From Devosia equisanguinis (GTDB taxonomy: Bacteria; Pseudomonadota; Alphaproteobacteria; Rhizobiales; Devosiaceae), in NCBI RefSeq assembly GCF_900631955.1, contig NZ_UZWD01000038.1, forward strand, positions 186,001 through 250,000: 64,000 nt of DNA, in the 5' to 3' direction. The notes beneath the pieces were generated by a model, which did not search any database, was not told where the DNA came from, and saw only the letters and a program-made list of their open reading frames with translations. Below are positions 1 through 64,000 of this stretch, one piece after another (position 1 is the first letter of the stretch; every line of letters begins with the position of its first letter). Made by a program: the position numbers and the translations under genes.

Positions 1-1
1 G

Positions 2-109
2 GTGGTGACGGGCCTCGCTCTATTGCTGTTCTTCCAGCATCGGGAAAATATCGCGCGGCTGATCAAAGGCACGGAGCCCAGTATCGGCGGCGGCAGGAAA
101 GCGGCCTGA
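2..109 (+). CDS. plsY: Glycerol-3-phosphate acyltransferase PlsY, C-terminal fragment
   Basis: Only the last 35 codons are in the window; the gene enters from the left edge. The fragment reads as a hydrophobic helix followed by QHRENIARLIKGTEP, the typical end of PlsY, the membrane enzyme that acylates glycerol-3-phosphate from acyl-phosphate in the first step of phospholipid synthesis. It stops two bases before the dprA start, so the two are probably co-transcribed. The plsY-dprA-topA order is common in alphaproteobacteria and supports the call. The catalytic parts lie outside the window, so the name rests on the C-terminal signature and the neighbours. Confidence 0.75.
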   Translation: MVTGLALLLFFQHRENIARLIKGTEPSIGGGRKAA

Positions 110-111
110 TC

Positions 112-1242
112 ATGGTTCGGGGCCGGGTGACCACAGAGCTCACGCCGGCCCAACGCATCGCCTGGCTTCGCCTGTTGCGGACTGACAATGTCGGCCCGGT
201 CACCTTCCGCCAATTGCTCAATCGCTTCGGCTCGGCAGAGGCAGCCATTGCCGCCTTGCCCACGCTCTCCGGCAAGTCGAGTCGTACACTCAGCGTCATT
301 TCCCAGTCCCAGGCGGAAGACGAAATGGCCGGGCTGAGCCGCTATGGCGCCCGACTGGTGGCGCAGGGCGAAAGTGATTACCCGCCCCACCTGCTGCATA
401 TCGCTGCATCGCCGCCGCTCTTGACCATGGCAGGCGGCGATCGGGTGGATTGGTTGCGAACGGTTGGCGTGGTCGGAGCGCGCAACGCGTCCTCGGCCGG
501 CGTCAAGATGACACGGCTGCTGGCTGAAGAACTGGGCGCGCTGGGTTACACGGTGGTTTCGGGCCTGGCACGCGGCATAGATGCGGCGGCCCACCGTGCC
601 AGCCTCAATACCGGAACGGTCGCTGTACTGGCGGGCGGCTTCGATCGCATCTATCCCGACGAAAACATCCCGCTGGCCCACGACATTCTCGATAATGGCG
701 GGACATTGTTGACCGAAATGCCGCTGGGCTGGGAGCCACGGGCGCGCGATTTCCCCAGGCGCAACCGGCTGGTTTCCGGCTTGTCGTTGGGCATTGTCGT
801 GGTCGAGGCCGCAAAGCGATCTGGCTCGTTGATCACTGCCCGGCTGGCATTGGAACAGAACCGCGACGTCTTCGCGGTTCCCGGGTCGCCGCTCGATCCG
901 CGCGCCGAGGGTGGAAACGCCTTGATTCAGCAAGGGGCGCGGCTGATCACCAGTGCGAGGGACATCGTGGAGGTGCTGGGCAGTGCCGACCCTGCCCGCA
1001 GCGCCCTCTTCGATCCGGAATGGCTGCCGGATGGCGAATTCGGTGCCGACGAGGCCATGCCGGCAGAAAGTGATCGCGAGCGGCTGCTGGCCGCTTTATC
1101 GACGACACCGATCGAGGTGGATGAACTGGTGGCGCAAACCGGGATTGCCCCGGCCGCCATGCAGATCCTGCTGCTCGAGCTTGACCTTGGGGGACGCGTC
1201 GAGTGGTCGAGCGGTCAGTTGGTGGCGTTGAGGTTTAGCTGA
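112..1242 (+). CDS. dprA: DNA-processing protein DprA (Smf)
   Basis: The 376-residue product matches DprA, which binds single-stranded DNA entering by transformation and loads RecA on it. An N-terminal SAM-like/helical region (about residues 10-60) is followed by the Rossmann-type DprA core (about 110-310) with VGARNASSAG near 121-130, SGLARGIDAAAHRA, and FPRRNRLVSGLS, the conserved nucleic-acid pocket. The last 60 residues form the winged-helix DprA domain seen in many alphaproteobacteria. The ATG lies two bases after the plsY stop, indicating an operon. Nothing shows that this organism is naturally competent; dprA is kept in many bacteria without known transformation. Confidence 0.95.
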   Translation: MVRGRVTTELTPAQRIAWLRLLRTDNVGPVTFRQLLNRFGSAEAAIAALPTLSGKSSRTLSVISQSQAEDEMAGLSRYGARLVAQGESDYPPHLLHIAASPPLLTMAGGDRVDWLRTVGVVGARNASSAGVKMTRLLAEELGALGYTVVSGLARGIDAAAHRASLNTGTVAVLAGGFDRIYPDENIPLAHDILDNGGTLLTEMPLGWEPRARDFPRRNRLVSGLSLGIVVVEAAKRSGSLITARLALEQNRDVFAVPGSPLDPRAEGGNALIQQGARLITSARDIVEVLGSADPARSALFDPEWLPDGEFGADEAMPAESDRERLLAALSTTPIEVDELVAQTGIAPAAMQILLLELDLGGRVEWSSGQLVALRFS

Positions 1243-1283
1243 GCCTCGGCGCTGAGCGGACAGCGCGCCGAAAATACGCCCCG

Positions 1284-1312
1284 TTGACACCGGCATTTGC
1301 GTTCACCATGTT
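1284..1312 (+). promoter_or_regulatory. Possible sigma-70 promoter of topA
   Basis: A perfect -35 hexamer TTGACA (1284-1289) is followed after 17 bases by CATGTT (1307-1312), a weak -10. It sits 40 bases before the topA ATG in the 109-base gap after dprA. The spacing is right but the -10 is poor. Confidence 0.3.
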
Positions 1313-1351
1313 GCGCGCTCTTTGAGAGTGCGTTGCGGAACGGATAGCGGA

Positions 1352-3988
1352 ATGAAGGTCGTCGTCGTTGAAAGTCCGGCTAAAGCCAAGACAATCAACA
1401 AATATCTGGGCAAGGACTATGAGGTTCTTGCCAGCTTCGGCCACGTCCGTGACCTGCCGGCCAAGGATGGCTCGGTGCGTCCCGACGAGGATTTCGCCAT
1501 GTCCTGGGAAGTGGACACCGCCTCCAAGAAGCGCATTTCCGACATTGCCGGTGCGCTCAAGGGCGCCGACGGACTGATCCTCGCAACCGACCCTGATCGC
1601 GAGGGCGAGGCGATCTCCTGGCATATTCTGGATGTGCTGCGGCAGAAAAAGGCGCTGAAGAAAGACACGCCGGTGCAGCGCGTGGTGTTCAACGCCATCA
1701 CCAAGGACGCGGTCACCGCGGCCATGGCCAAGCCCCGCGACATCGACATGCCGCTGGTCGATGCCTATCTGGCGCGGCGCGCGCTCGACTACCTGGTCGG
1801 CTTCACGCTCTCCCCCATTCTCTGGCGCAAGCTGCCGGGCTCGCGCTCTGCTGGCCGTGTGCAATCGGTGACGCTTCGCCTGGTCTCTGACCGCGAAGCC
1901 GAGATCGAGAAGTTCAAGGCCGATGAATATTGGTCGGTCGAGGCCCAACTGGCGCAGTCTGGCAAGAATTTTGTCGCGCGCCTTTTCTCGGTCGACGGCA
2001 AGAAGACGGACAAGCTCGACATCAAGACCGGCGAGGACGCGACGGCGCTGAAGACGCTGATCGAAGCCGGGCAGTTCAACGTCGCCAATGTCGAGAAGAA
2101 ACCGACCAAGCGCAATCCCTACGCCCCGTTTACCACCTCCTCGCTGCAGCAGGATGCCTCCTCGCGCCTCGGGCTGTCGCCGAACCGCACCATGCAAATC
2201 GCGCAGCGGCTCTACGAAGACGGTCTCATCACCTATATGCGTACCGACGCCGTGCAGATGGCGCCTGAAGGCATTGCCATGGCGCGTTCGGTAATCGGGA
2301 AATACTTCGGCGAGGAATACCTGCCGGAGAAGGCCCGCATCTACCAGACCAAGGCCAAGAACGCCCAGGAAGCGCACGAGGCCATCCGTCCCACCGACAT
2401 GTTCAAGCGGCCCGAGCAGCTCAATCTGGATGCCGACCAGTCCAAGCTCTATGGGTTGATCTGGAAGCGTACCCTTGCCAGTCAGATGGCTTCCGCCGAA
2501 ATTGACCGCACCACGGTTGATATCGCGGTCAATGTTCCGGCCCGCGCCCTGATGTTGCGCGCCACCGGCTCCGTCGTCACCTTCCCCGGCTTCCTCACTC
2601 TTTATGGCGTCGAGGCCAAGACCGATGGCGAGGACGACGAGGATGGCCGCGAGCTGCCCCCGCTGAAAATCGGTGACAAGCCCGAGCTCAAGAAGGTCGA
2701 GATCGAGCAGCATTTCACCCAGCCGCCCGCCCGCTATACCGAGGCGAGCCTGATCAAGAAGATGGAAGAGCTGGGGATCGGCCGTCCCTCGACCTATGCG
2801 GCTACGGTGACGACGCTCAAAGACCGCGATTATGTGCGCCTGGAAGGCAAGGCGCTGCATCCGGAAGATCGCGGCCGCATCGTCACGGCCTTCCTCGAGA
2901 GCTTTTTCACCCGCTATGTAGAGTACGGATTCACTGCAGGGCTCGAAGAACAGCTGGACGAAATCTCGGCAGGCGACCTCGACTACAAGCAGGTGCTGCG
3001 TGACTTCTGGCGCGACTTCATGGGCAATGTCGAGGAGATCAAGGACCTTCGCGTGTCCGAAGTGCTCGACGCGCTCAATGACCTGCTGGCCGACCACATC
3101 TTCCCGCCCAAGGAAGATGGTTCCGATCCACGCCGCTGCCCGACCTGCGGCACCGGCACACTGTCTCTGAAACTGGGCAAGTTCGGCGCTTTCATCGGCT
3201 GCTCGAATTATCCCGAATGCAAGCATACCATGCAGCTGTCCGATGCGGCCTCGGGCCAGTCATCGGAAGCCGCAGCGGGCGATGGCGTGCTGGGTACAGA
3301 TCCGGAAAGCGGCGAGGAGGTTTTCCTCAAGACCGGCCGCTTCGGCCCTTATGTGCAGCTCGGTGACGGCAAGGAGCCCAAGCGCTCCTCGCTGCCCAAG
3401 GGCTGGGAGACTGGGGCATTGACGCTGGACAAGGCGCTGCAATTGCTGTCGCTGCCGCGTGAAGTGGGTCTGCATCCCGAGACTGGCCTGCCGATATCAG
3501 CCGGTATCGGACGGTACGGGCCATTTGTCCTGCATGACGGCAAATATGCCAATCTGCCGGATGTCGAAGAGGTGTTCACGGTCGGGCTGAACCGCGCCGT
3601 AGACCTCATTGCGCAGAAGGCTGCCGGTGGGTTCAAGCGTGGTGGCGGTGCTGCCGTGGCTGCCATTCAGACTTTTGAGCACGACAACGGTGCCATCACC
3701 GTGCGCGCCGGCCGCTATGGCCCCTATGTCAACCAGGGCAAGGTCAACGCCACCATCCCCAAGGATGTGAAGCCGGAAGACGTGACGCTGGAGCAGGCCG
3801 TGCAGTGGATTGCTGCCCGCGCCGAAGTGACCGGCACCAAAGTGAAGAAGGCGCCGGCCAAAAAGGCACCAGCTAAGAAGGCGGCTGCAGCCAAGACCGA
3901 TACCGCCGCAAAGAAAGCGCCGGCCAAGAAGGCAGCGCCTAAGAAGACGGCAGCCAAGAAGGTGGCCGACGAAGACGTTCCATTTTAA
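1352..3988 (+). CDS. topA: DNA topoisomerase I (type IA)
   Basis: The 878-residue enzyme relaxes negative supercoils by passing one strand through a transient 5'-phosphotyrosine break. It opens with the Toprim domain (VVVESPAKAKTI; metal motif DPDREGEAISWH). The catalytic tyrosine is Tyr295 in ITYMRTDAV. One four-cysteine zinc finger follows (CPTCG...CSNYPEC), then three TopA C-terminal repeats of the GRFGPYV type. The final ~45 residues are a Lys/Ala/Pro tail with repeated APAKKA units, resembling histone-H1-like DNA-binding tails. The ATG at 1352 was chosen over an upstream TTG because family members begin at MKVVVVESPAKAK. It stands alone, with a hairpin just after the stop. Confidence 0.97.
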   Translation: MKVVVVESPAKAKTINKYLGKDYEVLASFGHVRDLPAKDGSVRPDEDFAMSWEVDTASKKRISDIAGALKGADGLILATDPDREGEAISWHILDVLRQKKALKKDTPVQRVVFNAITKDAVTAAMAKPRDIDMPLVDAYLARRALDYLVGFTLSPILWRKLPGSRSAGRVQSVTLRLVSDREAEIEKFKADEYWSVEAQLAQSGKNFVARLFSVDGKKTDKLDIKTGEDATALKTLIEAGQFNVANVEKKPTKRNPYAPFTTSSLQQDASSRLGLSPNRTMQIAQRLYEDGLITYMRTDAVQMAPEGIAMARSVIGKYFGEEYLPEKARIYQTKAKNAQEAHEAIRPTDMFKRPEQLNLDADQSKLYGLIWKRTLASQMASAEIDRTTVDIAVNVPARALMLRATGSVVTFPGFLTLYGVEAKTDGEDDEDGRELPPLKIGDKPELKKVEIEQHFTQPPARYTEASLIKKMEELGIGRPSTYAATVTTLKDRDYVRLEGKALHPEDRGRIVTAFLESFFTRYVEYGFTAGLEEQLDEISAGDLDYKQVLRDFWRDFMGNVEEIKDLRVSEVLDALNDLLADHIFPPKEDGSDPRRCPTCGTGTLSLKLGKFGAFIGCSNYPECKHTMQLSDAASGQSSEAAAGDGVLGTDPESGEEVFLKTGRFGPYVQLGDGKEPKRSSLPKGWETGALTLDKALQLLSLPREVGLHPETGLPISAGIGRYGPFVLHDGKYANLPDVEEVFTVGLNRAVDLIAQKAAGGFKRGGGAAVAAIQTFEHDNGAITVRAGRYGPYVNQGKVNATIPKDVKPEDVTLEQAVQWIAARAEVTGTKVKKAPAKKAPAKKAAAAKTDTAAKKAPAKKAAPKKTAAKKVADEDVPF

Positions 3989-4000
3989 TGGTGTGACGCG

Positions 4001-4020
4001 CACTCGGGTACGCCCGAGTG
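4001..4020 (+). terminator. Hairpin after topA, possible terminator
   Basis: CACTCGGG (4001-4008), tetraloop TACG and CCCGAGTG (4013-4020) form a perfect 8-bp GC-rich stem 12 bases after the topA stop. No T-run follows, so it may slow or protect the 3' end rather than terminate alone. Confidence 0.45.
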
Positions 4021-4031
4021 TGGCTTGGTCA

Positions 4032-4113
4032 TTGAGGTCTCTGCCGTCAGTCAGTGACCTCAACGCGCAAATCTGCTTGCGACTCGGTCGCCTGACTGAC
4101 CACTCTGAGGTCA
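4032..4113. repeat. Interleaved inverted repeats between topA and the deacetylase gene
   Basis: Three copies of the hexamer GAGGTC (or its complement) and one 9-base pair of arms lie in 82 bases: TTGAGGTC (4032-4039), GTCAGTCAG (4046-4054), TGACCTCAA (4055-4063), CTGACTGAC (4092-4100) and TGAGGTCA (4106-4113). The second block can pair with the first or the last copy; GTCAGTCAG pairs perfectly with CTGACTGAC. This could be a set of operator half-sites or alternative RNA folds in the leader of the next gene. Confidence 0.5.
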
Positions 4114-4131
4114 AATCCGGCGGAGATGGCG

Positions 4132-4833
4132 ATGCGGCTGATCGTGACTGTCTGTGTGGCGGCAATGTTGAGCCTGGCGCCCGCAATTGCGGGCACATTG
4201 CTCGAACCGGCCCTGCACCTTCCAAAGGCGCAGTCGAGCGTGCCGCGCGTGGCGGTGACCCTGGATGCCTGCTCCGGCGATATCGACCATCGCATCCTTG
4301 ACGTCATTATCTCTGAGAACATTCCGGTGACCCTGTTCGTCACCGAGCGCTGGCTGCTGGTCAATGCCGAGACTGTGGCGGTGCTGGCGAGGCGGCCGGA
4401 CCTGTTCAACATCGAAAATCACGGTCGCAATCATGTTCCGGCGGTCACGGGAACGGAAAAGCCTTATGGCATCACCCCCGCCGGCACCCTGGCCGCGGTT
4501 GACGACGAAGTGCTGGGCGGCGCCCAGGCGATCATTGCCAGCTTTGGTACCAAGCCCGGTTGGTTCCGCGGTGCTACGGCGCTCTATACCCAGGACGCGC
4601 TGGATGAAATCGGCCGTCTCGGCTTTCGCGTTGCCGGTTTTTCGCTCAATGCCGACTACGGCGCGACCGCCTCGGCGGCAGCGGCCGAGGCGCAAATCCG
4701 CAAAGCCAAGGATGGCGATGTCATCATCGCCCATATCAACCAGCCCAAACGCGCCGCTGGCGAGGGCATTGCTCGGGGTCTGATGGAACTGAAACGGAGT
4801 GGTTACCAGTTCGTTCGGCTGGGCGACCTTTAA
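4132..4833 (+). CDS. Polysaccharide deacetylase family protein (NodB-like variant), exported
   Basis: The 233-residue protein has an N-terminal signal peptide (hydrophobic stretch ending in APAIAG), so it should act in the periplasm. The NodB fold is recognised from VAVTLDAC, the NHGRNH metal-histidine motif, WFRGAT and DVIIAHINQP. The usual Asp-Asp pair of motif 1 is Asp-Ala, with another Asp a few residues on (SGDID). The same LDAC form is, as I recall, typical of a subfamily in related bacteria, so it is not necessarily inactive. The substrate is unknown. The start at 4132 is preferred over ATG 4126 because GGAG then sits 6 bases upstream. Confidence 0.85.
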   Translation: MRLIVTVCVAAMLSLAPAIAGTLLEPALHLPKAQSSVPRVAVTLDACSGDIDHRILDVIISENIPVTLFVTERWLLVNAETVAVLARRPDLFNIENHGRNHVPAVTGTEKPYGITPAGTLAAVDDEVLGGAQAIIASFGTKPGWFRGATALYTQDALDEIGRLGFRVAGFSLNADYGATASAAAAEAQIRKAKDGDVIIAHINQPKRAAGEGIARGLMELKRSGYQFVRLGDL

Positions 4834-4869
4834 GCCCTTGCGCGACACCTCACGGACGGCGGGCCCACC

Positions 4870-5913
4870 TCAGCCGATGGTCCGTTCAATCAGGCTCAGC
4901 CAGTTGTCCAGTGCGATCTTGCGCACCAGCGTTTCGCCATAGCCTTTGTCCATGAGCGCCTGCAGTAGTCTTGGCACGCCGGTGACATCGCCGATATCGG
5001 CCGGAACCATGGCGCCGTCGAAATCGCCGCCGAGGGCGACACCATCTTCGCCTACGGCCTCGATGAGTGCATCGACATGGCGCACCATCAGCTCGATGGG
5101 CGTGTCGGCGACAAACCGTCCATCGGGGCGCAGAAAGCCCGTGGCATAGTTCAGGCCGACGATGCCGCTGCTCTCGCGAATGGCGGCAAGCTGCCAATCC
5201 ATGAGATTGCGAGTCGAGGGGCAGATGGCGTGGACATTGGAATGGGTCGCAACGAGCGGGGCCGTCGAAATGGCGGCAACGTCGCGGAACCCGGCAGCGT
5301 TGAGATGGCTGAGATCAACGAGCACGTTTCGCGCATTGCACAGCCGGACCAGAGCTTTGCCGGCATCGCTCAAACCCGGGCCGATTTCAGGATCGGCATT
5401 GTGCCGGAAAGGCACGCCGGTGCCAAAGGCATTGGCGCGGCTCCAGGTTATCCCGATGGACCGCAGGCCCGCCGCATAAAGCAATTCGAAACTGTCGAAG
5501 GCCGGATCGATGGCTTCAGCACCTTCGATATGAAAAATGGCCGCCATTCGCTCGGCGGCTATAGCGCTTCGAATATCGGCGGCCGAGCGGCAAACCGACA
5601 GTGCGCCCAAGCGCTCAAGGCGATAGAGCAGTGCCGCCATGGCGAAGGTCGAGCGCTGCGCTGGAGCGAGATCGAGGTCGGGCGGCAATTGTCCGTCGCC
5701 CATGGGGTTTGCAGCCACCCCGGCAAGGCTGGTCGCGAGAGGCGGCGGGAACATTGCGAAAAAGCCCCCAGCCATGCCGGCGGAGCGGGCGCGCGGCAGA
5801 TCGATATGGCCGTCTGCCGTGCCCTCGATGAACAGTGCCGCCTTGTCCTGGCGCGCATGATCCACCAGACGCAGCAGGGTGTCATTGTGGCCGTCGAAAA
5901 ATGGAATGTTCAT
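4870..5913 (-). CDS. Membrane dipeptidase, peptidase family M19
   Basis: A zinc-dependent dipeptidase of the renal-dipeptidase family, 347 residues, with no clear signal peptide. The start FFDGHNDTLLR holds the first zinc-binding His-x-Asp. An internal EGAEAIDP supplies the bridging Glu. YAAGLRSIGITWSRANAFG, VDLSHLN, VATHSNVHAIC and GGDFDG follow in the family order. In-frame codons upstream (to 5964) were discarded because the motif HNDT normally lies within the first 10 residues and GAGAG stands before ATG 5913. The gene converges on the deacetylase and diverges from the secreted protein at 6033. Substrates may be dipeptides, D-amino-acid dipeptides or beta-lactams. Confidence 0.9.
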   Translation of the reverse strand: MNIPFFDGHNDTLLRLVDHARQDKAALFIEGTADGHIDLPRARSAGMAGGFFAMFPPPLATSLAGVAANPMGDGQLPPDLDLAPAQRSTFAMAALLYRLERLGALSVCRSAADIRSAIAAERMAAIFHIEGAEAIDPAFDSFELLYAAGLRSIGITWSRANAFGTGVPFRHNADPEIGPGLSDAGKALVRLCNARNVLVDLSHLNAAGFRDVAAISTAPLVATHSNVHAICPSTRNLMDWQLAAIRESSGIVGLNYATGFLRPDGRFVADTPIELMVRHVDALIEAVGEDGVALGGDFDGAMVPADIGDVTGVPRLLQALMDKGYGETLVRKIALDNWLSLIERTIG

Positions 5914-6032
5914 GGAATCGCTCTCTTTGAGCGTTCCATCCAACCCGCTGCCGATGCCGATCACAACCCCAACTTAAATATTGGCTCAGTGAGCTATTAA
6001 AGCTATATTCGAGTTCCAATTGGGAATTCGCC

Positions 6033-6704
6033 ATGCGCTTCATTACCACTGCCGTTACGTTTGTAGTGCTCGCCCTGACCGGCAGCCACGCTTCCGCCGC
6101 CGAGGTTCAGGCAGGCGATCACTTTCAGATCGACGACAAGGGCACTATGGCCCGCATCCTGTCATGCTGGACCACGCCCTACCCCAAATGCAGCTTCCGC
6201 TATGAGCATCCGGACGGCACGATGGGCCCGGAAATAGAGGGCTGGAACGAAGATCTCGCCAAGCAGCGGGACGCCTGGGCTCGCCCTGCCCCACAGCCAG
6301 GCCCCATCACACCGGGCAATGACTTGGCGCAAAGCTGCGAAATGACGCAATATGCCGGGATCGTCGATGGCAGCGTTACCGCGTCCGATGACTTGATGCG
6401 CCAGTTGATCCGCGACTACTTCACCGGGGTAGCCACGGACGGCTATGACGTAAGCGTCACCATCCATTCACTCGTTCACGGCGACCCCTTCTACAATACG
6501 CGCTCGATGCTCGAGGGTCAGGGCGCGACCCTGGTGACCAATGGCGCGCCTGAAAACGCGGTCATTTATCCGATGCGCGTTAAGCTTTCAGTATGTGAGG
6601 AGGAATCGCAATCCACCGCCCGGATCGTCGATCACGACTGGGAGCTCTATTGCTTCGTGGACGAATACAGCCAGTGGCGCTGCGGTGTCGCCGAAAGTTA
6701 CTGA
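6033..6704 (+). CDS. Secreted protein of unknown function
   Basis: I do not recognise the 223-residue product. It has a clear signal peptide ending near GSHASAAE, so the mature protein should be periplasmic or secreted. The mature part is polar, with cysteines in SCWTTPYPKCSF, QSCEMTQ, SVCEEE, LYCFVDE and WRCGV, suggesting up to three disulfides. The repeated pattern of Cys beside Trp or Tyr suggests a small beta-rich domain. It stands between the divergent dipeptidase gene and rnr, and its base composition matches its neighbours. It could be host- or envelope-related, but no function is supported. Confidence 0.7.
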   Translation: MRFITTAVTFVVLALTGSHASAAEVQAGDHFQIDDKGTMARILSCWTTPYPKCSFRYEHPDGTMGPEIEGWNEDLAKQRDAWARPAPQPGPITPGNDLAQSCEMTQYAGIVDGSVTASDDLMRQLIRDYFTGVATDGYDVSVTIHSLVHGDPFYNTRSMLEGQGATLVTNGAPENAVIYPMRVKLSVCEEESQSTARIVDHDWELYCFVDEYSQWRCGVAESY

Positions 6705-6767
6705 CCTCGATTTGGCAAAGCGGGGTGAGTGCCTTATCTAAGGGGCTCATCCCGCAGAAACCGAATA

Positions 6768-9047
6768 ATGGCCAAAACACCAAAATCCAAAAACACTTCC
6801 GGCCCCAAGCGTGCTGTGCAGACGCGCGCCTCGGAACTCCCGAGCCGCGAGCAGCTCCTCGCTGCCCTGGCTGAACAGGACGACATCAAGGGCAAGCGTG
6901 ACCTGGCAAAAGTGTTCGGCATTCGGGGGGACATGCGCCGGCCATTCAAGGCCATGCTAGCCGAGCTGGAAGGCGAAGGGGTGATCACCCGGACCCGCAA
7001 GGCGCTGCGCCGCACCGCGGCCCTGCCCCATGTGACTGTGCTCGATATTCCCAGCGATGCCGATCCGGACAATCTGCATGCCTTTCCGGCGCAGTGGAAT
7101 CCTGAAGAAGGCGAGATGCCGCGCGTTCGGGTCCTGGTCGATGCCCATTCCAGGGTGGCCCCTGCCCCCGGCGACCGCATCCTCGCCCGGATCGATGCGG
7201 GCGACGGTCCCGTTCCGGACTATTCAGCCAAGCCGATGAAGGTGCTCGACAAGCCACGTCGGGCGCAGATCGGCATCGTGCGCATGGACAATGAGGGCGC
7301 ACGCCTCATTCCGGTGGATCGCAAGCAGAAGGAAATGCGCATTCCGCTGGGCGATCTTGGAAATGCCGCCGATGGCGATCTGGTCGAGGTCGAGGTGAAG
7401 CTGTCCGGCCGGCTGATGATCCCGCGCGCTCGGGTGACCAATGTGATCGGCAACCCGGCCTCGGAGGGCGCGGTTTCCCTGATTGCCATCCACAGCCTCG
7501 AAATTCCGTACAAGTTCCCCAATAGCGTCATCCGCGAGGCAGAAGAGGCCAAGGAGGCCACGCTTAAAGGGCGCGAAGACTGGCGCGATCTGCCGCTGGT
7601 GACGATCGACCCGCCTGACGCCAAGGATCACGATGACGCCGTGCACGCCGCCAAGGATGAGGATGCAGCCAATCCCGGTGGTTACGTTGTCACTGTCGCC
7701 ATTGCGGACGTTGCCGCCTATGTACGCCCCGGCACAGCGCTGGACCGGGAGGCCTATCTGCGCGGTAATTCGGTCTACTTCCCCGACCGCGTGGTGCCGA
7801 TGCTGCCGGAGCGCATTTCCAACGATCTGTGCTCGCTGAAGCAAGGAGAAGCACGCGCCGCGCTCGCCGTGCGCATGGTTCTGGGGGCCGATGGCCGCAA
7901 ACGCAGCCACACTTTCCACCGCATTCTCATGCGCTCGGCCGCTAAACTCAGCTACCAGCAGGCGCAAGCGGCCATCGACGGCAATCCCGATGATCAGACA
8001 GGACCACTGCTGGAGCCTATCCTGCGGCCGCTCTGGGCGGCCTATGCGGCGATGGCAAAGGCGCGCGACCATCGTGGGCCGCTCGATCTCGACCTGCCGG
8101 AACGCAAGATCGTGCTCGACGACAAGGGCATGGTGGCAGACATCCGCATTCCCGAGCGGCTGGACGCGCACAGGCTGATCGAAGAGATGATGATCCTGGC
8201 CAATGTGGCCGCGGCCGAGACGCTGGAGCAAAAGCGCAGTGACCTGCTCTATCGCGTGCATGACGAGCCATCCTCGGAAAAGCTGCAGGCCCTACGCGAT
8301 TTCCTGGGGAGCCTCGACATTTCGGTCAAGAAAACTGATGCGGTGCGCGCTTCGGACTTCAACGGCATTCTTCATCAGGCGCGCAAGGCCGGCAGTATCG
8401 AGCAGGTCAGCGAAATGGTCCTGCGAAGCCAGGCGCAGGCCGAGTATGCGGCGGAGAACTATGGTCATTTCGGCCTCAATCTCGACCGCTATGCCCATTT
8501 CACATCGCCCATTCGTCGATATGCCGACCTCATCGTGCACCGAGCGCTGATCCAGGCACTCGGATTGGGCGACGATGGCCTGAGCGAGCAGGAAGCCACG
8601 AAGCTCCCAGGCATTGCCCAGCATATTTCGGCCACCGAACGCCGCGCCATGATGGCGGAACGCGAGACCTCGGATCGTCTGCTGGCGCAGTTCCTGGCGA
8701 CCAAGATCGGCGCTCGATTCGACGGCCGGATCTCGGGCGTTACCCGGTCGGGCCTCTTCATCCGCCTCATCGAGACCGGGGCCGATGGCTTTGTGCCGGC
8801 CTCGACGCTGGGCCAGGACTATTATCGCTATGTCGAGGAACGCCAGGCGATGATCGGCGAGCGCTCCGGCGAAACATTTGCGCTCGGCGACCGCGTCGAG
8901 GTGCGTCTGCTCGAGGCCGCCCCGGTAGCCGGGGCACTCCGCTTCGAGCTCCTGACCGAAGGTAGGCGCGGCAATCCGCCATCTGGCCGCCGGGCCTCGA
9001 AGGGCCCATCTAGGAGCTTCGGCCCAAAGGGTCGGAGAAAGAGGTAA
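6768..9047 (+). CDS. rnr: Ribonuclease R
   Basis: A 3'-5' exoribonuclease of 759 residues that degrades structured RNA. A basic N-terminus and a winged-helix/cold-shock part precede the RNB catalytic domain, marked by VTIDPPDAKDHDDAVHA (the Asp cluster that holds the metals) and HFTSPIRRYADLIVHR. An S1 domain follows near residues 645-725 (ARFDGRISGVTRSGLFI), and the end is Arg/Lys-rich. The ATG at 6768 (MAKTPKSK) is preferred over an upstream TTG. The next gene (DUF983) begins 3 bases after the stop, so the two are co-transcribed. Confidence 0.96.
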   Translation: MAKTPKSKNTSGPKRAVQTRASELPSREQLLAALAEQDDIKGKRDLAKVFGIRGDMRRPFKAMLAELEGEGVITRTRKALRRTAALPHVTVLDIPSDADPDNLHAFPAQWNPEEGEMPRVRVLVDAHSRVAPAPGDRILARIDAGDGPVPDYSAKPMKVLDKPRRAQIGIVRMDNEGARLIPVDRKQKEMRIPLGDLGNAADGDLVEVEVKLSGRLMIPRARVTNVIGNPASEGAVSLIAIHSLEIPYKFPNSVIREAEEAKEATLKGREDWRDLPLVTIDPPDAKDHDDAVHAAKDEDAANPGGYVVTVAIADVAAYVRPGTALDREAYLRGNSVYFPDRVVPMLPERISNDLCSLKQGEARAALAVRMVLGADGRKRSHTFHRILMRSAAKLSYQQAQAAIDGNPDDQTGPLLEPILRPLWAAYAAMAKARDHRGPLDLDLPERKIVLDDKGMVADIRIPERLDAHRLIEEMMILANVAAAETLEQKRSDLLYRVHDEPSSEKLQALRDFLGSLDISVKKTDAVRASDFNGILHQARKAGSIEQVSEMVLRSQAQAEYAAENYGHFGLNLDRYAHFTSPIRRYADLIVHRALIQALGLGDDGLSEQEATKLPGIAQHISATERRAMMAERETSDRLLAQFLATKIGARFDGRISGVTRSGLFIRLIETGADGFVPASTLGQDYYRYVEERQAMIGERSGETFALGDRVEVRLLEAAPVAGALRFELLTEGRRGNPPSGRRASKGPSRSFGPKGRRKR

Positions 9048-9050
9048 GCT

Positions 9051-9446
9051 ATGGAAGAGCAAACCCAAGTTCTCGAGCATCGCAGCGTCGGCCAGGCTAT
9101 GGGGCGCGGCGCACTGTGCAGTTGTCCCCATTGTGGCCAGGGCAAGATGTTTCGCGCCTATCTCAAGGTTGCGGACCAGTGCAATGTGTGCGGCGAGGAA
9201 CTCAATCATCATCGCGCCGATGATTTTCCGCCCTACATCGCCATCACCATTGTCGGGCACGTCATCATCTTCCTGATGCTGCACATGGACATGGCCTACA
9301 GGGTCGAGCCGATGACCTATGTCTGGACCATGATCCCGCTGGCCATTGTCCTGCCGCTGGCTATCCTGCCCTCGATCAAGGGGGCGATTGTCGGTCTGCA
9401 ATGGGCAAACCGCATGTATGGCTTCGGAACCGGCCAGGCCGACTGA
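9051..9446 (+). CDS. DUF983 family membrane protein
   Basis: A 131-residue protein of the DUF983 family. The N-terminal third carries a zinc ribbon, CPHCGQGKMF...CNVCGEEL, and two hydrophobic helices follow (IAITIVGHVIIFLMLHM and MIPLAIVLPLAILPSIK), so it should sit in the inner membrane with the ribbon in the cytoplasm. Its function is unknown. It is translated directly after rnr, a neighbourhood conserved in alphaproteobacteria. Confidence 0.9.
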   Translation: MEEQTQVLEHRSVGQAMGRGALCSCPHCGQGKMFRAYLKVADQCNVCGEELNHHRADDFPPYIAITIVGHVIIFLMLHMDMAYRVEPMTYVWTMIPLAIVLPLAILPSIKGAIVGLQWANRMYGFGTGQAD

Positions 9447-9453
9447 TCCGCGC

Positions 9454-9481
9454 TTGACAATCCAGCGCAAATCCGTAGTTT
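9454..9481 (+). promoter_or_regulatory. Sigma-70-type promoter of rpmG
   Basis: TTGACA (9454-9459) and TAGTTT (9476-9481) are separated by 16 bases, about 60 bases before the rpmG start and just after the DUF983 stop. A perfect -35 and an acceptable -10 make this one of the better promoters in the window. Confidence 0.55.
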
Positions 9482-9542
9482 GCGCTCAAATTCCGGCGCT
9501 GCCCCAGATGCAGCGCCTTTCGTTTTGTGAAGGACGACCCAA

Positions 9543-9710
<168 letters not shown>

Positions 9711-9735
9711 TTTGGTCTTCCAGCTTTGAATGCCC

Positions 9736-9769
9736 AAAACCCCGCAAGCGATTGCGGGGTTTTGTTTTT
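9736..9769 (+). terminator. Intrinsic terminator of rpmG
   Basis: AAAACCCCGCAA, a 4-base loop and TTGCGGGGTTTT form a perfect 12-bp stem followed by GTTTTT, 26 bases after the rpmG stop. Confidence 0.9.
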
Positions 9770-9811
9770 GTCGGAACTGTCGATGGAATGTTGTGATGTC
9801 CAGCTTGCGCC

Positions 9812-9840
9812 TTGACCCCAAACGTCATCAATCAATAGTT
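9812..9840 (+). promoter_or_regulatory. Possible promoter of the structured RNA at 9.85-10.04 kb
   Basis: TTGACC (9812-9817), a 17-base spacer and ATAGTT (9835-9840) lie in the gene-free stretch after the rpmG terminator. The predicted start point (about 9847) falls right before the first RNA stem, which supports a plus-strand transcript. The -10 is weak. Confidence 0.35.
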
Positions 9841-9844
9841 TCGA

Positions 9845-10040
9845 AGAAAGAGTGGCTGGTCCGGAGCGGCATGTCGAAGAGGCCACTCTAACCGCATCCG
9901 GACCAACCGCCCTACGGAACTCAGGAGTTGCGGCGGACCTGAGGTGGACCGTAGGGAACTGTAAAGGGTGAGCAACTGCCCCCTTCTGAACAGACACTAA
10001 GTCCGGGCCTGCCCATAACCAAGCAATTCCCTTGGTTAAC
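9845..10040 (+). ncRNA. Candidate structured non-coding RNA between rpmG and pleD
   Basis: No credible reading frame fills this gap, but it holds a dense series of perfect stems. (B) TGGTCCGGA-GCGG (9857-9869) pairs with CCGC-a-TCCGGACCA (9892-9905), 13 bp with one bulged A. (A) AGAGTGGC (9849-9856) pairs with GCCACTCT (9882-9889), which lies inside the loop of B. (C) CCCTACGG (9910-9917) with CCGTAGGG (9949-9956) encloses CTCAGG (9920-9925) with CCTGAG (9938-9943). (D) AAGGG (9964-9968) with CCCTT (9981-9985). (E) TAACCAAG (10016-10023) with CTTGGTTA (10031-10038). Strand is inferred from the promoter-like sequence; a minus-strand RNA downstream of pleD is the alternative. It does not resemble tmRNA, SRP RNA or RNase P RNA by eye. 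6S RNA or a rhizobial alpha-r sRNA family cannot be excluded. Confidence 0.45.
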
Positions 10041-10091
10041 GCCAAGCAACTCTTTGTTAACTATAACAGATAACCCTAACGGCGGTGGCGG

Positions 10092-11462
10092 CTAGGCGGC
10101 GTCGAAGATCACGCGGTTGCGTCCTTCGCGCTTGGCCCGATACAGCGCCACATCGGCCCGTTTGATCAGCATTTCAGGCGTGTCCGTCAGCGATTCATTG
10201 AGCGACACACCGACGGACACCGTAATCGACAGCGGACGCGGCAGACCGACGTCGAACGGCCGTTCGGCAATGGCCTGCCGCACCCGCTCAGCGACCACTT
10301 CAGCATTGCTCCAATCAGTGTCGGGCATCAGCACCACGAATTCTTCGCCGCCGAAGCGGCAGGCAAGATCGACGCCGCGAATATTGCGCTTCAGCCGGGC
10401 CGAGAACTCGCGCAGTACGGCGTCGCCGATGTCGTGGCCGTAATTGTCGTTCACCGACTTGAAGTGATCGATATCGAGAATCATCAGCGCCATGTCCCGT
10501 TCCTGGGCTTGCGCCTTGCCGAGCATGACGTTGAGATGACGATCAAAATAGCGACGGTTGTAGAGGCCCGTCAGCTCGTCGGTAACGGCCAGCGCCATGG
10601 TGTGGTTGACGCTTTCGCGCAATTCCATGGCATAGCGATAGCGGCGGATCTGCGTGCGTACCCGCGCGGCAAGCTCATTGCGCTCGACCGGACGGCTGAT
10701 GAAGTCGTTGACGCCCAAGTCAAGCGCCCGCACCACACGCGGCTTGTCGGCCTCGTCGGCCATCAGAATGATGGGCAGGTTGCGCGCATGCTCGAGTGTG
10801 CGGATCTGCGAGCAGACGCGCAGGGGATCGAAATCCGTCAGACTCATGCTGACCAGGGCCAGCTCGTAGGAGGCGCCAGAAACCTGAAAAACCGCATCGG
10901 CGGGCTGGGTCAACACATCGACCTGATGTTCCGGTGCAAGGTGGCCTTTGATGCGGTCGGCATGGCGCGCATCCGTATCAATAATCAGGACCGAGCCGCC
11001 ACTGGCGGAAATTTGGTCCATGGCGCGCAATGCGTCCTCGATGGCGATCTGCTGGCCGGTGAGCGCGCGGGCGCGCAGCTCGTCGGTGAGCGACTTGAGG
11101 CGGATGAGGCTTTTGACACGCGCCATCAGCTGCATGTCGTCGACGGGCTTGGTCAGGAAGTCGTCGGCACCAACCTCCAGGCCCTTGACCCGGTCGGAGG
11201 GCTGATCGAGCGCCGTCACCATCAACACCGGCACGTGATGGGTGCGCGAATCGGCCTTGAGGCGGCGGCAGACCTCGAAGCCGTCCATTCCCGGCATCAT
11301 CACATCGAGCAGGACGATGTCGATGTCCTGCGTCTGGCATATTTCAAGCGCCTGTTGCCCGGAGGTGGCCGTGACCACCTCGAAATATTCCGCGGTCAGG
11401 CGAACCTCAAGCAGGCGGATATTGGTGGGGATGTCGTCTACGATCAGTACGCGGGCGGTCAC
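10092..11462 (-). CDS. pleD: PleD-type response regulator with diguanylate cyclase output
   Basis: A 456-residue protein with two receiver domains and a C-terminal GGDEF domain, the architecture of Caulobacter PleD, which makes c-di-GMP at the differentiating pole. Receiver 1 keeps the phospho-acceptor in IVLLDVMMPGMDG. Receiver 2 has LVSMSL where the Asp would be, as expected of the dimerising adaptor domain. The cyclase motif is GGEEF, with an RGVD inhibitory site five residues before it, so product feedback is expected. It is read from the same strand as divK, 87 bases downstream. Confidence 0.95.
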   Translation of the reverse strand: MTARVLIVDDIPTNIRLLEVRLTAEYFEVVTATSGQQALEICQTQDIDIVLLDVMMPGMDGFEVCRRLKADSRTHHVPVLMVTALDQPSDRVKGLEVGADDFLTKPVDDMQLMARVKSLIRLKSLTDELRARALTGQQIAIEDALRAMDQISASGGSVLIIDTDARHADRIKGHLAPEHQVDVLTQPADAVFQVSGASYELALVSMSLTDFDPLRVCSQIRTLEHARNLPIILMADEADKPRVVRALDLGVNDFISRPVERNELAARVRTQIRRYRYAMELRESVNHTMALAVTDELTGLYNRRYFDRHLNVMLGKAQAQERDMALMILDIDHFKSVNDNYGHDIGDAVLREFSARLKRNIRGVDLACRFGGEEFVVLMPDTDWSNAEVVAERVRQAIAERPFDVGLPRPLSITVSVGVSLNESLTDTPEMLIKRADVALYRAKREGRNRVIFDAA

Positions 11463-11549
11463 GCCAATACCTCGACACGTGTGGGCCCGCCGGGCGTCTC
11501 ATCGCCGGCGTCGAGCATGCCTGTGGCGCCACGGGGCGCGCCGGATAGG

Positions 11550-11921
11550 TCAGGCGGGCCCAATATAGTGGGCAATGGTTTCCAGAAAGTGAGACACGGA
11601 AATCGGCTTGGAGATGTACCCTTCGCAACCGCCCTGCAAAATGCGCTCCTCATCGCCTTTCATCGCGAAGGCGGTGACAGCGATGACGGGAATATGGGCA
11701 AGCTGGTCATCGTCCTTGAGCCACTTGGTGACCACAAGGCCGGAAACTTCAGGCAGTTGGATATCCATCAGGATCAGGTCGGGCATGTGCGCGCGGGCCA
11801 AATCCAGTGCCTCCATGCCATTGCGCGTCTGGATGACGCGATAGCCACGCGATTCCAGCAGATCGTTGAAGAGCTTCATGTTCAGCTCGTTGTCTTCCAC
11901 GATCATGACCGACTTGGGCAT
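11550..11921 (-). CDS. divK: Single-domain response regulator DivK
   Basis: A stand-alone receiver domain of 123 residues. The acidic pocket is VEDNE, the phospho-acceptor Asp is in [13 protein letters not shown], and the switch Thr and Lys are in VTAFAMKG and YISKPIS. DivK relays the DivJ/PleC phosphorylation state to the DivL-CckA-CtrA pathway. The pairing with pleD on the same strand makes the identification firm. Two adjacent ATGs (11924 and 11921) follow GAGGA; the second has the more workable spacing. Confidence 0.95.
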
Positions 11922-12092
11922 CATTCCTCACTTCGGCGCCGGGAAAGATCGGCGAGACGTTCGATTCGAACGCCTGCCGTCAAACACCCTGTTCCGCGTT
12001 TTTCGCACCGGAACGAACCGGAAACCAGTTCGCATTCTCCTGCCGATGCTTTAGCATTCAAACCGTTACAAAACACCAAATGGGGGCGGGTC

Positions 12093-12371
12093 TTGCCGTT
12101 GTCCAGCCGTGCCGCACCAGACATTACCGAACTTGCGGATCTCTGCCTGGCTTACCTGGCAGAGCATCCTGAAGAATTGCTGGCCTTCATGGAGCAGGCC
12201 GGCTTCGACCCGCACACCTTGCGGGCCTCGCTGGGCTCGCGTCGGCTGCAGCAGGGCCTCATCGACCACTTTGCCGCCAATGAGGGGATTCTACTCGCTC
12301 TTTGTGCCAATAGCGGCCTAACGCCAGAGACCTTCATGCGCGTCTGGCACAAGCTCAATCCGGCCGGCTGA
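12093..12371 (+). CDS. DUF3572 family protein
   Basis: An all-alpha, acidic protein of about 92 residues matching DUF3572 ([19 protein letters not shown], then [20 protein letters not shown]). No ATG exists in frame; the likely starts are TTG 12093 or TTG 12099 behind the G-rich GGGGGCGGG. It ends one base before the dinB ATG, so the two are translationally linked. Its function is unknown. It diverges from divK across about 170 bases. Confidence 0.75.
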
Positions 12372-12372
12372 C

Positions 12373-13701
12373 ATGCAGGCGGCCTGGCTCTGCCGCGATT
12401 GCCTTTCATCGGCGCCGGCGGCGGCGGCGCCCACGCGCTGTCCATCCTGCGGATCGCCACGTGTCCGCTGGCATGCCGAACTTTTCGCTCTGTCCATTGC
12501 CCATGTGGACTGCGACGCCTTTTACGCATCTGTCGAGAAGCGCGATGATCCCTCCCTCGCGAACAAGCCGCTGATCATTGGCGGCGGGGTACGCGGCGTG
12601 GTGTCCACCTGCTGCTATATTGCCAGGCAATCTGGCGTGCGCTCGGCCATGCCGATGTTCAAGGCACGCGAGCTTTGTCCCCAGGCCGTGATCATCAAGC
12701 CCAATATGAGCAAATATGTGGAGGTGAGCCGGCAGATCAGGCGCCATATGGAAACGCTGACGCCGCTGGTCGAGCCGCTCTCGATCGACGAGGCCTTTCT
12801 CGACCTCACTGGTACAGAGCGCCTGCACAAGGCGCCCCCTGCCCTGTCCCTGGCGCGCTTTGCCCGCACGGTTGAGCAAGATGTCGGCGTGACCATTTCG
12901 GTGGGGCTGAGCCACAACAAATTTCTGGCCAAAGTTGCCTCCGATCTCGACAAGCCGCGCGGCTTTGCGGTGATCGGTGCCGCCGAAACCCTCGATTTTC
13001 TCGCGCCGAGGCCTATCGGCCTGATCTTCGGCGTCGGCAAGGTGTTCAGCGAAACGCTCCGCAAGGACGGCTATGTGACCATCGGCCAGTTGCAGCAGGA
13101 AGACCCGGTGCGCTTGCTGCGGCTCTATGGCGAATCCGGCGCGCGCCTGGCGCGATTGTCACGGGGCCAGGACAGTCGCCGGGTCAGCATAGACGGCGAG
13201 ATGAAGACCATCTCCTCGGAAACCACATTCAACACCGACATCACGAGCATCGAAGAGCTCTCCACCCAGTTGCTCAAATGCTGCGAGCGCCTGTCCGAGC
13301 GGCTCAAGGCCAAGGGCGTGGTCGGCGACACGGTGACGCTGAAGCTAAAAACTGCCGGATTTCGGTTGCGCACGCGGGCGCGGCATTTGATGATGCCAAC
13401 GCAACTGGCCAGCATGCTCTATGAAACCGGGCTGGGTCTGTTGCAGCACGAGGCGGACGGTACGCCATTCCGGCTGATCGGCATCGGGGTCTCCGGTCTC
13501 GATGCGGCAGATGGGTCTGACCCGGCCGATCTGCTGGAGCCTCAGGTGGCGCGAAAGGCTGCCGCCGAACGGGCCATGGACCGTGTTCGTACGCGCTTTG
13601 GGCGCGAGGCCGTGGTACGAGGTAAACTCTATACGGCGCGGCCCGATTCCCAGCCGCAGTCCGCGGAAGAAACAGACGATATCGAAGGCAAGACACGATG
13701 A
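12373..13701 (+). CDS. dinB: DNA polymerase IV (Y family) with N-terminal zinc ribbon
   Basis: A 442-residue error-prone polymerase for lesion bypass. The polymerase body starts near residue 45 with [28 protein letters not shown] carries the other catalytic carboxylates, and the helix-hairpin-helix and little-finger domains follow. Before it lies an extra 40-residue segment with CRDC...CPSC, a likely zinc ribbon absent from E. coli DinB but seen in some rhizobial homologues. No C-terminal beta-clamp motif was obvious to me. It overlaps ridA by four bases and is part of the DUF3572-dinB-ridA operon. Confidence 0.95.
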
Positions 13702-14156
13702 CCGATCCGATCCAGAAGCTGCGCGAGTATGGCTACGAGCTCCCGCCCGCAAAGGCACCGGTGGCCAGCTATGTTCCGGTGACCCGCAGCGGCAACCTCA
13801 TCTATGTTTCCGGCCAGATTTCGAGCAATGAGCAGGGCGTCGTACAAGGGCGGCTCGGCGATAACATGAATGTGGTCCAAGGTGGCAACGCGGCTGAACT
13901 GGCCGCCGTCAACATTCTCTCTCAGGTCGTCAATATGGCCGGCGTGCCGCTGCATGAGATCAAGCAGATCCTCAAGCTCACCGTGCTGGTCGCCTCGACA
14001 CCAGAGTTCTTCGAGCAGCACCTGGTGGCCAATGGGGCATCGAACCTGTTGGTCGGCGTCCTGGGCGACAAGGGCAAGCATGCTCGCGCCGCTTTCGGCG
14101 TAGCCGCCCTGCCCCTCGGCGCTGCGGTCGAAATTGATGCGGTGATCGAGGTTTAA
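13698..14156 (+). CDS. RidA family protein (YjgF/YER057c/UK114), long subgroup
   Basis: A 152-residue protein of the RidA superfamily, whose best-known members hydrolyse reactive enamine/imine intermediates made by PLP enzymes. The length and the start [22 protein letters not shown] fit the subgroup larger than classical RidA (about 130). VRSGN-like [15 protein letters not shown] is the family signature. The conserved Arg near the C-terminus of true deaminases is not evident in the usual place, so the reaction is uncertain. ATG overlaps the dinB stop (ATGA). Confidence 0.88.
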
Positions 14157-14235
14157 TCGATCTACCGGTGAGGCGTGATCGGTTTGTCATGAAGCTGTGG
14201 CATCCGACGCGCCTTCACCATTTCGGCAGGAAGCC

Positions 14236-14997
14236 ATGACCAGCCAGCTCTTTCCCCGTCCCATCGCGCATCGCGGCCTGCATGATCGCGCCGCCGGCAT
14301 CGTCGAGAACAGTGCCGCCGCATTCGAAGCGGCCATTGCGGGCCATTTCGCCATCGAGTGCGACTTGCAGCTGAGCCGGGACGGGGTGCCAGTGGTTTTT
14401 CACGACGAGGTGCTCGATCGGCTGACGGGCGAAACAGGACTGGTGAGTGATCGGCCGGTTGCTGAGCTGACCCATATCGGCCTCAAGGACAGCAAGGCCG
14501 GTGACCGGCCGCAGACGCTGGATGCTTTCCTCGAGCAGATCGATGGCCGCGCCCTGCTGCAGATCGAACTCAAGCACCAGCCCGATGCCGAGGCCACCCG
14601 GCGCCTGGCAGAGGCGGCGGCCGGCTCGCTGGCCCGCTACAACGGCGCAGTGACCGTTGAGTCATTCGATCCGCGCTTGATCAGCCTGATCCGTGACTTC
14701 GGCTTTGCCGGTCCGCGCGGGATCATCACCTACGATTATGAGGGTGAAGACTATCCGCCAGGGATCACAGAGGAGCAGCGCTACAGCATGCGCCACCTTC
14801 TCCACTGGCATGAAACGCAGTTCGATTTCATTTCCTGCGACAAGGCCGCGTTGACACTGCCGGCGATCGTGTTCTGGCGCGCGCTTGGTAAACCGATCAC
14901 CGCCTGGACCATCCGCTCCGCCGTTGAAGCGGAGGCCGCGCGTCCCCATATCGATCAGATCGTCTTTGAAGGCTTCAATCCCGACCGTGTCGACTGA
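14236..14997 (+). CDS. Glycerophosphodiester phosphodiesterase (UgpQ-like)
   Basis: A 253-residue cytoplasmic enzyme hydrolysing glycerophosphodiesters to glycerol-3-phosphate and an alcohol. The catalytic histidine is in PIAHRGLHD, the metal ligands in IECDLQLSRDGVPVVFHD, and the TIM barrel continues with LLQIELKHQ. ATG 14236 follows CAGGAAG with good spacing; an upstream GTG was rejected. The next gene starts at a GTG inside its last codons (11-base overlap), so both are one operon. Confidence 0.92.
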   Translation: MTSQLFPRPIAHRGLHDRAAGIVENSAAAFEAAIAGHFAIECDLQLSRDGVPVVFHDEVLDRLTGETGLVSDRPVAELTHIGLKDSKAGDRPQTLDAFLEQIDGRALLQIELKHQPDAEATRRLAEAAAGSLARYNGAVTVESFDPRLISLIRDFGFAGPRGIITYDYEGEDYPPGITEEQRYSMRHLLHWHETQFDFISCDKAALTLPAIVFWRALGKPITAWTIRSAVEAEAARPHIDQIVFEGFNPDRVD

Positions 14998-16162
14998 CGG
15001 CTTAACGGCAAATATCCACCCCACCACGGCGTCCATCCCCGCCGCGGTGTGGAACAGCCTTGTCCCTTCCACAGATGGCGTGGTCGACAATCCATTCCTC
15101 GACCACGCGTTCTTTCTGGCGCTCGAAGAATCCGGTTGCGCCACTGCACGCACCGGCTGGCAGCCGCAGCACATCCTGCTGAACAATGCCGAAGGCGTGT
15201 CTGTCGGCCTACTGCCCCTATTCCTCAAATCCCACTCCATGGGCGAATATGTGTTCGACCATGGTTGGGCCAATGCGCTGGAGCGTGCGGGTGGGCAGTA
15301 CTATCCCAAACTGCAGGGCTCGGTGCCCTTTACCCCAGCGACGGCTTCGAAACTGCTGGTGCCATCGGGACAAATCGACATTCAGGCGGCCCTGCTCTCC
15401 ACGGCCCAGCAGTTGGCCGGACAGCGGAATGCGTCCTCGGTGCATCTCACTTTCCTGCCCGATGCAGAGGTGGAACTGGCCGGCTCACTGGACTGGCTGA
15501 CGCGCAAAGACACGCAATTCCATTGGCGCAATGAGGGCTTTGCCGATTTCGAGCAGTTCCTCGACACCCTGTCATCGCGCAAGCGCAAGGTCATCCGGCG
15601 CGAGCGTCGCGACGCCCTGGCCGACGGAATAACGGTCAAGTGGCTTTCAGGCACTGACTTGCGCGAGGAGCACTGGGACGCCTTCTTCGCTTTTTATGAG
15701 GATACTGGCGCGCGGAAATGGGGGCGCCCCTATCTCAACCGCGCTTTCTTCTCGTTGCTCGGGCAGTACATGGCCGATCGGGTGGTGCTGATGCTGGCTT
15801 ATGATGGCAACGAGCCTATCGCCGGCGCCATCAATTTCCGGGGCCGCGATCGTCTGTTCGGCCGAAACTGGGGCGCGACGCGCGACGTGCCATTCCTGCA
15901 CTTCGAGGTGTGCTACTACCAGGCCATCGATTATGCCATCGCGCACAAACTGGCTGTCGTCGAAGCTGGCGCCCAAGGCGAGCACAAGCTGGCACGCGGC
16001 TATGCTCCGGTGACGACTCATTCCGCGCACTGGATCGCCCATCCGGGACTGCGCCACGCGGTGGCCGACTATCTTCGTGAAGAACAGGCCGCCGTGGCGC
16101 GCGAGCAAGAAATTCTCGAAGAATTTACGCCATTCCGGCGCGGTGACCGGCAACAACGGTGA
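14987..16162 (+). CDS. FemAB-like GNAT-fold acyltransferase (DUF482 family)
   Basis: A 391-residue protein of the DUF482/FemAB-like family, often labelled peptidoglycan biosynthesis or GNAT. WNSLVPSTDGVVDNPFLDHAFF at the start and RKVIRRERRDAL plus FFAFYEDTGARKWGRPYLNR in the middle are typical of the family. The second half holds a GNAT-like core ending AGAQGEHKLARGYAP. No real substrate is known for the family. No ATG is available near the start; GTG 14987, overlapping the end of the diesterase gene, gives the right length. Confidence 0.85.
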   Translation: MSTDGLTANIHPTTASIPAAVWNSLVPSTDGVVDNPFLDHAFFLALEESGCATARTGWQPQHILLNNAEGVSVGLLPLFLKSHSMGEYVFDHGWANALERAGGQYYPKLQGSVPFTPATASKLLVPSGQIDIQAALLSTAQQLAGQRNASSVHLTFLPDAEVELAGSLDWLTRKDTQFHWRNEGFADFEQFLDTLSSRKRKVIRRERRDALADGITVKWLSGTDLREEHWDAFFAFYEDTGARKWGRPYLNRAFFSLLGQYMADRVVLMLAYDGNEPIAGAINFRGRDRLFGRNWGATRDVPFLHFEVCYYQAIDYAIAHKLAVVEAGAQGEHKLARGYAPVTTHSAHWIAHPGLRHAVADYLREEQAAVAREQEILEEFTPFRRGDRQQR

Positions 16163-16215
16163 TGCGAGGGGCAAAAGTTCTTTGCGTGGGCGACGGCAGG
16201 GCCTAAACAGGCATC

Positions 16216-17343
16216 ATGGTTTGGGACATTCTGATCTTCCTGCTGCAGGCAGGACTCGTTTTCGTCGTATCGACGGCTTTATTCGACGCGCTCCATTGGT
16301 TGTTGCATCGCTGGGAGCGCTCCACCAATCCGCTGCTGCGCAAATTCTCGTCGTGGCACTGGGTGCACCACAAATTTCTAGGACTGGATATGCAGGTCAA
16401 CCCGGCCTATGCCCGGGCAAATATCTGGTTTCACATTCTGCCGGAGTACTTGACCGGCATGGTCGGAACCGCACTGTTCTTGCTGGTGTTTCCTTGGCCA
16501 CCCATTGCCGCTGTGGCGGTCATCCGCACGGTCATGCTGGTGCAAACGCTGCGTGAAGAGGGACTGGACTACAATCACATGTCGATGGACCGTGTCGGCG
16601 GCAAACAGGGATTGTTGTGGGTGAACAACAACTACCATGCCATGCATCACGTCTATCCGCACAATTTCTTTTCGTCATTCACCAATGCCTTTGACCTGAT
16701 CATGGGCACCACCTGCCAGATCGAGGGCCGGCGGTTTCTCGTCACCGGCGCAAGCGGCGCTTTCGGCGCGGCCATGGTCAAGGCGCTGCAAAAACGCGGG
16801 GCCATTGTCGACACTGCCAAATCGGGCGTGGACTTTTCACCCGGGCAGTATGATGCGATCCGTGACAAACTCGAGCGCGCCGATGTTCTAGTGTTGGCGC
16901 ATGGCGCCAAGAGCGATGACTGCTGGAATGCCAATTATGTGACGTTTCGCGATCTCATCGATCTCTTTGTGGAACACGGCAAGGCACGCCTGACCGCTCC
17001 CGAAGTCTGGGCTGTCGGCTCTGAGGTAGAGTTTCACGGCGATATGGGACTAGACGAGCTGAAGGATTACTCTTCCTCAAAGCGTGCCTTTGCCGCCCGT
17101 GCGCGCAGCTATTATCGCTCGAACGATCTCATCTACCGCCACATCGTGCCATCGTCATTTACCTCGGCAATGGGCAAGGGCGCGATGAGTGCCGAAACCG
17201 CGGTCAGTATCGCGCTGTTCTTCATTACGCGCGGCTTTAAATATGTACCGGTGACGCTGACCGGCCTGGCCGTTCTCAACTTCTTCCGTTTCCGTTACGC
17301 CAAAAACCAGGGCGAGGAAGCCCCGGCTACGGCAGGCGAATAA
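16216..17343 (+). CDS. Fatty acid hydroxylase / short-chain dehydrogenase fusion protein
   Basis: One 375-residue chain with two unrelated halves. Residues 1-170 form a membrane di-iron hydroxylase domain of the sterol-desaturase type: histidine clusters HWLLH, HWVHHKF and HAMHHVYPH among hydrophobic helices. Residues 175-370 begin with RRFLVTGASGAFGAAMVKAL, a GxxxGxG dinucleotide-binding start, and continue as an SDR-like domain with YSSSKRAFAARA (Ser/Tyr/Lys region altered). Such fusions are annotated as bifunctional sterol desaturase/short-chain dehydrogenase in other bacteria; the substrate is unknown, probably a lipid hydrocarbon chain. It follows the FemAB-like gene by 53 bases and precedes the HIT gene by 16. 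Confidence 0.88.
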   Translation: MVWDILIFLLQAGLVFVVSTALFDALHWLLHRWERSTNPLLRKFSSWHWVHHKFLGLDMQVNPAYARANIWFHILPEYLTGMVGTALFLLVFPWPPIAAVAVIRTVMLVQTLREEGLDYNHMSMDRVGGKQGLLWVNNNYHAMHHVYPHNFFSSFTNAFDLIMGTTCQIEGRRFLVTGASGAFGAAMVKALQKRGAIVDTAKSGVDFSPGQYDAIRDKLERADVLVLAHGAKSDDCWNANYVTFRDLIDLFVEHGKARLTAPEVWAVGSEVEFHGDMGLDELKDYSSSKRAFAARARSYYRSNDLIYRHIVPSSFTSAMGKGAMSAETAVSIALFFITRGFKYVPVTLTGLAVLNFFRFRYAKNQGEEAPATAGE

Positions 17344-17359
17344 AATCCATGAGGGTGCG

Positions 17360-17776
17360 ATGAGCTACGATCCCAACAATATTTTCGCGACGATCCTCAA
17401 GGGCGACATGCCCTGCCACAAGGTCTATGAGGACGAGACCGCTCTGGTAATGATGGACATCTTTCCGCAGTCGAAGGGCCATACCCTGGTCATCCCCAAG
17501 GCTGCATCGCGCAACCTGCTCGATGCCGATCCGGCGGCGCTCAGTGCCCTGATGCCACTGGTGCAGCGGGTGGCGCAGGCAGTAAAGGCGGCCACTAATG
17601 CCGACGGCGTGCGGTTGGCCCAGTTCAACGAGGCACCGGCTGGACAGACCGTGTTCCACCTGCATTTCCACCTCATTCCAGTCTATGAGGGCGTGGCTCT
17701 TGGGGCCCATGCCGGCGGCCGCGCTAATGACGCTGAACTGGCAGCTCTGGCCAAAGACATCGGCGCCCACATCTAG
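17360..17776 (+). CDS. HIT family protein (histidine-triad nucleotide hydrolase)
   Basis: A 138-residue nucleotide-binding protein of the HIT superfamily. It opens with IFATILKGDMPCHKVYED and ends with the triad FHLHFHLIPVYEG, in which the middle His is the nucleophile. These enzymes hydrolyse AMP-lysine, AMP-NH2 or similar conjugates; the physiological substrate is usually unknown. It begins 16 bases after the fusion gene with GAGGGTGCG as ribosome binding site, so it is probably in the same transcript. Confidence 0.93.
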   Translation: MSYDPNNIFATILKGDMPCHKVYEDETALVMMDIFPQSKGHTLVIPKAASRNLLDADPAALSALMPLVQRVAQAVKAATNADGVRLAQFNEAPAGQTVFHLHFHLIPVYEGVALGAHAGGRANDAELAALAKDIGAHI

Positions 17777-17830
17777 TCCTCATCGCCGAACGATGCGGCG
17801 TGTAGCCGCGAGACCAAAGGGGTATTGCCG

Positions 17831-18478
17831 ATGGCTCCAGCACGGCATCTCGTCCTCGGCATGCTGCTGACCGGCGCGGCGGGATTCATAGATGCAGTCG
17901 GCTTTATCGAATTGGGCGGCTATTTCGTCTCATTCATGAGCGGCAATACCACCCAAGGCGGCGCCGCGCTCGTGGCAGGCGCCTACCCAGTCTTCGGCAT
18001 GACCATGGCCCTGGTGGCTCTATTCTTCATCGGCTCAGTGATCGGTGCGGCGCTGGCTTTTTCAAATGTTCGGTGGGGCCCTGCGGCGGTGAGCGGCGCC
18101 GTGTTTGTTGGGGTCTGCCTTACGACAGCCTTGGTGTTGGCCGGCGTGCCGTCCGCCATCGCCATGCTGGTCCTCGCGGCCTCGGCCGGCGCGCAAAATG
18201 CCATCCTGCCGATGCGAAGCACAGTGCGACTCGGCGCTACTTTCGTTACCGGCACGCTCTATACTGCAGGCCAGGAGCTGGCCCTCGCCCTGCAAGGCAA
18301 GGTACCTCCGCTGCGCTGGCTGCAGCATCTGGGTATCTGGTTCGGGCTTCTCGGCGGCGCTACCGCCGGCGCCCTCGCCTACCGCTGGGCTGGCATTCAC
18401 GCGCTTTACATCCCTATCGCCGTATACGGTGCCTTCACTATGGGCCATCTTCTGGCCGGCAGCCGAGAGGCCGGGTGA
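17831..18478 (+). CDS. DUF1275 (YoaK) family membrane protein
   Basis: A 215-residue integral membrane protein with about six helices. The start LTGAAGFIDAVGFIELGGYFVSFMSGNTTQ is the DUF1275/YoaK signature, a family with no settled function, sometimes suspected to be a transporter. ATG 17831 is chosen over TTG 17825. It is followed by a separate promoter region for the flavoprotein-like gene at 18571. Confidence 0.88.
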   Translation: MAPARHLVLGMLLTGAAGFIDAVGFIELGGYFVSFMSGNTTQGGAALVAGAYPVFGMTMALVALFFIGSVIGAALAFSNVRWGPAAVSGAVFVGVCLTTALVLAGVPSAIAMLVLAASAGAQNAILPMRSTVRLGATFVTGTLYTAGQELALALQGKVPPLRWLQHLGIWFGLLGGATAGALAYRWAGIHALYIPIAVYGAFTMGHLLAGSREAG

Positions 18479-18494
18479 GGCAAGGTTCTTGCGC

Positions 18495-18523
18495 TTGACA
18501 AAAATGATGTACGTACCTCATTC
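18495..18523 (+). promoter_or_regulatory. Possible promoter overlapping a palindromic operator
   Basis: A perfect -35 TTGACA (18495-18500) with a weak TCATTC (18518-18523) 17 bases later precedes the PPOX gene by about 50 bases. The spacer is almost entirely the palindrome listed at 18503-18522. Confidence 0.4.
18503..18522. promoter_or_regulatory. Near-perfect 20-bp palindrome, likely repressor operator
   Basis: AATGAtGTAC and GTACcTCATT form a 20-base inverted repeat with one mismatched pair, centred on GTACGTAC. It lies between the -35 and -10 of the putative promoter, where a bound dimeric repressor would block RNA polymerase. The nearest regulator gene is the TetR gene at 20892-21482, which has a different palindrome upstream, so the binding protein is unknown. 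Confidence 0.6.
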
Positions 18524-18570
18524 TGAGATGAACGTGGTAAGGCCACCACATCCGTTTCGAGGAGGACGAT

Positions 18571-19203
18571 ATGGACGCAACTCACCTGATCGAGGACGAG
18601 GAGACGCTGCGTGCACTTTATCCCGCCACGCACGACCTGGCGGTGCAGAAATTTCAGAGTAGCTTGGGCGTACACTCACGCGAATTCATTGCTCGCTCGC
18701 CCTTTGTCTGCATCGGGACACAGGACCTTGCGGGCCGCGCCGATGTCAGTCCGCGCGGCGATCCGCCTGGCTTTGTGCGCATCCTCGATGACAAGACGCT
18801 CGCAATCCCCGACCGCCCAGGCAATAATCGGCTCGACAGCCTGTCCAATATCGTTGCCAACCCCAATGTGGGACTGCTGTTCGTCATTCCCGGTTTCGAC
18901 GATACGCTTCGCGTCAACGGCACTGCCAAACTGACCACCGACCCGACCTTGCTCGAGACAATGGTGGTGAACAATCGCAGGCCGACGCTCGCCATCGTCG
19001 TGGAGGTTCGCGAAGTCTTCATGCATTGCGCCAAGGCATTCCGGCGTTCGCATCTCTGGGACCCTGCGCATCACCAGGACCGCAAAGCCATGCCGTCGCT
19101 GATCAAGATTATCCTGGATGAGACCTCGGTCGCGCCGGGTCCGGAGGAAATGGCCAGGATCGATGCCGGCTTGGAAGAAGACTACAAGCGCACACTTTAC
19201 TGA
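18571..19203 (+). CDS. Pyridoxamine 5'-phosphate oxidase-like flavoprotein (MSMEG_1061-type)
   Basis: A 210-residue split-barrel flavin-binding protein. HSREFIARSPFVCIGTQ, then GRADVSPRGDPPGFVRILDDKTLAIPDRPGNNR, is the pattern of the FMN-dependent PPOX subfamily named after MSMEG_1061. These proteins are presumed oxidoreductases with unknown substrates. CGAGGAGGACGAT is a strong ribosome binding site. The palindrome upstream suggests induction by a small molecule. Confidence 0.88.
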   Translation: MDATHLIEDEETLRALYPATHDLAVQKFQSSLGVHSREFIARSPFVCIGTQDLAGRADVSPRGDPPGFVRILDDKTLAIPDRPGNNRLDSLSNIVANPNVGLLFVIPGFDDTLRVNGTAKLTTDPTLLETMVVNNRRPTLAIVVEVREVFMHCAKAFRRSHLWDPAHHQDRKAMPSLIKIILDETSVAPGPEEMARIDAGLEEDYKRTLY

Positions 19204-19278
19204 CCGGTGCCCACTGCACATGGCCGCTAAACGAAACGGGCGACGAGCCCATAGGCGCCTGCCCGCTAAACCGCTCGT

Positions 19279-19644
19279 TCAGATATTGACCCCGCCAGCG
19301 ATCTCGCGCAGTTCCAGCACCACATCGATCAGACCTGAATCGATATGCAGCTGCAGAAACTCCTGGGCGATCCGCGACGCCGCTTCCACATCAGGCGCCT
19401 CAAAAACCGCGTAGCCGCCAATGACTTCCTTGGCTTCTGCAAAAGGGCCATCGGTTATGACTACCGCGCCAGTCTGCCCACCCAGCCGCCGTCCCTCGCT
19501 CACCGGCTTAAGGCCGCCAGTGGACACCAGCGCGCCTGAGGCCAGGTTCTTCTCCATCCAGGGCCCCATGGCATCCATGAGCTCCTGACTAACATCCTCG
19601 GGCTTGAGGTCGGCCGGCGGAATAATGGACATGAAGTAGCGCAT
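19279..19644 (-). CDS. YCII-related (DGPF domain) protein
   Basis: A 121-residue protein of the YCII/DGPF family: MRYFMSIIPP at the start and GAVVITDGPFAEAKEVIGGYAVFEA, the DGPF motif, in the middle. The fold is ferredoxin-like; function is generally unknown, and the genes often sit beside ECF sigma factors, not seen here. ATG 19644 follows AGGAG at proper distance; the longer upstream frame lacks similarity to the family. Confidence 0.9.
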   Translation of the reverse strand: MRYFMSIIPPADLKPEDVSQELMDAMGPWMEKNLASGALVSTGGLKPVSEGRRLGGQTGAVVITDGPFAEAKEVIGGYAVFEAPDVEAASRIAQEFLQLHIDSGLIDVVLELREIAGGVNI

Positions 19645-19669
19645 CGTCAGTCTCCTGTGTGCCCCGGTA

Positions 19670-20878
19670 TCATGGGCGTTCTGAACCACGACGAGCGAGA
19701 GCGGCGGAATTCGACATTGGCATCAATTTTTGCAAGACCGGTCCGAACCGCTCGCCAATGAGGCGATGCGTTTCAGCGTCGGGATGCAAACGATCTGGCA
19801 GCGGCAGGCGCTCATGGTCGGCTTCGCCGTAAAGATGCCGCCCGTCCAAATAATGAATGTTGGCGTCCTCACCGCTCCGTTGCTCGACAATGGCCGCAAG
19901 CTGCTCGCGAATAACGCTGAGGGTTAGCTTGCCCGAGCGGACCTCCTCGGCCTTGCCAAGGGCGACAAATTTTGTCTCGCCCCTCGCTAGAGCATCAAGG
20001 TCGAACATACCTGGACCGGGCGTGGTTTCGTGGATCGGACAGTAGATCGGCGAAATGACGAGCAGCGGCGTGTCGGGATGGCCATCGCGAATGGTGTCGA
20101 GAAATCCATGCACAGCAGGTCCGAAAGCGCGCAGCCGCATCAGGTCGGCATTGACCACGTTGATGCCGATCTTGACGCTGATGACATCGGCCGGCCTGTC
20201 GCGGATGGCGCGAGCGGTGAACGGGTCGAGCAGAGCATTGCCGCCAAATCCCATATTCATCAGATCGAGGCCAGCGGATGCCGCCGCAATGACGGGCCAG
20301 ATTCCTGTCGGCGAGGTAGCATTGGAGCCGTGGCTGATCGAACTTCCGTGGTGCACCCAAAGCGGCCTGCCCTCTTCCGAAACCGTGTTGAGCGGCGCAT
20401 CCGACCTCAAGACGCCGAGCTCGGTGACCTCGTTGTGCGGTAGCCAGATCTCTACGCGTTTCTCATTACCTGCCAGGCCGTCAAAGCGAAGCGTTTGTAC
20501 TGCCGCCGCTTCGCGAGCCATGGCTCCAGAGGCCATGTCGAAACGCAGGATGGTTGCGTCCTTTGCCGATAACTGGCGTTCAAGTCGGCCATCGACGCAC
20601 AAGTCAAAGACGCCGACCGGCCGAGGAGGAACGCCGACAATCTGACGCCGCGTGGTCATGACGTCGAGCTCGATAGCGGTGGCGACGGTCTGAAACACCA
20701 GCCGAACGGCAGAGGGCTCGGTTTCAACCATAGCCAACTGTGGATCTGAACATTGTGCGCGCGCCTTCGCCGGCAGGCGGTGGGGCAGCACGCCAAAATC
20801 AGTCCGCCCAAGCTCGGCAAAGCCGCGCATCAGAGATGGTGCGATTGCTGTGGTGATCGTTAAGCGGGGGGCTTTCAT
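19670..20878 (-). CDS. SGNH/GDSL-type hydrolase
   Basis: A 402-residue esterase-like protein. An N-terminal beta-sandwich-like region (about 1-170) precedes a C-terminal SGNH hydrolase domain: WVHHGSSISHGS holds the nucleophilic Ser block, GFGGNALLD the Gly/Asn oxyanion elements, and DRLHPDAETH the Asp-x-x-His pair. It resembles bacterial GDSL proteins that act on acylated sugars or small esters. No signal peptide is apparent. The start lies 14 bases after the stop of the upstream TetR gene on the same strand, so the regulator and the hydrolase form one operon. Confidence 0.85.
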   Translation of the reverse strand: MKAPRLTITTAIAPSLMRGFAELGRTDFGVLPHRLPAKARAQCSDPQLAMVETEPSAVRLVFQTVATAIELDVMTTRRQIVGVPPRPVGVFDLCVDGRLERQLSAKDATILRFDMASGAMAREAAAVQTLRFDGLAGNEKRVEIWLPHNEVTELGVLRSDAPLNTVSEEGRPLWVHHGSSISHGSNATSPTGIWPVIAAASAGLDLMNMGFGGNALLDPFTARAIRDRPADVISVKIGINVVNADLMRLRAFGPAVHGFLDTIRDGHPDTPLLVISPIYCPIHETTPGPGMFDLDALARGETKFVALGKAEEVRSGKLTLSVIREQLAAIVEQRSGEDANIHYLDGRHLYGEADHERLPLPDRLHPDAETHRLIGERFGPVLQKLMPMSNSAALARRGSERP

Positions 20879-20891
20879 CTTGCAGGCGCTT

Positions 20892-21482
20892 TCAGCTCTT
20901 GTTTGTTTGGCTCGCCCAGCTCTGCAACAGAGCATCAAGGGCGTCGATGTCGCGGTTCCAGGACAGCTCGACATCCGGGGCGCTGTGGCTGAAGCTCCCG
21001 GCCAGCTCCAGCAGAGAAAAGCCCAAGACGAATGAGCCGATCAACCGCGTGGCGTGGACACGGTCTTCGTCTTCGAGGTTATAGCCCCGCAGCATCGCGT
21101 GGTTGACCCGCGCCAGGCGCGCGCCGCCACTGGCTGCGGCGCTTGCACCATCAAGTGGATAACGAGACGCCTGGAACAGGCCCGGATGCTGGCGCGCGAA
21201 GTCGCGATGGGCATTGGCCAGTCCGAACAAAGCGTCTCTGCCTGCCCGCCCTGCGACCGCTTCTTCCGTCCGGTCAGCCAGACGCTGCAGAGCGAGAAGA
21301 GCGACGCCCTTCTTGAGCTCGTGCACACTTTCCACATGGCCATAGAGACTGGGCAACCGCACGTCGAACAGTCTTGCAATTGCCGCCAGCGTCAGGCTGT
21401 CAAACCCGTCTTCATCGGCAAGCCTGGCCGCCGCTGCGATGATTTTGTCTCGTGTTAGGCCTACCCTGACCACCGCATGCAC
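20892..21482 (-). CDS. TetR family transcriptional regulator
   Basis: A 196-residue repressor-type protein. The HTH is LTRDKIIAAAARLADEDGFDSLTLAAIARLFDVRLPSLYGHVES (about residues 9-52), followed by a C-terminal domain of the WHG/TetR_C_13 kind (LFGLANAHRDFARQHPGLFQAS). The start is GTG 21482. It is cotranscribed with the SGNH hydrolase, and the 13-bp palindrome at 21510-21522 just upstream would allow autoregulation. The ligand is unknown. Confidence 0.92.
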   Translation of the reverse strand: MHAVVRVGLTRDKIIAAAARLADEDGFDSLTLAAIARLFDVRLPSLYGHVESVHELKKGVALLALQRLADRTEEAVAGRAGRDALFGLANAHRDFARQHPGLFQASRYPLDGASAAASGGARLARVNHAMLRGYNLEDEDRVHATRLIGSFVLGFSLLELAGSFSHSAPDVELSWNRDIDALDALLQSWASQTNKS

Positions 21483-21509
21483 CCAAAACGATATGTATTA
21501 GCCTTTTTC

Positions 21510-21522
21510 CTAACAGTGTTAG
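21510..21522. promoter_or_regulatory. Palindromic operator upstream of the tetR gene
   Basis: CTAACA-G-TGTTAG is a perfect 13-base palindrome 28 bases upstream of the TetR start codon. A related half TTAG lies at 21498-21501. Position and shape fit autoregulation by the TetR protein. Confidence 0.55.
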
Positions 21523-21586
21523 TTTTGTTTGGCAAGATGCCGACGGAGTGACATGCCGGGGGTTCAGGCGTGCGGACATCGAATAC

Positions 21587-21613
21587 AAAAAGGCCGGGAT
21601 CGCTCCCGGCCTC
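21587..21613 (-). terminator. Intrinsic terminator of clpA
   Basis: Read on the minus strand, GGCCGGG, a 6-base loop and CCCGGCC form a stem followed by TTTTT, 26 bases after the clpA stop. A second hairpin, ACGCTGC/GCAGCGT (21624-21639), lies between stop and terminator. Confidence 0.88.
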
Positions 21614-21638
21614 TTCATGGTTAACGCTGCTGGCAGCG

Positions 21639-23978
21639 TCAACTCTTGTCTGCCGTTGCCTTTGGCTTCTTCGGCTTAGGCAACGCCTTGGGCTTTGCTG
21701 GACGCGGTGGGGTGGCTACCAGTTCCAGCTTGGCCTCGGAGCCTTCACCGACGACGGCCACGGTGACATTGCCGCCATTGACGAGTTCCCCGAAAAGCAC
21801 CTGATCGGCCAGCGGTTTCTTGACGTATTCCTGGATCACGCGACCTAGCGGGCGTGCACCCATACGTTCGTCATAACCGTGCTCGGCCAGCCAGTCGGCG
21901 GCTTCGGGCGTAAGGTTGATCGTGACCCCGCGTTCGGCCAATTGGCCTTCAAGCTGCAGCACGAATTTCTCAACGACGCGGCGCACCACTTCACGCGGCA
22001 GCGGCGCGAAGGAGATGATCGCGTCGAGGCGGTTGCGGAACTCCGGCGAGAAGGTGCGGTTGATCGCCTCTTCGTCGTCGCCCTTCTCGCGCTTGCGGCC
22101 AAAGCCGATGGGCGAGCGGGCCAGTTCGGATGCACCAACGTTCGACGTCATGATCAGGATGACATTGCGGAAGTCGACCGCCTTGCCATTGTGATCGGTC
22201 AGCTTGCCGTGGTCCATCACCTGGAGCAACACATTGTAGAGGTCCGGATGAGCCTTCTCAATTTCGTCCAGCAGCACCACGCAATGCGGATGCTGGTCGA
22301 CGCCATCGGTGAGCAATCCGCCCTGGTCGAAGCCGACATAGCCCGGGGGCGCACCGATCAGGCGGCTGATCGTATGGCGTTCCATATATTCGGACATATC
22401 GAAGCGCAGGAGCTCGACGCCGAGCGTATCGGCCAGCTGCTTGGCGACTTCCGTCTTGCCGACACCGGTCGGACCGGTAAACAGGTACGAACCGATCGGC
22501 TTCTCCGGCTCGCGCAGGCCGGCACGGGCCAGCTTGATCGCCGAGGACAGTGCCGTGATCGCATCGTCCTGTCCAAACACAACCGTGCGCAGGCTCTGTT
22601 CCAGTCCCGACAGGAGTTCGGCATCGGACTTGGACACCGACTTAGGCGGAATGCGAGCAATCGAGGCGATGGTGGTTTCGATATCCTCCACATCAATCAG
22701 CTTCTTGCGCTGGTCCTCGGGAAGCAGCATCTGGCTGGCGCCGGTCTCGTCGATCACGTCGATGGCCTTGTCGGGCAGCTTGCGATCGGTGATATAGCGC
22801 GCGCTGAGTTCCACGGCGGCCTTGAGAGCCTCGTCCGTGTACTTGATCTTGTGGAACTCTTCGAAATAGGGCCGCAAGCCCTTCACGATCTCGATGGCGT
22901 CCGGGACAGACGGCTCATTGACGTCGATCTTCTGGAAGCGACGAACCAGAGCCCGATCTTTCTCGAAGAACTGACGGTACTCCTTGTAGGTGGTCGAGCC
23001 GATGCAGCGGATCGCCCCGCTGGCCAAGGCTGGCTTGAGCAGGTTCGACGCATCGAGCGCGCCGCCGGAGGTTGCGCCGGCGCCGATCATGGTGTGAATT
23101 TCGTCGATGAAGAGCACCGCATGCGGCATCTTCTCGAGCTCCTTCATCACCTGCTTGAGACGCTCCTCGAAGTCACCGCGATAGCGGGTGCCAGCAAGCA
23201 GCGAGCCCATATCGAGCGAGTAGATCACCGCTTCCTTGAGCACCTCTGGAACATCGCCCTCGACGATCTTGCGGGCCAGACCCTCGGCAATCGCGGTCTT
23301 GCCCACGCCGGCATCACCGACATAGAGCGGATTGTTTTTCGAGCGGCGGCAGAGCACCTGGATGGTGCGGCGCAGTTCGGCATCACGACCGATCAACGGA
23401 TCAACCTTGCCGGCCTTGGCTTTGTCATTGAGGTTGACGCAGAAATCGGCGAGTGCCGAACTCTTCTTACTTTCCGCAGCGCCTTCGGCCGCGCCCTCCC
23501 CGTCCTCGGCGCCGCGCACCTTGCGCTCTTCGCTATGGCCGGACTTGGTGATGCCGTGGGAGATAAAATTGACCGCGTCCAGCCGGCTCATGTCCTGCTG
23601 TTCGAGGAAATAGGCGGCGTGGCTCTCGCGTTCGGCGAAAATAGCGACGAGCACGTTGGCCCCAGTCACCTCTTCGCGGCCGGAGGATTGAACATGGATA
23701 ACGGCGCGCTGAATGACGCGCTGGAACGCCGCCGTGGGACGCGCATCCTGGCCGTTCTGCACGACGAGGCTGTCCAGTTCTTCGTTGATGAAATCTTCGA
23801 GGTCGCTTTTGAGCGCGTCGATATCGACGTCGCAGCCGGTGAGCACGGCGATCGTCTCGCGGTCGTCGGTCAGCGCCAGCAGGAGGTGCTCGAGCGTGGC
23901 GAACTCATGGTTACGCTCCCGAGCCAGGTTCATTGCCTGATGCAGGGCCTTTTCGAGTCCGCGCGAAAATGAGGGCAT
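21639..23978 (-). CDS. clpA: ATP-dependent Clp protease ATP-binding subunit ClpA
   Basis: The 779-residue AAA+ unfoldase feeds substrates to ClpP. The N-domain (first 150 residues, two Clp_N repeats) starts MPSFSRGLEKALHQAMNLA. Two ATPase modules follow with Walker A motifs GDAGVGKTAIAEG and GPTGVGKTEVAKQ and Walker B motifs VLFIDEIH and VVLLDEIEKAHPD. The spacer between the modules is short, as in ClpA rather than ClpB. The C-terminus has a Lys/Pro-rich tail. clpS lies 9 bases upstream on the same strand, the standard pairing with its adaptor. Confidence 0.97.
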   Translation of the reverse strand: MPSFSRGLEKALHQAMNLARERNHEFATLEHLLLALTDDRETIAVLTGCDVDIDALKSDLEDFINEELDSLVVQNGQDARPTAAFQRVIQRAVIHVQSSGREEVTGANVLVAIFAERESHAAYFLEQQDMSRLDAVNFISHGITKSGHSEERKVRGAEDGEGAAEGAAESKKSSALADFCVNLNDKAKAGKVDPLIGRDAELRRTIQVLCRRSKNNPLYVGDAGVGKTAIAEGLARKIVEGDVPEVLKEAVIYSLDMGSLLAGTRYRGDFEERLKQVMKELEKMPHAVLFIDEIHTMIGAGATSGGALDASNLLKPALASGAIRCIGSTTYKEYRQFFEKDRALVRRFQKIDVNEPSVPDAIEIVKGLRPYFEEFHKIKYTDEALKAAVELSARYITDRKLPDKAIDVIDETGASQMLLPEDQRKKLIDVEDIETTIASIARIPPKSVSKSDAELLSGLEQSLRTVVFGQDDAITALSSAIKLARAGLREPEKPIGSYLFTGPTGVGKTEVAKQLADTLGVELLRFDMSEYMERHTISRLIGAPPGYVGFDQGGLLTDGVDQHPHCVVLLDEIEKAHPDLYNVLLQVMDHGKLTDHNGKAVDFRNVILIMTSNVGASELARSPIGFGRKREKGDDEEAINRTFSPEFRNRLDAIISFAPLPREVVRRVVEKFVLQLEGQLAERGVTINLTPEAADWLAEHGYDERMGARPLGRVIQEYVKKPLADQVLFGELVNGGNVTVAVVGEGSEAKLELVATPPRPAKPKALPKPKKPKATADKS

Positions 23979-23987
23979 ATGATGTTC

Positions 23988-24407
23988 CTACTGTTTTTCC
24001 ATCACGCATTGCAGCGGATGCTGGTTCTTGCGTGCCGTATCCATGACGCGGGTCACCTTGGTTTCGGCGACTTCGTAAGGATATACGCCGCACTCACCCA
24101 CCCCCTTCTGGTGAACGTGCAGCATGATGCGCATGGCGTCTTCGCGCGACTTGTTGAAGACGTCCTGCAGCACCAGAACGACGAATTCCATCGGCGTGTA
24201 GTCGTCGTTGAGCAGCAGAACCCGGTACAGGTTCGGCCGCTTGGTTTTGGGACGCGTCTTGGTCGCCGTCCCGGTTTCAAAACCTGCATCGTTGCCGCCG
24301 CCTTTCCCATCGTCCTTGTCCGCAGGTCCGCTGACCAAGGCAAAGCCCTGGCGCTGCTGGAATGCGGCGGATTTGGACGGGATGGGCTCAAGAGAAATCA
24401 TGGTCAT
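23988..24407 (-). CDS. clpS: ATP-dependent Clp protease adaptor ClpS
   Basis: ClpS brings N-degron substrates to ClpA. The core [23 protein letters not shown], then [22 protein letters not shown], is diagnostic; the Asn-Asp pair and His line the N-degron pocket. The N-terminal extension is long and low-complexity (about 50 residues, Gly/Lys/Thr-rich). The start is ATG 24407 or 24401 (MTMISLEP); neither has a strong ribosome binding site, and the upstream open frame is discarded. It diverges from the carboxypeptidase gene. Confidence 0.95.
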
Positions 24408-24732
24408 TGGGGTCGACTGTCGCCAGAGGAAACGAAGCAGCTGGTTAGGTGCATTATGTAAGCAAAAATGGCGCGGTGTTAAGGGCCATGCCATCCCGAT
24501 TATTTGACCGCGCCGCGGAGGTTCGGTCAGGCCGGGATTGAAGAGGCATCGCATTGCCTCGTGGCCATTTGGAGACTCAGCACCAAAAATCGATTGCATT
24601 TTACGGAATGGTAACGGCGCAGGCCATATTGTCGAAAAGGATGATGTTGCGGGGTTTGGGGACCACTCGGAACATCGATTGTTGTGTTGCGTACGGGCAT
24701 GAGGCCGCCCGATTGAGTAATTGGAGTACCGG

Positions 24733-26316
24733 GTGATTTTCCTGGCGAAGACCCCCTGGCGCGTCGTGTTTTTCCGCGCCCTTGCAGCACTTTTTCTGTC
24801 GCTTGCCGTCAGCCTGCACGCTGCAGCACCGGCGCACGCGATTGAAAACCTCCGCAAATATGCCGGCATCGTCGTGGACGCCAAGTCCGGACAGGTTCTC
24901 TACGAGGAAGCCGCCGACTCCAAGCGTTACCCCGCCTCCGTGGCCAAGGTGATGACGCTCTACATCCTGTTCCAGGAGTTGAACGCCGGAAATCTCTCGC
25001 TCAACACCAAGATGACCGTGTCCCGTCACGCCGCCTCGGCGGTTCCGACCAAGCTGGGCCTGCGGGCCGGTGCCACCATCTCGGTTGAGGACGCTATCAA
25101 GGCTCTGGTGACCCTCTCGGCCAACGACATTGCCAGGGTCATTGCAGAAAATATTTCTGGCTCGGAAACAAAGTTCGCCGAGCGCATGACCGCTACGGCC
25201 CGCGCCATGGGCATGCGCAACACCACCTATCGCAACGCTTCTGGCCTGCCCGATGGCGGTCAGCTGACCACGGTGCGCGACCAGGCTATCCTGGGCATCG
25301 CCGTCTACCAGCATTTCCCGCAATATTACGAGTATTTCCAGACCACTGCCTTCCGCTTCGGCGGGAAAACCTATGGCAACCATAACCGCGTGCTCGGCTA
25401 TATGGGTGCCGTCGACGGCATCAAGACCGGCTACATCAATGCTGCCGGTTCCAACCTGTTGACCGCCGCACGCAAAGATAACCGCCACATCGTCATCGTC
25501 GCCTTTGGCTTCAATTCGGCCGGCGCGCGTGATGAAAAGGTGCGTCAGCTTGTGGCCAACTACCTGCCCAAGGGTCGCCGCGGCGATTATCAGCGCACCG
25601 CGCTGGTGCCGCTGCCGGGCCGCCAGGGCAACAATAATGTGCAGGTTGCCGTCGCTCAGCCGACGCAGCCGGTGTTCGTCACCCCCATGCCGATGCCGGC
25701 CTTCCGCTTCGCCGCGCTTGTGGCTGCCAATGGTGCGCAGCCGCAGAGCCAGCCGATGCAGGCACAGCCCGTTGCCGTGGCCAGCACTGCACCCATGCCG
25801 CTGCCGCCCCCGACCGCACAGACATTGCAGCCCGCCGTGCAGGCTGCCGCCGTCCTTGCTGCTCCCACCCAGGCGCCGCAGCCTGCCTATCCCAGCCAGG
25901 ACGTGATCGGTGCATGGCTCAGCGAAACCTATAATCTAGGCGCTCCACCGGCCGCCCTCGGCCAGACTCCGGCATCCGCGCCGCTGTTGCCCCCGGGCAG
26001 CGTTCAGGCCAATGACAACCAGCCGATCGACCTGATGACTTCGGGATCGGTGGCTCAGGCGACGCCTGATGTCGGTGGCTGGATCGTGCAGATCGGCGCC
26101 GGCCCCTCCGAGGACAGCGCTCGCGCCATGCTTTCGGATGCGGCCCGCAAGGTGAATGGCCTTGGTGACTTCCGCTCCTATGTCGAACGCTTCGAGAAGA
26201 ACGGTCAGACGTTCTATCGTGCCCGCTTCATCGGTTTCGGCAATCGCGACGACGCCACGACCATGTGCAACCGTCTCAAGGATCAGAGCCTGGCGTGTCT
26301 CGCCATGCAGGGCTAA
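24733..26316 (+). CDS. D-alanyl-D-alanine carboxypeptidase with C-terminal SPOR domain
   Basis: A 527-residue penicillin-binding protein of the S11 family that trims the terminal D-Ala of peptidoglycan stem peptides. A signal peptide (to APAHA) precedes the catalytic domain with the three motifs SVAK (Ser nucleophile), SAND and KTG. A Pro/Gln/Ala-rich linker of about 130 residues follows, then a SPOR domain ([10 protein letters not shown]...) that binds denuded glycan at the septum. GTG 24733 lies 7 bases after GGAG and is preferred over TTG 24721. It stands between clpS and a small orphan gene. A division role is inferred from the SPOR domain. Confidence 0.94.
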
Positions 26317-26412
26317 CGGCTGGAAACAGCCGCAAAAAGAATAGGTACAGCGCGAACAAGCGCCGGCCGGTGAACGGGGAAACAGCTTGGTGCTTGTGTT
26401 TGGAGTAGCCCC

Positions 26413-26685
26413 ATGAGTGAACGGAACGCCCTCATCGAACTGGCCGGTTTCATCGGCCGCTCTCCCCTGGCCTCGCCCGATATGCGCGTACGCAATCGGG
26501 TGCTGGCCGGTCTTAGCGACAGCATAATGCCCCGTCAGCGCCGTTCGGTCGGCGACCTGCTGGCGGTGGTGATGGCGCTGTCTGCCCGGACCCGCCGCAT
26601 GGCACAGGATCCGGTCCATGTCGAAGTCGATGTCTTCGCCCCCGGTGGCAAACGCGCCGTTCGGCTGACGCTGGGCGATAACTGA
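26413..26685 (+). CDS. Small cytoplasmic protein of unknown function
   Basis: I do not recognise the 90-residue product. It is basic in the middle (RQRRSVGDLL, ARTRRMAQD) and has no membrane segment or signal peptide. The second half, VHVEVDVFAPGGKRAVRLTLGDN, looks like beta strands. GGAG sits 9 bases before the ATG and a very strong terminator follows 27 bases after the stop, which argues that it is a real gene. It follows the carboxypeptidase gene by 96 bases. Confidence 0.65.
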   Translation: MSERNALIELAGFIGRSPLASPDMRVRNRVLAGLSDSIMPRQRRSVGDLLAVVMALSARTRRMAQDPVHVEVDVFAPGGKRAVRLTLGDN

Positions 26686-26711
26686 CAGAACCGACAGATT
26701 GGCCTTTGAGC

Positions 26712-26746
26712 GACCGGCGACACCAACATGTCGCCGGTCTTTTCGT
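26712..26746 (+). terminator. Strong intrinsic terminator after the small orphan gene
   Basis: GACCGGCGACA, loop CCAACA and TGTCGCCGGTC form a perfect 11-bp stem followed by TTTTCGTTT. Confidence 0.9.
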
Positions 26747-26755
26747 TTGCGGCGC

Positions 26756-28114
26756 CTAGACCAGCGCCACGATGTCCTTGCGACGCCAGACGAAATAATA
26801 CCAAGCCGCCTGCATCAGCATCATGCCGGTAAAGCTGGCTGCATAGGCAACCCAGATGCCGGAGAGGCCCAAGTCGGTCTGGCTCAGCCAGATGGCGCCG
26901 GGCAGCTCGATGATGAGGATCGCCGCCAGCGCAATGGCCATGGGTGCGTAGACCATGCCGCTGGCGCGCATCATGCCCGAAAACACCACACCCCAGCCAA
27001 AGGGGAGAATGGCCCAGAGCACGATGTGCAGCAAATGCTGAGTAAGATCGATCACCTCAGGGTCGGTGATGAACAGTGCAACCAGGCGTTCGCTGAACAG
27101 ATAGGCCAAGGCAATCAGCGCGCCGGTGATGATCAGGTTCATCATCAAGGCCGTGCGGGTGATGGCGCCCAGCTGTTCCTGCCGCCGCGCCCCAATCGCC
27201 TGGGCGCCGAAGATCGAGGTGGCGATGCCGATCGACATGGCTGGGAACTGCACATAGTTCAGCACCTGGTTGAGAGCGCCATAGGCAGCTGTCGCATTGG
27301 AACCGAAGCGATTGACCAGCCCGACCACCACGATGCCGGCCACAGACGCCACAACCATCTGCAGCCCAGCAGGAACCCCTAGCCTTAGGATAAGACCTAG
27401 CAGCTTGAAGTCCGGCTTCAAGGCACGAAGCATGGTCGCATCTGGAGCCAGCGGCATCTTGCGGGCACGCATGTAGAAGAACAGAAACACCAAGACGATG
27501 ACGAAGCCGGCGATGAAGCCCCAGGCAGCCGAGTTGACGCCCAGTGCCGGCAAGCCCCACCAGCCCTCGATCAACGCCGGCGTCAGGATGATGCCAACGA
27601 CCATGGAGAGCAGAAGCGAGAACAGCGGCGTGATGGTGTCGCCAACCCCGCGCAGCACCGAAGTGACCACGAGGAAGACGAAGAAACCCGGCATGCCGAG
27701 GAACATGATGCGTCCGTAGTCGATGGCGGTCTGCCGAATATTTTCCGGCGCGCCGAGCACGCTCATGATCTGCTCGATAAAAACCGAGCCGATGATCGCG
27801 ACGACCAGGCCCATTACTACGGCGGCGGTAATGGTTGTGCCTGTCACCTGCTTGACGCGGTCGACATTGCGCGCGCCCCAGGCCTGCCCGATCAGGATGG
27901 TCGAGCCGGCGGAGAGGCCGATGATGAAGCTGATGAGAAAGAACAGGATCGGGAAGAAGGTGGCAAGCGCCGCCAGCGCATCCACTCCGATCATCTGGCC
28001 GATAAAGATAGAATTGATCGTCCCCGACAACGCCTGAAGAATATTCGAGGCCATAAGCGGGACGAGGAAGACGGCAAACCGCTGCCACAGCGGTCGAGTC
28101 GAATGGGGGTTCAT
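26756..28114 (-). CDS. MATE family efflux transporter
   Basis: A 452-residue transporter with about 12 membrane helices and two MatE repeats. It begins PLWQRFAVFLVPLMASNILQ, and SIFIGQMIGVDALAALATFFP and GIATSIFGAQAIGARRQEQ mark the repeat starts. MATE proteins export cationic drugs or metabolites by H+ or Na+ antiport; the substrate cannot be told. Single gene, converging on the orphan gene's terminator. The 273-base upstream gap holds an imperfect palindrome (28171-28189). Confidence 0.94.
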   Translation of the reverse strand: MNPHSTRPLWQRFAVFLVPLMASNILQALSGTINSIFIGQMIGVDALAALATFFPILFFLISFIIGLSAGSTILIGQAWGARNVDRVKQVTGTTITAAVVMGLVVAIIGSVFIEQIMSVLGAPENIRQTAIDYGRIMFLGMPGFFVFLVVTSVLRGVGDTITPLFSLLLSMVVGIILTPALIEGWWGLPALGVNSAAWGFIAGFVIVLVFLFFYMRARKMPLAPDATMLRALKPDFKLLGLILRLGVPAGLQMVVASVAGIVVVGLVNRFGSNATAAYGALNQVLNYVQFPAMSIGIATSIFGAQAIGARRQEQLGAITRTALMMNLIITGALIALAYLFSERLVALFITDPEVIDLTQHLLHIVLWAILPFGWGVVFSGMMRASGMVYAPMAIALAAILIIELPGAIWLSQTDLGLSGIWVAYAASFTGMMLMQAAWYYFVWRRKDIVALV

Positions 28115-28170
28115 GTGAACACTCCGGGGAACGAAAACGCGCAGGTCAACTCGCTCGGCCCCGGGGGCGG

Positions 28171-28189
28171 CACAACTAGCGGACTAGTG
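28171..28189. promoter_or_regulatory. Imperfect inverted repeat upstream of the MATE gene
   Basis: CACAACTAG and CTAGTG arms around CGGA form an imperfect palindrome 57 bases upstream of the MATE start. It could be an operator for a MarR/TetR-type regulator; none is encoded nearby. Confidence 0.2.
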
Positions 28190-28255
28190 CGCCGGTGGGA
28201 CCGCTTTGCACCGAAGTAGACGGATGCTGGCTGGACGGGCGCTGGAGGCTCGGCA

Positions 28256-28375
28256 ATGACACGGCGGACTATCTACGCCCGGCTCAAGCCCTCGTCAATC
28301 GAGACGGGAGTGCCATCAGTGGCAGCGATGATCCCCATCAGCAATAATCATGGCATTCTGCTGCCGGCTCCGTGA
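28256..28375 (+). CDS. Doubtful 39-codon reading frame
   Basis: ATG 28256 stands 8 bases after GGAGG, and the frame runs 39 codons to TGA at 28373 (start MTRRTIYARLKPSSIETG, end LLPAP). It lies in the gene-free gap between the MATE gene and azlC. No similarity is recognised, and the composition gives no sign of selection; listed only because of the good ribosome binding site. Confidence 0.15.
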   Translation: MTRRTIYARLKPSSIETGVPSVAAMIPISNNHGILLPAP

Positions 28376-28387
28376 TATGCGAGCCTG

Positions 28388-29116
28388 ATGAGTGCGCAAA
28401 ATCCAAACCCGTCCCTCGTCCTAGACCAGTTTCTGGCCGGAGCACGCGCATGCGTGCCGGTGGCCATTTCGGTCGCTGCCTATGGTCTGGTCTGGGGCGT
28501 GTTGGCGCGCGGGGCGGGGTTGAGCGCGCTTGAAGTCATGATGATGAGCGGCTTTGTGTTTGCGGGGTCGGCGCAATTCGTTGCACTCGACCTCTGGACC
28601 AGTACCCCGGCGACCCTGCCCATCGGCCCGCTCGTGCTGGCGGCACTGATTGTCAATCTCCGCTACCTGCTTCTGACAGCTACGCTGCGACCGCTGTTTC
28701 CCCAGGACAAACTCGGGAGCGGGGCGCTCAGCATGTATCTGGTGACGGACGAGAACTGGGCCATGACCGTCGCCGCAATGGCGCGCGGCCAGGGTAGCGT
28801 GGCGTTTCTGATGGGCGGAGGCGCGCTCGCCTGGATTTCCTGGATGTCGACAAATCTCACCGGCTATTTCCTGGGCTCGGCCATTGATGACCCCTCGCGC
28901 TGGGGGCTCGACTTTGCCTTCACGGCTACATTCCTCGCCCTGCTGCTGGGGATGTGGAAAGGCCGGGGCGATCTTCTGCCATGGTTTGTGGCCGCCCTGG
29001 CCGCCATTGTCACCCAGCATTGGCTGCAGGGGAGTTGGCACATTCTTGTGGGTGGTATCGTCGGCAGCCTGGCGGGTGCAATCATGGAGGTGCGCAAACA
29101 TGCACACCAGTCCTGA
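28388..29116 (+). CDS. azlC: AzlC family branched-chain amino acid exporter subunit
   Basis: A 242-residue membrane protein of the AzlC family, the large subunit of two-part branched-chain amino acid exporters (BrnFE/AzlCD). The signature VAISVAAYGLVWGVLARGAGLSALEVMMMSGFVFAGSAQF is complete, and about seven helices follow, with NLRYLLLTATLRP. azlD starts inside its 3' end, so the subunits are co-translated. The export direction and substrates are inferred from the family. Confidence 0.93.
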   Translation: MSAQNPNPSLVLDQFLAGARACVPVAISVAAYGLVWGVLARGAGLSALEVMMMSGFVFAGSAQFVALDLWTSTPATLPIGPLVLAALIVNLRYLLLTATLRPLFPQDKLGSGALSMYLVTDENWAMTVAAMARGQGSVAFLMGGGALAWISWMSTNLTGYFLGSAIDDPSRWGLDFAFTATFLALLLGMWKGRGDLLPWFVAALAAIVTQHWLQGSWHILVGGIVGSLAGAIMEVRKHAHQS

Positions 29117-29408
29117 AGCGGTCCTCGCAATTCTCGGCATGGCGCTTATGACCATTGCCATCAAGGCGAGCGGCCTTTTGCTGGCTGATCGCCTGCCGCG
29201 CACCGGCTTTGCTGCAGCTTGGCTTCGTCACATCCCGGGAGCAGTGCTCGCTGCCCTTGTCGCGCCGGCCCTCGTCTCTGGATCAATCGCCGAAGTCATC
29301 GCTGCTGCCGCAACAACTGTCGTGTTCCTCGTCACGCGAAATCTCTTCGCGGCAATGGCCAGCGGCGTACTGACAATCTTTCTCATGCGCCTCTGGCTGG
29401 GCGCGTAA
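29100..29408 (+). CDS. azlD: AzlD family transporter subunit
   Basis: The 102-residue small partner of AzlC, with four hydrophobic helices: LAILGMALMTIAIKASG, PRTGFAAAWLRHIPGAVLAALVAP, then a TTVVFLVTRNLF segment. ATG 29100 follows GGAGG at 9 bases and overlaps azlC by 17 bases. Confidence 0.9.
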   Translation: MHTSPEAVLAILGMALMTIAIKASGLLLADRLPRTGFAAAWLRHIPGAVLAALVAPALVSGSIAEVIAAAATTVVFLVTRNLFAAMASGVLTIFLMRLWLGA

Positions 29409-29784
29409 GATAGGCGTTTTTGTGAGAGTAGCGCTTGAGCTCCGTCAGCATCGCAATGTAAGCCCGGGCCAATTATCCGAAGAATGCGCTGACGAGACCT
29501 ATCGAGACTGCAAAACGATGGCGGCGATCAAAGACCAAAGTGTAATTTTCTCAGGATCCACAAGCCATTGCCTATGCGTCAGCGCTGCCGACTTCATTCG
29601 GGGCAAACGCCGCACCCGTTCAAGCGATGGATGGGCGTCGAGGCGTTTGGTCTTCCTCCGGCGTAAAACTGACCATACGCGTCGCGTCACTCGTCGCCTC
29701 AAACGCGTGGTCTATGGACGAAGCCAGTTCAGGGCGACAATCGGTCACGACGACACCTCGAGGGTGAAGTACGATATCGGCAGC
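29409..29784. other. Gene-free stretch between azlD and the DUF3817 gene
   Basis: No supported reading frame or RNA gene is present. The open plus-strand frame that runs through it is only the upstream extension of the DUF3817 gene. One hairpin is visible: CAAACGCC (29604-29611) with GGCGTTTG (29642-29649), loop 30 bases. It may be decayed sequence or an unusually long leader. Confidence 0.5.
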
Positions 29785-30078
29785 ATGTTTAAAGCTTTCC
29801 GATACGTCGCCATTCTTGAAGGCGTGACCACCCTGGCGCTATTTTTCGTAGCCATGCCAGCAAAGTACTTCTTCGATTTCCCAGATCTGGTGCCTCCAGT
29901 CGGCACCATCCATGGATGGGCTTTTCTGGCCTATCTGTTGATGATGATCGTTGCCCTATGGGGAAAAAGCTTCACAGTTCTGGAATGGGCCAGAACCACA
30001 ATCGCATCGTTTTTCCCGTTCGGGACGTTTCTGAACGACTCGTTCCTGAAGCGCAAAGAGGCTGAGCTATCGCAGTAA
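29785..30078 (+). CDS. DUF3817 family membrane protein
   Basis: A 97-residue protein with three hydrophobic helices. FRYVAILEGVTTLALFFVAMPAKYFFDFPDLVPPVGTIHGWAFLAYLL is typical of DUF3817, a small family of unknown function found as single proteins or fused to transporters. The ATG was placed at MFKAFRYVAILEG because upstream codons lack family similarity; no strong ribosome binding site is seen. Confidence 0.82.
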   Translation: MFKAFRYVAILEGVTTLALFFVAMPAKYFFDFPDLVPPVGTIHGWAFLAYLLMMIVALWGKSFTVLEWARTTIASFFPFGTFLNDSFLKRKEAELSQ

Positions 30079-30318
30079 GTTGCCGCCGGCCGGTGAGGGG
30101 GGGCGCCCGCTTCGCTTACAGTCGGCCAGCGGGTCGAGGGCACGGATATAGTGTGATTGCCATCCGCTGCGCGTTACATTGATAGATCCGGCCTGAAGCC
30201 AAAACCTGTAGGCTACTCCAGTCCATGAAGTAACAAACGACACGTCGCGGAAATGGGGTGGGCACGTTCGCCCGCTAACCACCTAGAAACGTGAAATAAC
30301 TGCGCTCTTTGAAATCTT

Positions 30319-30402
30319 TGGTGCCCCCCGCCGGACTCGAACCGGCACGCCTCGCGGCGGAGGATTTTGAGTCCTCTGCGTCTACCATTCCGCCAGAGGG
30401 GC
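30319..30402 (-). tRNA. tRNA-Leu (anticodon CAA)
   Basis: Read on the minus strand, GCCCCTC and GGGGGGC form the 7-bp acceptor stem (one G-T pair), and the T arm is GCCGG-TTCGAGT-CCGGC. The anticodon arm AGGACTCAAAATCCT places CAA in the loop, decoding UUG. A long variable arm (CCGCCGCGAGGCG region) fits leucine. The 3' CCA is encoded (complement of TGG at 30319-30321). Length 84 with CCA. Confidence 0.95.
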
Positions 30403-30504
30403 AATCCAAAGCGGTGCCTGCGTAGCATCGCCGCTCGCGGCTCGCAAGCTGCAAAACTCGCGCATCCACCAGAGCGGTCGTCGCAACTGCCTCGGCAACA
30501 AGAA

Positions 30505-30527
30505 GGGCCGCTCCAGCGGAGCAGCCC
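30505..30527 (-). terminator. Possible terminator of the doxX gene
   Basis: On the minus strand GGGC-T-GCTCC, loop GCT, GGAGC-G-GCCC forms a GC-rich stem with one wobble pair, followed by the T-rich TTCTTGTT, 34 bases after the stop. Confidence 0.45.
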
Positions 30528-30560
30528 TCATTCACAGTGCGATCCTGGCGCAGGTGCTTA

Positions 30561-30938
30561 TCAACGCTTGTTGATGCTCCAGGCACCCGGGCCAGCAAAG
30601 ACCAGGTAAAGGAAGACGAAGCAGAACAGAATCGCGGCGTCGCCGCCATTATTGGCCGGGAACAGATTGCCGGGCGCGTGTACCATCCAATAAGCGACGG
30701 CCATGGTGCCCGAGGCAATGAACGCTGCCGGGCGGGTGAAGAAGCCCAGGGCAATGGCGATGCCGGTGATGATCTCGATCACGCCGGCAAACCAGAAAAT
30801 GCTACCCACTGGCGGCATGAAGTCGGTGGCGGGGAAGCCGAACAGCTTTTGCGTGCCGTGGAGGAAAAACAGGAGCGCGGCGACGATGCGCAGCACGGCA
30901 AGAGCCTGCGGCGCGTATGCGGAGAGACGATCGGTCAT
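30561..30938 (-). CDS. DoxX family membrane protein
   Basis: A 125-residue protein with four hydrophobic helices. LAVLRIVAALLFFLHGTQKLFGFP, then FWFAGVIEIITGIAIALGFFTRPAAFIASG, is the DoxX/SURF4-like pattern. Family members are linked to thiol or redox stress in some bacteria and to thiosulfate:quinone oxidoreductase in archaea; here the role is unknown. Single gene; upstream, GCAA-AA-TTGC (about 31003-31012) forms a short inverted repeat. Confidence 0.9.
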   Translation of the reverse strand: MTDRLSAYAPQALAVLRIVAALLFFLHGTQKLFGFPATDFMPPVGSIFWFAGVIEIITGIAIALGFFTRPAAFIASGTMAVAYWMVHAPGNLFPANNGGDAAILFCFVFLYLVFAGPGAWSINKR

Positions 30939-31176
30939 GGAAATGCTCTTTCATGCTGCGCCGGTACTAGCGCGGGGGGATTTGGTAGCGCATCCAATTA
31001 CATCGCAAAATTGCACCAATGTCAGACGCACTGTTCGCGAAAACACTATCAACTTGCCGTGTTGGGCGTTGGCGGCAAACCAGACCAGCATCGCGTGCGG
31101 GGGCAGTCACATTGCGTAACCGTCAAAGATTCTATATGACGCGCTATCTTTCAAATGACTGGACCATGCTGCGCAG

Positions 31177-32502
31177 ATGACTCAGGCGCCTAAAATCGGA
31201 CTCGTCAGCCTCGGCTGCCCCAAGGCGCTTGTGGATAGCGAGCGCATCATGACGACATTGCGGGCGCAAGGCTATTCGTTCAGCCGAGACTATGCGGGCG
31301 CAGACATCGTCCTGGTGAACACCTGCGGCTTCCTCGACTCGGCAAAGCAGGAAAGTCTCGAGGCCATTGGTGAAGCGCTGAATGAAAACGGCAAGGTGAT
31401 CGTTACCGGTTGCCTGGGCGTCGAGGAAAACCTCATCCGCGAGACCCACCCCTCGGTGCTCGCCATCACCGGCCCGCATCAATATGAAAGCGTGGTTTCG
31501 GCGGTGCATGACCATTTGCCGCCCGTGCCGAACAAGTTCGTTGACCTGGTGCCGGAGAGCGGGCTGAAGCTGACGCCGCGCCACTACGCCTATCTCAAGA
31601 TTTCCGAAGGCTGCAACAATCGCTGCTCCTTCTGCATTATTCCGCAGATCCGCGGCGACCTCGCCTCGCGTCCTGCCGCCGGCATCTTGTCCGAAGCCGA
31701 GGGCCTGATCCGCTCTGGCGTCAAGGAACTGCTGGTGATTAGCCAGGACACCAGTGCCTATGGCCTGGACATCAAATATGCCACCTCCAAGTATCGCGGT
31801 CGCGAGGTGAAGGCCAAGTTCTATGACCTCGCCAAGGAACTGGGCGAGCTCGGCGCCTGGGTGCGCCTGCACTATGTCTATCCCTATCCGCATGTCGATC
31901 CGGTGACGGAACTGATGGCAGAGGGCCTCGTCCTGCCCTATCTCGACATTCCCTTCCAGCACGCTTCGCCAAATGTGTTGAAGGCCATGCGCCGCCCGGC
32001 ACACCAGGAAAAGACGCTCAACCGCATTCTCGACTGGAAGCGCCAGGTGCCAGATCTCACCGTGCGCTCCAACTTTATCGTCGGCTTCCCTGGCGAGACC
32101 GAGGAAGATTTCGAAATGCTGCTCGATTTCATCGAGGAAGCCGAAATCGACCGGGCCGGATGCTTCAAGTATGAGCCGGTCACCGGCGCCACAGCCAACG
32201 AACTCGATGGTGTCGTGCCCGACGAGGTCAAGGAAGAGCGTTTTGCGCAGCTGATGGAAGTGGCGCAGAACGTGTCGTTCCATCAGTTGCAGAAGAAGGT
32301 CGGTCGGACCATCGACGTGATCGTTGACGACGTGCGCCCGGAAGAAAACCGCGCCATCGCTCGCTCCAAGTGGGACGCGCCGGAGATTGATGGTCAGGTC
32401 ATCATCGACAATGCGACCAATATCAAGATCGGCGACATCGTCTCGGTAAATGTCACTGACAACGACGAATACGACCTTTTCGCCGAACCTGCTGCCCAAT
32501 AA
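31177..32502 (+). CDS. rimO: Ribosomal protein S12 methylthiotransferase RimO
   Basis: A 441-residue radical-SAM enzyme that methylthiolates the Asp of S12 (D89 in E. coli). The N-terminal UPF0004 domain holds [22 protein letters not shown] and GCLGV cysteines for one cluster. The radical-SAM motif is CNNRCSFC, followed by [11 protein letters not shown]. The C-terminal TRAM domain ends DEYDLFAEP. Length and every motif match RimO rather than MiaB. A single gene, converging on the diguanylate cyclase. Confidence 0.97.
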
Positions 32503-32515
32503 ACGCCTCGGTGGC

Positions 32516-33283
32516 TCAGGCGAACTGAACCGCGCCGGAGCTCGAGCGTGCCTGCTTCTCACCATAGAGCCGACGGTCGGTGCGCTCGATTGCCTCCCGG
32601 AAGGTGGTTGGTGGTCGCAGCACCACCGACCCGCAAGTCGCGGAAACGGGCTGGCGGTCATTGCCGCTGCGGGTGGCGAAACCTTCAGTGGCGAGCCGAT
32701 TGATTTCAGCGAGTTGGGCGTCATTCAGCGTCGCGGTGCGGTTGGGCACGAAAGCGCAGAACTCGTCGCCGCCGATGCGCGCAATGAGACAATCAGCCCC
32801 CATCACAGTCTCTAGAGCTTTCCCCAGGGCAATGATGGCATCGTCGCCGGCAAGGTGGCCATATTGGTCATTTATGGCCTTTAGGCGATCGGCGTCCGCA
32901 AGCACGAAAAGCCCGCCGACACCGTGCGCCATGGTGAGATCGAACTGCTCGATGAAGCTGCGACGGTTCAGCAGCCCCGTCAGCGGATCGGTTGCCGCAC
33001 GGCGAGCCAGTTCGCTGCTCTTGCGCATCAGGTCACGATAGGCGTTCAGCGTTTCTTCCAGCTTCGAAAAGCCTACCAGGGCAATTGGAATGGCAATGGC
33101 GAACGGCAGGATCAAGCGGACGAGAACCGTCACAGTATCCGCTTCGATCCCAAGCACGGCGCGAACGCCGGTGGATAAAGAAATGGAAATCGCAGCTGCG
33201 ATCACCGACACCAACGCCGTCTTACGCAGAACATAACGGGATGGCCATTTCACTTGCATTACTCTCAGCCGACCGACACGCAT
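32516..33283 (-). CDS. Membrane-anchored diguanylate cyclase (GGDEF)
   Basis: A 255-residue protein with two N-terminal membrane helices (ALVSVIAAAISISLSTG and VLVRLILPFAIAIPIALVGF), a short coiled segment and a GGDEF domain (ATDPLTGLLNRRSF to the end). The active site is RIGGDEFCAF. The usual RxxD inhibitory site is absent (MGAD at that place), so product inhibition is not expected. No periplasmic sensor of any size lies between the helices. The start may be ATG 33283 or 33259; neither has a well-spaced ribosome binding site. Confidence 0.92.
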   Translation of the reverse strand: MRVGRLRVMQVKWPSRYVLRKTALVSVIAAAISISLSTGVRAVLGIEADTVTVLVRLILPFAIAIPIALVGFSKLEETLNAYRDLMRKSSELARRAATDPLTGLLNRRSFIEQFDLTMAHGVGGLFVLADADRLKAINDQYGHLAGDDAIIALGKALETVMGADCLIARIGGDEFCAFVPNRTATLNDAQLAEINRLATEGFATRSGNDRQPVSATCGSVVLRPPTTFREAIERTDRRLYGEKQARSSSGAVQFA

Positions 33284-33361
33284 CCCGCCTGTGGTCTCAG
33301 ACTCGCGTAAACAAAGTCAGAGCGAGCTATCTGCAATTGCTTCTATTTGGGGCGGGCGAAC

Positions 33362-34276
33362 CTAGCGCGCGAAAGCGTTGAAAGGGTTATCGTGGGTCAA
33401 TCGCGTGATTACTGCCTCATCCACGCCCGCGGCCCGCAGCGCGGGCAGGAACGAGGCCACGAGATGTGTGTAGGGCATGGGCGTTCCGCCGCCCGGCTGC
33501 GCGGGGTCGTACCAGCCGCGGTCATGGCTGAGCAGCAGCCTCTCACCCTGCCCGGCCTCGAGCGCTCGACGCACCAGAGCGACAATGTCGTCGTCGGGTG
33601 CGCGACCGATATGGTCGAATTCAAGCCAGGCACCGCGGGCAAAGAGCTCTTCGTGCAGGCCAAAATCCTTCTCCTCCTGGGTGTGGATGGAGATGAAACG
33701 GCTCGCCGATCCGCCTTCGGCTTCGATGATGTCGAGCTGGTCCAGCACGACTCGGCCTTTGATCGTGTGGGACCCGATTATGGCGCCGGTCTGTGCCGAG
33801 GCGCGGGCGGCAGCGCGCAGGATCCGGGTTTCGATCGGCGTGATACCATCGTCTCCAGCGCTCACTTTGATCCAGGCGGCCACAACGCCGGTGTCTCCGA
33901 CGCCATCGACCAATTCTCTGACCATCCAGCGCTCGAGGTCGGCGTCGCTGGCGTCACGGACCCAGTCGGGAATCCATGGCTCGCGATAATTGCCTGTCGG
34001 CACCACGATAGGCAGGCCGGTGGCTTTTGACACCGCAAGATCGATATCGACCCGCAGGCCGACGCCGCCGGTGGAGCACTCAACCAGGGCCGTCACGCCC
34101 TGCGCCTTGATCGCCTCGATTTCTGGCGCCATCAGCCGCACCACATCCTCGGCATCCCCGGTGGCGTAGCCCGGCTGGTCAGGGGTGCGCAAATCGACAA
34201 ACACATGCTCGTGGGGAAGAATCAGTCCCAATTGCTCACGATCAAAGCGACCCAGTGTGGTTATCAACTGCGGCAT
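33362..34276 (-). CDS. Phosphotriesterase family metal-dependent hydrolase
   Basis: A 304-residue amidohydrolase-fold protein. HEHVFVD (residues 22-28) gives the first metal His pair, AAWIKVSAG the bridging Lys, and SHTIKG, SIHTQE and LSHDRGWYDP the remaining ligands, in the order of the phosphotriesterase/lactonase family. Natural substrates are probably lactones or esters; organophosphate activity would be incidental. ATG 34276 stands six bases after AGGGAG. A GGDEF gene follows on the same strand and a small stress-protein gene diverges. Confidence 0.92.
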   Translation of the reverse strand: MPQLITTLGRFDREQLGLILPHEHVFVDLRTPDQPGYATGDAEDVVRLMAPEIEAIKAQGVTALVECSTGGVGLRVDIDLAVSKATGLPIVVPTGNYREPWIPDWVRDASDADLERWMVRELVDGVGDTGVVAAWIKVSAGDDGITPIETRILRAAARASAQTGAIIGSHTIKGRVVLDQLDIIEAEGGSASRFISIHTQEEKDFGLHEELFARGAWLEFDHIGRAPDDDIVALVRRALEAGQGERLLLSHDRGWYDPAQPGGGTPMPYTHLVASFLPALRAAGVDEAVITRLTHDNPFNAFAR

Positions 34277-34435
34277 CACCATCTCCCTCTTTTTTAGCCA
34301 CAGCCACTGCTCATTTCCCGCGTGTAAAGATGCGATCGACATCGCAAGATTTTGGGAGACTGCCGTGGGCCTTGCCTTTCGCAACCAGTGTGCCACGCTC
34401 GCGTTGTCGAAGGACTCAATGCGAGGAGAAGGCAA

Positions 34436-34687
34436 ATGGGTTTTGACGGAGTGGGTTGGATCGCGGCCATCATCATCGGCGGCGTCGCCGGGTGGCTGGC
34501 AAGCATGTTTATGAACGCTGGTGGCGGTATCCTGAAGAATGTGCTGCTCGGTATTGTCGGCGCAATTATCGCCAGCCTGGTGTTCGGCCTTCTGGGGATC
34601 TCTTTCGGTGGCTGGCTTGGCTACCTCATCGCCGGATTCATCGGCGCCTGCATTATCATCTTCATAGGTCGCGCTGTGTCGCGATAA
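34436..34687 (+). CDS. GlsB/YeaQ/YmgE family membrane protein
   Basis: An 83-residue Gly-rich protein with three hydrophobic helices: WIAAIIIGGVAGWLAS, NVLLGIVGAIIASLVFGLLG and GYLIAGFIGACIIIFIGRAV. It belongs to the family once called transglycosylase-associated; members are often induced by envelope or acid stress. GAGGAGAAGGCAA gives a strong ribosome binding site. Confidence 0.92.
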   Translation: MGFDGVGWIAAIIIGGVAGWLASMFMNAGGGILKNVLLGIVGAIIASLVFGLLGISFGGWLGYLIAGFIGACIIIFIGRAVSR

Positions 34688-34693
34688 CAGGTT

Positions 34694-34726
34694 TGGCCGG
34701 ACGCCTATTGCGGTGTCCGGCCATTT
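34694..34726 (+). terminator. Terminator-like hairpin after the GlsB-type gene
   Basis: TGGCCGGACGCC, loop TATTGC and GGTGTCCGGCCA form a 12-bp stem with one wobble pair, six bases after the stop; the tail is only ATTTCCC, so termination may be partial. Confidence 0.6.
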
Positions 34727-34780
34727 CCCGACTGGAAGGAAATGGCGTGGTCCAAGCATGTGGCGCAACGTCTTTTCCCA

Positions 34781-34796
34781 AACCGCCATGGCGGTT
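34781..34796. promoter_or_regulatory. Perfect 16-bp palindrome upstream of sbp
   Basis: AACCGCCATGGCGGTT is perfectly self-complementary with no spacer, so an RNA hairpin is unlikely and a dimeric DNA-binding protein is the natural reading. It lies 101 bases upstream of the sulfate-binding protein start, where an activator of sulfur genes (for example a LysR-type) could sit, although CysB sites are not normally such palindromes. Confidence 0.45.
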
Positions 34797-34896
34797 AAAT
34801 TAGTCATCCCAAACGGTTTTTTGCCGCTTTACCCCCGCTTCGGACCACGGCAACAACGACGCTAATTCGACCCGAACGAGATGGATTTAGCGTCCG

Positions 34897-35895
34897 ATGA
34901 ACAAGTTTGTTGCCTCCCTTGCCGCGGCGCTGGTTTTAAGCGCCACCCCGGTCCTGGCCCAGCCCACTGATATCCTCAATGCCTCCTATGACATTGCTCG
35001 CGAGCTGTTCGAAGCCGAGAATGCCGCTTTCGTGCCAGCCTATGCGGCGCACAGCGGCACCGAGGTCACGGTAAACCAGTCGCATGCCGGCACATCGACA
35101 CAGGCCCGCGCCATTCTCGAGGGTCTTCCTGCCGATGTCGTGACCTTCAATCAGGTCACAGATATCGACAAGCTGGTCGAAGGCGGGTTCGTCTCTGCAG
35201 ATTGGCAGACCGAATTCGCCAATAATGCATCGCCCTTCTATTCCTTCCCCTCTTTCCTGGTGCGCGCCGGCAACCCCAAGAACATCACCGACTGGGCCGA
35301 TCTCGCCCGGGACGATGTGAAGGTGATCTTCCCCAATCCCAAGACCTCGGGCAATGCGCGTTACACCTATCTCGCGGCGCGTGCCTGGGCCAACGAAGCC
35401 TTTGGCGGCGATCAGGCGAAGGTGGAAGAATATCTGACCAAGGTGTTCCTCAACGTGCCGGTGTTCGAGACTGGCGGCCGCGGCGCTACCACGGCCTTTA
35501 CGGAGCGTGAGCTCGGCGACGTGCTGATCACCTTCGAGGCCGAAACGCTGAGCGCAGTGGACCTTCTTGGAGCCGACAAGTACCAGGCCGTCACGCCGTC
35601 GGTGAGCCTGCTCGCCGAGTTCCCCGTTGCCATCGTCGACAAGGTGGTGGACGCGCGTGGCAGCCGTGATCTCGCCAAGGCCTATCTCGACTTCCTCTAC
35701 TCGACCGACGGCCAGCGCATTGCGGCGGAGCGCAACCACCGCGTCAATGATGAAGCGGTTGCGACCGAGTTCGCGGACCGTTTCCCGGCCGTACGCCTGG
35801 TCAATATCGACGAAGCGTTCGGCGGATGGGCCAAGGTTGCCGAAGAGCATTTCGCCGATGGCGGCCTGCTCGATACGGTTTTCGTGAACCAGTAA
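34897..35895 (+). CDS. sbp: Sulfate/thiosulfate ABC transporter substrate-binding protein
   Basis: A 332-residue periplasmic protein with a signal peptide ending VLAQP. NASYDIARELFE, VNQSHAGTSTQARAILEGLPADVVTFNQ and FPNPKTSGNARYTYLAA are the conserved blocks of the Sbp/CysP family that cradle the sulfate. Permease genes cysT and cysW follow. It precedes them by 110 bases containing two strong hairpins. Confidence 0.94.
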   Translation: MNKFVASLAAALVLSATPVLAQPTDILNASYDIARELFEAENAAFVPAYAAHSGTEVTVNQSHAGTSTQARAILEGLPADVVTFNQVTDIDKLVEGGFVSADWQTEFANNASPFYSFPSFLVRAGNPKNITDWADLARDDVKVIFPNPKTSGNARYTYLAARAWANEAFGGDQAKVEEYLTKVFLNVPVFETGGRGATTAFTERELGDVLITFEAETLSAVDLLGADKYQAVTPSVSLLAEFPVAIVDKVVDARGSRDLAKAYLDFLYSTDGQRIAAERNHRVNDEAVATEFADRFPAVRLVNIDEAFGGWAKVAEEHFADGGLLDTVFVNQ

Positions 35896-35913
35896 TCCCA
35901 CATCGACAGCCAT

Positions 35914-35985
35914 CCGCCTGCGTCGCCGACGCGGGCGGGTGGATTGCGATCAACAGCGGATGACACAGGCGGGCAATGCCCGCCT
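35914..35985 (+). other. Two hairpins between sbp and cysT
   Basis: First stem: CCGCC-T-GCGTC (35914-35924) with GACGC-G-GGCGG (35928-35938), 11 bp including a wobble. Second: AGGCGGGCA (35967-35975) with TGCCCGCCT (35977-35985). Such elements after the first gene of ABC operons commonly protect the abundant binding-protein mRNA or weaken readthrough. Neither has a T-run. Confidence 0.55.
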
Positions 35986-36004
35986 AACGCATAAAAGGCG
36001 GCCA

Positions 36005-36841
36005 ATGCCCAGATCCCGCAGCAAGCATCTGCTCCCCGGCTTCGGGCTGACCATGGGCGTATCGCTGTTCTACGTCACTCTCATCATCCTGCTGCCGATC
36101 ACGGCGATGCTGCTCAAGGTGGGCGGCATGGGCTGGGCTGAGTTCTGGCGGATCACCACCTCGCGCCGCGCGCTCGCGGCCTACCAGATTACCTTCTCGT
36201 CTGCCATCGTCGCGACGGTACTCAACGGCATTGTTGGCTTGCTGCTGGCCTGGGTGCTGACGCGCTACCAATTTCCAGGGCGCCGTATCCTGGACGCGTT
36301 GGTCGATCTGCCCTTTGCTCTGCCAACGGCGGTGGCTGGGCTGGTGCTGGTGACGCTGTTTGCCAATAATGGCTGGTACGGGCAGTTTCTCGAGCCCAAT
36401 GGCCTCAAGGTCAATTACACGCAACTCGGCATCATTGCTGCCATGACCTTCACGTCCATCCCTTTCGTCGTCCGCGCCGTCCAACCAGTGCTGGAAGATC
36501 TGGACGAAGGGTTGGAAGCAGCGGCGAAAACGCTGGGGGCCTCGTCGCTCCAGGTCTTCACGCGGGTGATCTGGCCCGCCATTCTTCCCGCGTTTATCGG
36601 CGGTTGCGTGCTGTCCTTTGCCCGTTCGCTTGGCGAGTTCGGCGCCGTGGTATTCATCGCCGGCAATCTGCCGGGACTGACGGAGATCGTATCGCTGCTG
36701 ATTTTCATCCGGCTAGACGAATATAACTACGAAGCTGCTGCGGCATTGGCTTTTGTGCTGCTGCTGGTCGCCTTCCTGACGCTGATCGCCACCAACGCAC
36801 TCGCTGCCTGGCAAACCCGCTATGTGGATCGGAAGGCCTGA
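36005..36841 (+). CDS. cysT: Sulfate ABC transporter permease CysT
   Basis: A 278-residue inner-membrane subunit with six helices, beginning LLPGFGLTMGVSLFYVTLIILLPITAM. The EAA loop reads EAAAKTLGASSLQVFTRVIWPAILPAF, the docking site for the ATPase. ATG 36005 follows AAAGGCGG. Its last base is the first of cysW (ATGA-type overlap). Confidence 0.95.
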   Translation: MPRSRSKHLLPGFGLTMGVSLFYVTLIILLPITAMLLKVGGMGWAEFWRITTSRRALAAYQITFSSAIVATVLNGIVGLLLAWVLTRYQFPGRRILDALVDLPFALPTAVAGLVLVTLFANNGWYGQFLEPNGLKVNYTQLGIIAAMTFTSIPFVVRAVQPVLEDLDEGLEAAAKTLGASSLQVFTRVIWPAILPAFIGGCVLSFARSLGEFGAVVFIAGNLPGLTEIVSLLIFIRLDEYNYEAAAALAFVLLLVAFLTLIATNALAAWQTRYVDRKA

Positions 36842-37650
36842 TGCACCACCCTGCCCGCTCGCTCGCAGAAATCACCCTTATAGGCATCGCCTTCTTGCTG
36901 GCCGGACTGGTTTTGGTGGTGCCCTTGGTGCTGATATTCTCCTTCGCCCTGCGCGAAGGCATCGGCGTCTACCTGGCAAATATCGTCCAACCGCACACGC
37001 TGCACGCCATTGGCCTGACCGTGGTGACCGCGCTGATCGTGGTGCCGACCAATATCGTGATAGGAACTTGCCTGGCCTGGCTGGTGACGCGGTTCCGTTT
37101 TCGTGGACGGCAATTGCTGATCAGCATCATTGAGTTGCCCGCCGCCATGAGCCCAATCGTCGCTGGCGTGGTCTACCTCTTTCTTTATGGTGGCCAGGGC
37201 CTGCTTGGCCCCACACTGCAGGCGGTCGGCATCCAGATCATGTTCACGCCGCTCGCCATTGTCCTGGTCAGTCTTTTCGTCACTGCCCCATTCGTCGCGC
37301 GCGAGCTCATTCCGCTGATGAGCCAGCAGGGCACCGAGGATGAGGAAGCGGCGCTTTCGCTGGGTGCCAATGGCTGGCAGATGTTCTTTCACGTGACATT
37401 GCCGAATATCCGCTGGGCACTGGTCTATGGCGCCGTTCTCACTAATGCACGCGCCATGGGCGAGTTCGGCGCCGTGTCGGTGGTGTCGGGTGCCATTCGT
37501 GGGCAAACCAACACGCTACCGCTGCAGATCAACCTTCTCTTCAACGACTTCAATATTACCGGCGCTTTCGCGGCGGCCTCGACGCTCGCACTCATTGCCG
37601 TACTGACGTTGATCGCCAAATCGCTGCTGGAAGCATGGGAGCATCGTTGA
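36841..37650 (+). CDS. cysW: Sulfate ABC transporter permease CysW
   Basis: The 269-residue partner of CysT, with six helices and the EAA loop EAALSLGANGWQMFFHVTLPNIRWAL. The end GAIRGQTNTLPLQINLLFNDFNITGAFAAAS is typical of CysW. No ATPase gene (cysA) follows; the next gene lies on the opposite strand and its stop is 5 bases away. The ATPase must be encoded elsewhere or shared. Confidence 0.95.
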   Translation: MHHPARSLAEITLIGIAFLLAGLVLVVPLVLIFSFALREGIGVYLANIVQPHTLHAIGLTVVTALIVVPTNIVIGTCLAWLVTRFRFRGRQLLISIIELPAAMSPIVAGVVYLFLYGGQGLLGPTLQAVGIQIMFTPLAIVLVSLFVTAPFVARELIPLMSQQGTEDEEAALSLGANGWQMFFHVTLPNIRWALVYGAVLTNARAMGEFGAVSVVSGAIRGQTNTLPLQINLLFNDFNITGAFAAASTLALIAVLTLIAKSLLEAWEHR

Positions 37651-37654
37651 GGCG

Positions 37655-38281
37655 CTAAAACAGTGCGTCAAAGGCCACGAAACTAAGATTGATGGCGCCG
37701 AGGATGAGAAGCACCTCGATGACCAAGCCGATGCAGGCGATTAAAACACCCGCAATGGCGCCGACACCGTCGCGATTGAGCACGGAAAAGGCAAGAACGC
37801 AGAGCCCGACATTGGGAATGGCATTGATGAAGGGAATGGGAATAGTCATCGCCACACTCACCACCATGGTGAAGATACCATAGGGCACAGTCGCCGCCGC
37901 ACCGGTCATCGAACGTAGGCGCGGTTTGGAAAAGCGTGCAACGAAACGCGTCACCTTGGCCACCTGCTCGCTGCCTTTCAACAAGGCGTTGAGCGGCAGT
38001 TTTCGGCGACCGATGATGCCAGGCAATCGGATGGGGCGACCCAGCACCATGGCCAGAGCAACCGCAAATGTTGTCCAGGCAATAGTGCCGCCGAAGCCTG
38101 GGGGGCCCGGGATCATGTTGAGCAGGGTCAACATCAGGATCAATACCCTGTGGGCCTGTGGCCCCATGGCTTCAATCAGCCGCGCAATGGTCAGCTTGGA
38201 GGCATCACCCTCAGCTTCGCGCCGCAGCACGGCGACGATGCGGTTGGTGTAACGAGTAACCGGACGCGGCCTGGGCGTCAC
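37655..38281 (-). CDS. exoD: Exopolysaccharide synthesis protein ExoD
   Basis: A 208-residue membrane protein of the ExoD family ([24 protein letters not shown] is the signature), with four or five helices. In Sinorhizobium ExoD affects exopolysaccharide production and alkali tolerance; its biochemical role is unknown. Its ATG overlaps the queA stop by four bases on the same strand, so it is co-translated with queA. Confidence 0.9.
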
Positions 38282-39360
38282 GCGCGGTCCCTGGGGTGTG
38301 GCGCGCGATGCAGCAGCGACGAGTCACCGTAGGAATAGAAGCGATAACCATCAGCGATGGCGTGGCCATAGGCCGCCTTCATGGTGTCGAAGCCGGCAAA
38401 GGCACTGACCAGCATAAACAGTGTGGATTTGGGCAGATGGAAATTGGTCATCAGCAGATCCACGGTCCGGAAGCGGAAGCCGGGCGTGATGAAGATGTCG
38501 GTATCCCCGACAAAAGGCATTAGCTCGCCGGTAGCCAGCGATGCTGTTTCCAGAAGACGCAGGCTGGTCGTGCCGACGGCCACCACGCGCCCACCGGCGT
38601 CGCGTCGTGCCTTGATGCGCTCGACCGTGGCCTGATCGATCTCGCCCCATTCGGAATGCATGACATGGTCGTCGGTGTCGTCGACCTTCATCGGCAAGAA
38701 GGTGCCAGCACCGACATGCAGCGTCACCCGTTCCATGGCCACATCCATCTCGGCCAGCTGTTGCAACAGGCTTTCGGTGAAATGAAGGCCCGCGGTCGGA
38801 GCGGCGACAGCGCCATCCTCGGCCGCGTATACGGTCTGGTAATCGACCTTGTCGCGCTCCTCGACGCCACGCTTGGCGCCGATATAGGGCGGCAACGGCA
38901 TGGCGCCGTGCGACTTGATGGCCTCATCGAGGGCCGCGCCGCCGAGTTCAAACTCCAGCGTCACTTCCCCTGATTCACCACGCCCACTGACACGGGCCAG
39001 GAGGGCGTCGGCAGCGCCGCCATTGCCGAGCTCGAGTTCGTCCAAAAGCGCCAGTTTCTTGGCCGGACGGGCGAAAGCGCGCCAGGTATGGGCGTCGACC
39101 CGCTTGTGCAGGTTGAACGACACCCCTGCCCGGTTCTCGCCGCGAATTCGCGTTCCCTTTAGCTCGGCGGGCAGCACCCGTGTATCGTTCACCACGAGCA
39201 CGTCGCCGGGACGCAGCAATTGCTTGAGGTCGGGAATGTGCCGGTCGAGCAACGGCTTGCCCTCCTCGACCACCAGGAGCCTGGCGCTGTCGCGCGGCTC
39301 GGCGGGATGAAGGGCGATGAGGTTTTCGGGCAGGTCGAAGTCGAAATCAGAAACGCGCAT
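38278..39360 (-). CDS. queA: S-adenosylmethionine:tRNA ribosyltransferase-isomerase QueA
   Basis: A 360-residue enzyme that moves the ribosyl group of S-adenosylmethionine to preQ1-tRNA to form epoxyqueuosine. Start [29 protein letters not shown], then [24 protein letters not shown] and the C-terminal [24 protein letters not shown] are all diagnostic. In related genomes tgt usually follows queA; here exoD does. The gene sits at the end of the coaD-cyclophilin block. Confidence 0.97.
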
Positions 39361-39428
39361 ATCGGCTCGTTAGCATTTGTGCTGCGCAGCGGGAACGGGT
39401 CTGGGGCAGCAAAGTTGCCGTAATGCGG

Positions 39429-39878
39429 CTAAAGCACACGGATCATGACCGCGCCAACGACCAGAAGCACAGCCCCCGCCAACCGCCCCATGCTGATTTC
39501 GCGCACGGCCATGCCCATGAAGCCGATCTTGTCGAGAAACAGGCCCCCCACCAACTGTCCCGCGACCGATAGAGCCATGACAGCTGCCGCGCCGATCATC
39601 GGCGTCAGTGTGATGTTGGAGAACACGTAAAATGCCCCCAGCAAGCCGCCGGCGACGAAGGTCCAGGGCTGGGGAGCACCAAAATTGATGGCAACGCCAC
39701 TCAGATGGCTGAAAATGAAGGCCAGAGCCCAAAGCACGATGCCACCAGCCAAGAACGATACTGCGGCCGCCGCAACCGGCACCTCGAGCGCCCGCCCGAG
39801 ACTGGCATTGATCGGCGCCTGAACGGCAATGCACATGCCGGCGATGACGCCCATCAGCGCCCAAAGAATAGCATCCAT
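39429..39878 (-). CDS. YdcZ/DUF606-type DMT family transporter
   Basis: A 149-residue half-size transporter with five predicted helices. MGVIAGMCIAVQAPINASLGRALEVPVAAAAVSFLAGGIVLW is the YdcZ pattern, and the C-terminal half repeats LAGAVLLVVGAVMIRVL. Family function is mostly unknown. The ATG is placed at MDAILWAL because the preceding codons are polar and atypical. It lies between ppiB and queA in the same direction. Confidence 0.88.
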   Translation of the reverse strand: MDAILWALMGVIAGMCIAVQAPINASLGRALEVPVAAAAVSFLAGGIVLWALAFIFSHLSGVAINFGAPQPWTFVAGGLLGAFYVFSNITLTPMIGAAAVMALSVAGQLVGGLFLDKIGFMGMAVREISMGRLAGAVLLVVGAVMIRVL

Positions 39879-40051
39879 TTTCAAAGTCGATCTCTTTCCG
39901 ACGATGGCCACGGAATCAGTGGCCATAGCCCCATGCTCACTCGATTGGCAGGTCATCGTCCAGAGAGTGGCAGCAAGACTCAGCGCTCCGGCCGCGTCTT
40001 TCGATCGGCAGGCCAGAAAGCAGACTGGCGGCCGAAGCCGCCAGTACCAGT

Positions 40052-40564
40052 TTATTCAGCGATGTCAGCTGCGACTTTGACGGAGACCATCTTGTCCGGG
40101 TTGATCACCGGCTCGCCGCGCTTGATCTGGTCGACATTTTCCATGCCCTCGATCACCTGCCCCCACACCGTGTACTGGCGGTTGAGAAAGGGCGCATCGG
40201 CGAAGCAGATGAAGAACTGAGAATTGGCGCTGTTCGGGTCCTGGGCACGGGCCATGGACGCGGTGCCACGCAGATGCGGCTCGGCGCTGAATTCCTGCTT
40301 GATGTTCGGATATTGCGAACCGCCGGTGCCGGCGCGCGAGGGATTGAACTCCGGCAGATTGGTATTGCCAAACTTCACGTCGCCGGTCTGGGCCATGAAG
40401 CCGTCAATGACGCGATGGAACACCACGCCGTCATAGGCGCCTTCACGCGCGAGCTTCTTGATGTGCTCGACATGGCCGGGAGCCACGTCGGGACGCATGG
40501 CGATGACGACCTTGCCCTTGGTGGTTTCGATAACGAGGGTGTTTTCGGGATCGGCATAAGCCAT
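40052..40564 (-). CDS. ppiB: Cytoplasmic peptidyl-prolyl cis-trans isomerase (cyclophilin)
   Basis: A 170-residue cyclophilin without signal peptide. The catalytic Arg and Phe are in VVFHRVIDGFMAQTGD, and SQFFICFADAPFLNRQYTVWGQVIEGM supplies the rest of the pocket. It is the second of two cyclophilin genes in tandem; the upstream one is exported. Both lie in the coaD transcript. Confidence 0.95.
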   Translation of the reverse strand: MAYADPENTLVIETTKGKVVIAMRPDVAPGHVEHIKKLAREGAYDGVVFHRVIDGFMAQTGDVKFGNTNLPEFNPSRAGTGGSQYPNIKQEFSAEPHLRGTASMARAQDPNSANSQFFICFADAPFLNRQYTVWGQVIEGMENVDQIKRGEPVINPDKMVSVKVAADIAE

Positions 40565-40688
40565 GGCATGTCTCTTTCGGTTCAGAGGAACGGTGGCCCG
40601 GATTTAGGGGCAATAAACGCCAAGCGCAAGGCAAAGCCTTGCGCTTGATGGGGGCAGCGCGATCGGCGCGCCCCATATGCCATTCGAA

Positions 40689-41276
40689 TTACTTGTATTC
40701 GATCTTTGCGGTGATGATCTTGTCGGGATTGGCCACGGCGCCATTCTGGGACTGCGGGCCCTTCTCCAAAGCGTCCACGGCCTCCATGCCCGAGACGACC
40801 TTGCCGAACACCGTGTACTGGCCATCGAGGAAGCTGGCATCGGCGGTGGTGATGAAGAACTGCGAGTTGAACGAATTCGGATTCTGCGAGCGGGCGGCGC
40901 CGACAACACCGCGCTGGAAGCTTTCGGAATTGAACTCGGCCTCGACGTCGGGAAGATCGGAACCACCCGTACCGGCCATGGCGAGGTTGTAATTCGGGCT
41001 ATCAGCCTTGCCGTTCTGGACGTCGCCGGTCTGGGCCATGAAGCCGTCGATCACGCGATGAAAGACCACGCCATCATAGGCGCCCTGCTCGGTGAGGGTG
41101 ACGATACGCTCGACATGCTTGGGAGCAATGGCAGGCAACAGCTCGATATCGACCACGCCGTCGTCCAGCGTCAGAATCAGATGGGGCGTGCCGGTCTGGG
41201 CGAAAACCGGATTGGCGGCGACGAGCGTCGCGCCAAGGGCGAGTGCGGCAAAGGTGCGGCGGGTCAGCTTGATCAT
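40689..41276 (-). CDS. Exported peptidyl-prolyl cis-trans isomerase (cyclophilin)
   Basis: A 195-residue cyclophilin with a signal peptide (FAALALGATLVAANPVFAQ), so it folds proteins in the periplasm. The active site VVFHRVIDGFMAQTGDVQNG is the same as in the cytoplasmic copy 124 bases downstream. Its ATG overlaps the coaD stop by four bases, indicating translational coupling. Confidence 0.94.
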   Translation of the reverse strand: MIKLTRRTFAALALGATLVAANPVFAQTGTPHLILTLDDGVVDIELLPAIAPKHVERIVTLTEQGAYDGVVFHRVIDGFMAQTGDVQNGKADSPNYNLAMAGTGGSDLPDVEAEFNSESFQRGVVGAARSQNPNSFNSQFFITTADASFLDGQYTVFGKVVSGMEAVDALEKGPQSQNGAVANPDKIITAKIEYK

Positions 41277-41767
41277 TTGGACTGCAGAGCCTTTAGGACG
41301 ATTTGCGGGACGAAGGCGGAAATATCCCCGCCCATTTCGGCGATCTGGCGCACCAATGTGGCCGAGATATGCCGCACCGGCGGGCTGGAGGGCAAAAACA
41401 CGGTTTGCAGGTCGGGCGCCATCTGCGCGTTCATTCCGACCATCTGCATCTCATAATTGTAGTCGGTCGTGTCGCGCAGGCCGCGAATGATCAGCTTGGC
41501 CCCGTTATCGCGGGCCGCATTGACCATCAGTCCCGAGAAATCGACGATACGAAATTCGGTGTTGGTGCGCTTGCCAATGGCCGGGAGCACCTGTTCGAGA
41601 ATGGCGACGCGGTCCTGATGGGTAAAGAGCGGGTTTTTCTTGGTGGCGCTGACGCCGACAGCAACGACAAGCGTATCCACCAACTTGCAGGCACGCTCGA
41701 TGACATCGAGATGGCCGTTGGTGAGAGGGTCGAAAGACCCCGGATAAAACCCGACCAGACTGCTCAT
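41273..41767 (-). CDS. coaD: Phosphopantetheine adenylyltransferase CoaD
   Basis: A 164-residue nucleotidyltransferase that adenylates 4'-phosphopantetheine, the fourth step of coenzyme A synthesis. The signature YPGSFDPLTNGHLDVIERA and the later RGLRDTTDYNYEMQM, FLPSSPPVRHISATLVRQIA are complete. ATG 41767 follows GGGGGAAGAGC; seven further upstream codons were dropped. Translationally coupled to the exported cyclophilin, an arrangement conserved in Rhizobiales. Confidence 0.97.
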   Translation of the reverse strand: MSSLVGFYPGSFDPLTNGHLDVIERACKLVDTLVVAVGVSATKKNPLFTHQDRVAILEQVLPAIGKRTNTEFRIVDFSGLMVNAARDNGAKLIIRGLRDTTDYNYEMQMVGMNAQMAPDLQTVFLPSSPPVRHISATLVRQIAEMGGDISAFVPQIVLKALQSK

Positions 41768-41836
41768 GCTCTTCCCCCTTTTCTGCACAAACTTCTGTCA
41801 CGGGGTTCCGCGATTTGGCAAGCTGATGGAGCCGGA

Positions 41837-42337
41837 TTACCGTTCGGCGGCACCATCATGGCATGGGGTCAACAGGCGCATGAACACATCTTGATGGTCC
41901 TTGTCGATGTCACTGTCGATCATGGTCCAGCCACGCTGCAGGTAGTAGGCCCGCATCTTGGGCTTGGCTGAAAGGTAGACGCGCTCGAAGCCCTGCGCTG
42001 ACAGGCGTTGGCTTACGGCATGCATCAGTGCTTCCCCCAAGCCCTCGCCGCGCGCCTCGGGTTCAACCCAGAGCGCAGCAAGGCACGGCCCCCAATCAGG
42101 CCGCGCACCAATGTCATCCATGATGCTGGTCACCGTGCCGAGGAACTGGCGCTGGCGGACTGCCACCAGCGTAAACGGATGGTCGGCCGCCTTGATCACA
42201 TCCTCCAACGCCGTCACGACGTCGGCCAACGTGTAGCCATCTGCCTCCCACCAGGTCTGCCAGATACGGTTTGCGACCAAAGCCAGACACTCTGGCGCCT
42301 GCCGGAGGTCAACGATCTCGACGTCTGAATGAGACAA
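41837..42337 (-). CDS. GNAT family N-acetyltransferase
   Basis: About 166 residues. The acetyl-CoA site is LAALWVEPEARGEGLGEALMHAVSQRL, with ERVYLSAKPKMRAYYLQRGWTMID as the C-terminal strand-helix. The substrate is unknown. No ATG is available; TTG 42337 (behind GAGAGA, 10 bases) gives the standard length, and upstream codons reach into the gyrA terminator. It lies between gyrA and coaD on the same strand. Confidence 0.88.
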   Translation of the reverse strand: MSHSDVEIVDLRQAPECLALVANRIWQTWWEADGYTLADVVTALEDVIKAADHPFTLVAVRQRQFLGTVTSIMDDIGARPDWGPCLAALWVEPEARGEGLGEALMHAVSQRLSAQGFERVYLSAKPKMRAYYLQRGWTMIDSDIDKDHQDVFMRLLTPCHDGAAER

Positions 42338-42375
42338 GGAATTTGGTCTCTCAAATATACGTGGCCGCTTAACGA

Positions 42376-42397
42376 AAGGGGCGCCGAAGCGCCCCTT
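42376..42397 (-). terminator. Intrinsic terminator of gyrA
   Basis: On the minus strand AAGGGGCGC, tetraloop TTCG and GCGCCCCTT form a 9-bp stem followed by TCGTT, five bases after the gyrA stop. It separates gyrA from the acetyltransferase gene. Confidence 0.8.
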
Positions 42398-42401
42398 GAT
42401 C

Positions 42402-45152
42402 TTACTCTGCGACAGGTTCGGCGGGCGGAGCGTCACCGCCCTCGTCCTCGTCGTTTTCCGGCTCGCTGATCCGCTCGACCGAGACGACCTTTTCGTCTTC
42501 GGCGGTATCGAACACGATCACGCCCTGCGAACCGCGGCTAACGATGCGGATCGGCTTATCGCCGCCAACCGGCAAGCGAATGGTCTGGCCGCCGTCGCTG
42601 ATCAGCATGATCTGGTCTTCATCTTCCACCGGGAAGGACGCGACGAGATTACCGTTGCGCTTGTTGACCGCCATGGCCACGATGCCCTTACCGCCGCGCC
42701 CGGTGATCCGGTATTCGTGGCTGGAGGTGCGCTTTCCGTAGCCGTTCTCGGAAATGGTCAGGATGAACTGCTCGAGCGCACCCATTTCGGCATAGCGCTC
42801 CTGCGGCAGGTCGCCAGCGACCACGTCGCCCTCGTCCGAACCCGCAGCGTCCTCGATCTCACCGCGCATAGCACGGCTCATTTTGAGATAAGCGGCGCGT
42901 TCTTCCGCAGAGGCGTCCGAGTGGTTGATCACAGCCATGGAAATGACCTTATCGCCATCTGCAAGCTGAATGCCGCGCACGCCCATGGAGTCACGTCCCT
43001 TAAACAGGCGGACATCATCGACGCGGAAGCGGATGGCCTGACCATGCGCCGTCGTCAGCAGCAGGTCGTTATTGATGGTGCAGGTGTCGACGCCGACGAT
43101 CTCGTCGCCCTCGTCGAGTTTCATGGCAATCTTGCCGTTCTGGCGCACCTCGACAAAGTCGGCCAGCGAGTTGCGGCGGACGGTGCCGCGGGTCGTCGCG
43201 AACATGATGTCGAGATTGCCCCAGGAGGTCTCGTCCTCGGGCAATGGCATGATCGAGGTGATGCGCTCGCCCTGCTCCAGCGGCAGGATGTTGATCAGCG
43301 CCTTGCCACGCGCATTGGCGGCGGAAAGCGGCAGGCGCCAGACCTTGAGCTTGTAGGCAATGCCACGGCTGGTGAAGAACAGCACCGGCGTGTGGGTATT
43401 GGCCACGAAGAGACGCGAAACGAAATCTTCCTCGCGCGTGGCCATGCCGGAGCGGCCCTTACCGCCACGGTTCTGCGCCCGGTAGGCAGACAGCGGAACG
43501 CGCTTGATGTAGCCGCCATGGCTGACGGTCACCACCATGTCTTCGCGGGCAATGAGGTCTTCGTCCTCGAAATCGGCCGCATGATCGGAGATTTCGGTCC
43601 GACGGGCAGTGGCGAACTGGTCGCGGATTTCTTCCAGTTCCGTGCGGATGATGTCGCGCACGCGATCGCGCGACCGCAGAATATCGAGATAGTCCTCGAT
43701 CTCTGCCCCTAGTCCATTGAGTTCATCGCCGATTTCATCGCGACCAAGGGCCGTGAGGCGTGCCAGACGCAGCTCGAGAATGGCGCGCGCCTGCTCTTCG
43801 GAGAGATTGAACGTGCCGTCCTCGTTGATGCGATGGCGCGGATCGTCGATCAGCGCGATCAGCGGCGCCACGTCGGCGGCCGGCCAGCGGCGCGTCATCA
43901 ACTGCTCGCGGGCGGTAGCCGGGTCCGGTGCAGTGCGAATGAGTGCGATGACTTCATCGATATTTGCAACCGCCACGGCCAAGCCGACCAAGACGTGGGC
44001 GCGGTCGCGGGCCTTGTTGAGCAGGAAGCGGGCGCGACGGGTAACGACTTCCTCACGGAACTCGATGAAGGCATCGAGAATCTGCTTGAGGTTCATCAGC
44101 TCCGGCTTGCCGCCGTTGAGCGCGACGAAATTGCAGCCGAAGGAGCTTTGCAGCGGCGTGAAGCGATAGAGCTGGTTCAGCACCACATCGGGGAGCGCAT
44201 CACGCTTTACCTCGATAACGACGCGCATGCCTTCACGACTGGATTCGTCGCGCAGGTCGGCAATGCCTTCGATACGCTTTTCGCGCACCAGCTCGGCAAT
44301 CTTTTCAACCATCGCCGCCTTGTTCACCTGATAGGGAATCTCGGTGATGACGATGGCTTCGCGTTCCTTGCGCACTTCCTCGATGCTCGAGCGGCCGCGC
44401 ACGATGATCGACCCCCGGCCGGTCTCGTATGCCTGGCGAATGCCGGCACGACCGAGGATGATGCCACCGGTCGGGAAATCCGGGCCCGGAAGGTGCTCCA
44501 GCAGTTCTTCGGTGGTGATGGCCGGGTTTTCAAGCGTGGCCAAGGCGGCGTTGATGGTTTCGCCGAGATTGTGCGTCGGGATATTGGTGGCCATGCCCAC
44601 TGCAATGCCGCCACCGCCATTGACCAGCATATTGGGGAAGCGCGCCGGCAGAACCGTCGGCTCATGCTCGGACCCGTCATAGTTGGGCCGGAAGTCCACC
44701 GTGTCCTTGTCGAGGTCATCGAGCATGGAATTGGTGATGCGCTGCATGCGCACTTCGGTATAACGCATGGCGGCCGGCATATCGCCGTCCACCGAACCGA
44801 AATTGCCCTGCCCTTCCACCAGCATCTCGCCCATGGAGAATTCCTGGGCCATACGCACCAGCGCCATATAGACGGCGCTGTCGCCATGCGGGTGGTATTT
44901 ACCGATAACGTCACCGACAACGCGGGCCGATTTACGGAACGGCTTGTTGTACTCGTAGCCGTTCTCGCTCATCGAGAACAGGATGCGCCGGTGCACCGGC
45001 TTCAACCCATCACGCACATCCGGCAGAGCACGGCTCACGATCACGCTCATGGCGTAATCGAGGTAGCTCTTGCGCATCTCGTCGGTGATGTAAATGGGTG
45101 CGATGTCGGAGGACGGCGCGGCGCCGCTCACATCTTCAGGCGTATCTGTCAC
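42402..45152 (-). CDS. gyrA: DNA gyrase subunit A
   Basis: The 916-residue breakage-reunion subunit. The catalytic tyrosine is Tyr131 ([10 protein letters not shown]). The GyrA box is QNRGGKGR in the wrapping domain, and the C-terminal end is acidic. In the quinolone-resistance region the sequence is [17 protein letters not shown]: the Ser equivalent of E. coli Ser83 is kept (Ser92), but the place of Asp87 is Met96. The region near 260-330 ([18 protein letters not shown]) and the seven-bladed C-terminal repeats are intact. Confidence 0.98.
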
Positions 45153-45238
45153 GTTGTGATTCTACGTTGGTTTTGTTGACCGGAAATATAGGCCATTCCG
45201 GCACAAAACACCAATTTCGCCTATCCACCCTGTGGAGA

Positions 45239-46462
45239 TCAGCCCGAAACCGGGACAGGCCGCTTCATCTGCCGAAAGGCGGGGATGGCAATGGGCGACA
45301 AGGCCGCGGCCAGATAAAGCACGCCGGTTACCGACAAGGCAGTGAAAACCCCCAGATTGTCAGTCAGGACGCCCGCATAGAGGCCACCAAAGGGCATCAG
45401 CGCCCAGGCCAGCGCACCAACCAGCGCAATTACCCGCCCGACCATGGGCTTGGGAATGCGCTCGAACAGGATGGCGCCGACAATTGGATTGAGGAAACCG
45501 GCCATGAATCCGCCGATGACGAACAGCGCGATGATGGCGGGCAGAGGCAGAGCGAAGGCCAATGACAGCATGGGCATGGGTCCCGCGCAGATAAAGCCGA
45601 TGACATAGATCAGGAGGCGCGGCAGGCGATCGGCAAGGCCCGCTGCCAAGGCGGCTCCCGCTATGGCGCCACCAGAGAATGTCGCCAGCAAGATGCCGAC
45701 CCAGCTGACATCCAGCCCCATGGCCTGCACCCAGACTGGCAGCAAGACGATGGCGTAGGCCTGATCGAAGAGATTGGTGATGGCGATCATTACCACCAGC
45801 CCGACCAGCACCGGATCGCTGCGCAAGGCATGCCAGCCTTCTGTGAAATCGGTGCCATAACTTTTCGCCCTGTTTTGGGCACCCGGTTCTTCCTGATCGG
45901 GTACGCCGAACCGGACAAGGAGGGCCGATAGGACGAAAGCGGCCACATTGGCGAGGAGAGCCGGCGCGCTGCCCATAAGTGCAATCAGCACCCCGGCCCC
46001 GGCAGCGCCCAGTGTGCCGGCTAGCCGGTCGCTGGCGCCCAGGATGCCAGTAACCCGCTCAAGCGGCATATTGCCGATCGAGGCCACCAAAGGCACCAGG
46101 GCCTGCTTTGCCGCATCGGCAGGCGCACGCAACACCCCAACCAGTGCGACCGCTGGCAGTAGCACCCACAGCGAAAGGACTCCGAGCCAGAACAGCAGTG
46201 GGATGAGGGTAAGTGCCAGAGCGGACAGGCAGTCGCTCCAGATGGCGATCTGGCGTGCGCCTATCCGGTCAATCAAGGGCCCCGCCAAGGCCTTGGCAAT
46301 GACATAGGGCAGAAGCTCGGCCAGGCCGACCAGGCCGGTCAGCACCGGGCTGCCGGTCGTGGTCAGCACCATCCATGGAAGGGCGATGACCGAAAGCCGG
46401 GTTCCACCGACAGAGGCAATGGTCGCTGATGCCAGCGCGACAAGAGGCCCCTTCCCACTCAT
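45239..46462 (-). CDS. MFS transporter
   Basis: A 407-residue major facilitator with 12 helices. The start SGKGPLVALASATIASVGGTRLSVIALPWMVLTTTGSP and the pattern RIGARQIAIWSDCLSALALTL (loop 2-3) resemble MFS exporters of the MdfA/NarK-unrelated drug type. Substrate unknown. Its ATG overlaps the stop of the ArsR-like regulator by four bases, so it is probably the regulator's target. Not connected to gyrA, whose start is 87 bases away. Confidence 0.9.
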   Translation of the reverse strand: MSGKGPLVALASATIASVGGTRLSVIALPWMVLTTTGSPVLTGLVGLAELLPYVIAKALAGPLIDRIGARQIAIWSDCLSALALTLIPLLFWLGVLSLWVLLPAVALVGVLRAPADAAKQALVPLVASIGNMPLERVTGILGASDRLAGTLGAAGAGVLIALMGSAPALLANVAAFVLSALLVRFGVPDQEEPGAQNRAKSYGTDFTEGWHALRSDPVLVGLVVMIAITNLFDQAYAIVLLPVWVQAMGLDVSWVGILLATFSGGAIAGAALAAGLADRLPRLLIYVIGFICAGPMPMLSLAFALPLPAIIALFVIGGFMAGFLNPIVGAILFERIPKPMVGRVIALVGALAWALMPFGGLYAGVLTDNLGVFTALSVTGVLYLAAALSPIAIPAFRQMKRPVPVSG

Positions 46463-47055
46463 GCCCCTTCCTCCTCCGGAGCGCGTGGAAAGGCGTGCAA
46501 AATGAAGCTGACCGGCTCGACTCCAGGCGCATAAGCTGCGCCGGCTTTTGGCGCGTGTGCCATGGCATCAAGCAAAAGCGCGTTGATCTGGTGGAGAAGA
46601 GACTCGGTCCGCTCTGCGGTGAGCGGAATGACATAGTCACTGATCGTGGATGCCTTGCGCCATTCGGGCGACAGTTGGGGATGTCGTGCCAGAGCGCGCT
46701 GCATCTCCTTGATCTGGGCGCTTAGAGCTGCTTCGGCGAAAGCGAGGCCCGCATCGAGCGCATCCTCGTCATCACCCTCCTCCAGGAACGTCGTGGTCTC
46801 GTGGGCCGCCTTCCACCAGCGGTCGCGCCCATTGCCGCGCTCGATGTCCTCCTCGATGAAGCCGTGGCGTGCCAATTGGCGGAGATGGTAGCTGGTCGCG
46901 CCGCTGTTGAGACCCATTCGCTCTGCCAGCCGCGTGGCGGTGGCAGGACCGTCAATGCGCAGCATACCCAGCATGCGCAAACGCTGCGGATGCGCCAGCG
47001 CTCGTAGCGCCATAGCGTCTGGCTTCACGCGACTGATGGTTCGGCGTTCGGACAT
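46459..47055 (-). CDS. ArsR-like winged-helix transcriptional regulator
   Basis: A 198-residue regulator. The N-terminal winged helix is MALRALAHPQRLRMLGMLRIDGPATATRLAERMGLNSGATSYHLRQLARHGFIEED, of the ArsR_5-type found beside MFS exporters. The C-terminal half (helical, FLEEGDDEDALDAGLAFAEAALSAQIKEM) could bind a ligand. ATG 47055 has GGAG six bases upstream. Its stop overlaps the MFS start. Inverted repeats at 47061-47079 and 47104-47119 lie directly upstream. Confidence 0.9.
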   Translation of the reverse strand: MSERRTISRVKPDAMALRALAHPQRLRMLGMLRIDGPATATRLAERMGLNSGATSYHLRQLARHGFIEEDIERGNGRDRWWKAAHETTTFLEEGDDEDALDAGLAFAEAALSAQIKEMQRALARHPQLSPEWRKASTISDYVIPLTAERTESLLHQINALLLDAMAHAPKAGAAYAPGVEPVSFILHAFPRAPEEEGA

Positions 47056-47060
47056 GGCAT

Positions 47061-47119
47061 GCTCCAAATGGTGTGGAGCAAACTACATCACAAACATATC
47101 TTTGCAAACATTTGTTTGC
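47061..47119. promoter_or_regulatory. Inverted repeats upstream of the ArsR-like gene
   Basis: GCTCCA-N7-TGGAGC (47061-47079) covers the ribosome binding site. GCAAACAt-tTGTTTGC (47104-47119) is a 16-base palindrome with one mismatch, and CAAACAT recurs at 47091-47097, 14 bases from the copy in the palindrome. They could be operators of the ArsR-like regulator, or the second a weak terminator for the HxlR gene that ends at 47122. Confidence 0.35.
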
Positions 47120-47121
47120 GA

Positions 47122-47529
47122 TCAGGAGAACGCGTCGAAATGGCTCCGCGCCGCAGCAATGCCCGGCATTGAAGAATTCGCCCATTCGATCAGCCGGCCG
47201 AAGGGCACGATCAGCGACTGCCCAAGCGTTGTCAGGCGATATTCGACGGAAGGCGGCTTGGTGTCGAAGACCTGACGGGCCACGAGGCCATCGCGCTGCA
47301 GGTCGCGCAGGGTCTGCGTCAGCATTTTCTGAGAAATGTCGGGGATTTCGCGGTGCAGCTGATTAAAGCGGCGCGGGCCCGATGCCAGGGTCATCACCAA
47401 TAGCATGCTCCATTTGTCGCCGATCTTGTCGAGGACATGCCGGATGGGACAGGTTCCAGGCGTGCTGGAAGACGTTGCCTCGTTCCAGCGCTCCACATAG
47501 GCGGCGGCTATCGGATCGGCATGCTGCAT
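47122..47529 (-). CDS. HxlR family transcriptional regulator
   Basis: A 135-residue winged-helix regulator. [58 protein letters not shown] is the HxlR signature; the Cys of TCPIR is the redox-sensing cysteine in YodB/HypR-type proteins. GAGGA stands well before the ATG. It diverges from the MMPL exporter gene 190 bases away, the usual arrangement of HxlR regulators and targets. Confidence 0.93.
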
Positions 47530-47593
47530 GGTTGTTCCTCGTCACGGCTGTCTGGCTGAGCTGGGCGGAACAGATTGCACAATCCGCGCACAA

Positions 47594-47613
47594 ACTCACC
47601 TTTGGATACTTAC
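47594..47613. promoter_or_regulatory. Direct repeats between the hxlR-type gene and the MMPL gene
   Basis: ACTCAC (47594-47599) and ACTTAC (47608-47613) lie in the same orientation 14 bases apart, with CTTTGGAT between. The spacing is that of sites on successive helix turns and resembles, by eye, HxlR operators. Control of either or both divergent genes is possible. Confidence 0.35.
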
Positions 47614-47718
47614 TCTCCACATTGCCGCCTTGCAAGTTGCAGCCTTGCGTCACCCGCAGGCGCAGTTGGCGCGAGATCACCGGGATCGCTGGACGATTGA
47701 CCCACAAACACTTAGAAA

Positions 47719-50157
47719 ATGCGCCAAATTGTCGCCGTGGTGCGGAGTCGGGTGCAGTTGTCTTCTCCTTCCTTGTTCAAGCGTATCGTCGCCCGCATCA
47801 CTTATGACCGGTCCATCGGTTTTGGCCTTGAGCATATAGGACTGGCCACGGTGAAGTGGCCGCGCATCATGGCGCTGGCCGTGCTGGCCTTTTCGATCCT
47901 GTGTTTTTCGCAGATTCCGAAGGCCAACGTGGATGGCGACCTGCTGCGGGTCTATGCGCATTCGGGGCACTATTACGATGCCTATGAAAAACTGTCGGAT
48001 ACGTTCGGCACCTTCGAGAACGACATCTATGTGCTGGTGAACTCGCCGAACCTGGTCGATCCGGACGTGATCGAAAGGGTCCGCAATCTCGCCTTCGATC
48101 TCGAACTGAACGACTTTGCCGTCGGCACCATGTCGCCCTTCACCTTGCGCAAGCCCGACGGCAAGGGCGGCTCTGTCCCGGCTGTTCCCGAAGGCATGCT
48201 GACCGCAGACGAGGTGGCCATGTCCTTGGCCGATCTGCAGGCCAATGACCCGATGATGCGCAATCTGATCACCCCAGACCTCACAGGCGTGGTGATCATC
48301 ATGTTTCCCAACCGCGAGGCGGTGCTCGAGCGCGGCGCCAAGGCGATGATCGCCGATTTGCGCGCCGCAATCGCACCCTATCAAAGCGAAGATCTCACCA
48401 TCGACATTACCGGTCCGCCGGTATGGACCACCGAAATGCTCAACGCGGCGGTGGACGACCAGGTCAAGTTCACGGTCTACGGTTTCGCCTTGGGATCTAT
48501 CATCGCGCTGGTGGCGCTGCGGTCGCTCTTCGGCGCGCTCATCGTGGCCGCGACACCGTTCCTGGCGGTGATGTGGTCTATGGGCATGATCCTGCTCTTC
48601 TTCGGATCATTCTCCTTCCTCACCATCATCGTCACCACGCTCGTGCTCGTCATCTCCTTTGCGGAGTCGATGTTTTTCACCTTCAACTGGCTGGCTTATT
48701 GGCGGGACGGCATGGAGCCGAACAAGGCTGTCGATGCCACCATCAAGCTGGTGGGGCCGGCTACCGCCCTCACCATGCTGGTGTCCATTGTCAGCTTCGC
48801 CTCGCTATCGCTGACGCCAGGCCAGGGTGTGCGCGAATTTTCCATGGCCGGCGCCATGGGATCGTTCCTGTTGTTTGCATGCACCATGACCTTCCAGCCG
48901 CTCCTGCTCAAGCTGGCGCTGCGCCTGGGCTTCAGGGCGCCGCCCAAGACCAGCCTTGTCTTGACCGCGCCACTGCCGGTCAGCTGGTTTCTGGCCAAGC
49001 GCTTCGGGCGCCCCATCGCCATCGCGGCGATTGTCGCCACCGGCCTGTTGCTCATCCCTTATTTCCTGATTCAACCGCGCTTTTCATTCGAGGATTTCGT
49101 CGCCAAGGGGTCGACGGCGCTGACCGCTGCCGAAAGCATCGACGAAGGCGTCGGCGGCGTGGCGCCGCTATATGTGCGTGTGCCGCTGATCGAGCACGAT
49201 CCCAATATCGGTGAGGTCGACTACCAGCGCATTCGCGTCGTGCACCAGATCCTGGAAAAGGAACTCGGTCAGAACAAGGTCATCTCGGCGGCGAGCATGA
49301 CCAATTACACCGATACCGGTTTCACCCGCGAAGAGGTGCTGAATGCTGTCGGCCCATTCATGCGGAAACGCTTTGTCACCGAAGACGGCTCGCAGGCACT
49401 GGTCACCGGCTTCATGCCCACCGTCATCGCCAGCAACGATCTCAAGGCGCTGGTGACACGGGTGGAGGCGGAACTGCACGCCTCGGGCATCCCGGAGGCC
49501 GAACTGGGCGGATTTAACATCCTCACGACCTTCGCAACCGACGATATCGTGCGCGGCCTGCAGGGTGACCTTACAGTCAGCGTGCTGGTAAATCTGGCGC
49601 TGATCGGCTTCGCTTTCCAATCGTTCCGCGTCGCGGCGGCGTCGGCCATCCCGAACCTGTTCCCGATCCTCGGCACCGAGGCCTGGCTGTGGTGGTCAGG
49701 CTCTGGCCTGCAACTGACCACGGTGATCGCGCTGACCATCGCCTTCGGCATTGCCGTGGACGACACGGTCCACTTCCTGTCGCACTATCTCCACGGCCGA
49801 CGAGAGGAAAAGCGTAGCCATGAGGATGCAGTCAAGCACACGCTGCTGCGCATCGGCGGCGCTATCGTGGCGACGACGATCATCCTCTGCGCCGGCACGG
49901 CCATTCTGGTATTCGCCGAGCTCCCGCAGGTGGCGCTGTTTGGCTCGCTGTTCGTGATTACGCTGGCGCTAGCGGTGTTGGGGGACCTGTTCATCCTACC
50001 CGCTTTGCTGATGGCGGGTGGCAAGTTCTTCCAGCCGCTTGGAAAAATCAGGGTGCGGACCGCCGACCACGAGGCCACGCCCGATGATCCTACCGGCGAC
50101 ACGATCACCGGCGATGGCGGCACCGATGGCGAAGCGCGGGAACCGCGGCCCGTTTGA
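47719..50157 (+). CDS. MMPL/RND superfamily exporter
   Basis: An 812-residue membrane protein. An N-terminal helix (MALAVLAFSILCFSQIP) is followed by a large periplasmic domain and a sterol-sensing-like/MMPL helical core (FTVYGFALGSIIALVALRSLFGALIV to about residue 400), then a second periplasmic domain and core (DDIVRGLQGDLTVSVLVNLALIGFAFQS to DRFILPALLMAGG region). It resembles the bacterial hopanoid/lipid-transporter type of RND protein, but no substrate is proved. The acidic C-tail has DDPTGDTITGDGGT. Alternative starts exist near the N-terminus; ATG 47719 has no strong ribosome binding site. Confidence 0.9.
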   Translation: MRQIVAVVRSRVQLSSPSLFKRIVARITYDRSIGFGLEHIGLATVKWPRIMALAVLAFSILCFSQIPKANVDGDLLRVYAHSGHYYDAYEKLSDTFGTFENDIYVLVNSPNLVDPDVIERVRNLAFDLELNDFAVGTMSPFTLRKPDGKGGSVPAVPEGMLTADEVAMSLADLQANDPMMRNLITPDLTGVVIIMFPNREAVLERGAKAMIADLRAAIAPYQSEDLTIDITGPPVWTTEMLNAAVDDQVKFTVYGFALGSIIALVALRSLFGALIVAATPFLAVMWSMGMILLFFGSFSFLTIIVTTLVLVISFAESMFFTFNWLAYWRDGMEPNKAVDATIKLVGPATALTMLVSIVSFASLSLTPGQGVREFSMAGAMGSFLLFACTMTFQPLLLKLALRLGFRAPPKTSLVLTAPLPVSWFLAKRFGRPIAIAAIVATGLLLIPYFLIQPRFSFEDFVAKGSTALTAAESIDEGVGGVAPLYVRVPLIEHDPNIGEVDYQRIRVVHQILEKELGQNKVISAASMTNYTDTGFTREEVLNAVGPFMRKRFVTEDGSQALVTGFMPTVIASNDLKALVTRVEAELHASGIPEAELGGFNILTTFATDDIVRGLQGDLTVSVLVNLALIGFAFQSFRVAAASAIPNLFPILGTEAWLWWSGSGLQLTTVIALTIAFGIAVDDTVHFLSHYLHGRREEKRSHEDAVKHTLLRIGGAIVATTIILCAGTAILVFAELPQVALFGSLFVITLALAVLGDLFILPALLMAGGKFFQPLGKIRVRTADHEATPDDPTGDTITGDGGTDGEAREPRPV

Positions 50158-50285
50158 GGTGGCGCTTGTTTCCACCAGTTCGGCGCCGCACGAAAACGTC
50201 GCGCCGAATCCGCGATTTATTGTTATCTAGAAGGTCTGAGATTTTGCCGGGGGGCCGGTTTTTGAATCCTGGAGGGTTTTGTAGC

Positions 50286-50810
50286 ATGACGAAACTTGGA
50301 CACCTGACCCAAGCCGCCGCCCTGGCTGCGGTGGTGGCGACGGCAGGCGCTGCTGGTCCGGCTATCGCCGCGCCGGCCGACGTGGCGCTTCTCAAGTCCT
50401 ATATCGGTGAGTGGCGCGGCCGTGGCGTACTGGTCGGCGCCAACCAGGAGACCGTGGTCTGCCGGTTGACGCTGAGCCAGGGCAACCAGGACAAGGTCAA
50501 CTATAATGGCCGCTGCACTTTGGCCGGCAGCAATCTGTCGGTGGCCGGTACGCTGGCCTATGTGGATGCCAACAAGCGGTTCGAAGCCGCAATGACCTCG
50601 AACGCCTCGTTCAGCGGTATCGCGGTCGGTCAGAAGCGGGGCGGCGGCCTGACCTTCAACCTGCGCGAACGCAACAAGGACGAGGCCGGCAAGGACCTCA
50701 ATATTTCGGCGCAGATCCATCTCAGCGCCGACGCCATCAAGGTGTCCTTCGACGTCGTCTATGTTGAATCCGGCGACAGCCTGCGCGCCGAAGTGCCGTT
50801 CAGCCGCTGA
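50286..50810 (+). CDS. Exported protein of unknown function
   Basis: A 174-residue protein with a signal peptide ending GPAIAAPA, then LLKSYIGEWRGRGVLVGANQETVVCRLTLSQGN and many beta strands, probably a lipocalin-like or small beta-barrel fold. I recognise no family. Two cysteines (VVCRL, GRCTL) may pair. GGAGG stands 10 bases before the ATG; the open frame upstream lacks coding character. It follows the MMPL gene by 128 bases and ends before a strong terminator, so it is its own transcript or the last gene of the MMPL unit. Confidence 0.78.
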   Translation: MTKLGHLTQAAALAAVVATAGAAGPAIAAPADVALLKSYIGEWRGRGVLVGANQETVVCRLTLSQGNQDKVNYNGRCTLAGSNLSVAGTLAYVDANKRFEAAMTSNASFSGIAVGQKRGGGLTFNLRERNKDEAGKDLNISAQIHLSADAIKVSFDVVYVESGDSLRAEVPFSR

Positions 50811-50844
50811 TATCGGCGAGCCTTGGGCAAAGCCATGGAATGAC

Positions 50845-50871
50845 AAGGGCGGCTCCGAGGCCGCCCTTTTT
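50845..50871 (+). terminator. Intrinsic terminator between the exported-protein gene and ssb
   Basis: AAGGGCGGC, loop TCCGAG, GCCGCCCTT with TTTTT after it forms a 9-bp stem 34 bases after the stop at 50810. On the minus strand it also lies after the ssb stop, so it can serve both convergent genes. Confidence 0.9.
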
Positions 50872-50882
50872 GTTGTGTTCGC

Positions 50883-51407
50883 TTAGAACGGAATGTCGTC
50901 ATCCATGCCGCCGGGCTCGAAGGCTGGAGCGTTGGAGGACGGACGACGCCCGCCGCCGCCACCACCGTTGCCGCCACGATCGCTGACGCCACGGAAGCCG
51001 CCATCGTCATTGCTGCGGTAGCCACCGCCGCCCTCGCCGGCTCCAGCGCCATCACCGCGGCCATCGAGCAGCGTCAGGTTGGAGTTGAAGCCCTGCAGCA
51101 CCACTTCGGTGGAGTACTTGTCCTGGCCGGACTGGTCCTGCCATTTGCGGGTCTGCAACTGGCCCTCGATATAGACCTTGCTGCCCTTGCGCAGGTAGCT
51201 TTCGGCCACACGGACCAAGCCTTCGGAGAAGATCACCACGCGGTGCCACTCGGTCTTTTCGCGGCGCTCGCCGGTATTGCGGTCCTTCCAGCTTTCAGAT
51301 GTGGCGATACTGAGATTAACCACTTTGCCGCCATTGGGCAGGTTCCGGACTTCCGGGTCATTGCCCAGATTGCCCACCAGAATGACCTTGTTCACGCTGC
51401 CAGCCAT
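50883..51407 (-). CDS. ssb: Single-stranded DNA-binding protein
   Basis: A 174-residue SSB. The OB-fold starts [23 protein letters not shown] and keeps the conserved Trp/Phe residues ([29 protein letters not shown]). A Gly-rich linker of about 50 residues leads to the tail DDDIPF that contacts repair and replication proteins. It converges with the exported-protein gene; the CoA-transferase gene diverges from it after 333 bases, where uvrA often stands in relatives. Confidence 0.96.
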
Positions 51408-51624
51408 GGCGCACTTCCTTCCAATTCAGTCCCGGTCTGCCCTGTCGCGGGACGCTTTCGATCCATTGGGCAGGACTATAGCCGTCAGTGCACGGCCCTG
51501 CCCTTCGACCGCACCATAGCTTTTCCGAGGCAAGTCAGTCTGTCCAATTCTGCGGTTCTCAACAGGCCCGGACACGACATGGCGCGCCCTTCCCCGTTCC
51601 CAAAAAACCGTGCCTATGCATTTT

Positions 51625-51639
51625 GTTCACTTTATGTTC
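51625..51639. promoter_or_regulatory. Candidate LexA (SOS) box
   Basis: GTTC-ACTTTAT-GTTC matches the alphaproteobacterial LexA site GTTC-N7-GTTC exactly. It lies 218 bases upstream of ssb and 102 bases upstream of the CoA-transferase gene. One such match is expected now and then by chance, and no promoter for ssb is obvious at this distance. Confidence 0.4.
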
Positions 51640-51668
51640 TCACGACTTCTGTGTCAACAATGTTGAGC

Positions 51669-51682
51669 TTGACCGGGATCAA
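51669..51682. promoter_or_regulatory. Candidate FNR/FixK box upstream of the CoA-transferase
   Basis: TTGACCGGGATCAA matches the TTGAT-N4-ATCAA consensus at 9 of 10 fixed positions and is palindromic at the outer bases (CTTGA...TCAAG). Its centre is 65 bases before the ATG. It is placed to activate the CoA-transferase gene when oxygen is low. Confidence 0.5.
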
Positions 51683-51740
51683 GGCGCTGCCACACAGTCG
51701 TGGCAAGGAGGAGTCGTGACGTTTTAATTCAGAGTTTGCG

Positions 51741-53246
51741 ATGACCCCTGCCGACCTCTCCGCCCGCATCCGCAACAAAGCGCTTCTCGATCGCATTGTC
51801 TCCGCCGATGAAGCGGCGGCGCTGATCAAGGATGGCATGGTGGTTGGTATGAGCGGCTTCACCAAGGCCGGCGATGCCAAGGCCGTTCCCGTCGCGATGG
51901 CAGAACGGGCCAAGGCCGATCCGTTCAAGATCACCCTGATTACCGGCGCCTCCCTCGGTCACGATATCGACCGCATGCTCACCGAGGCGAAAGTGCTCGC
52001 CCGGCGCATGCCGTTCCAGGCCGACCCTACGCTGCGCAAAGCCATCAATCGCGGCGAGGTGATGTTCATCGACCAACACCTGAGCGAAACAGTGGAGCAT
52101 CTGCGCTCCAACCAGCTCGGGCCCATCGACTATGCCATCGTCGAAGCGGCCGCCATCAATGAAGACGGGGGACTGGTGCCAACCACATCAATCGGTAATT
52201 CGGCGAGCTTTGCCATCCTGGCCAAGAAGGTCATCGTCGAAATCAACCTGTCGCAGCCAATGGGACTGGATGGTTTGCACGATATTTATATCCCCTCCAA
52301 GCGCCCGACCCGTGCGCCTATCCCCCTGATGGCCTGCGACAGCCGCGTGGGTACGCCCTATGTACCGATCCCACCCGAGAAGATCGCGGCGATTGTCATC
52401 ACCAACGAAACCGACAGCGCATCCTCCGTGCTGCCGTCCGATGCTGAGACCAGCGCTATCGCCCGTCATCTCATCGCCTTTTTCGAGAGAGAAGTCGCGA
52501 GCGGCCGGCTCGACCTGACGCTGCAGCCACTACAGGCCGGCATTGGCTCGATCGCTAACTCGGTGCTGCAGGGTCTCGCAGACGGCCCCTTCCACCATTT
52601 GCGTCTCTACAGCGAGGTGCTGCAGGATTCGACCTTTGACCTGTTCGACGCCGGCAAGCTCAGCTTTGCATCGGCGTCGTCGATCACCCTGAGTGCGCCC
52701 TATGCCGAACGGGTGTTCGGCAGTTTCGAGGCCTATAAGGACAAGCTGATCCTGCGACCGCAGGAAATCTCGAACCATCCCGAGATCATCCGGCGGCTGG
52801 GCATTATTGGCATCAATACTGCGCTGGAATTCGACATATATGGCAATGTCAACTCGACGCATGTGGACGGCACCATGATGATGAACGGCATCGGCGGCTC
52901 CGGCGATTTCGCGCGCAATGCCTATCTCTCGATCTTCGTTACCAAGTCACTGGCGAAAAATGGTGCCATTTCCTCAGTGGTGCCGATGGTCAGCCATGTC
53001 GACCACACCGAACACGATGTCGATATTCTGGTCACCGAATGTGGGCTCGCCGACCTGCGCGAGCTGGCGCCACGCGAACGCGCCGCGCTGATCATCGAGA
53101 ACTGCGCCCATCCAGATTACCGCCCACAATTGCGCGACTATTTCGAGCGGGCCGTGGCGCGAGGCGGACATACCCCGCATCTCATCGAGGAAGCTTTCGC
53201 CTGGCATGTGCGCCGCCAAAAGACCGGAAGCATGCGGGAAAGCTGA
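51741..53246 (+). CDS. Acetyl-CoA hydrolase/transferase family protein, probably succinyl-CoA:acetate CoA-transferase
   Basis: A 501-residue CoA-transferase. The N-terminal GDVV-like pattern (KDGMVVGMSGFTKAGDAKAVP) and the glutamate of LRLYSEVLQDSTFD, the residue that forms the acyl-glutamyl intermediate, fit the Cat1/AarC group, which moves CoA between succinyl-CoA and acetate. GNVNSTHVDGTMMMNGIGGSGDFARNA is the typical C-terminal block. Length fits. An FNR-type and a LexA-type sequence lie upstream. The ribosome binding site is weak; the strong AGGAGG at 51706-51711 instead serves a three-codon frame. Confidence 0.9.
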   Translation: MTPADLSARIRNKALLDRIVSADEAAALIKDGMVVGMSGFTKAGDAKAVPVAMAERAKADPFKITLITGASLGHDIDRMLTEAKVLARRMPFQADPTLRKAINRGEVMFIDQHLSETVEHLRSNQLGPIDYAIVEAAAINEDGGLVPTTSIGNSASFAILAKKVIVEINLSQPMGLDGLHDIYIPSKRPTRAPIPLMACDSRVGTPYVPIPPEKIAAIVITNETDSASSVLPSDAETSAIARHLIAFFEREVASGRLDLTLQPLQAGIGSIANSVLQGLADGPFHHLRLYSEVLQDSTFDLFDAGKLSFASASSITLSAPYAERVFGSFEAYKDKLILRPQEISNHPEIIRRLGIIGINTALEFDIYGNVNSTHVDGTMMMNGIGGSGDFARNAYLSIFVTKSLAKNGAISSVVPMVSHVDHTEHDVDILVTECGLADLRELAPRERAALIIENCAHPDYRPQLRDYFERAVARGGHTPHLIEEAFAWHVRRQKTGSMRES

Positions 53247-53362
53247 GGCGCTCCCATCGGCAAGCCGTGGGCCAACAAGCGGCTGCCTAGTTCTTGTGCA
53301 ACAATGATTGCTCTTCCCCTGCCGCCGGGGTAGGACAGTGCAAACTGTCCTGAAGCATTTCC

Positions 53363-54583
53363 ATGACCAACGTTTCTTCCCCACCTGCGCCCGAAGCGCA
53401 GCGTACGGCCCTGACCATTATTCTTGCAGTGAGCGGGGCCCATCTGCTCAACGACTTGCTGCAATTCCTTCTCCCGGCGCTTTATCCGATGCTGAAGGAG
53501 ACGTACGGGCTGAGTTATCTGCAAATTGGTCTGCTGACACTGGGCCAGCAGATCACCGCCTGTTTGCTGCAGCCGCTGTTCGGCCTGTCTGGCGATCTCA
53601 AGCCCAAACCCTATTGGCTTGCCATCTCCATGATGATCGTGGCCCTCGGCGTGGCGGCGCTCGCTGCGGCTAGTGGCTTCTGGATGTTGTTCATCGCCGC
53701 CGTTATCGTCGGCACCGGCTCGGCATTGTTTCACCCGGAGGCATCGCGCGTGGCGCGCATGGCTTCGGGCGGTCGGCTGGGATTTGCTCAATCGCTATTC
53801 CAGGTGGGTGGCAATGCCGGCACTGCTCTGGGCCCACTTGCCGCCGCGTTCATCCTCTTGCCGCTGGGCCAGTCGAGCGTGTTCTATTTCCTCGCCGTGG
53901 CGGCGCTCGGCGTGGTGCTTCTCAGTTATGTCGGTCGCTGGTACGCCGAGCATCAGCGCCAGGCGGCCAGCCGCCCCAAAGTGGCCCTCGCCAAGCCGGC
54001 GCTGTCCCGCCAGCGGTTGATCACCGCCTTTGTGGTCATCGGGGCGCTGCTGCTCAGCAAGTTCATCTATATCGAGGGGCTGAAGAGCTATTACGCTTTC
54101 TTCCTCATTGAGAAATTCCAGCTGTCCGCACAGGAGGCCCAGTTCTATCTTTTCGCCTTCCTGGGCGCAGTGGCCGCAGGCACGTTCTTCGGCGGGCCCA
54201 TCGGCGACCGTTATGGCCGGCTCGCGGTGATCTGGGTGTCGATCCTGGGTGCCCTGCCCTTCACCCTCGCCCTGCCCTATCTGGACCTGTTCTGGACGGC
54301 AGTGATGAGCGTCATGGTTGGCCTCATTCTCTCGTCCGCATTCTCGGCCATGGTGGTTTATGCGCAGGAACTGGTGCCCGGCAAGGTGGGTATGATCGCC
54401 GGTTTCATCTTCGGCTTCGCCTTCGGCATCGGTGCGCTCGGCGCCGCGGTCATGGGCGCGCTGGCAGACTGGATCGGCATCATCGCCGTGTTCCAGATCT
54501 GTGCCTTCTTGCCGGCGCTGGGTATCCTCACCATCTTCCTGCCGAGAACCGCAGAACTCTATCCTGAAGGAAAGCGTGCATGA
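53363..54583 (+). CDS. MFS transporter of the fosmidomycin-resistance (Fsr) type
   Basis: A 406-residue exporter with 12 helices. AVSGAHLLNDLLQFLLPALYPMLKETYGLSYLQIGLLTLGQQITACLLQPLFG is the Fsr pattern, and GTGSALFHPEASRVARMASGGRLGFAQSLFQVGGNAG matches the helix 4-5 region. Natural substrate unknown. The ATG of the SRPBCC gene overlaps its stop by four bases, so the two are co-translated. Confidence 0.91.
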   Translation: MTNVSSPPAPEAQRTALTIILAVSGAHLLNDLLQFLLPALYPMLKETYGLSYLQIGLLTLGQQITACLLQPLFGLSGDLKPKPYWLAISMMIVALGVAALAAASGFWMLFIAAVIVGTGSALFHPEASRVARMASGGRLGFAQSLFQVGGNAGTALGPLAAAFILLPLGQSSVFYFLAVAALGVVLLSYVGRWYAEHQRQAASRPKVALAKPALSRQRLITAFVVIGALLLSKFIYIEGLKSYYAFFLIEKFQLSAQEAQFYLFAFLGAVAAGTFFGGPIGDRYGRLAVIWVSILGALPFTLALPYLDLFWTAVMSVMVGLILSSAFSAMVVYAQELVPGKVGMIAGFIFGFAFGIGALGAAVMGALADWIGIIAVFQICAFLPALGILTIFLPRTAELYPEGKRA

Positions 54584-55032
54584 CCTCCGCACTCGAAGGC
54601 GATAGCGACAGCCAGATCACCCTGACGCGGACCATTGAGGCCAATGTCAGCGACGTATTCGCAGCCTGGACCGATCCGGCACTGATCGAGCAATGGCAGG
54701 CCGATGAGGCTGAGTTCGACGCGTTCGAGGGTGGACAATATCGCTTTGTCACTTTTGCCGACGAGGATGATGAAGCCGACCACGAGGTCAGCGGCGAAGT
54801 GCTGACTTATCTCGAAGATGAGCGCCTTGTGCTTTCCTGGGTCCATCGTGACGAGGAAGAGGGTGAAGAACTGCTGTTCGTGCTCGACCTCACCTTCAAG
54901 GCCATCGACCAGGACAGCACCAGCATCACGCTCACCGAGCGGGGCTTGCCGCACGCCGATGCACAGACGCGCATCTTCTCCATGGAAGCCTGGAGCGCGG
55001 CGCTCGAGACCTTGGCCGAATTGATGGAATAA
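54580..55032 (+). CDS. SRPBCC (AHSA1-like) domain protein
   Basis: A 150-residue single START-like domain of the AHSA1 subgroup. The signature TIEANVSDVFAAWTDPALIEQW is at the start, VLSWVHRDEEEGEELLFVLDLTFKAI in the middle and the C-terminal helix WSAALETLAELME at the end. Such proteins bind hydrophobic ligands; no substrate is inferred. Very acidic. Starts four bases inside the end of the MFS gene. Confidence 0.9.
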   Translation: MTSALEGDSDSQITLTRTIEANVSDVFAAWTDPALIEQWQADEAEFDAFEGGQYRFVTFADEDDEADHEVSGEVLTYLEDERLVLSWVHRDEEEGEELLFVLDLTFKAIDQDSTSITLTERGLPHADAQTRIFSMEAWSAALETLAELME

Positions 55033-55097
55033 CCATCCGGCGCGGGTGAACCGGAAGCGGGCTTCGGGCGTATCTCCTCGGACATCCGGAGCCGAAC

Positions 55098-56510
55098 GTG
55101 ACCGCATCTCCTACACTCGTCTGGCTGCGCAACGATCTGCGCCTGACCGACAATCCTGCCCTTCATGCTGCCGCGCATGATGGCCGGCCTGTTATCGCCA
55201 TCTACGTGCATGAAACCGACCCGGAACTGCGCCCCGTGGGTGCGGCAGCACGGTGGTGGCTGCACCATAGTCTGGTCGCGCTGGAAGCAGACCTGGCCCA
55301 GCACGGGATCGCCTTCGAGGTTTTGTCGGGCCGGGCGGGGGCGGTGCTTGAAAAATTCGTCCACGATAAGGATGCTGCGGCAATCCACTGGAATCGGCGT
55401 TATGCGCCAGCAGAGCGTGACCTCGACGCGGCGACAAAATTGAAACTGCGCGAAACTGGGATCACCGTCACCTCGCATCCGGGCAATTTGCTGGTCGAAC
55501 CGTGGATGATCGAAACCGGCCAGCACAAACCCTATTCGGTGTTTACGCCGTTCTGGAAATCGCTCCGTAACATACCGATTGAAGCACCGCTTCCGGCCCC
55601 CAAGAAACGCGCAGCCCGCAAGACCAGATCAGTCGACGGGGGTTATGACATTCCATTCTGGGCGCCGAAAATGGCGCAATACTGGACAATCGGCGAGGCA
55701 GGCGCACGAGATGCGCTTGGAGCCTTCCTTGATGAGCGTCTCGCCGATTACCCCGATGGTCGCGATATCCCAGCCAAAGATCTCACTTCCAGACTATCCC
55801 CACATCTACGTTTCGGTGAAATCAGTCCGCGTCAGATCTGGCGTGCCGCGCGCATGCGCGCCGATGCCGAGCCCACATTGGCGGGGTCGGTGGAAAAATT
55901 CCTGTCCGAGTTGGCATGGCGAGAGTTCAGCTATCACCAACTCTACCACCGCCAGGATATCGCCGAGATATCCATGCAGGGCAAATATGAAGGTATGCGC
56001 TGGCGTCACGCGCCGAACGATCTTGCAGCCTGGCAAGCCGGCCAGACCGGCATCCCCATCATCGACGCCGGGATGCGCGAGCTTTGGGAGACCGGGTACA
56101 TGCACAATCGGGTGCGTATGCTCGTGGCTTCGTTTCTGAGCAAGAACCTGCTGACCGACTGGCGCCTGGGCGAAAAGTGGTTCTGGGATTGCCTGGTCGA
56201 TGCCGATATGGCCAACAATCCCGCCAGTTGGCAGTGGGTCGCCGGCTCCGGGTTGGATGCGGCGCCCTATTTCCGCATCTTCAATCCCGTAACCCAGGGC
56301 GAACGTTTTGACGCGTCTGGAGACTATGTCAGGTGCTGGGTGCCCGAGATCGCAGAACTGTCCGACAAGTTTGTTCACAAGCCTTGGGAGGCACCGGCAT
56401 CGGACCTCACCGCTGCAGGCATCGTCCTCGGCAAGACCTATCCAAGGCCTATCGCCGATCTCAAAGACACGCGGCAACGGGCTCTTGATGCATCGGCGGC
56501 CCTAAGCTGA
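55098..56510 (+). CDS. phrB: Deoxyribodipyrimidine photolyase
   Basis: A 470-residue light-driven repair enzyme of the class I CPD photolyase family. The N-terminal antenna domain starts LVWLRNDLRLTDNPAL. The FAD domain keeps WREFSYHQLYH, GQTGIPIIDAGMRELWETGYMHNRVRM and FWDCLVDADMANNPASWQWVAGSGLDAAPYFRIFNP, with the Trp triad region. The start is GTG 55098. It follows the SRPBCC gene by 65 bases; related to SOS-type functions only in role, not by a visible regulatory site. Confidence 0.96.
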   Translation: MTASPTLVWLRNDLRLTDNPALHAAAHDGRPVIAIYVHETDPELRPVGAAARWWLHHSLVALEADLAQHGIAFEVLSGRAGAVLEKFVHDKDAAAIHWNRRYAPAERDLDAATKLKLRETGITVTSHPGNLLVEPWMIETGQHKPYSVFTPFWKSLRNIPIEAPLPAPKKRAARKTRSVDGGYDIPFWAPKMAQYWTIGEAGARDALGAFLDERLADYPDGRDIPAKDLTSRLSPHLRFGEISPRQIWRAARMRADAEPTLAGSVEKFLSELAWREFSYHQLYHRQDIAEISMQGKYEGMRWRHAPNDLAAWQAGQTGIPIIDAGMRELWETGYMHNRVRMLVASFLSKNLLTDWRLGEKWFWDCLVDADMANNPASWQWVAGSGLDAAPYFRIFNPVTQGERFDASGDYVRCWVPEIAELSDKFVHKPWEAPASDLTAAGIVLGKTYPRPIADLKDTRQRALDASAALS

Positions 56511-56672
56511 ACCGGACCTGGCGAAAACTTATTCCACGGCGAGCATCAGCCGGCGAGCTCACTTGCGCCGAAGGGGCGAGCGAGGAAAAGCCGTGCCGTT
56601 CAGTCGCCGCAACGCTTGCGCCGCCCCGGTGGCGCCCCTACCATAAGTGCTTGATCCACCGACAATTCGACC

Positions 56673-57719
56673 ATGGCCAAGCACCAAGACCTAATCTCCG
56701 CAATCGGCAACACGCCCCTCATCCGTCTCAATCGCGTCTCGGCTCTTACCGGTAGCGACATCTGGGGCAAGGCGGAGTTTCTCAATCCTGGCCAGTCGGT
56801 CAAGGATCGCGCGGCGCTGTTCATCATCCATGACATGGTCAAATCGGGCGCGCTCAAGCCCGGTGGCACTATTGTTGAGGGCACTGCGGGCAATACCGGC
56901 ATCGGCCTGACGCTGGTGGCCAATTCGCTCGGCTTCAAATCGGTGATCGTCATTCCCGAGACGCAGAGCCAGGAAAAGAAGGACGCCCTGCGCCTTTACG
57001 GCGCCGAACTCATTGAAGTGCCCGCCAAGCCCTACAAGAATCCCAATAACTACATCAAGATTTCCGGGCGCCTGGCCGAAAAGCTCAATGCCGAACTGCC
57101 GAATGGCGCCGTCTGGGCCAATCAGTTCGACAATGTCTCGAACAAGCGCGCCCATATCGAAACCACGGGTCCAGAAATCTGGCAGCAGACCAATGGGCGC
57201 ATTGACGGCTTCATCTGCGCAGTCGGTTCCGGGGGCACACTTGCCGGCGTCGCCGAGGCGCTGAGGGCGCGCAATCCTGATGTAAAAATCGGGCTGGCTG
57301 ACCCCGAGGGGGCGGCGCTTTACGAATATTACGCCCATGGCGAGCTCAAGTCCTCGGGCAACTCGATCACCGAGGGGATAGGTCAGGGCCGCATCACCGC
57401 CAATCTTCAGGATCTCAAGGTCGACTTGCCCTACCAGATCCCCGATGCAGAAGCCCTGCCCTACATCTTCGACCTGCTCGAACATGAGGGACTTTGCCTC
57501 GGCGGCTCGAGCGCGATCAACATAGCTGGCGCCGTACGCATGGCCCGCGATCTGGGCCCGGGTAAAACCATCGTCACTATCCTCTGCGACTATGGCAATC
57601 GCTACGCCAGCAAGATCTATAATCCGGAATTCCTCGTTGAGAAAAACTTGCCGGTGCCGCGCTGGATGGTCGAACGCACGCCCATCGATATTTCGAGCGT
57701 CATCCTGCCAGAGGCTTGA
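56673..57719 (+). CDS. cysK: Cysteine synthase A (O-acetylserine sulfhydrylase), long form
   Basis: A 348-residue PLP enzyme making cysteine from O-acetylserine and sulfide. The PLP-binding Lys is K44 in NPGQSVKDRAAL, the phosphate cup is GTAGNTGIG, and CAVGSGGTLAGV follows. At about 348 residues it is longer than the usual 310, with extra sequence at the C-terminus (EFLVEKNLPVPRWMVERTPIDIS); several alphaproteobacterial relatives share it. It is separate from the sulfate transporter genes 20 kb away. A terminator follows. Confidence 0.95.
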   Translation: MAKHQDLISAIGNTPLIRLNRVSALTGSDIWGKAEFLNPGQSVKDRAALFIIHDMVKSGALKPGGTIVEGTAGNTGIGLTLVANSLGFKSVIVIPETQSQEKKDALRLYGAELIEVPAKPYKNPNNYIKISGRLAEKLNAELPNGAVWANQFDNVSNKRAHIETTGPEIWQQTNGRIDGFICAVGSGGTLAGVAEALRARNPDVKIGLADPEGAALYEYYAHGELKSSGNSITEGIGQGRITANLQDLKVDLPYQIPDAEALPYIFDLLEHEGLCLGGSSAINIAGAVRMARDLGPGKTIVTILCDYGNRYASKIYNPEFLVEKNLPVPRWMVERTPIDISSVILPEA

Positions 57720-57748
57720 TGGGCAAACGCGCCCCGCTTGGCAGGACC

Positions 57749-57777
57749 GCCCTCGGATCGTCCCGAGGGCGCTGTTT
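57749..57777 (+). terminator. Terminator-like hairpin after cysK
   Basis: GCCCTCGG, loop ATCGTC and CCGAGGGC form an 8-bp stem followed by GCTGTTT, 30 bases after the stop. The T-run is short. Confidence 0.6.
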
Positions 57778-57818
57778 ACGTCGACCCCGGGCTGGCTGAT
57801 CAGCCCGGTCGTTGGCCA

Positions 57819-58517
57819 TCACTGGCCAAATCCGAGGTTGGTTGGCCGGTCAAACCGATAAGGCCGACGCCGCTTCAGCGCCTCAGTGGCTTCAGCTGCC
57901 CCCACCGTGAAATTACGAGCCCAGCCGGTGCCCCGCCCCGTCAACAGAAAGCCAAAATAGATGCTTTCAGCGGTCGCCGGGACATCAAGCGTGATCGCGA
58001 AACCTTTCCAGTCCTCGGAACCTCTTGCGGCAATGCCCGGGCGATCCAACAGATTTTCGAAGCGCAACTTGCGGCCCTGAGCATCGTCGATGCGCATCCA
58101 CATGGTTACGCCCCCATCAAGATCGCGGCACGACAATTCGCAAGCCACCCGGACCGCTGCCTCCCGATACGGTTCGGCACTGATGATTTGTGCCATGGAG
58201 CCAAACTGAGCATCCCGAGCATGATATGCCACCGGTGTGCTCTGGATCATGGCGCAGCCAGGCCTGTCGGGATCAAGTCCCATACGAAAATAGCCGTCGC
58301 GGTTTACGCTTGCATCGAGCCAACCCTCCGGCATGGCCAGCGGTCGCATATCAGCTTCGGCAAGGTCGATACGGGCGCTTAATATGTTCCAGTTGGCTAG
58401 CCCGAACTGGCGGGCCACCAGTTCCAGACAGTCGCTATGGCTGAGGCTGACATTTCGCTCTGCCAACCCCTGTCGAAGTAATTTGGCCATGAGCTTTGCG
58501 TCCATGAAACTATGCAT
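57819..58517 (-). CDS. Protein with glyoxalase-associated N-terminal module (Glyoxalase_8-like), function unknown
   Basis: A 232-residue cytoplasmic protein. The first 50 residues, DAKLMAKLLRQGLAERNVSLSHSDCLELVARQFGLANWNIL, match the short helical module often called Glyoxalase_8 and found joined to regulators and glyoxalase-like domains. The rest (IQSTPVAYHARDAQFGSMAQIISAEPYREAAVRVACELSCRDLDG and GVTMWMRIDD) is beta-rich and resembles a carbohydrate-binding jelly-roll; I cannot name it. ATG 58517 follows AAAGGAT. Its 5' leader holds a strong nested hairpin (58534-58580). Convergent with cysK. Confidence 0.7.
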   Translation of the reverse strand: MHSFMDAKLMAKLLRQGLAERNVSLSHSDCLELVARQFGLANWNILSARIDLAEADMRPLAMPEGWLDASVNRDGYFRMGLDPDRPGCAMIQSTPVAYHARDAQFGSMAQIISAEPYREAAVRVACELSCRDLDGGVTMWMRIDDAQGRKLRFENLLDRPGIAARGSEDWKGFAITLDVPATAESIYFGFLLTGRGTGWARNFTVGAAEATEALKRRRPYRFDRPTNLGFGQ

Positions 58518-58533
58518 GGTCTGATCCTTTCGG

Positions 58534-58580
58534 ACGGGCAATTTCGTAGTCAGTGCTCGCATTGCTGACGGCTTGCCCGT
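58534..58580 (-). promoter_or_regulatory. Nested hairpin in the leader just before a ribosome binding site
   Basis: Minus-strand leader: ACGGGCAA pairs perfectly with TTGCCCGT (58573-58580 with 58534-58541), and GTCAG pairs inside with CTGAC (58565-58569 with 58549-58553). The outer stem ends three bases before the AAAGGA ribosome binding site. It could control translation or be a protein-binding site. Confidence 0.45.
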
Positions 58581-58758
58581 GAGGTCAGGGTCAAACCAAG
58601 TTCAGATCGTGCATTCACCACCCCCGTTCGGGTGCGAGCGGCTGGCTGCACGAAGCCATTCGTCGATGCTACTCCCATGAAGGTTGCTGTCAACTCGGGA
58701 TTGTCGCGGGTCTGCTGCCTGATACACTGCAGCTCCAAATCAGTGTCCCGGGGGCAAG

Positions 58759-60210
58759 GTGTTCGGCATAGACGATATTCTGCGGGCCATCGTGGCGGAT
58801 CTACATATAGTCGCCCTGGTCATGGCGGCGATCTACGCCCTGGCAATCGTCTGCGCGATCCGGGAAATTCTCAATTCACGCACCTCCCAGGGGTCCATCG
58901 CCTGGCTGCTGTCACTGATCCTGCTGCCGTTCCCAACGGCTTTTCTCTACCTGATCTTCGGCTGGAAACTATTCGACGACTACGCCACTGATCGCATCAA
59001 GAACGGCCGCGCCAACCGGCCCTTGCGCGCCAAGGATCTTGCGCTGATCGACCGAGAGACCGACGACAAATGGCCGGTACAGGTGGCCGTGTCGGAGCTG
59101 CCTTTTCTCAACGGAAACGACGTCGAACTGCTGATCGATGGGCAGGCGACGTTCCAATCGATCTTCGAAGGCATAGATGCGGCCCAGGAGTATTTGCTGG
59201 TCCAGTTCTACATCATCCGTGACGACAAGCTTGGCCAGCAACTGGCCGAGCGGCTGATAGCCCGCGCTAAGGCCGGCGTTTCTGTCTACCTGCTGTATGA
59301 CGATGTCGGCAGCACGGGCATGCCCAAGCGGTTCCGCACGCAGCTACGCGATGCCGGGATCAAGGTGGCAGGCTTCAATCAGCGCCATAAGTTCATGCGT
59401 CTTTATGGCCCGACCCGCATCAATTACCGCAATCATCGCAAGATCGTGGTGGCCGATGGCAAGCATGCCTGGGTCGGCGGCCACAATGTTGGCGTCGAAT
59501 ATCTCGGCGAGAATCCGAAATTCGGTCACTGGCGGGACACGCATGTCCGCGTGTCAGGACCGGCGGCCCTGGGCTGCGCTTTATTGTTCCGCGAGGACTG
59601 GGAGTGGGCAACGGGCGAATTGCTGCCAGCGACGCCGCCCAAAACTGTGGATACGCCAGGGGACCAGTCAGTGCTGGTGATGGGCTCGGGCCCTGCCGAC
59701 AAGCTGGAAGAGTGCGCAATCGCCTATACCGACCTGATCGGGCGGGCCCGCAAGCGTCTCTGGATCGTCAGCCCCTATTTCGTGCCCGATACCGATATTC
59801 GCACCGCACTGTTCGCCGCGCGCCTGCGCGGTGTCGATGTGCGCATCATGCTGCCCGACAATCCCGATCACGCCATGGTCTGGCTCGCCAGCATGGCCCA
59901 TGCCGATGCCATGGTGCAGCACGACATCTCCGTCTATCGCTATGTCGACGGCTTCCTGCATCAGAAGGTCGTGTTGATGGACGATGAAATCGCCACGGTC
60001 GGCAGCGTCAATTTCGACAACCGCTCCTTCGCGATCAATTTCGAGATTACGCTCTGGTTCACCGGCAAGACTGTGTTGGACACGATCGAGGACATGTTGC
60101 TGACCGACTTCAAATCCTGCCGTCAGGTCAGCAAGGCCGAGGTAGAAACACGCTCCTTGCCGCATTATTTCCTGACACAGGCAGCGCGGCTCTTGTCGCC
60201 ACTGCTGTAA
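58759..60210 (+). CDS. cls: Cardiolipin synthase
   Basis: A 483-residue membrane phospholipase-D-family enzyme that joins two phosphatidylglycerols. Two N-terminal membrane helices precede two HKD motifs: HRKIVVADGKHAWVGG and HQKVVLMDDEIATVGSVN. Length and order match bacterial ClsA. Start is GTG 58759. It converges on the amino-acid-binding protein, whose stop is 6 bases away. Confidence 0.94.
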   Translation: MFGIDDILRAIVADLHIVALVMAAIYALAIVCAIREILNSRTSQGSIAWLLSLILLPFPTAFLYLIFGWKLFDDYATDRIKNGRANRPLRAKDLALIDRETDDKWPVQVAVSELPFLNGNDVELLIDGQATFQSIFEGIDAAQEYLLVQFYIIRDDKLGQQLAERLIARAKAGVSVYLLYDDVGSTGMPKRFRTQLRDAGIKVAGFNQRHKFMRLYGPTRINYRNHRKIVVADGKHAWVGGHNVGVEYLGENPKFGHWRDTHVRVSGPAALGCALLFREDWEWATGELLPATPPKTVDTPGDQSVLVMGSGPADKLEECAIAYTDLIGRARKRLWIVSPYFVPDTDIRTALFAARLRGVDVRIMLPDNPDHAMVWLASMAHADAMVQHDISVYRYVDGFLHQKVVLMDDEIATVGSVNFDNRSFAINFEITLWFTGKTVLDTIEDMLLTDFKSCRQVSKAEVETRSLPHYFLTQAARLLSPLL

Positions 60211-60216
60211 ATCGGC

Positions 60217-61239
60217 CTAGCGGATCGGCGGGGCGTAGAGAAGCCCGCCATTGCTCCACAGGGCGTTCTGGCCCCGCAGCATGGCCGCGCCGGTTTGCGG
60301 GCCGAAGTGGCGGTCATAGAGCTCGGCGTAATTGCCGATGGCGCGGATAATGTCGGCCATGAAGGTGGGGCGCAGGCCGAACGCGGCACCGTAATCATCC
60401 TCAAGGCCAAGCAGGCGTTTGACCGCCGGGGTACGCGTAGCCGCCAGGGAGTCGATGTTGAGACTGGTCACCCCAACCTCCTCGGCGGTGATCAAGGTAA
60501 AAATGGTCCAGCGCACGATGTTGAACCACTCGATATCGCCTTGTCTCACAACCGGGGCCAACGTCTCCTTGGAAATGCGCTCGGGCAGGATGCGATGCTG
60601 GGCGGGATCGGGCAGTTCCCGACGAATGGCCTGCAACTGCCGCCCGGAGGCCGATGCGACCTGGCAGAGGCCGGAGCGGTAGGCGACCATGAGATCGGCC
60701 ACCTCCTCATAGACCACTTCATTGAAACTGGTCTGATTGGCGAAGAAAAACTCGTCCAGCGCCTGCAACTCGCCCGAACCGTCGACCACGCAGATGCTCA
60801 CATCGTCGAGTTCATAGGCCGAAACCACCCCCAGCGATTGCGGCACCAGGAAAGCCTGGCCGTCGAAGAAACTGGGCGTCACATATTCGGCGCCATAGCG
60901 GATATCGCGCCCGGCAACCCAGGCGCCGTTCCGCATCAGCACATCCACGGCGCCGGTTTGCAGCGGCGCAAAACGCGCTTCGCCGCGAAAGGCCCGGAAC
61001 TCAATGAGATCGGGATTGCCAAACACCGCCGCCGCGAGGCCACGGCACAGGTCCACATCGAAACCGGACCAGCGGCCATCGCTGTCCTGCTGGGCAAAGC
61101 CGGCCAACGGATTGGCCGATCCGCAGACCAGAAAACCCCGTTCACGCACAGCGGCCAGCGTCTGGGCGGCGGCCGGCGGCGCAGCGAGGCCGATCGAAAG
61201 CGCGGCCAGAAGCAGCAATGGCTTGCAAAAACGGATCAA
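60217..61239 (-). CDS. Amino acid ABC transporter substrate-binding protein, divergent AapJ-like
   Basis: A 340-residue periplasmic protein with a signal peptide (LGLAAPPAAAQT). The order LAAVRERGFLVCGSANPLAGFAQQDSDGRWSGFDVDLCRGLAAAVFG, VDVLMRNGAWVAGRD and FFDGQAFLVPQSLG matches the general amino acid (AapJ/BztA) family, but several family positions differ (for example ICVVDGSG in place of the Thr-rich CVQAGTTT-type block). It lies beyond a strong terminator from aapQMP and has its own upstream palindrome, so it is transcribed separately; the operon's own binding protein presumably stands left out of the window or this is it displaced. Confidence 0.87.
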   Translation of the reverse strand: MIRFCKPLLLLAALSIGLAAPPAAAQTLAAVRERGFLVCGSANPLAGFAQQDSDGRWSGFDVDLCRGLAAAVFGNPDLIEFRAFRGEARFAPLQTGAVDVLMRNGAWVAGRDIRYGAEYVTPSFFDGQAFLVPQSLGVVSAYELDDVSICVVDGSGELQALDEFFFANQTSFNEVVYEEVADLMVAYRSGLCQVASASGRQLQAIRRELPDPAQHRILPERISKETLAPVVRQGDIEWFNIVRWTIFTLITAEEVGVTSLNIDSLAATRTPAVKRLLGLEDDYGAAFGLRPTFMADIIRAIGNYAELYDRHFGPQTGAAMLRGQNALWSNGGLLYAPPIR

Positions 61240-61321
61240 TCTGCCGGCTTTCCAGGTCGTTTCGCCGGTTTCCCTGAATCAGCGAACGATCTAAGTCCTT
61301 GTTTTGGCGCGTCGGCCGGCC

Positions 61322-61334
61322 GCAATTCAATTGC
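61322..61334. promoter_or_regulatory. Palindrome upstream of the AapJ-like gene
   Basis: GCAATT-C-AATTGC is a perfect 13-base palindrome 83 bases upstream of the start, flanked by CCGGCCG and CGGCCGG (61316-61322 and 61340-61346), which also pair. Possible operator of an unknown regulator. Confidence 0.35.
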
Positions 61335-61381
61335 TGCTTCGGCCGGAACGCTTCAGTCCCTGCCCGCATATTGGCAGCCAG

Positions 61382-61416
61382 AAAAATGGGGTCAAGCCGT
61401 GGACCGGCTCGACCCC
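61382..61416 (-). terminator. Intrinsic terminator of the aapQMP transcript
   Basis: On the minus strand GGGGTCGAGCCG, a 5-base loop and CGGCTTGACCCC form a 12-bp stem with one G-T pair, followed by ATTTTT, 53 bases after the aapP stop. Confidence 0.85.
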
Positions 61417-61468
61417 CTACTAATTGTGCCGCAAGGCATGCCCGGAATGGGCAGGAGTTCCGCTGGCC

Positions 61469-62269
61469 TCAGTGCAGAATCTGGCTGAGGAACAATTTGG
61501 TGCGTTCGTGCTGCGGATTGGAGAAGAACGCCTCCGGCTCGTTCTGCTCGATGATCTGGCCCTGGTCCATGAAGATCACGCGGTTGGCGACCTGACGGGC
61601 AAACCCCATTTCGTGGGTCACGCAAATCATGGTCATGCCTTCCTCGGCCAGGCTGATCATCACCTCGAGCACTTCCTTGACCATTTCGGGATCGAGCGCG
61701 GAGGTGGGTTCGTCAAACAGCATGATTTTAGGCTGCATGCAGAGCGAGCGGGCAATGGCAACGCGCTGCTGTTGCCCACCAGAAAGCTGGCCGGGATATT
61801 TGTTGGCCTGCTCGGGGATTTTCACCCGCTCGAGATAGTGCATTGCCGTCGCCTCGGCCTCGGCCTTGGGAGTGCCGCGCACCCAGATCGGTGCCAGGGT
61901 GAGGTTCTGCAGGATGGTGAGATGCGGGAAGAGGTTGAAGTGCTGGAACACCATACCCACTTCGCGGCGCACTTCGTCGATGCGCTTGAGATCAGCGGTC
62001 AGCTCGGTGCCGTTGACGATGATCTGGCCTTCCTGATGCTCCTCCAGGCGATTGATGCAGCGGATGAGCGTCGACTTGCCGGACCCGGAAGGTCCGGCGA
62101 TGACGATGCGCTCGCCCTTCATCACCTTGAGGTTGATGTCGCGCAGCACGTGGAAATCGCCATACCATTTGTGCATGTCGATGACTTCGATCGCGACTTC
62201 GGTCTGGGAGACCTGCATGTGGCTGGTGTTGACGACACGGTCGACGGTGGTTTCGGAAACCTGAGACAT
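61469..62269 (-). CDS. aapP: General L-amino acid ABC transporter ATP-binding protein
   Basis: A 266-residue ATPase of the polar amino acid uptake family. Walker [10 protein letters not shown], signature [15 protein letters not shown], Walker [15 protein letters not shown] and the switch His (VTHEMGF) are complete. A short N-terminal extension before [12 protein letters not shown] occurs in AapP. ATG 62269 follows GAGGTAGCT. It starts 4 bases after the stop of aapM, so the operon order is aapQ-aapM-aapP. Confidence 0.96.
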
Positions 62270-62273
62270 AGAG

Positions 62274-63401
62274 CTACCTCTTGTAGCCAGTGTTAAGACG
62301 GCGCTCCATGAAGATGGAGTAGCGGGACATGCCGAAACAGAAGACCCAGAAGACCATGGCGGCGAAGATATAGCCGGTGGTCGCAGTATTGGCCGACTGC
62401 CATTCAATGGCGGAGTCGTTCTTGGTCTTAACCGCTTCGAGCAGGTCTCTCATGCCGACGATGTAGACGAGCGACGTATCCTTGAACAAGGAAATGAAGT
62501 TGTTCACGATCCCCGGGATCACGTGCTTGAGCGCCTGGGGCAGGATGATGAACCACATCCGTCTCCAATAGCCCAAACCCAAGGCCGCCGCCGCTTCATA
62601 TTGCCCCCGCGGGATGGCCTGCAGGCCGCCGCGCACCACTTCAGCCATATAGGCCGAGGTGAAGAGCGTGACACCGACGAGCGCACGGAGGAATTTGTCC
62701 ACGGTCATGCCCTGCGGCATGAACAGCGGCAACATCACCGAAGCCATGAACAGGATGGTGATCAGCGGTACCGCACGGATCAGTTCGATGAACATGATGC
62801 AGACGGTCTTGATGATCGGCAGGTTGGACTGGCGCCCCAGCGCCAGCACGATGCCCATGGGGAAAGATAAGGTGATGCCGACCACCGAGATGATCAGGGT
62901 GACCAGAAGACCACCCCACTGCTCGGTTGGCACAACTCGCAGGCCGAACAGGCCGCCAGCAAGCAGGATGTAGCTGACGATCGGATAGACGATCAGCAAT
63001 AGCACCGCATTGAGGCGCTTGAACGGCATTTTGGGGATCAGCATCGGCGTCAGGAGCAGTGCACCCAGCGCAAATACCAGGTTCGGACGCCAGAACTCCT
63101 GCACCGGATAGAAGCCGTAGATGAAGAAGTTCATCTCAGCAGCGATATAGGCCCAGCACGCACCGGCATTTTCAAGCCGGCACTGTTCCACCGTGCCACC
63201 AGGGCCAACGGCATTGCCGAAGAAAAACCCGTAAAGCGGCGGCACCACCCAGAGCAGGAAAGCCGCGCCGAGCACAGTCAGCACTGAATCGAGCGGCGTT
63301 GCGAAGAGGTTCTTGCGAGCCCAGGCCACAATGCCGCTGGTGCGGATCGGCGCAGGACGCGCAGGAACAATTTCGGATCGGACGAAACCAATATCTGTCA
63401 T
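62274..63401 (-). CDS. aapM: General L-amino acid ABC transporter permease AapM
   Basis: A 375-residue permease with a long N-terminal region before the typical HisM/GlnP-type core. The core has [37 protein letters not shown] and the EAA loop [29 protein letters not shown]. The partner subunit aapQ ends 9 bases upstream. Confidence 0.95.
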
Positions 63402-63410
63402 GGCGCCCTC

Positions 63411-64000
63411 CTACCGTTCCACCAGCTTAACCCGGGCGTTGTACCAATTCATGATCGCCGAGGTGAGCAGTGAGAATGTGAGATAGACGGCCATAGTGAT
63501 GGCGATACATTCGATCGCCCGGCCAGTCTGGTTGAGAGAGGTGCCGGCAAAGACGTTCACCAGTTCGGGGTAGCCAATGGCGGCGCCCAGCGATGAGTTC
63601 TTTGTCAGATTGAGATATTGGCTGGTGAGCGGTGGCACGATCACCCGCATGGCCTGCGGAACGATGACCAGACGCAGTCTGTCGCCCTCCTTGAGCCCAA
63701 GCGATGCGGCGGCTTCAGTCTGCCCATGGCTGACTGACTGGATACCGCCGCGAACCGTCTCGGCAATGAAGGCTGCCGTATAGATGGTGAGACCAAAGGC
63801 GAGGGCAACGAATTCCGGCGGCAATTGCAGGCCACCGCGGAAATTGAAACGCTCCAGCACTGGAATTTCGAAAGCCACGCTGGCGCCGCTGACCCAGAAG
63901 ACCAGCGCCGTTACGCCGAAGAGTATCACAAGGGACGTCAGGAACACCGGAAAGCGCTGTCCGGTAGCCTCGAGCCGTTTCTTGGCCCAGCGCCTCAGCA
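63411..64000 (-). CDS. aapQ: General L-amino acid ABC transporter permease AapQ, C-terminal part
   Basis: The gene runs off the right edge. About 196 codons are visible, with the EAA loop TEAAASLGLKEGDRLRLVIVPQAMRVIVPPLTSQYLNLTKNSSLGAAIGYPEL typical of AapQ. An internal GTG at 63947 is not the start: the frame continues upstream (RRWAKKRLEATGQRFPVFLTS), which is how AapQ reads in this region. Its partner AapM starts 9 bases after the stop. Confidence 0.93.
   Translation of the reverse strand, partial: LRRWAKKRLEATGQRFPVFLTSLVILFGVTALVFWVSGASVAFEIPVLERFNFRGGLQLPPEFVALAFGLTIYTAAFIAETVRGGIQSVSHGQTEAAASLGLKEGDRLRLVIVPQAMRVIVPPLTSQYLNLTKNSSLGAAIGYPELVNVFAGTSLNQTGRAIECIAITMAVYLTFSLLTSAIMNWYNARVKLVER

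Follow-up and report, generated by a model that had tools for sequence, protein, structure and literature searches.

EcpR1 (SmelC291, Atu_C6; RF02500) is a small RNA whose family, location, structure and mechanism have already been published (PMC4414408; PMC3927594). In S. meliloti, the gene is described as lying between pleD (upstream, same strand) and a convergent rpmG, and its RNA as occurring in forms of 171, 142 and 101 nt, of which the 142-nt form includes the terminator (PMC4414408). The same report gives two 5' ends separated by 29 nt, of which the one further downstream probably arises from processing, and states that the RNA is processed, independent of Hfq and induced by stress, with a part played by ppGpp, and that it tunes cell-cycle genes (PMC4414408). 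Specifically, the loop of its first stem-loop (SL1) is reported to pair with the gcrA and dnaA mRNAs, and compensatory mutations partly restored regulation (PMC4414408). Another member, in Methylosinus sporium 5, is described as found via Rfam, adjoining rpmG in the S. meliloti orientation and having two predicted stem-loops (PMC12403871). A literature search with Devosia, small RNA and EcpR1 gave no publication joining Devosia and EcpR1 among the matches listed.

In the 64,000-nt stretch of the Devosia equisanguinis genome analysed here (the window), an undescribed-looking structured RNA had been proposed between rpmG and pleD. The following features frame this gap.

9543 to 9710, plus strand: rpmG, ribosomal protein L33 (TIGR01023, 80.2 bits against a cut-off of 23.95)
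9735 to 9764: terminator hairpin of rpmG (terminator scan, reported on the plus strand only)
9849 to 9958, minus strand: EcpR1 sRNA core, SL1 and SL2 (RF02500, single genome match, covariation)
10092 to 11462, minus strand: pleD (NCBIfam PRK09581 PleD, 652.5 bits against a cut-off of 474; Pfam receiver and GGDEF domains)
11550 to 11924, minus strand: single-receiver protein (Pfam Response_reg), which we take to be divK from its position; none of its best 25 NCBIfam rows passes its cut-off

The Rfam model RF02500 (Atu_C6, description 'EcpR1') matches positions 9958 to 9849 of the minus strand with 85.7 bits (gathering score, 60). The match spans model positions 1–113 of 113; it is the sole Rfam match above gathering in the rpmG–pleD gap, occurs on the minus strand only, and the core is matched once in the whole genome. 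Because the match is full-length and well above the gathering score, the RNA is known rather than new, the consequence that the original prediction had itself attached to a significant Rfam hit, and the novelty claimed there falls away: this is a family member at the expected place. From the sequence comparison, we regard it as almost certain that the stems between pleD and rpmG represent ecpR1 of Devosia, encoded on the minus strand. Seven further Rfam rows at about 9700–9845 (e.g. isrJ, rnk leader and Leu_leader) all score below their gathering scores, overlap the rpmG terminator hairpin and were rejected as chance matches.

EcpR1 was found in 71 of 75 Devosia genomes, that of the window included, and the four genomes lacking a match are all drafts (completeness 78, 90, 77 and 55%). 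Within a sample of the order, 204 of 297 genomes gave a match (E <= 0.001), 165 of them over the cut-off, and 93 gave none under the stricter filters applied to that sample; no match was obtained in any of 14 control genomes. Upstream of the RNA, pleD occupies the same strand at 30/30 Devosia loci and at 26/30 best-scoring loci from elsewhere in the order, and downstream of it an opposed rpmG is found at 29/30 and 24/30, respectively; a contig end cuts four of the best-scoring other loci. The conserved rpmG/divK-pleD neighbourhood had been anticipated and, for pleD and rpmG, is borne out by this synteny, and the site downstream of pleD and convergent with rpmG is the one expected for EcpR1.

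Structure, covariation and strand

All four stems originally predicted between rpmG and pleD were located in the sequence. The bulged stem is formed by GGTCCGGAGCGG (from 9858) and CCGC-A-TCCGGACC (from 9892), one 8-bp stem by CCCTACGG (9910) and CCGTAGGG (9949) around an inner CTCAGG/CCTGAG, a short stem by AAGGG/CCCTT near 9964–9985, and another 8-bp stem by TAACCAAG (10016) and CTTGGTTA (10031). Folding above chance, also predicted, was clear for the minus strand at 9835–9958 (−56.6 kcal/mol; z −5.15), with 0/200 shuffles equally stable. The adjoining 9958–10060 folds less well (minus strand, z −2.28; plus strand, z −0.34); therefore, the stems, although all present, are one structured RNA (9849–9958) plus a 5' leader and promoter region, and not four separate elements. 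This RNA contains both stem-loops expected for EcpR1 (RF02500).

9910 to 9956, minus strand: SL1, an 8-bp outer and a 6-bp inner stem (fold, covariation)
9854 to 9908, minus strand: SL2, a bulged stem of about 16 bp (two-sided changes at 13/15 pairs of helix 3 and at the one pair of helix 4)

Conservation was assessed on 120 loci, comprising 70 Devosia loci (of the 71 matches) and 50 others; the latter combine the 30 best-scoring loci of the order search with 20 hand-picked ones and are biased to good matches. In a structure alignment of 65 of the 120 loci, chosen for diversity, 93.6% of cells in the SL1 and SL2 structure were paired. Two-sided changes occurred at 17/30 pairs, with 14 falling in helices 3 and 4 of SL2 and three in SL1. 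The covariation score was reached by 0/500 shuffles and the number of two-sided pairs by 1/500, versions of the structure slid along the alignment were only 34–51% paired, and RNAalifold recovered the same stems (20 pairs). The proposal of a conserved structured RNA between rpmG and pleD is thus upheld by covariation. A competing helix, in which the SL2 loop (AGAGTGGC) would pair with the 3' tail (GCCACTCT) and which would exclude SL2, is perfect in this genome and pairs in 80.9% of cells of the 65 sequences, but its covariation was no better than that of shuffles (68/500 reached the score and 60/500 the number of two-sided pairs) and it was rejected.

Regarding strand, G-U pairs make up 160 alignment cells if the RNA is read from the minus strand and 30 if it is read from the plus strand (A-C on the minus strand), and 92 cells are other mismatches; this wobble asymmetry favours the minus strand. 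The original prediction had implied the plus strand, through a promoter TTGACC-N17-ATAGTT at 9812–9840. The sequence is indeed present on that strand, and the stems fold there too (9845–9990, z −2.50, 2/200 shuffles equally stable), as a new plus-strand structured RNA driven by this promoter would have it. However, the promoter-like site is close to chance level (one found, against a mean of 0.4, sd 0.6, in shuffles of 9300–10600) and its sequence showed no conservation across 30 aligned Devosia loci, the Rfam match is solely on the minus strand, and more than five times as many cells need G-U there. Such a plus-strand RNA is hardly credible. Because the Rfam match, the G-U/A-C asymmetry, a conserved minus-strand promoter-like pair and the gene orientation given in the literature agree, we place the RNA on the minus strand.

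At the 3' side, a terminator-like hairpin facing rpmG fits a loose A-run/stem/T-run pattern in 24/30 Devosia loci, the pattern being misplaced in at least two of the 24 (L002 and L005). By inference, this hairpin would be common to rpmG and the convergent ecpR1, which would end there.

Sequence upstream of the ecpR1 core

Three elements were recognized between the core and pleD.

9963 to 9986, minus strand: 5'-leader hairpin (fold of the leader; shape conserved, sequence variable within Devosia)
9995 to 10023, minus strand: promoter-like CTTGGT-N17-TTAGTG, which aligns with CTTGA-N17-TAGGTT in relatives
10056 to 10079, minus strand: conserved block TTAGGGTTATCTGTTATAGTTAAC, a candidate regulator site (69/70 Devosia loci; single genome match)

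A loose pattern for the promoter-like pair was matched in 66/70 Devosia loci, and the promoter of ecpR1 probably lies near 10023–9995, just downstream of pleD, with a predicted transcription start near 9988. This conserved pair bears on the reading of the structure as a pleD 3' untranslated region, released by processing and lacking its own promoter. The core does lie on the pleD strand and starts 133 nt 3' of the pleD stop codon, but the promoter-like pair stands between the two, and S. meliloti EcpR1 is described as an independent unit whose RNA is abolished by a sigma-70 −10 mutation (PMC4414408). We therefore consider a processed 3' untranslated region improbable and retain an ecpR1 gene with its own promoter.

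The leader stretch from −58 to −18 gave a mean z of −2.58 over the 70 Devosia loci, 65 of which were below −1; two control stretches gave −0.71 and −0.04. The same fixed stretch in the 50 loci of other genera gave a mean z of −0.52, with 19/50 below −1.

In an alignment of 30 Devosia loci, the block after the pleD stop reads TTAGGGTTA-N3-GTTATAATTAAC. TTAGGGTTA occurs upstream of EcpR1 in 69/70 Devosia loci and is then followed by TTAT-N2-TTAA in 67. Over 24 bp, the block (TTAGGGTTA-N3-GTTATARTTAAC) is nearly invariant in Devosia and contains a GTTA-N4-TAAC palindrome, both arms of which are altered together in locus L010. Just one match was found in this genome at <=3 mismatches, and a multi-copy regulator site was rejected on that ground. 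The CtrA box is TTAA-N7-TTAA, and no fit of the block to it was seen by eye. A hairpin joining the block and the −35 box (the 8-bp stem near 10016–10038) was not retained, being weakly supported (mean z −0.95; 32/66 loci below −1) among the 66 of 70 Devosia loci left after four lacking the promoter pattern were dropped.

Loops and mRNA complementarity

The loops of both stem-loops are strongly constrained.

9923 to 9940, minus strand: SL1 loop and flank AGGTCCGCCGCAACTCCT, putative target-pairing region by homology
9878 to 9889, minus strand: SL2 loop motif AGAGTGGCCTCT (68/70 Devosia loci)

Within the SL1 loop, CCGCCGCA is present in 65/70 Devosia loci and in all 50 other loci examined, and is absent from five Devosia loci (L083, L093–L095 and L100). 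The G+C-rich SL1 loop given for S. meliloti, UCCGCCGCAUCU (PMC4414408), and UCCGCCGCAACU here differ by one substitution, so the loop conservation expected for EcpR1 is found. L093, L094, L095 and L100 have GGAATGCCGCA in place of GGTCCGCCGCA and retain SL2; their pairing region is thus a naturally occurring variant. For SL2, the loop core GTGGCCTC was found in 44/50 other loci. The SL2 loop motif is described as less conserved in the S. meliloti paper (PMC4414408), whereas its constraint in Devosia is at least that of the SL1 loop core (68 versus 65 of 70). By eye, AGAGTGGCCTCT might fold on itself into a mini-hairpin of 4 bp, with UGGC as its loop. It is conceivable, though on balance doubtful, that in Devosia the SL2 loop AGAGUGGCCUCU is a second site binding mRNAs or a protein and that the structured leader and the upstream block are Devosia-specific control elements.

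The gcrA gene was sought in 31 genomes, and 30 yielded a usable locus (L130–L159, L151 being this genome). In silico, the gcrA 5' leader contains the pairing site expected for EcpR1: a leader element ends in TGYGGCGGACC, whose complementarity to the SL1 loop extends over 11 bp, and this motif is exact in 27/30 Devosia gcrA leaders and one base off in L130, L136 and L153. In this genome, the end of the element is separated by 55 nt from the first possible ATG downstream, by 76 nt from the following one and by 103 nt from the point where the Pfam match begins. The element as a whole (TTGGGGACACGATATCTCGTGCGGCGGACCC in L151) is strongly conserved in Devosia and includes a small hairpin, its part TGCGGCGGACC being complementary to the SL1 loop.

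The loop–gcrA duplex averaged −25.1 kcal/mol over the 30 leaders, compared with −15.0 (sd 1.6) for shuffled loops, none of which was as low (0/500). Of random segments drawn from the window, 3/1000 of 130 nt and 15/1000 of 450 nt reached the duplex energy of this genome (−26.6 kcal/mol). The 450-nt gcrA stretches of L136 and L154 had their best duplex at the start codon and not at the leader site. In G067, which carries a variant SL1 loop, the gcrA site is unchanged and pairing with its own loop is weaker (−19.3 versus −24.7).

Two GANTC sites, the sequence associated with CcrM, lie just upstream of the gcrA element in 30/30 loci. Since the element is just downstream of these sites and of promoter-like sequence, it may be near the mRNA 5' end. 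Its conservation could stem partly from another function of the leader.

The second validated S. meliloti target, dnaA, fared differently. The best duplex with dnaA of this genome (−20.6) was reached by 324/1000 random 450-nt segments and is not above background, and the mean over the 26 of 30 loci of at least 4200 nt was −20.7, against a background mean of −19.7. Because the dnaA region is no better than background, dnaA is unsupported as an EcpR1 target in Devosia; it has been reported as a target in S. meliloti and is not among the features that define RF02500. A functionless, degenerate ecpR1 relict would agree with this background-level complementarity and with the changed SL1 loop in one group (L093–L095 and L100). 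Nevertheless, both loops are strongly constrained across the 70 loci, covariation maintains the stems and the gcrA site is conserved, which makes a relict highly improbable.

A functional EcpR1 directed at gcrA is the reading we hold to be likely in Devosia. By analogy with S. meliloti, the RNA would be transcribed, induced by stress and processed to a core of about 110 nt comprising SL1 and SL2, and would act in trans as a repressor. The unpaired SL1 loop (CCGCCGCAAC) would pair with G+C-rich mRNA sites, foremost the one conserved in gcrA 5' leaders, and this pairing would lower translation of the cell-cycle regulator gcrA under stress.

Devosia EcpR1 among described members

Several features set the Devosia RNA apart from its described relatives. 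Compared with the RF02500 model, the SL1 loop continues with CAAC instead of CAUC, and the SL2 loop reads UCUUCG instead of UCCUCG. Unlike in S. meliloti, dnaA sites are unsupported. The 5'-leader hairpin, clear in Devosia, does not stand out in the 50 loci examined from other genera. The M. sporium 5 RNA is backed by mapped transcription units (PMC12403871), whereas Devosia EcpR1 is known from sequence alone, its identity, strand, structure, synteny and conserved gcrA complementarity having been computed in silico.

A candidate new RNA is thus resolved as a characterised cell-cycle sRNA, for which strand, limits and a likely control region in Devosia can be given. In common with EcpR1/SmelC291/Atu_C6, it matches the full-length model, has SL1, SL2 and the conserved SL1 loop, lies between (divK-)pleD and rpmG on the pleD strand, and is complementary to the gcrA leader. 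The in silico comparison argues that control of gcrA, and not of dnaA, is the part of EcpR1 regulation retained in Devosia.
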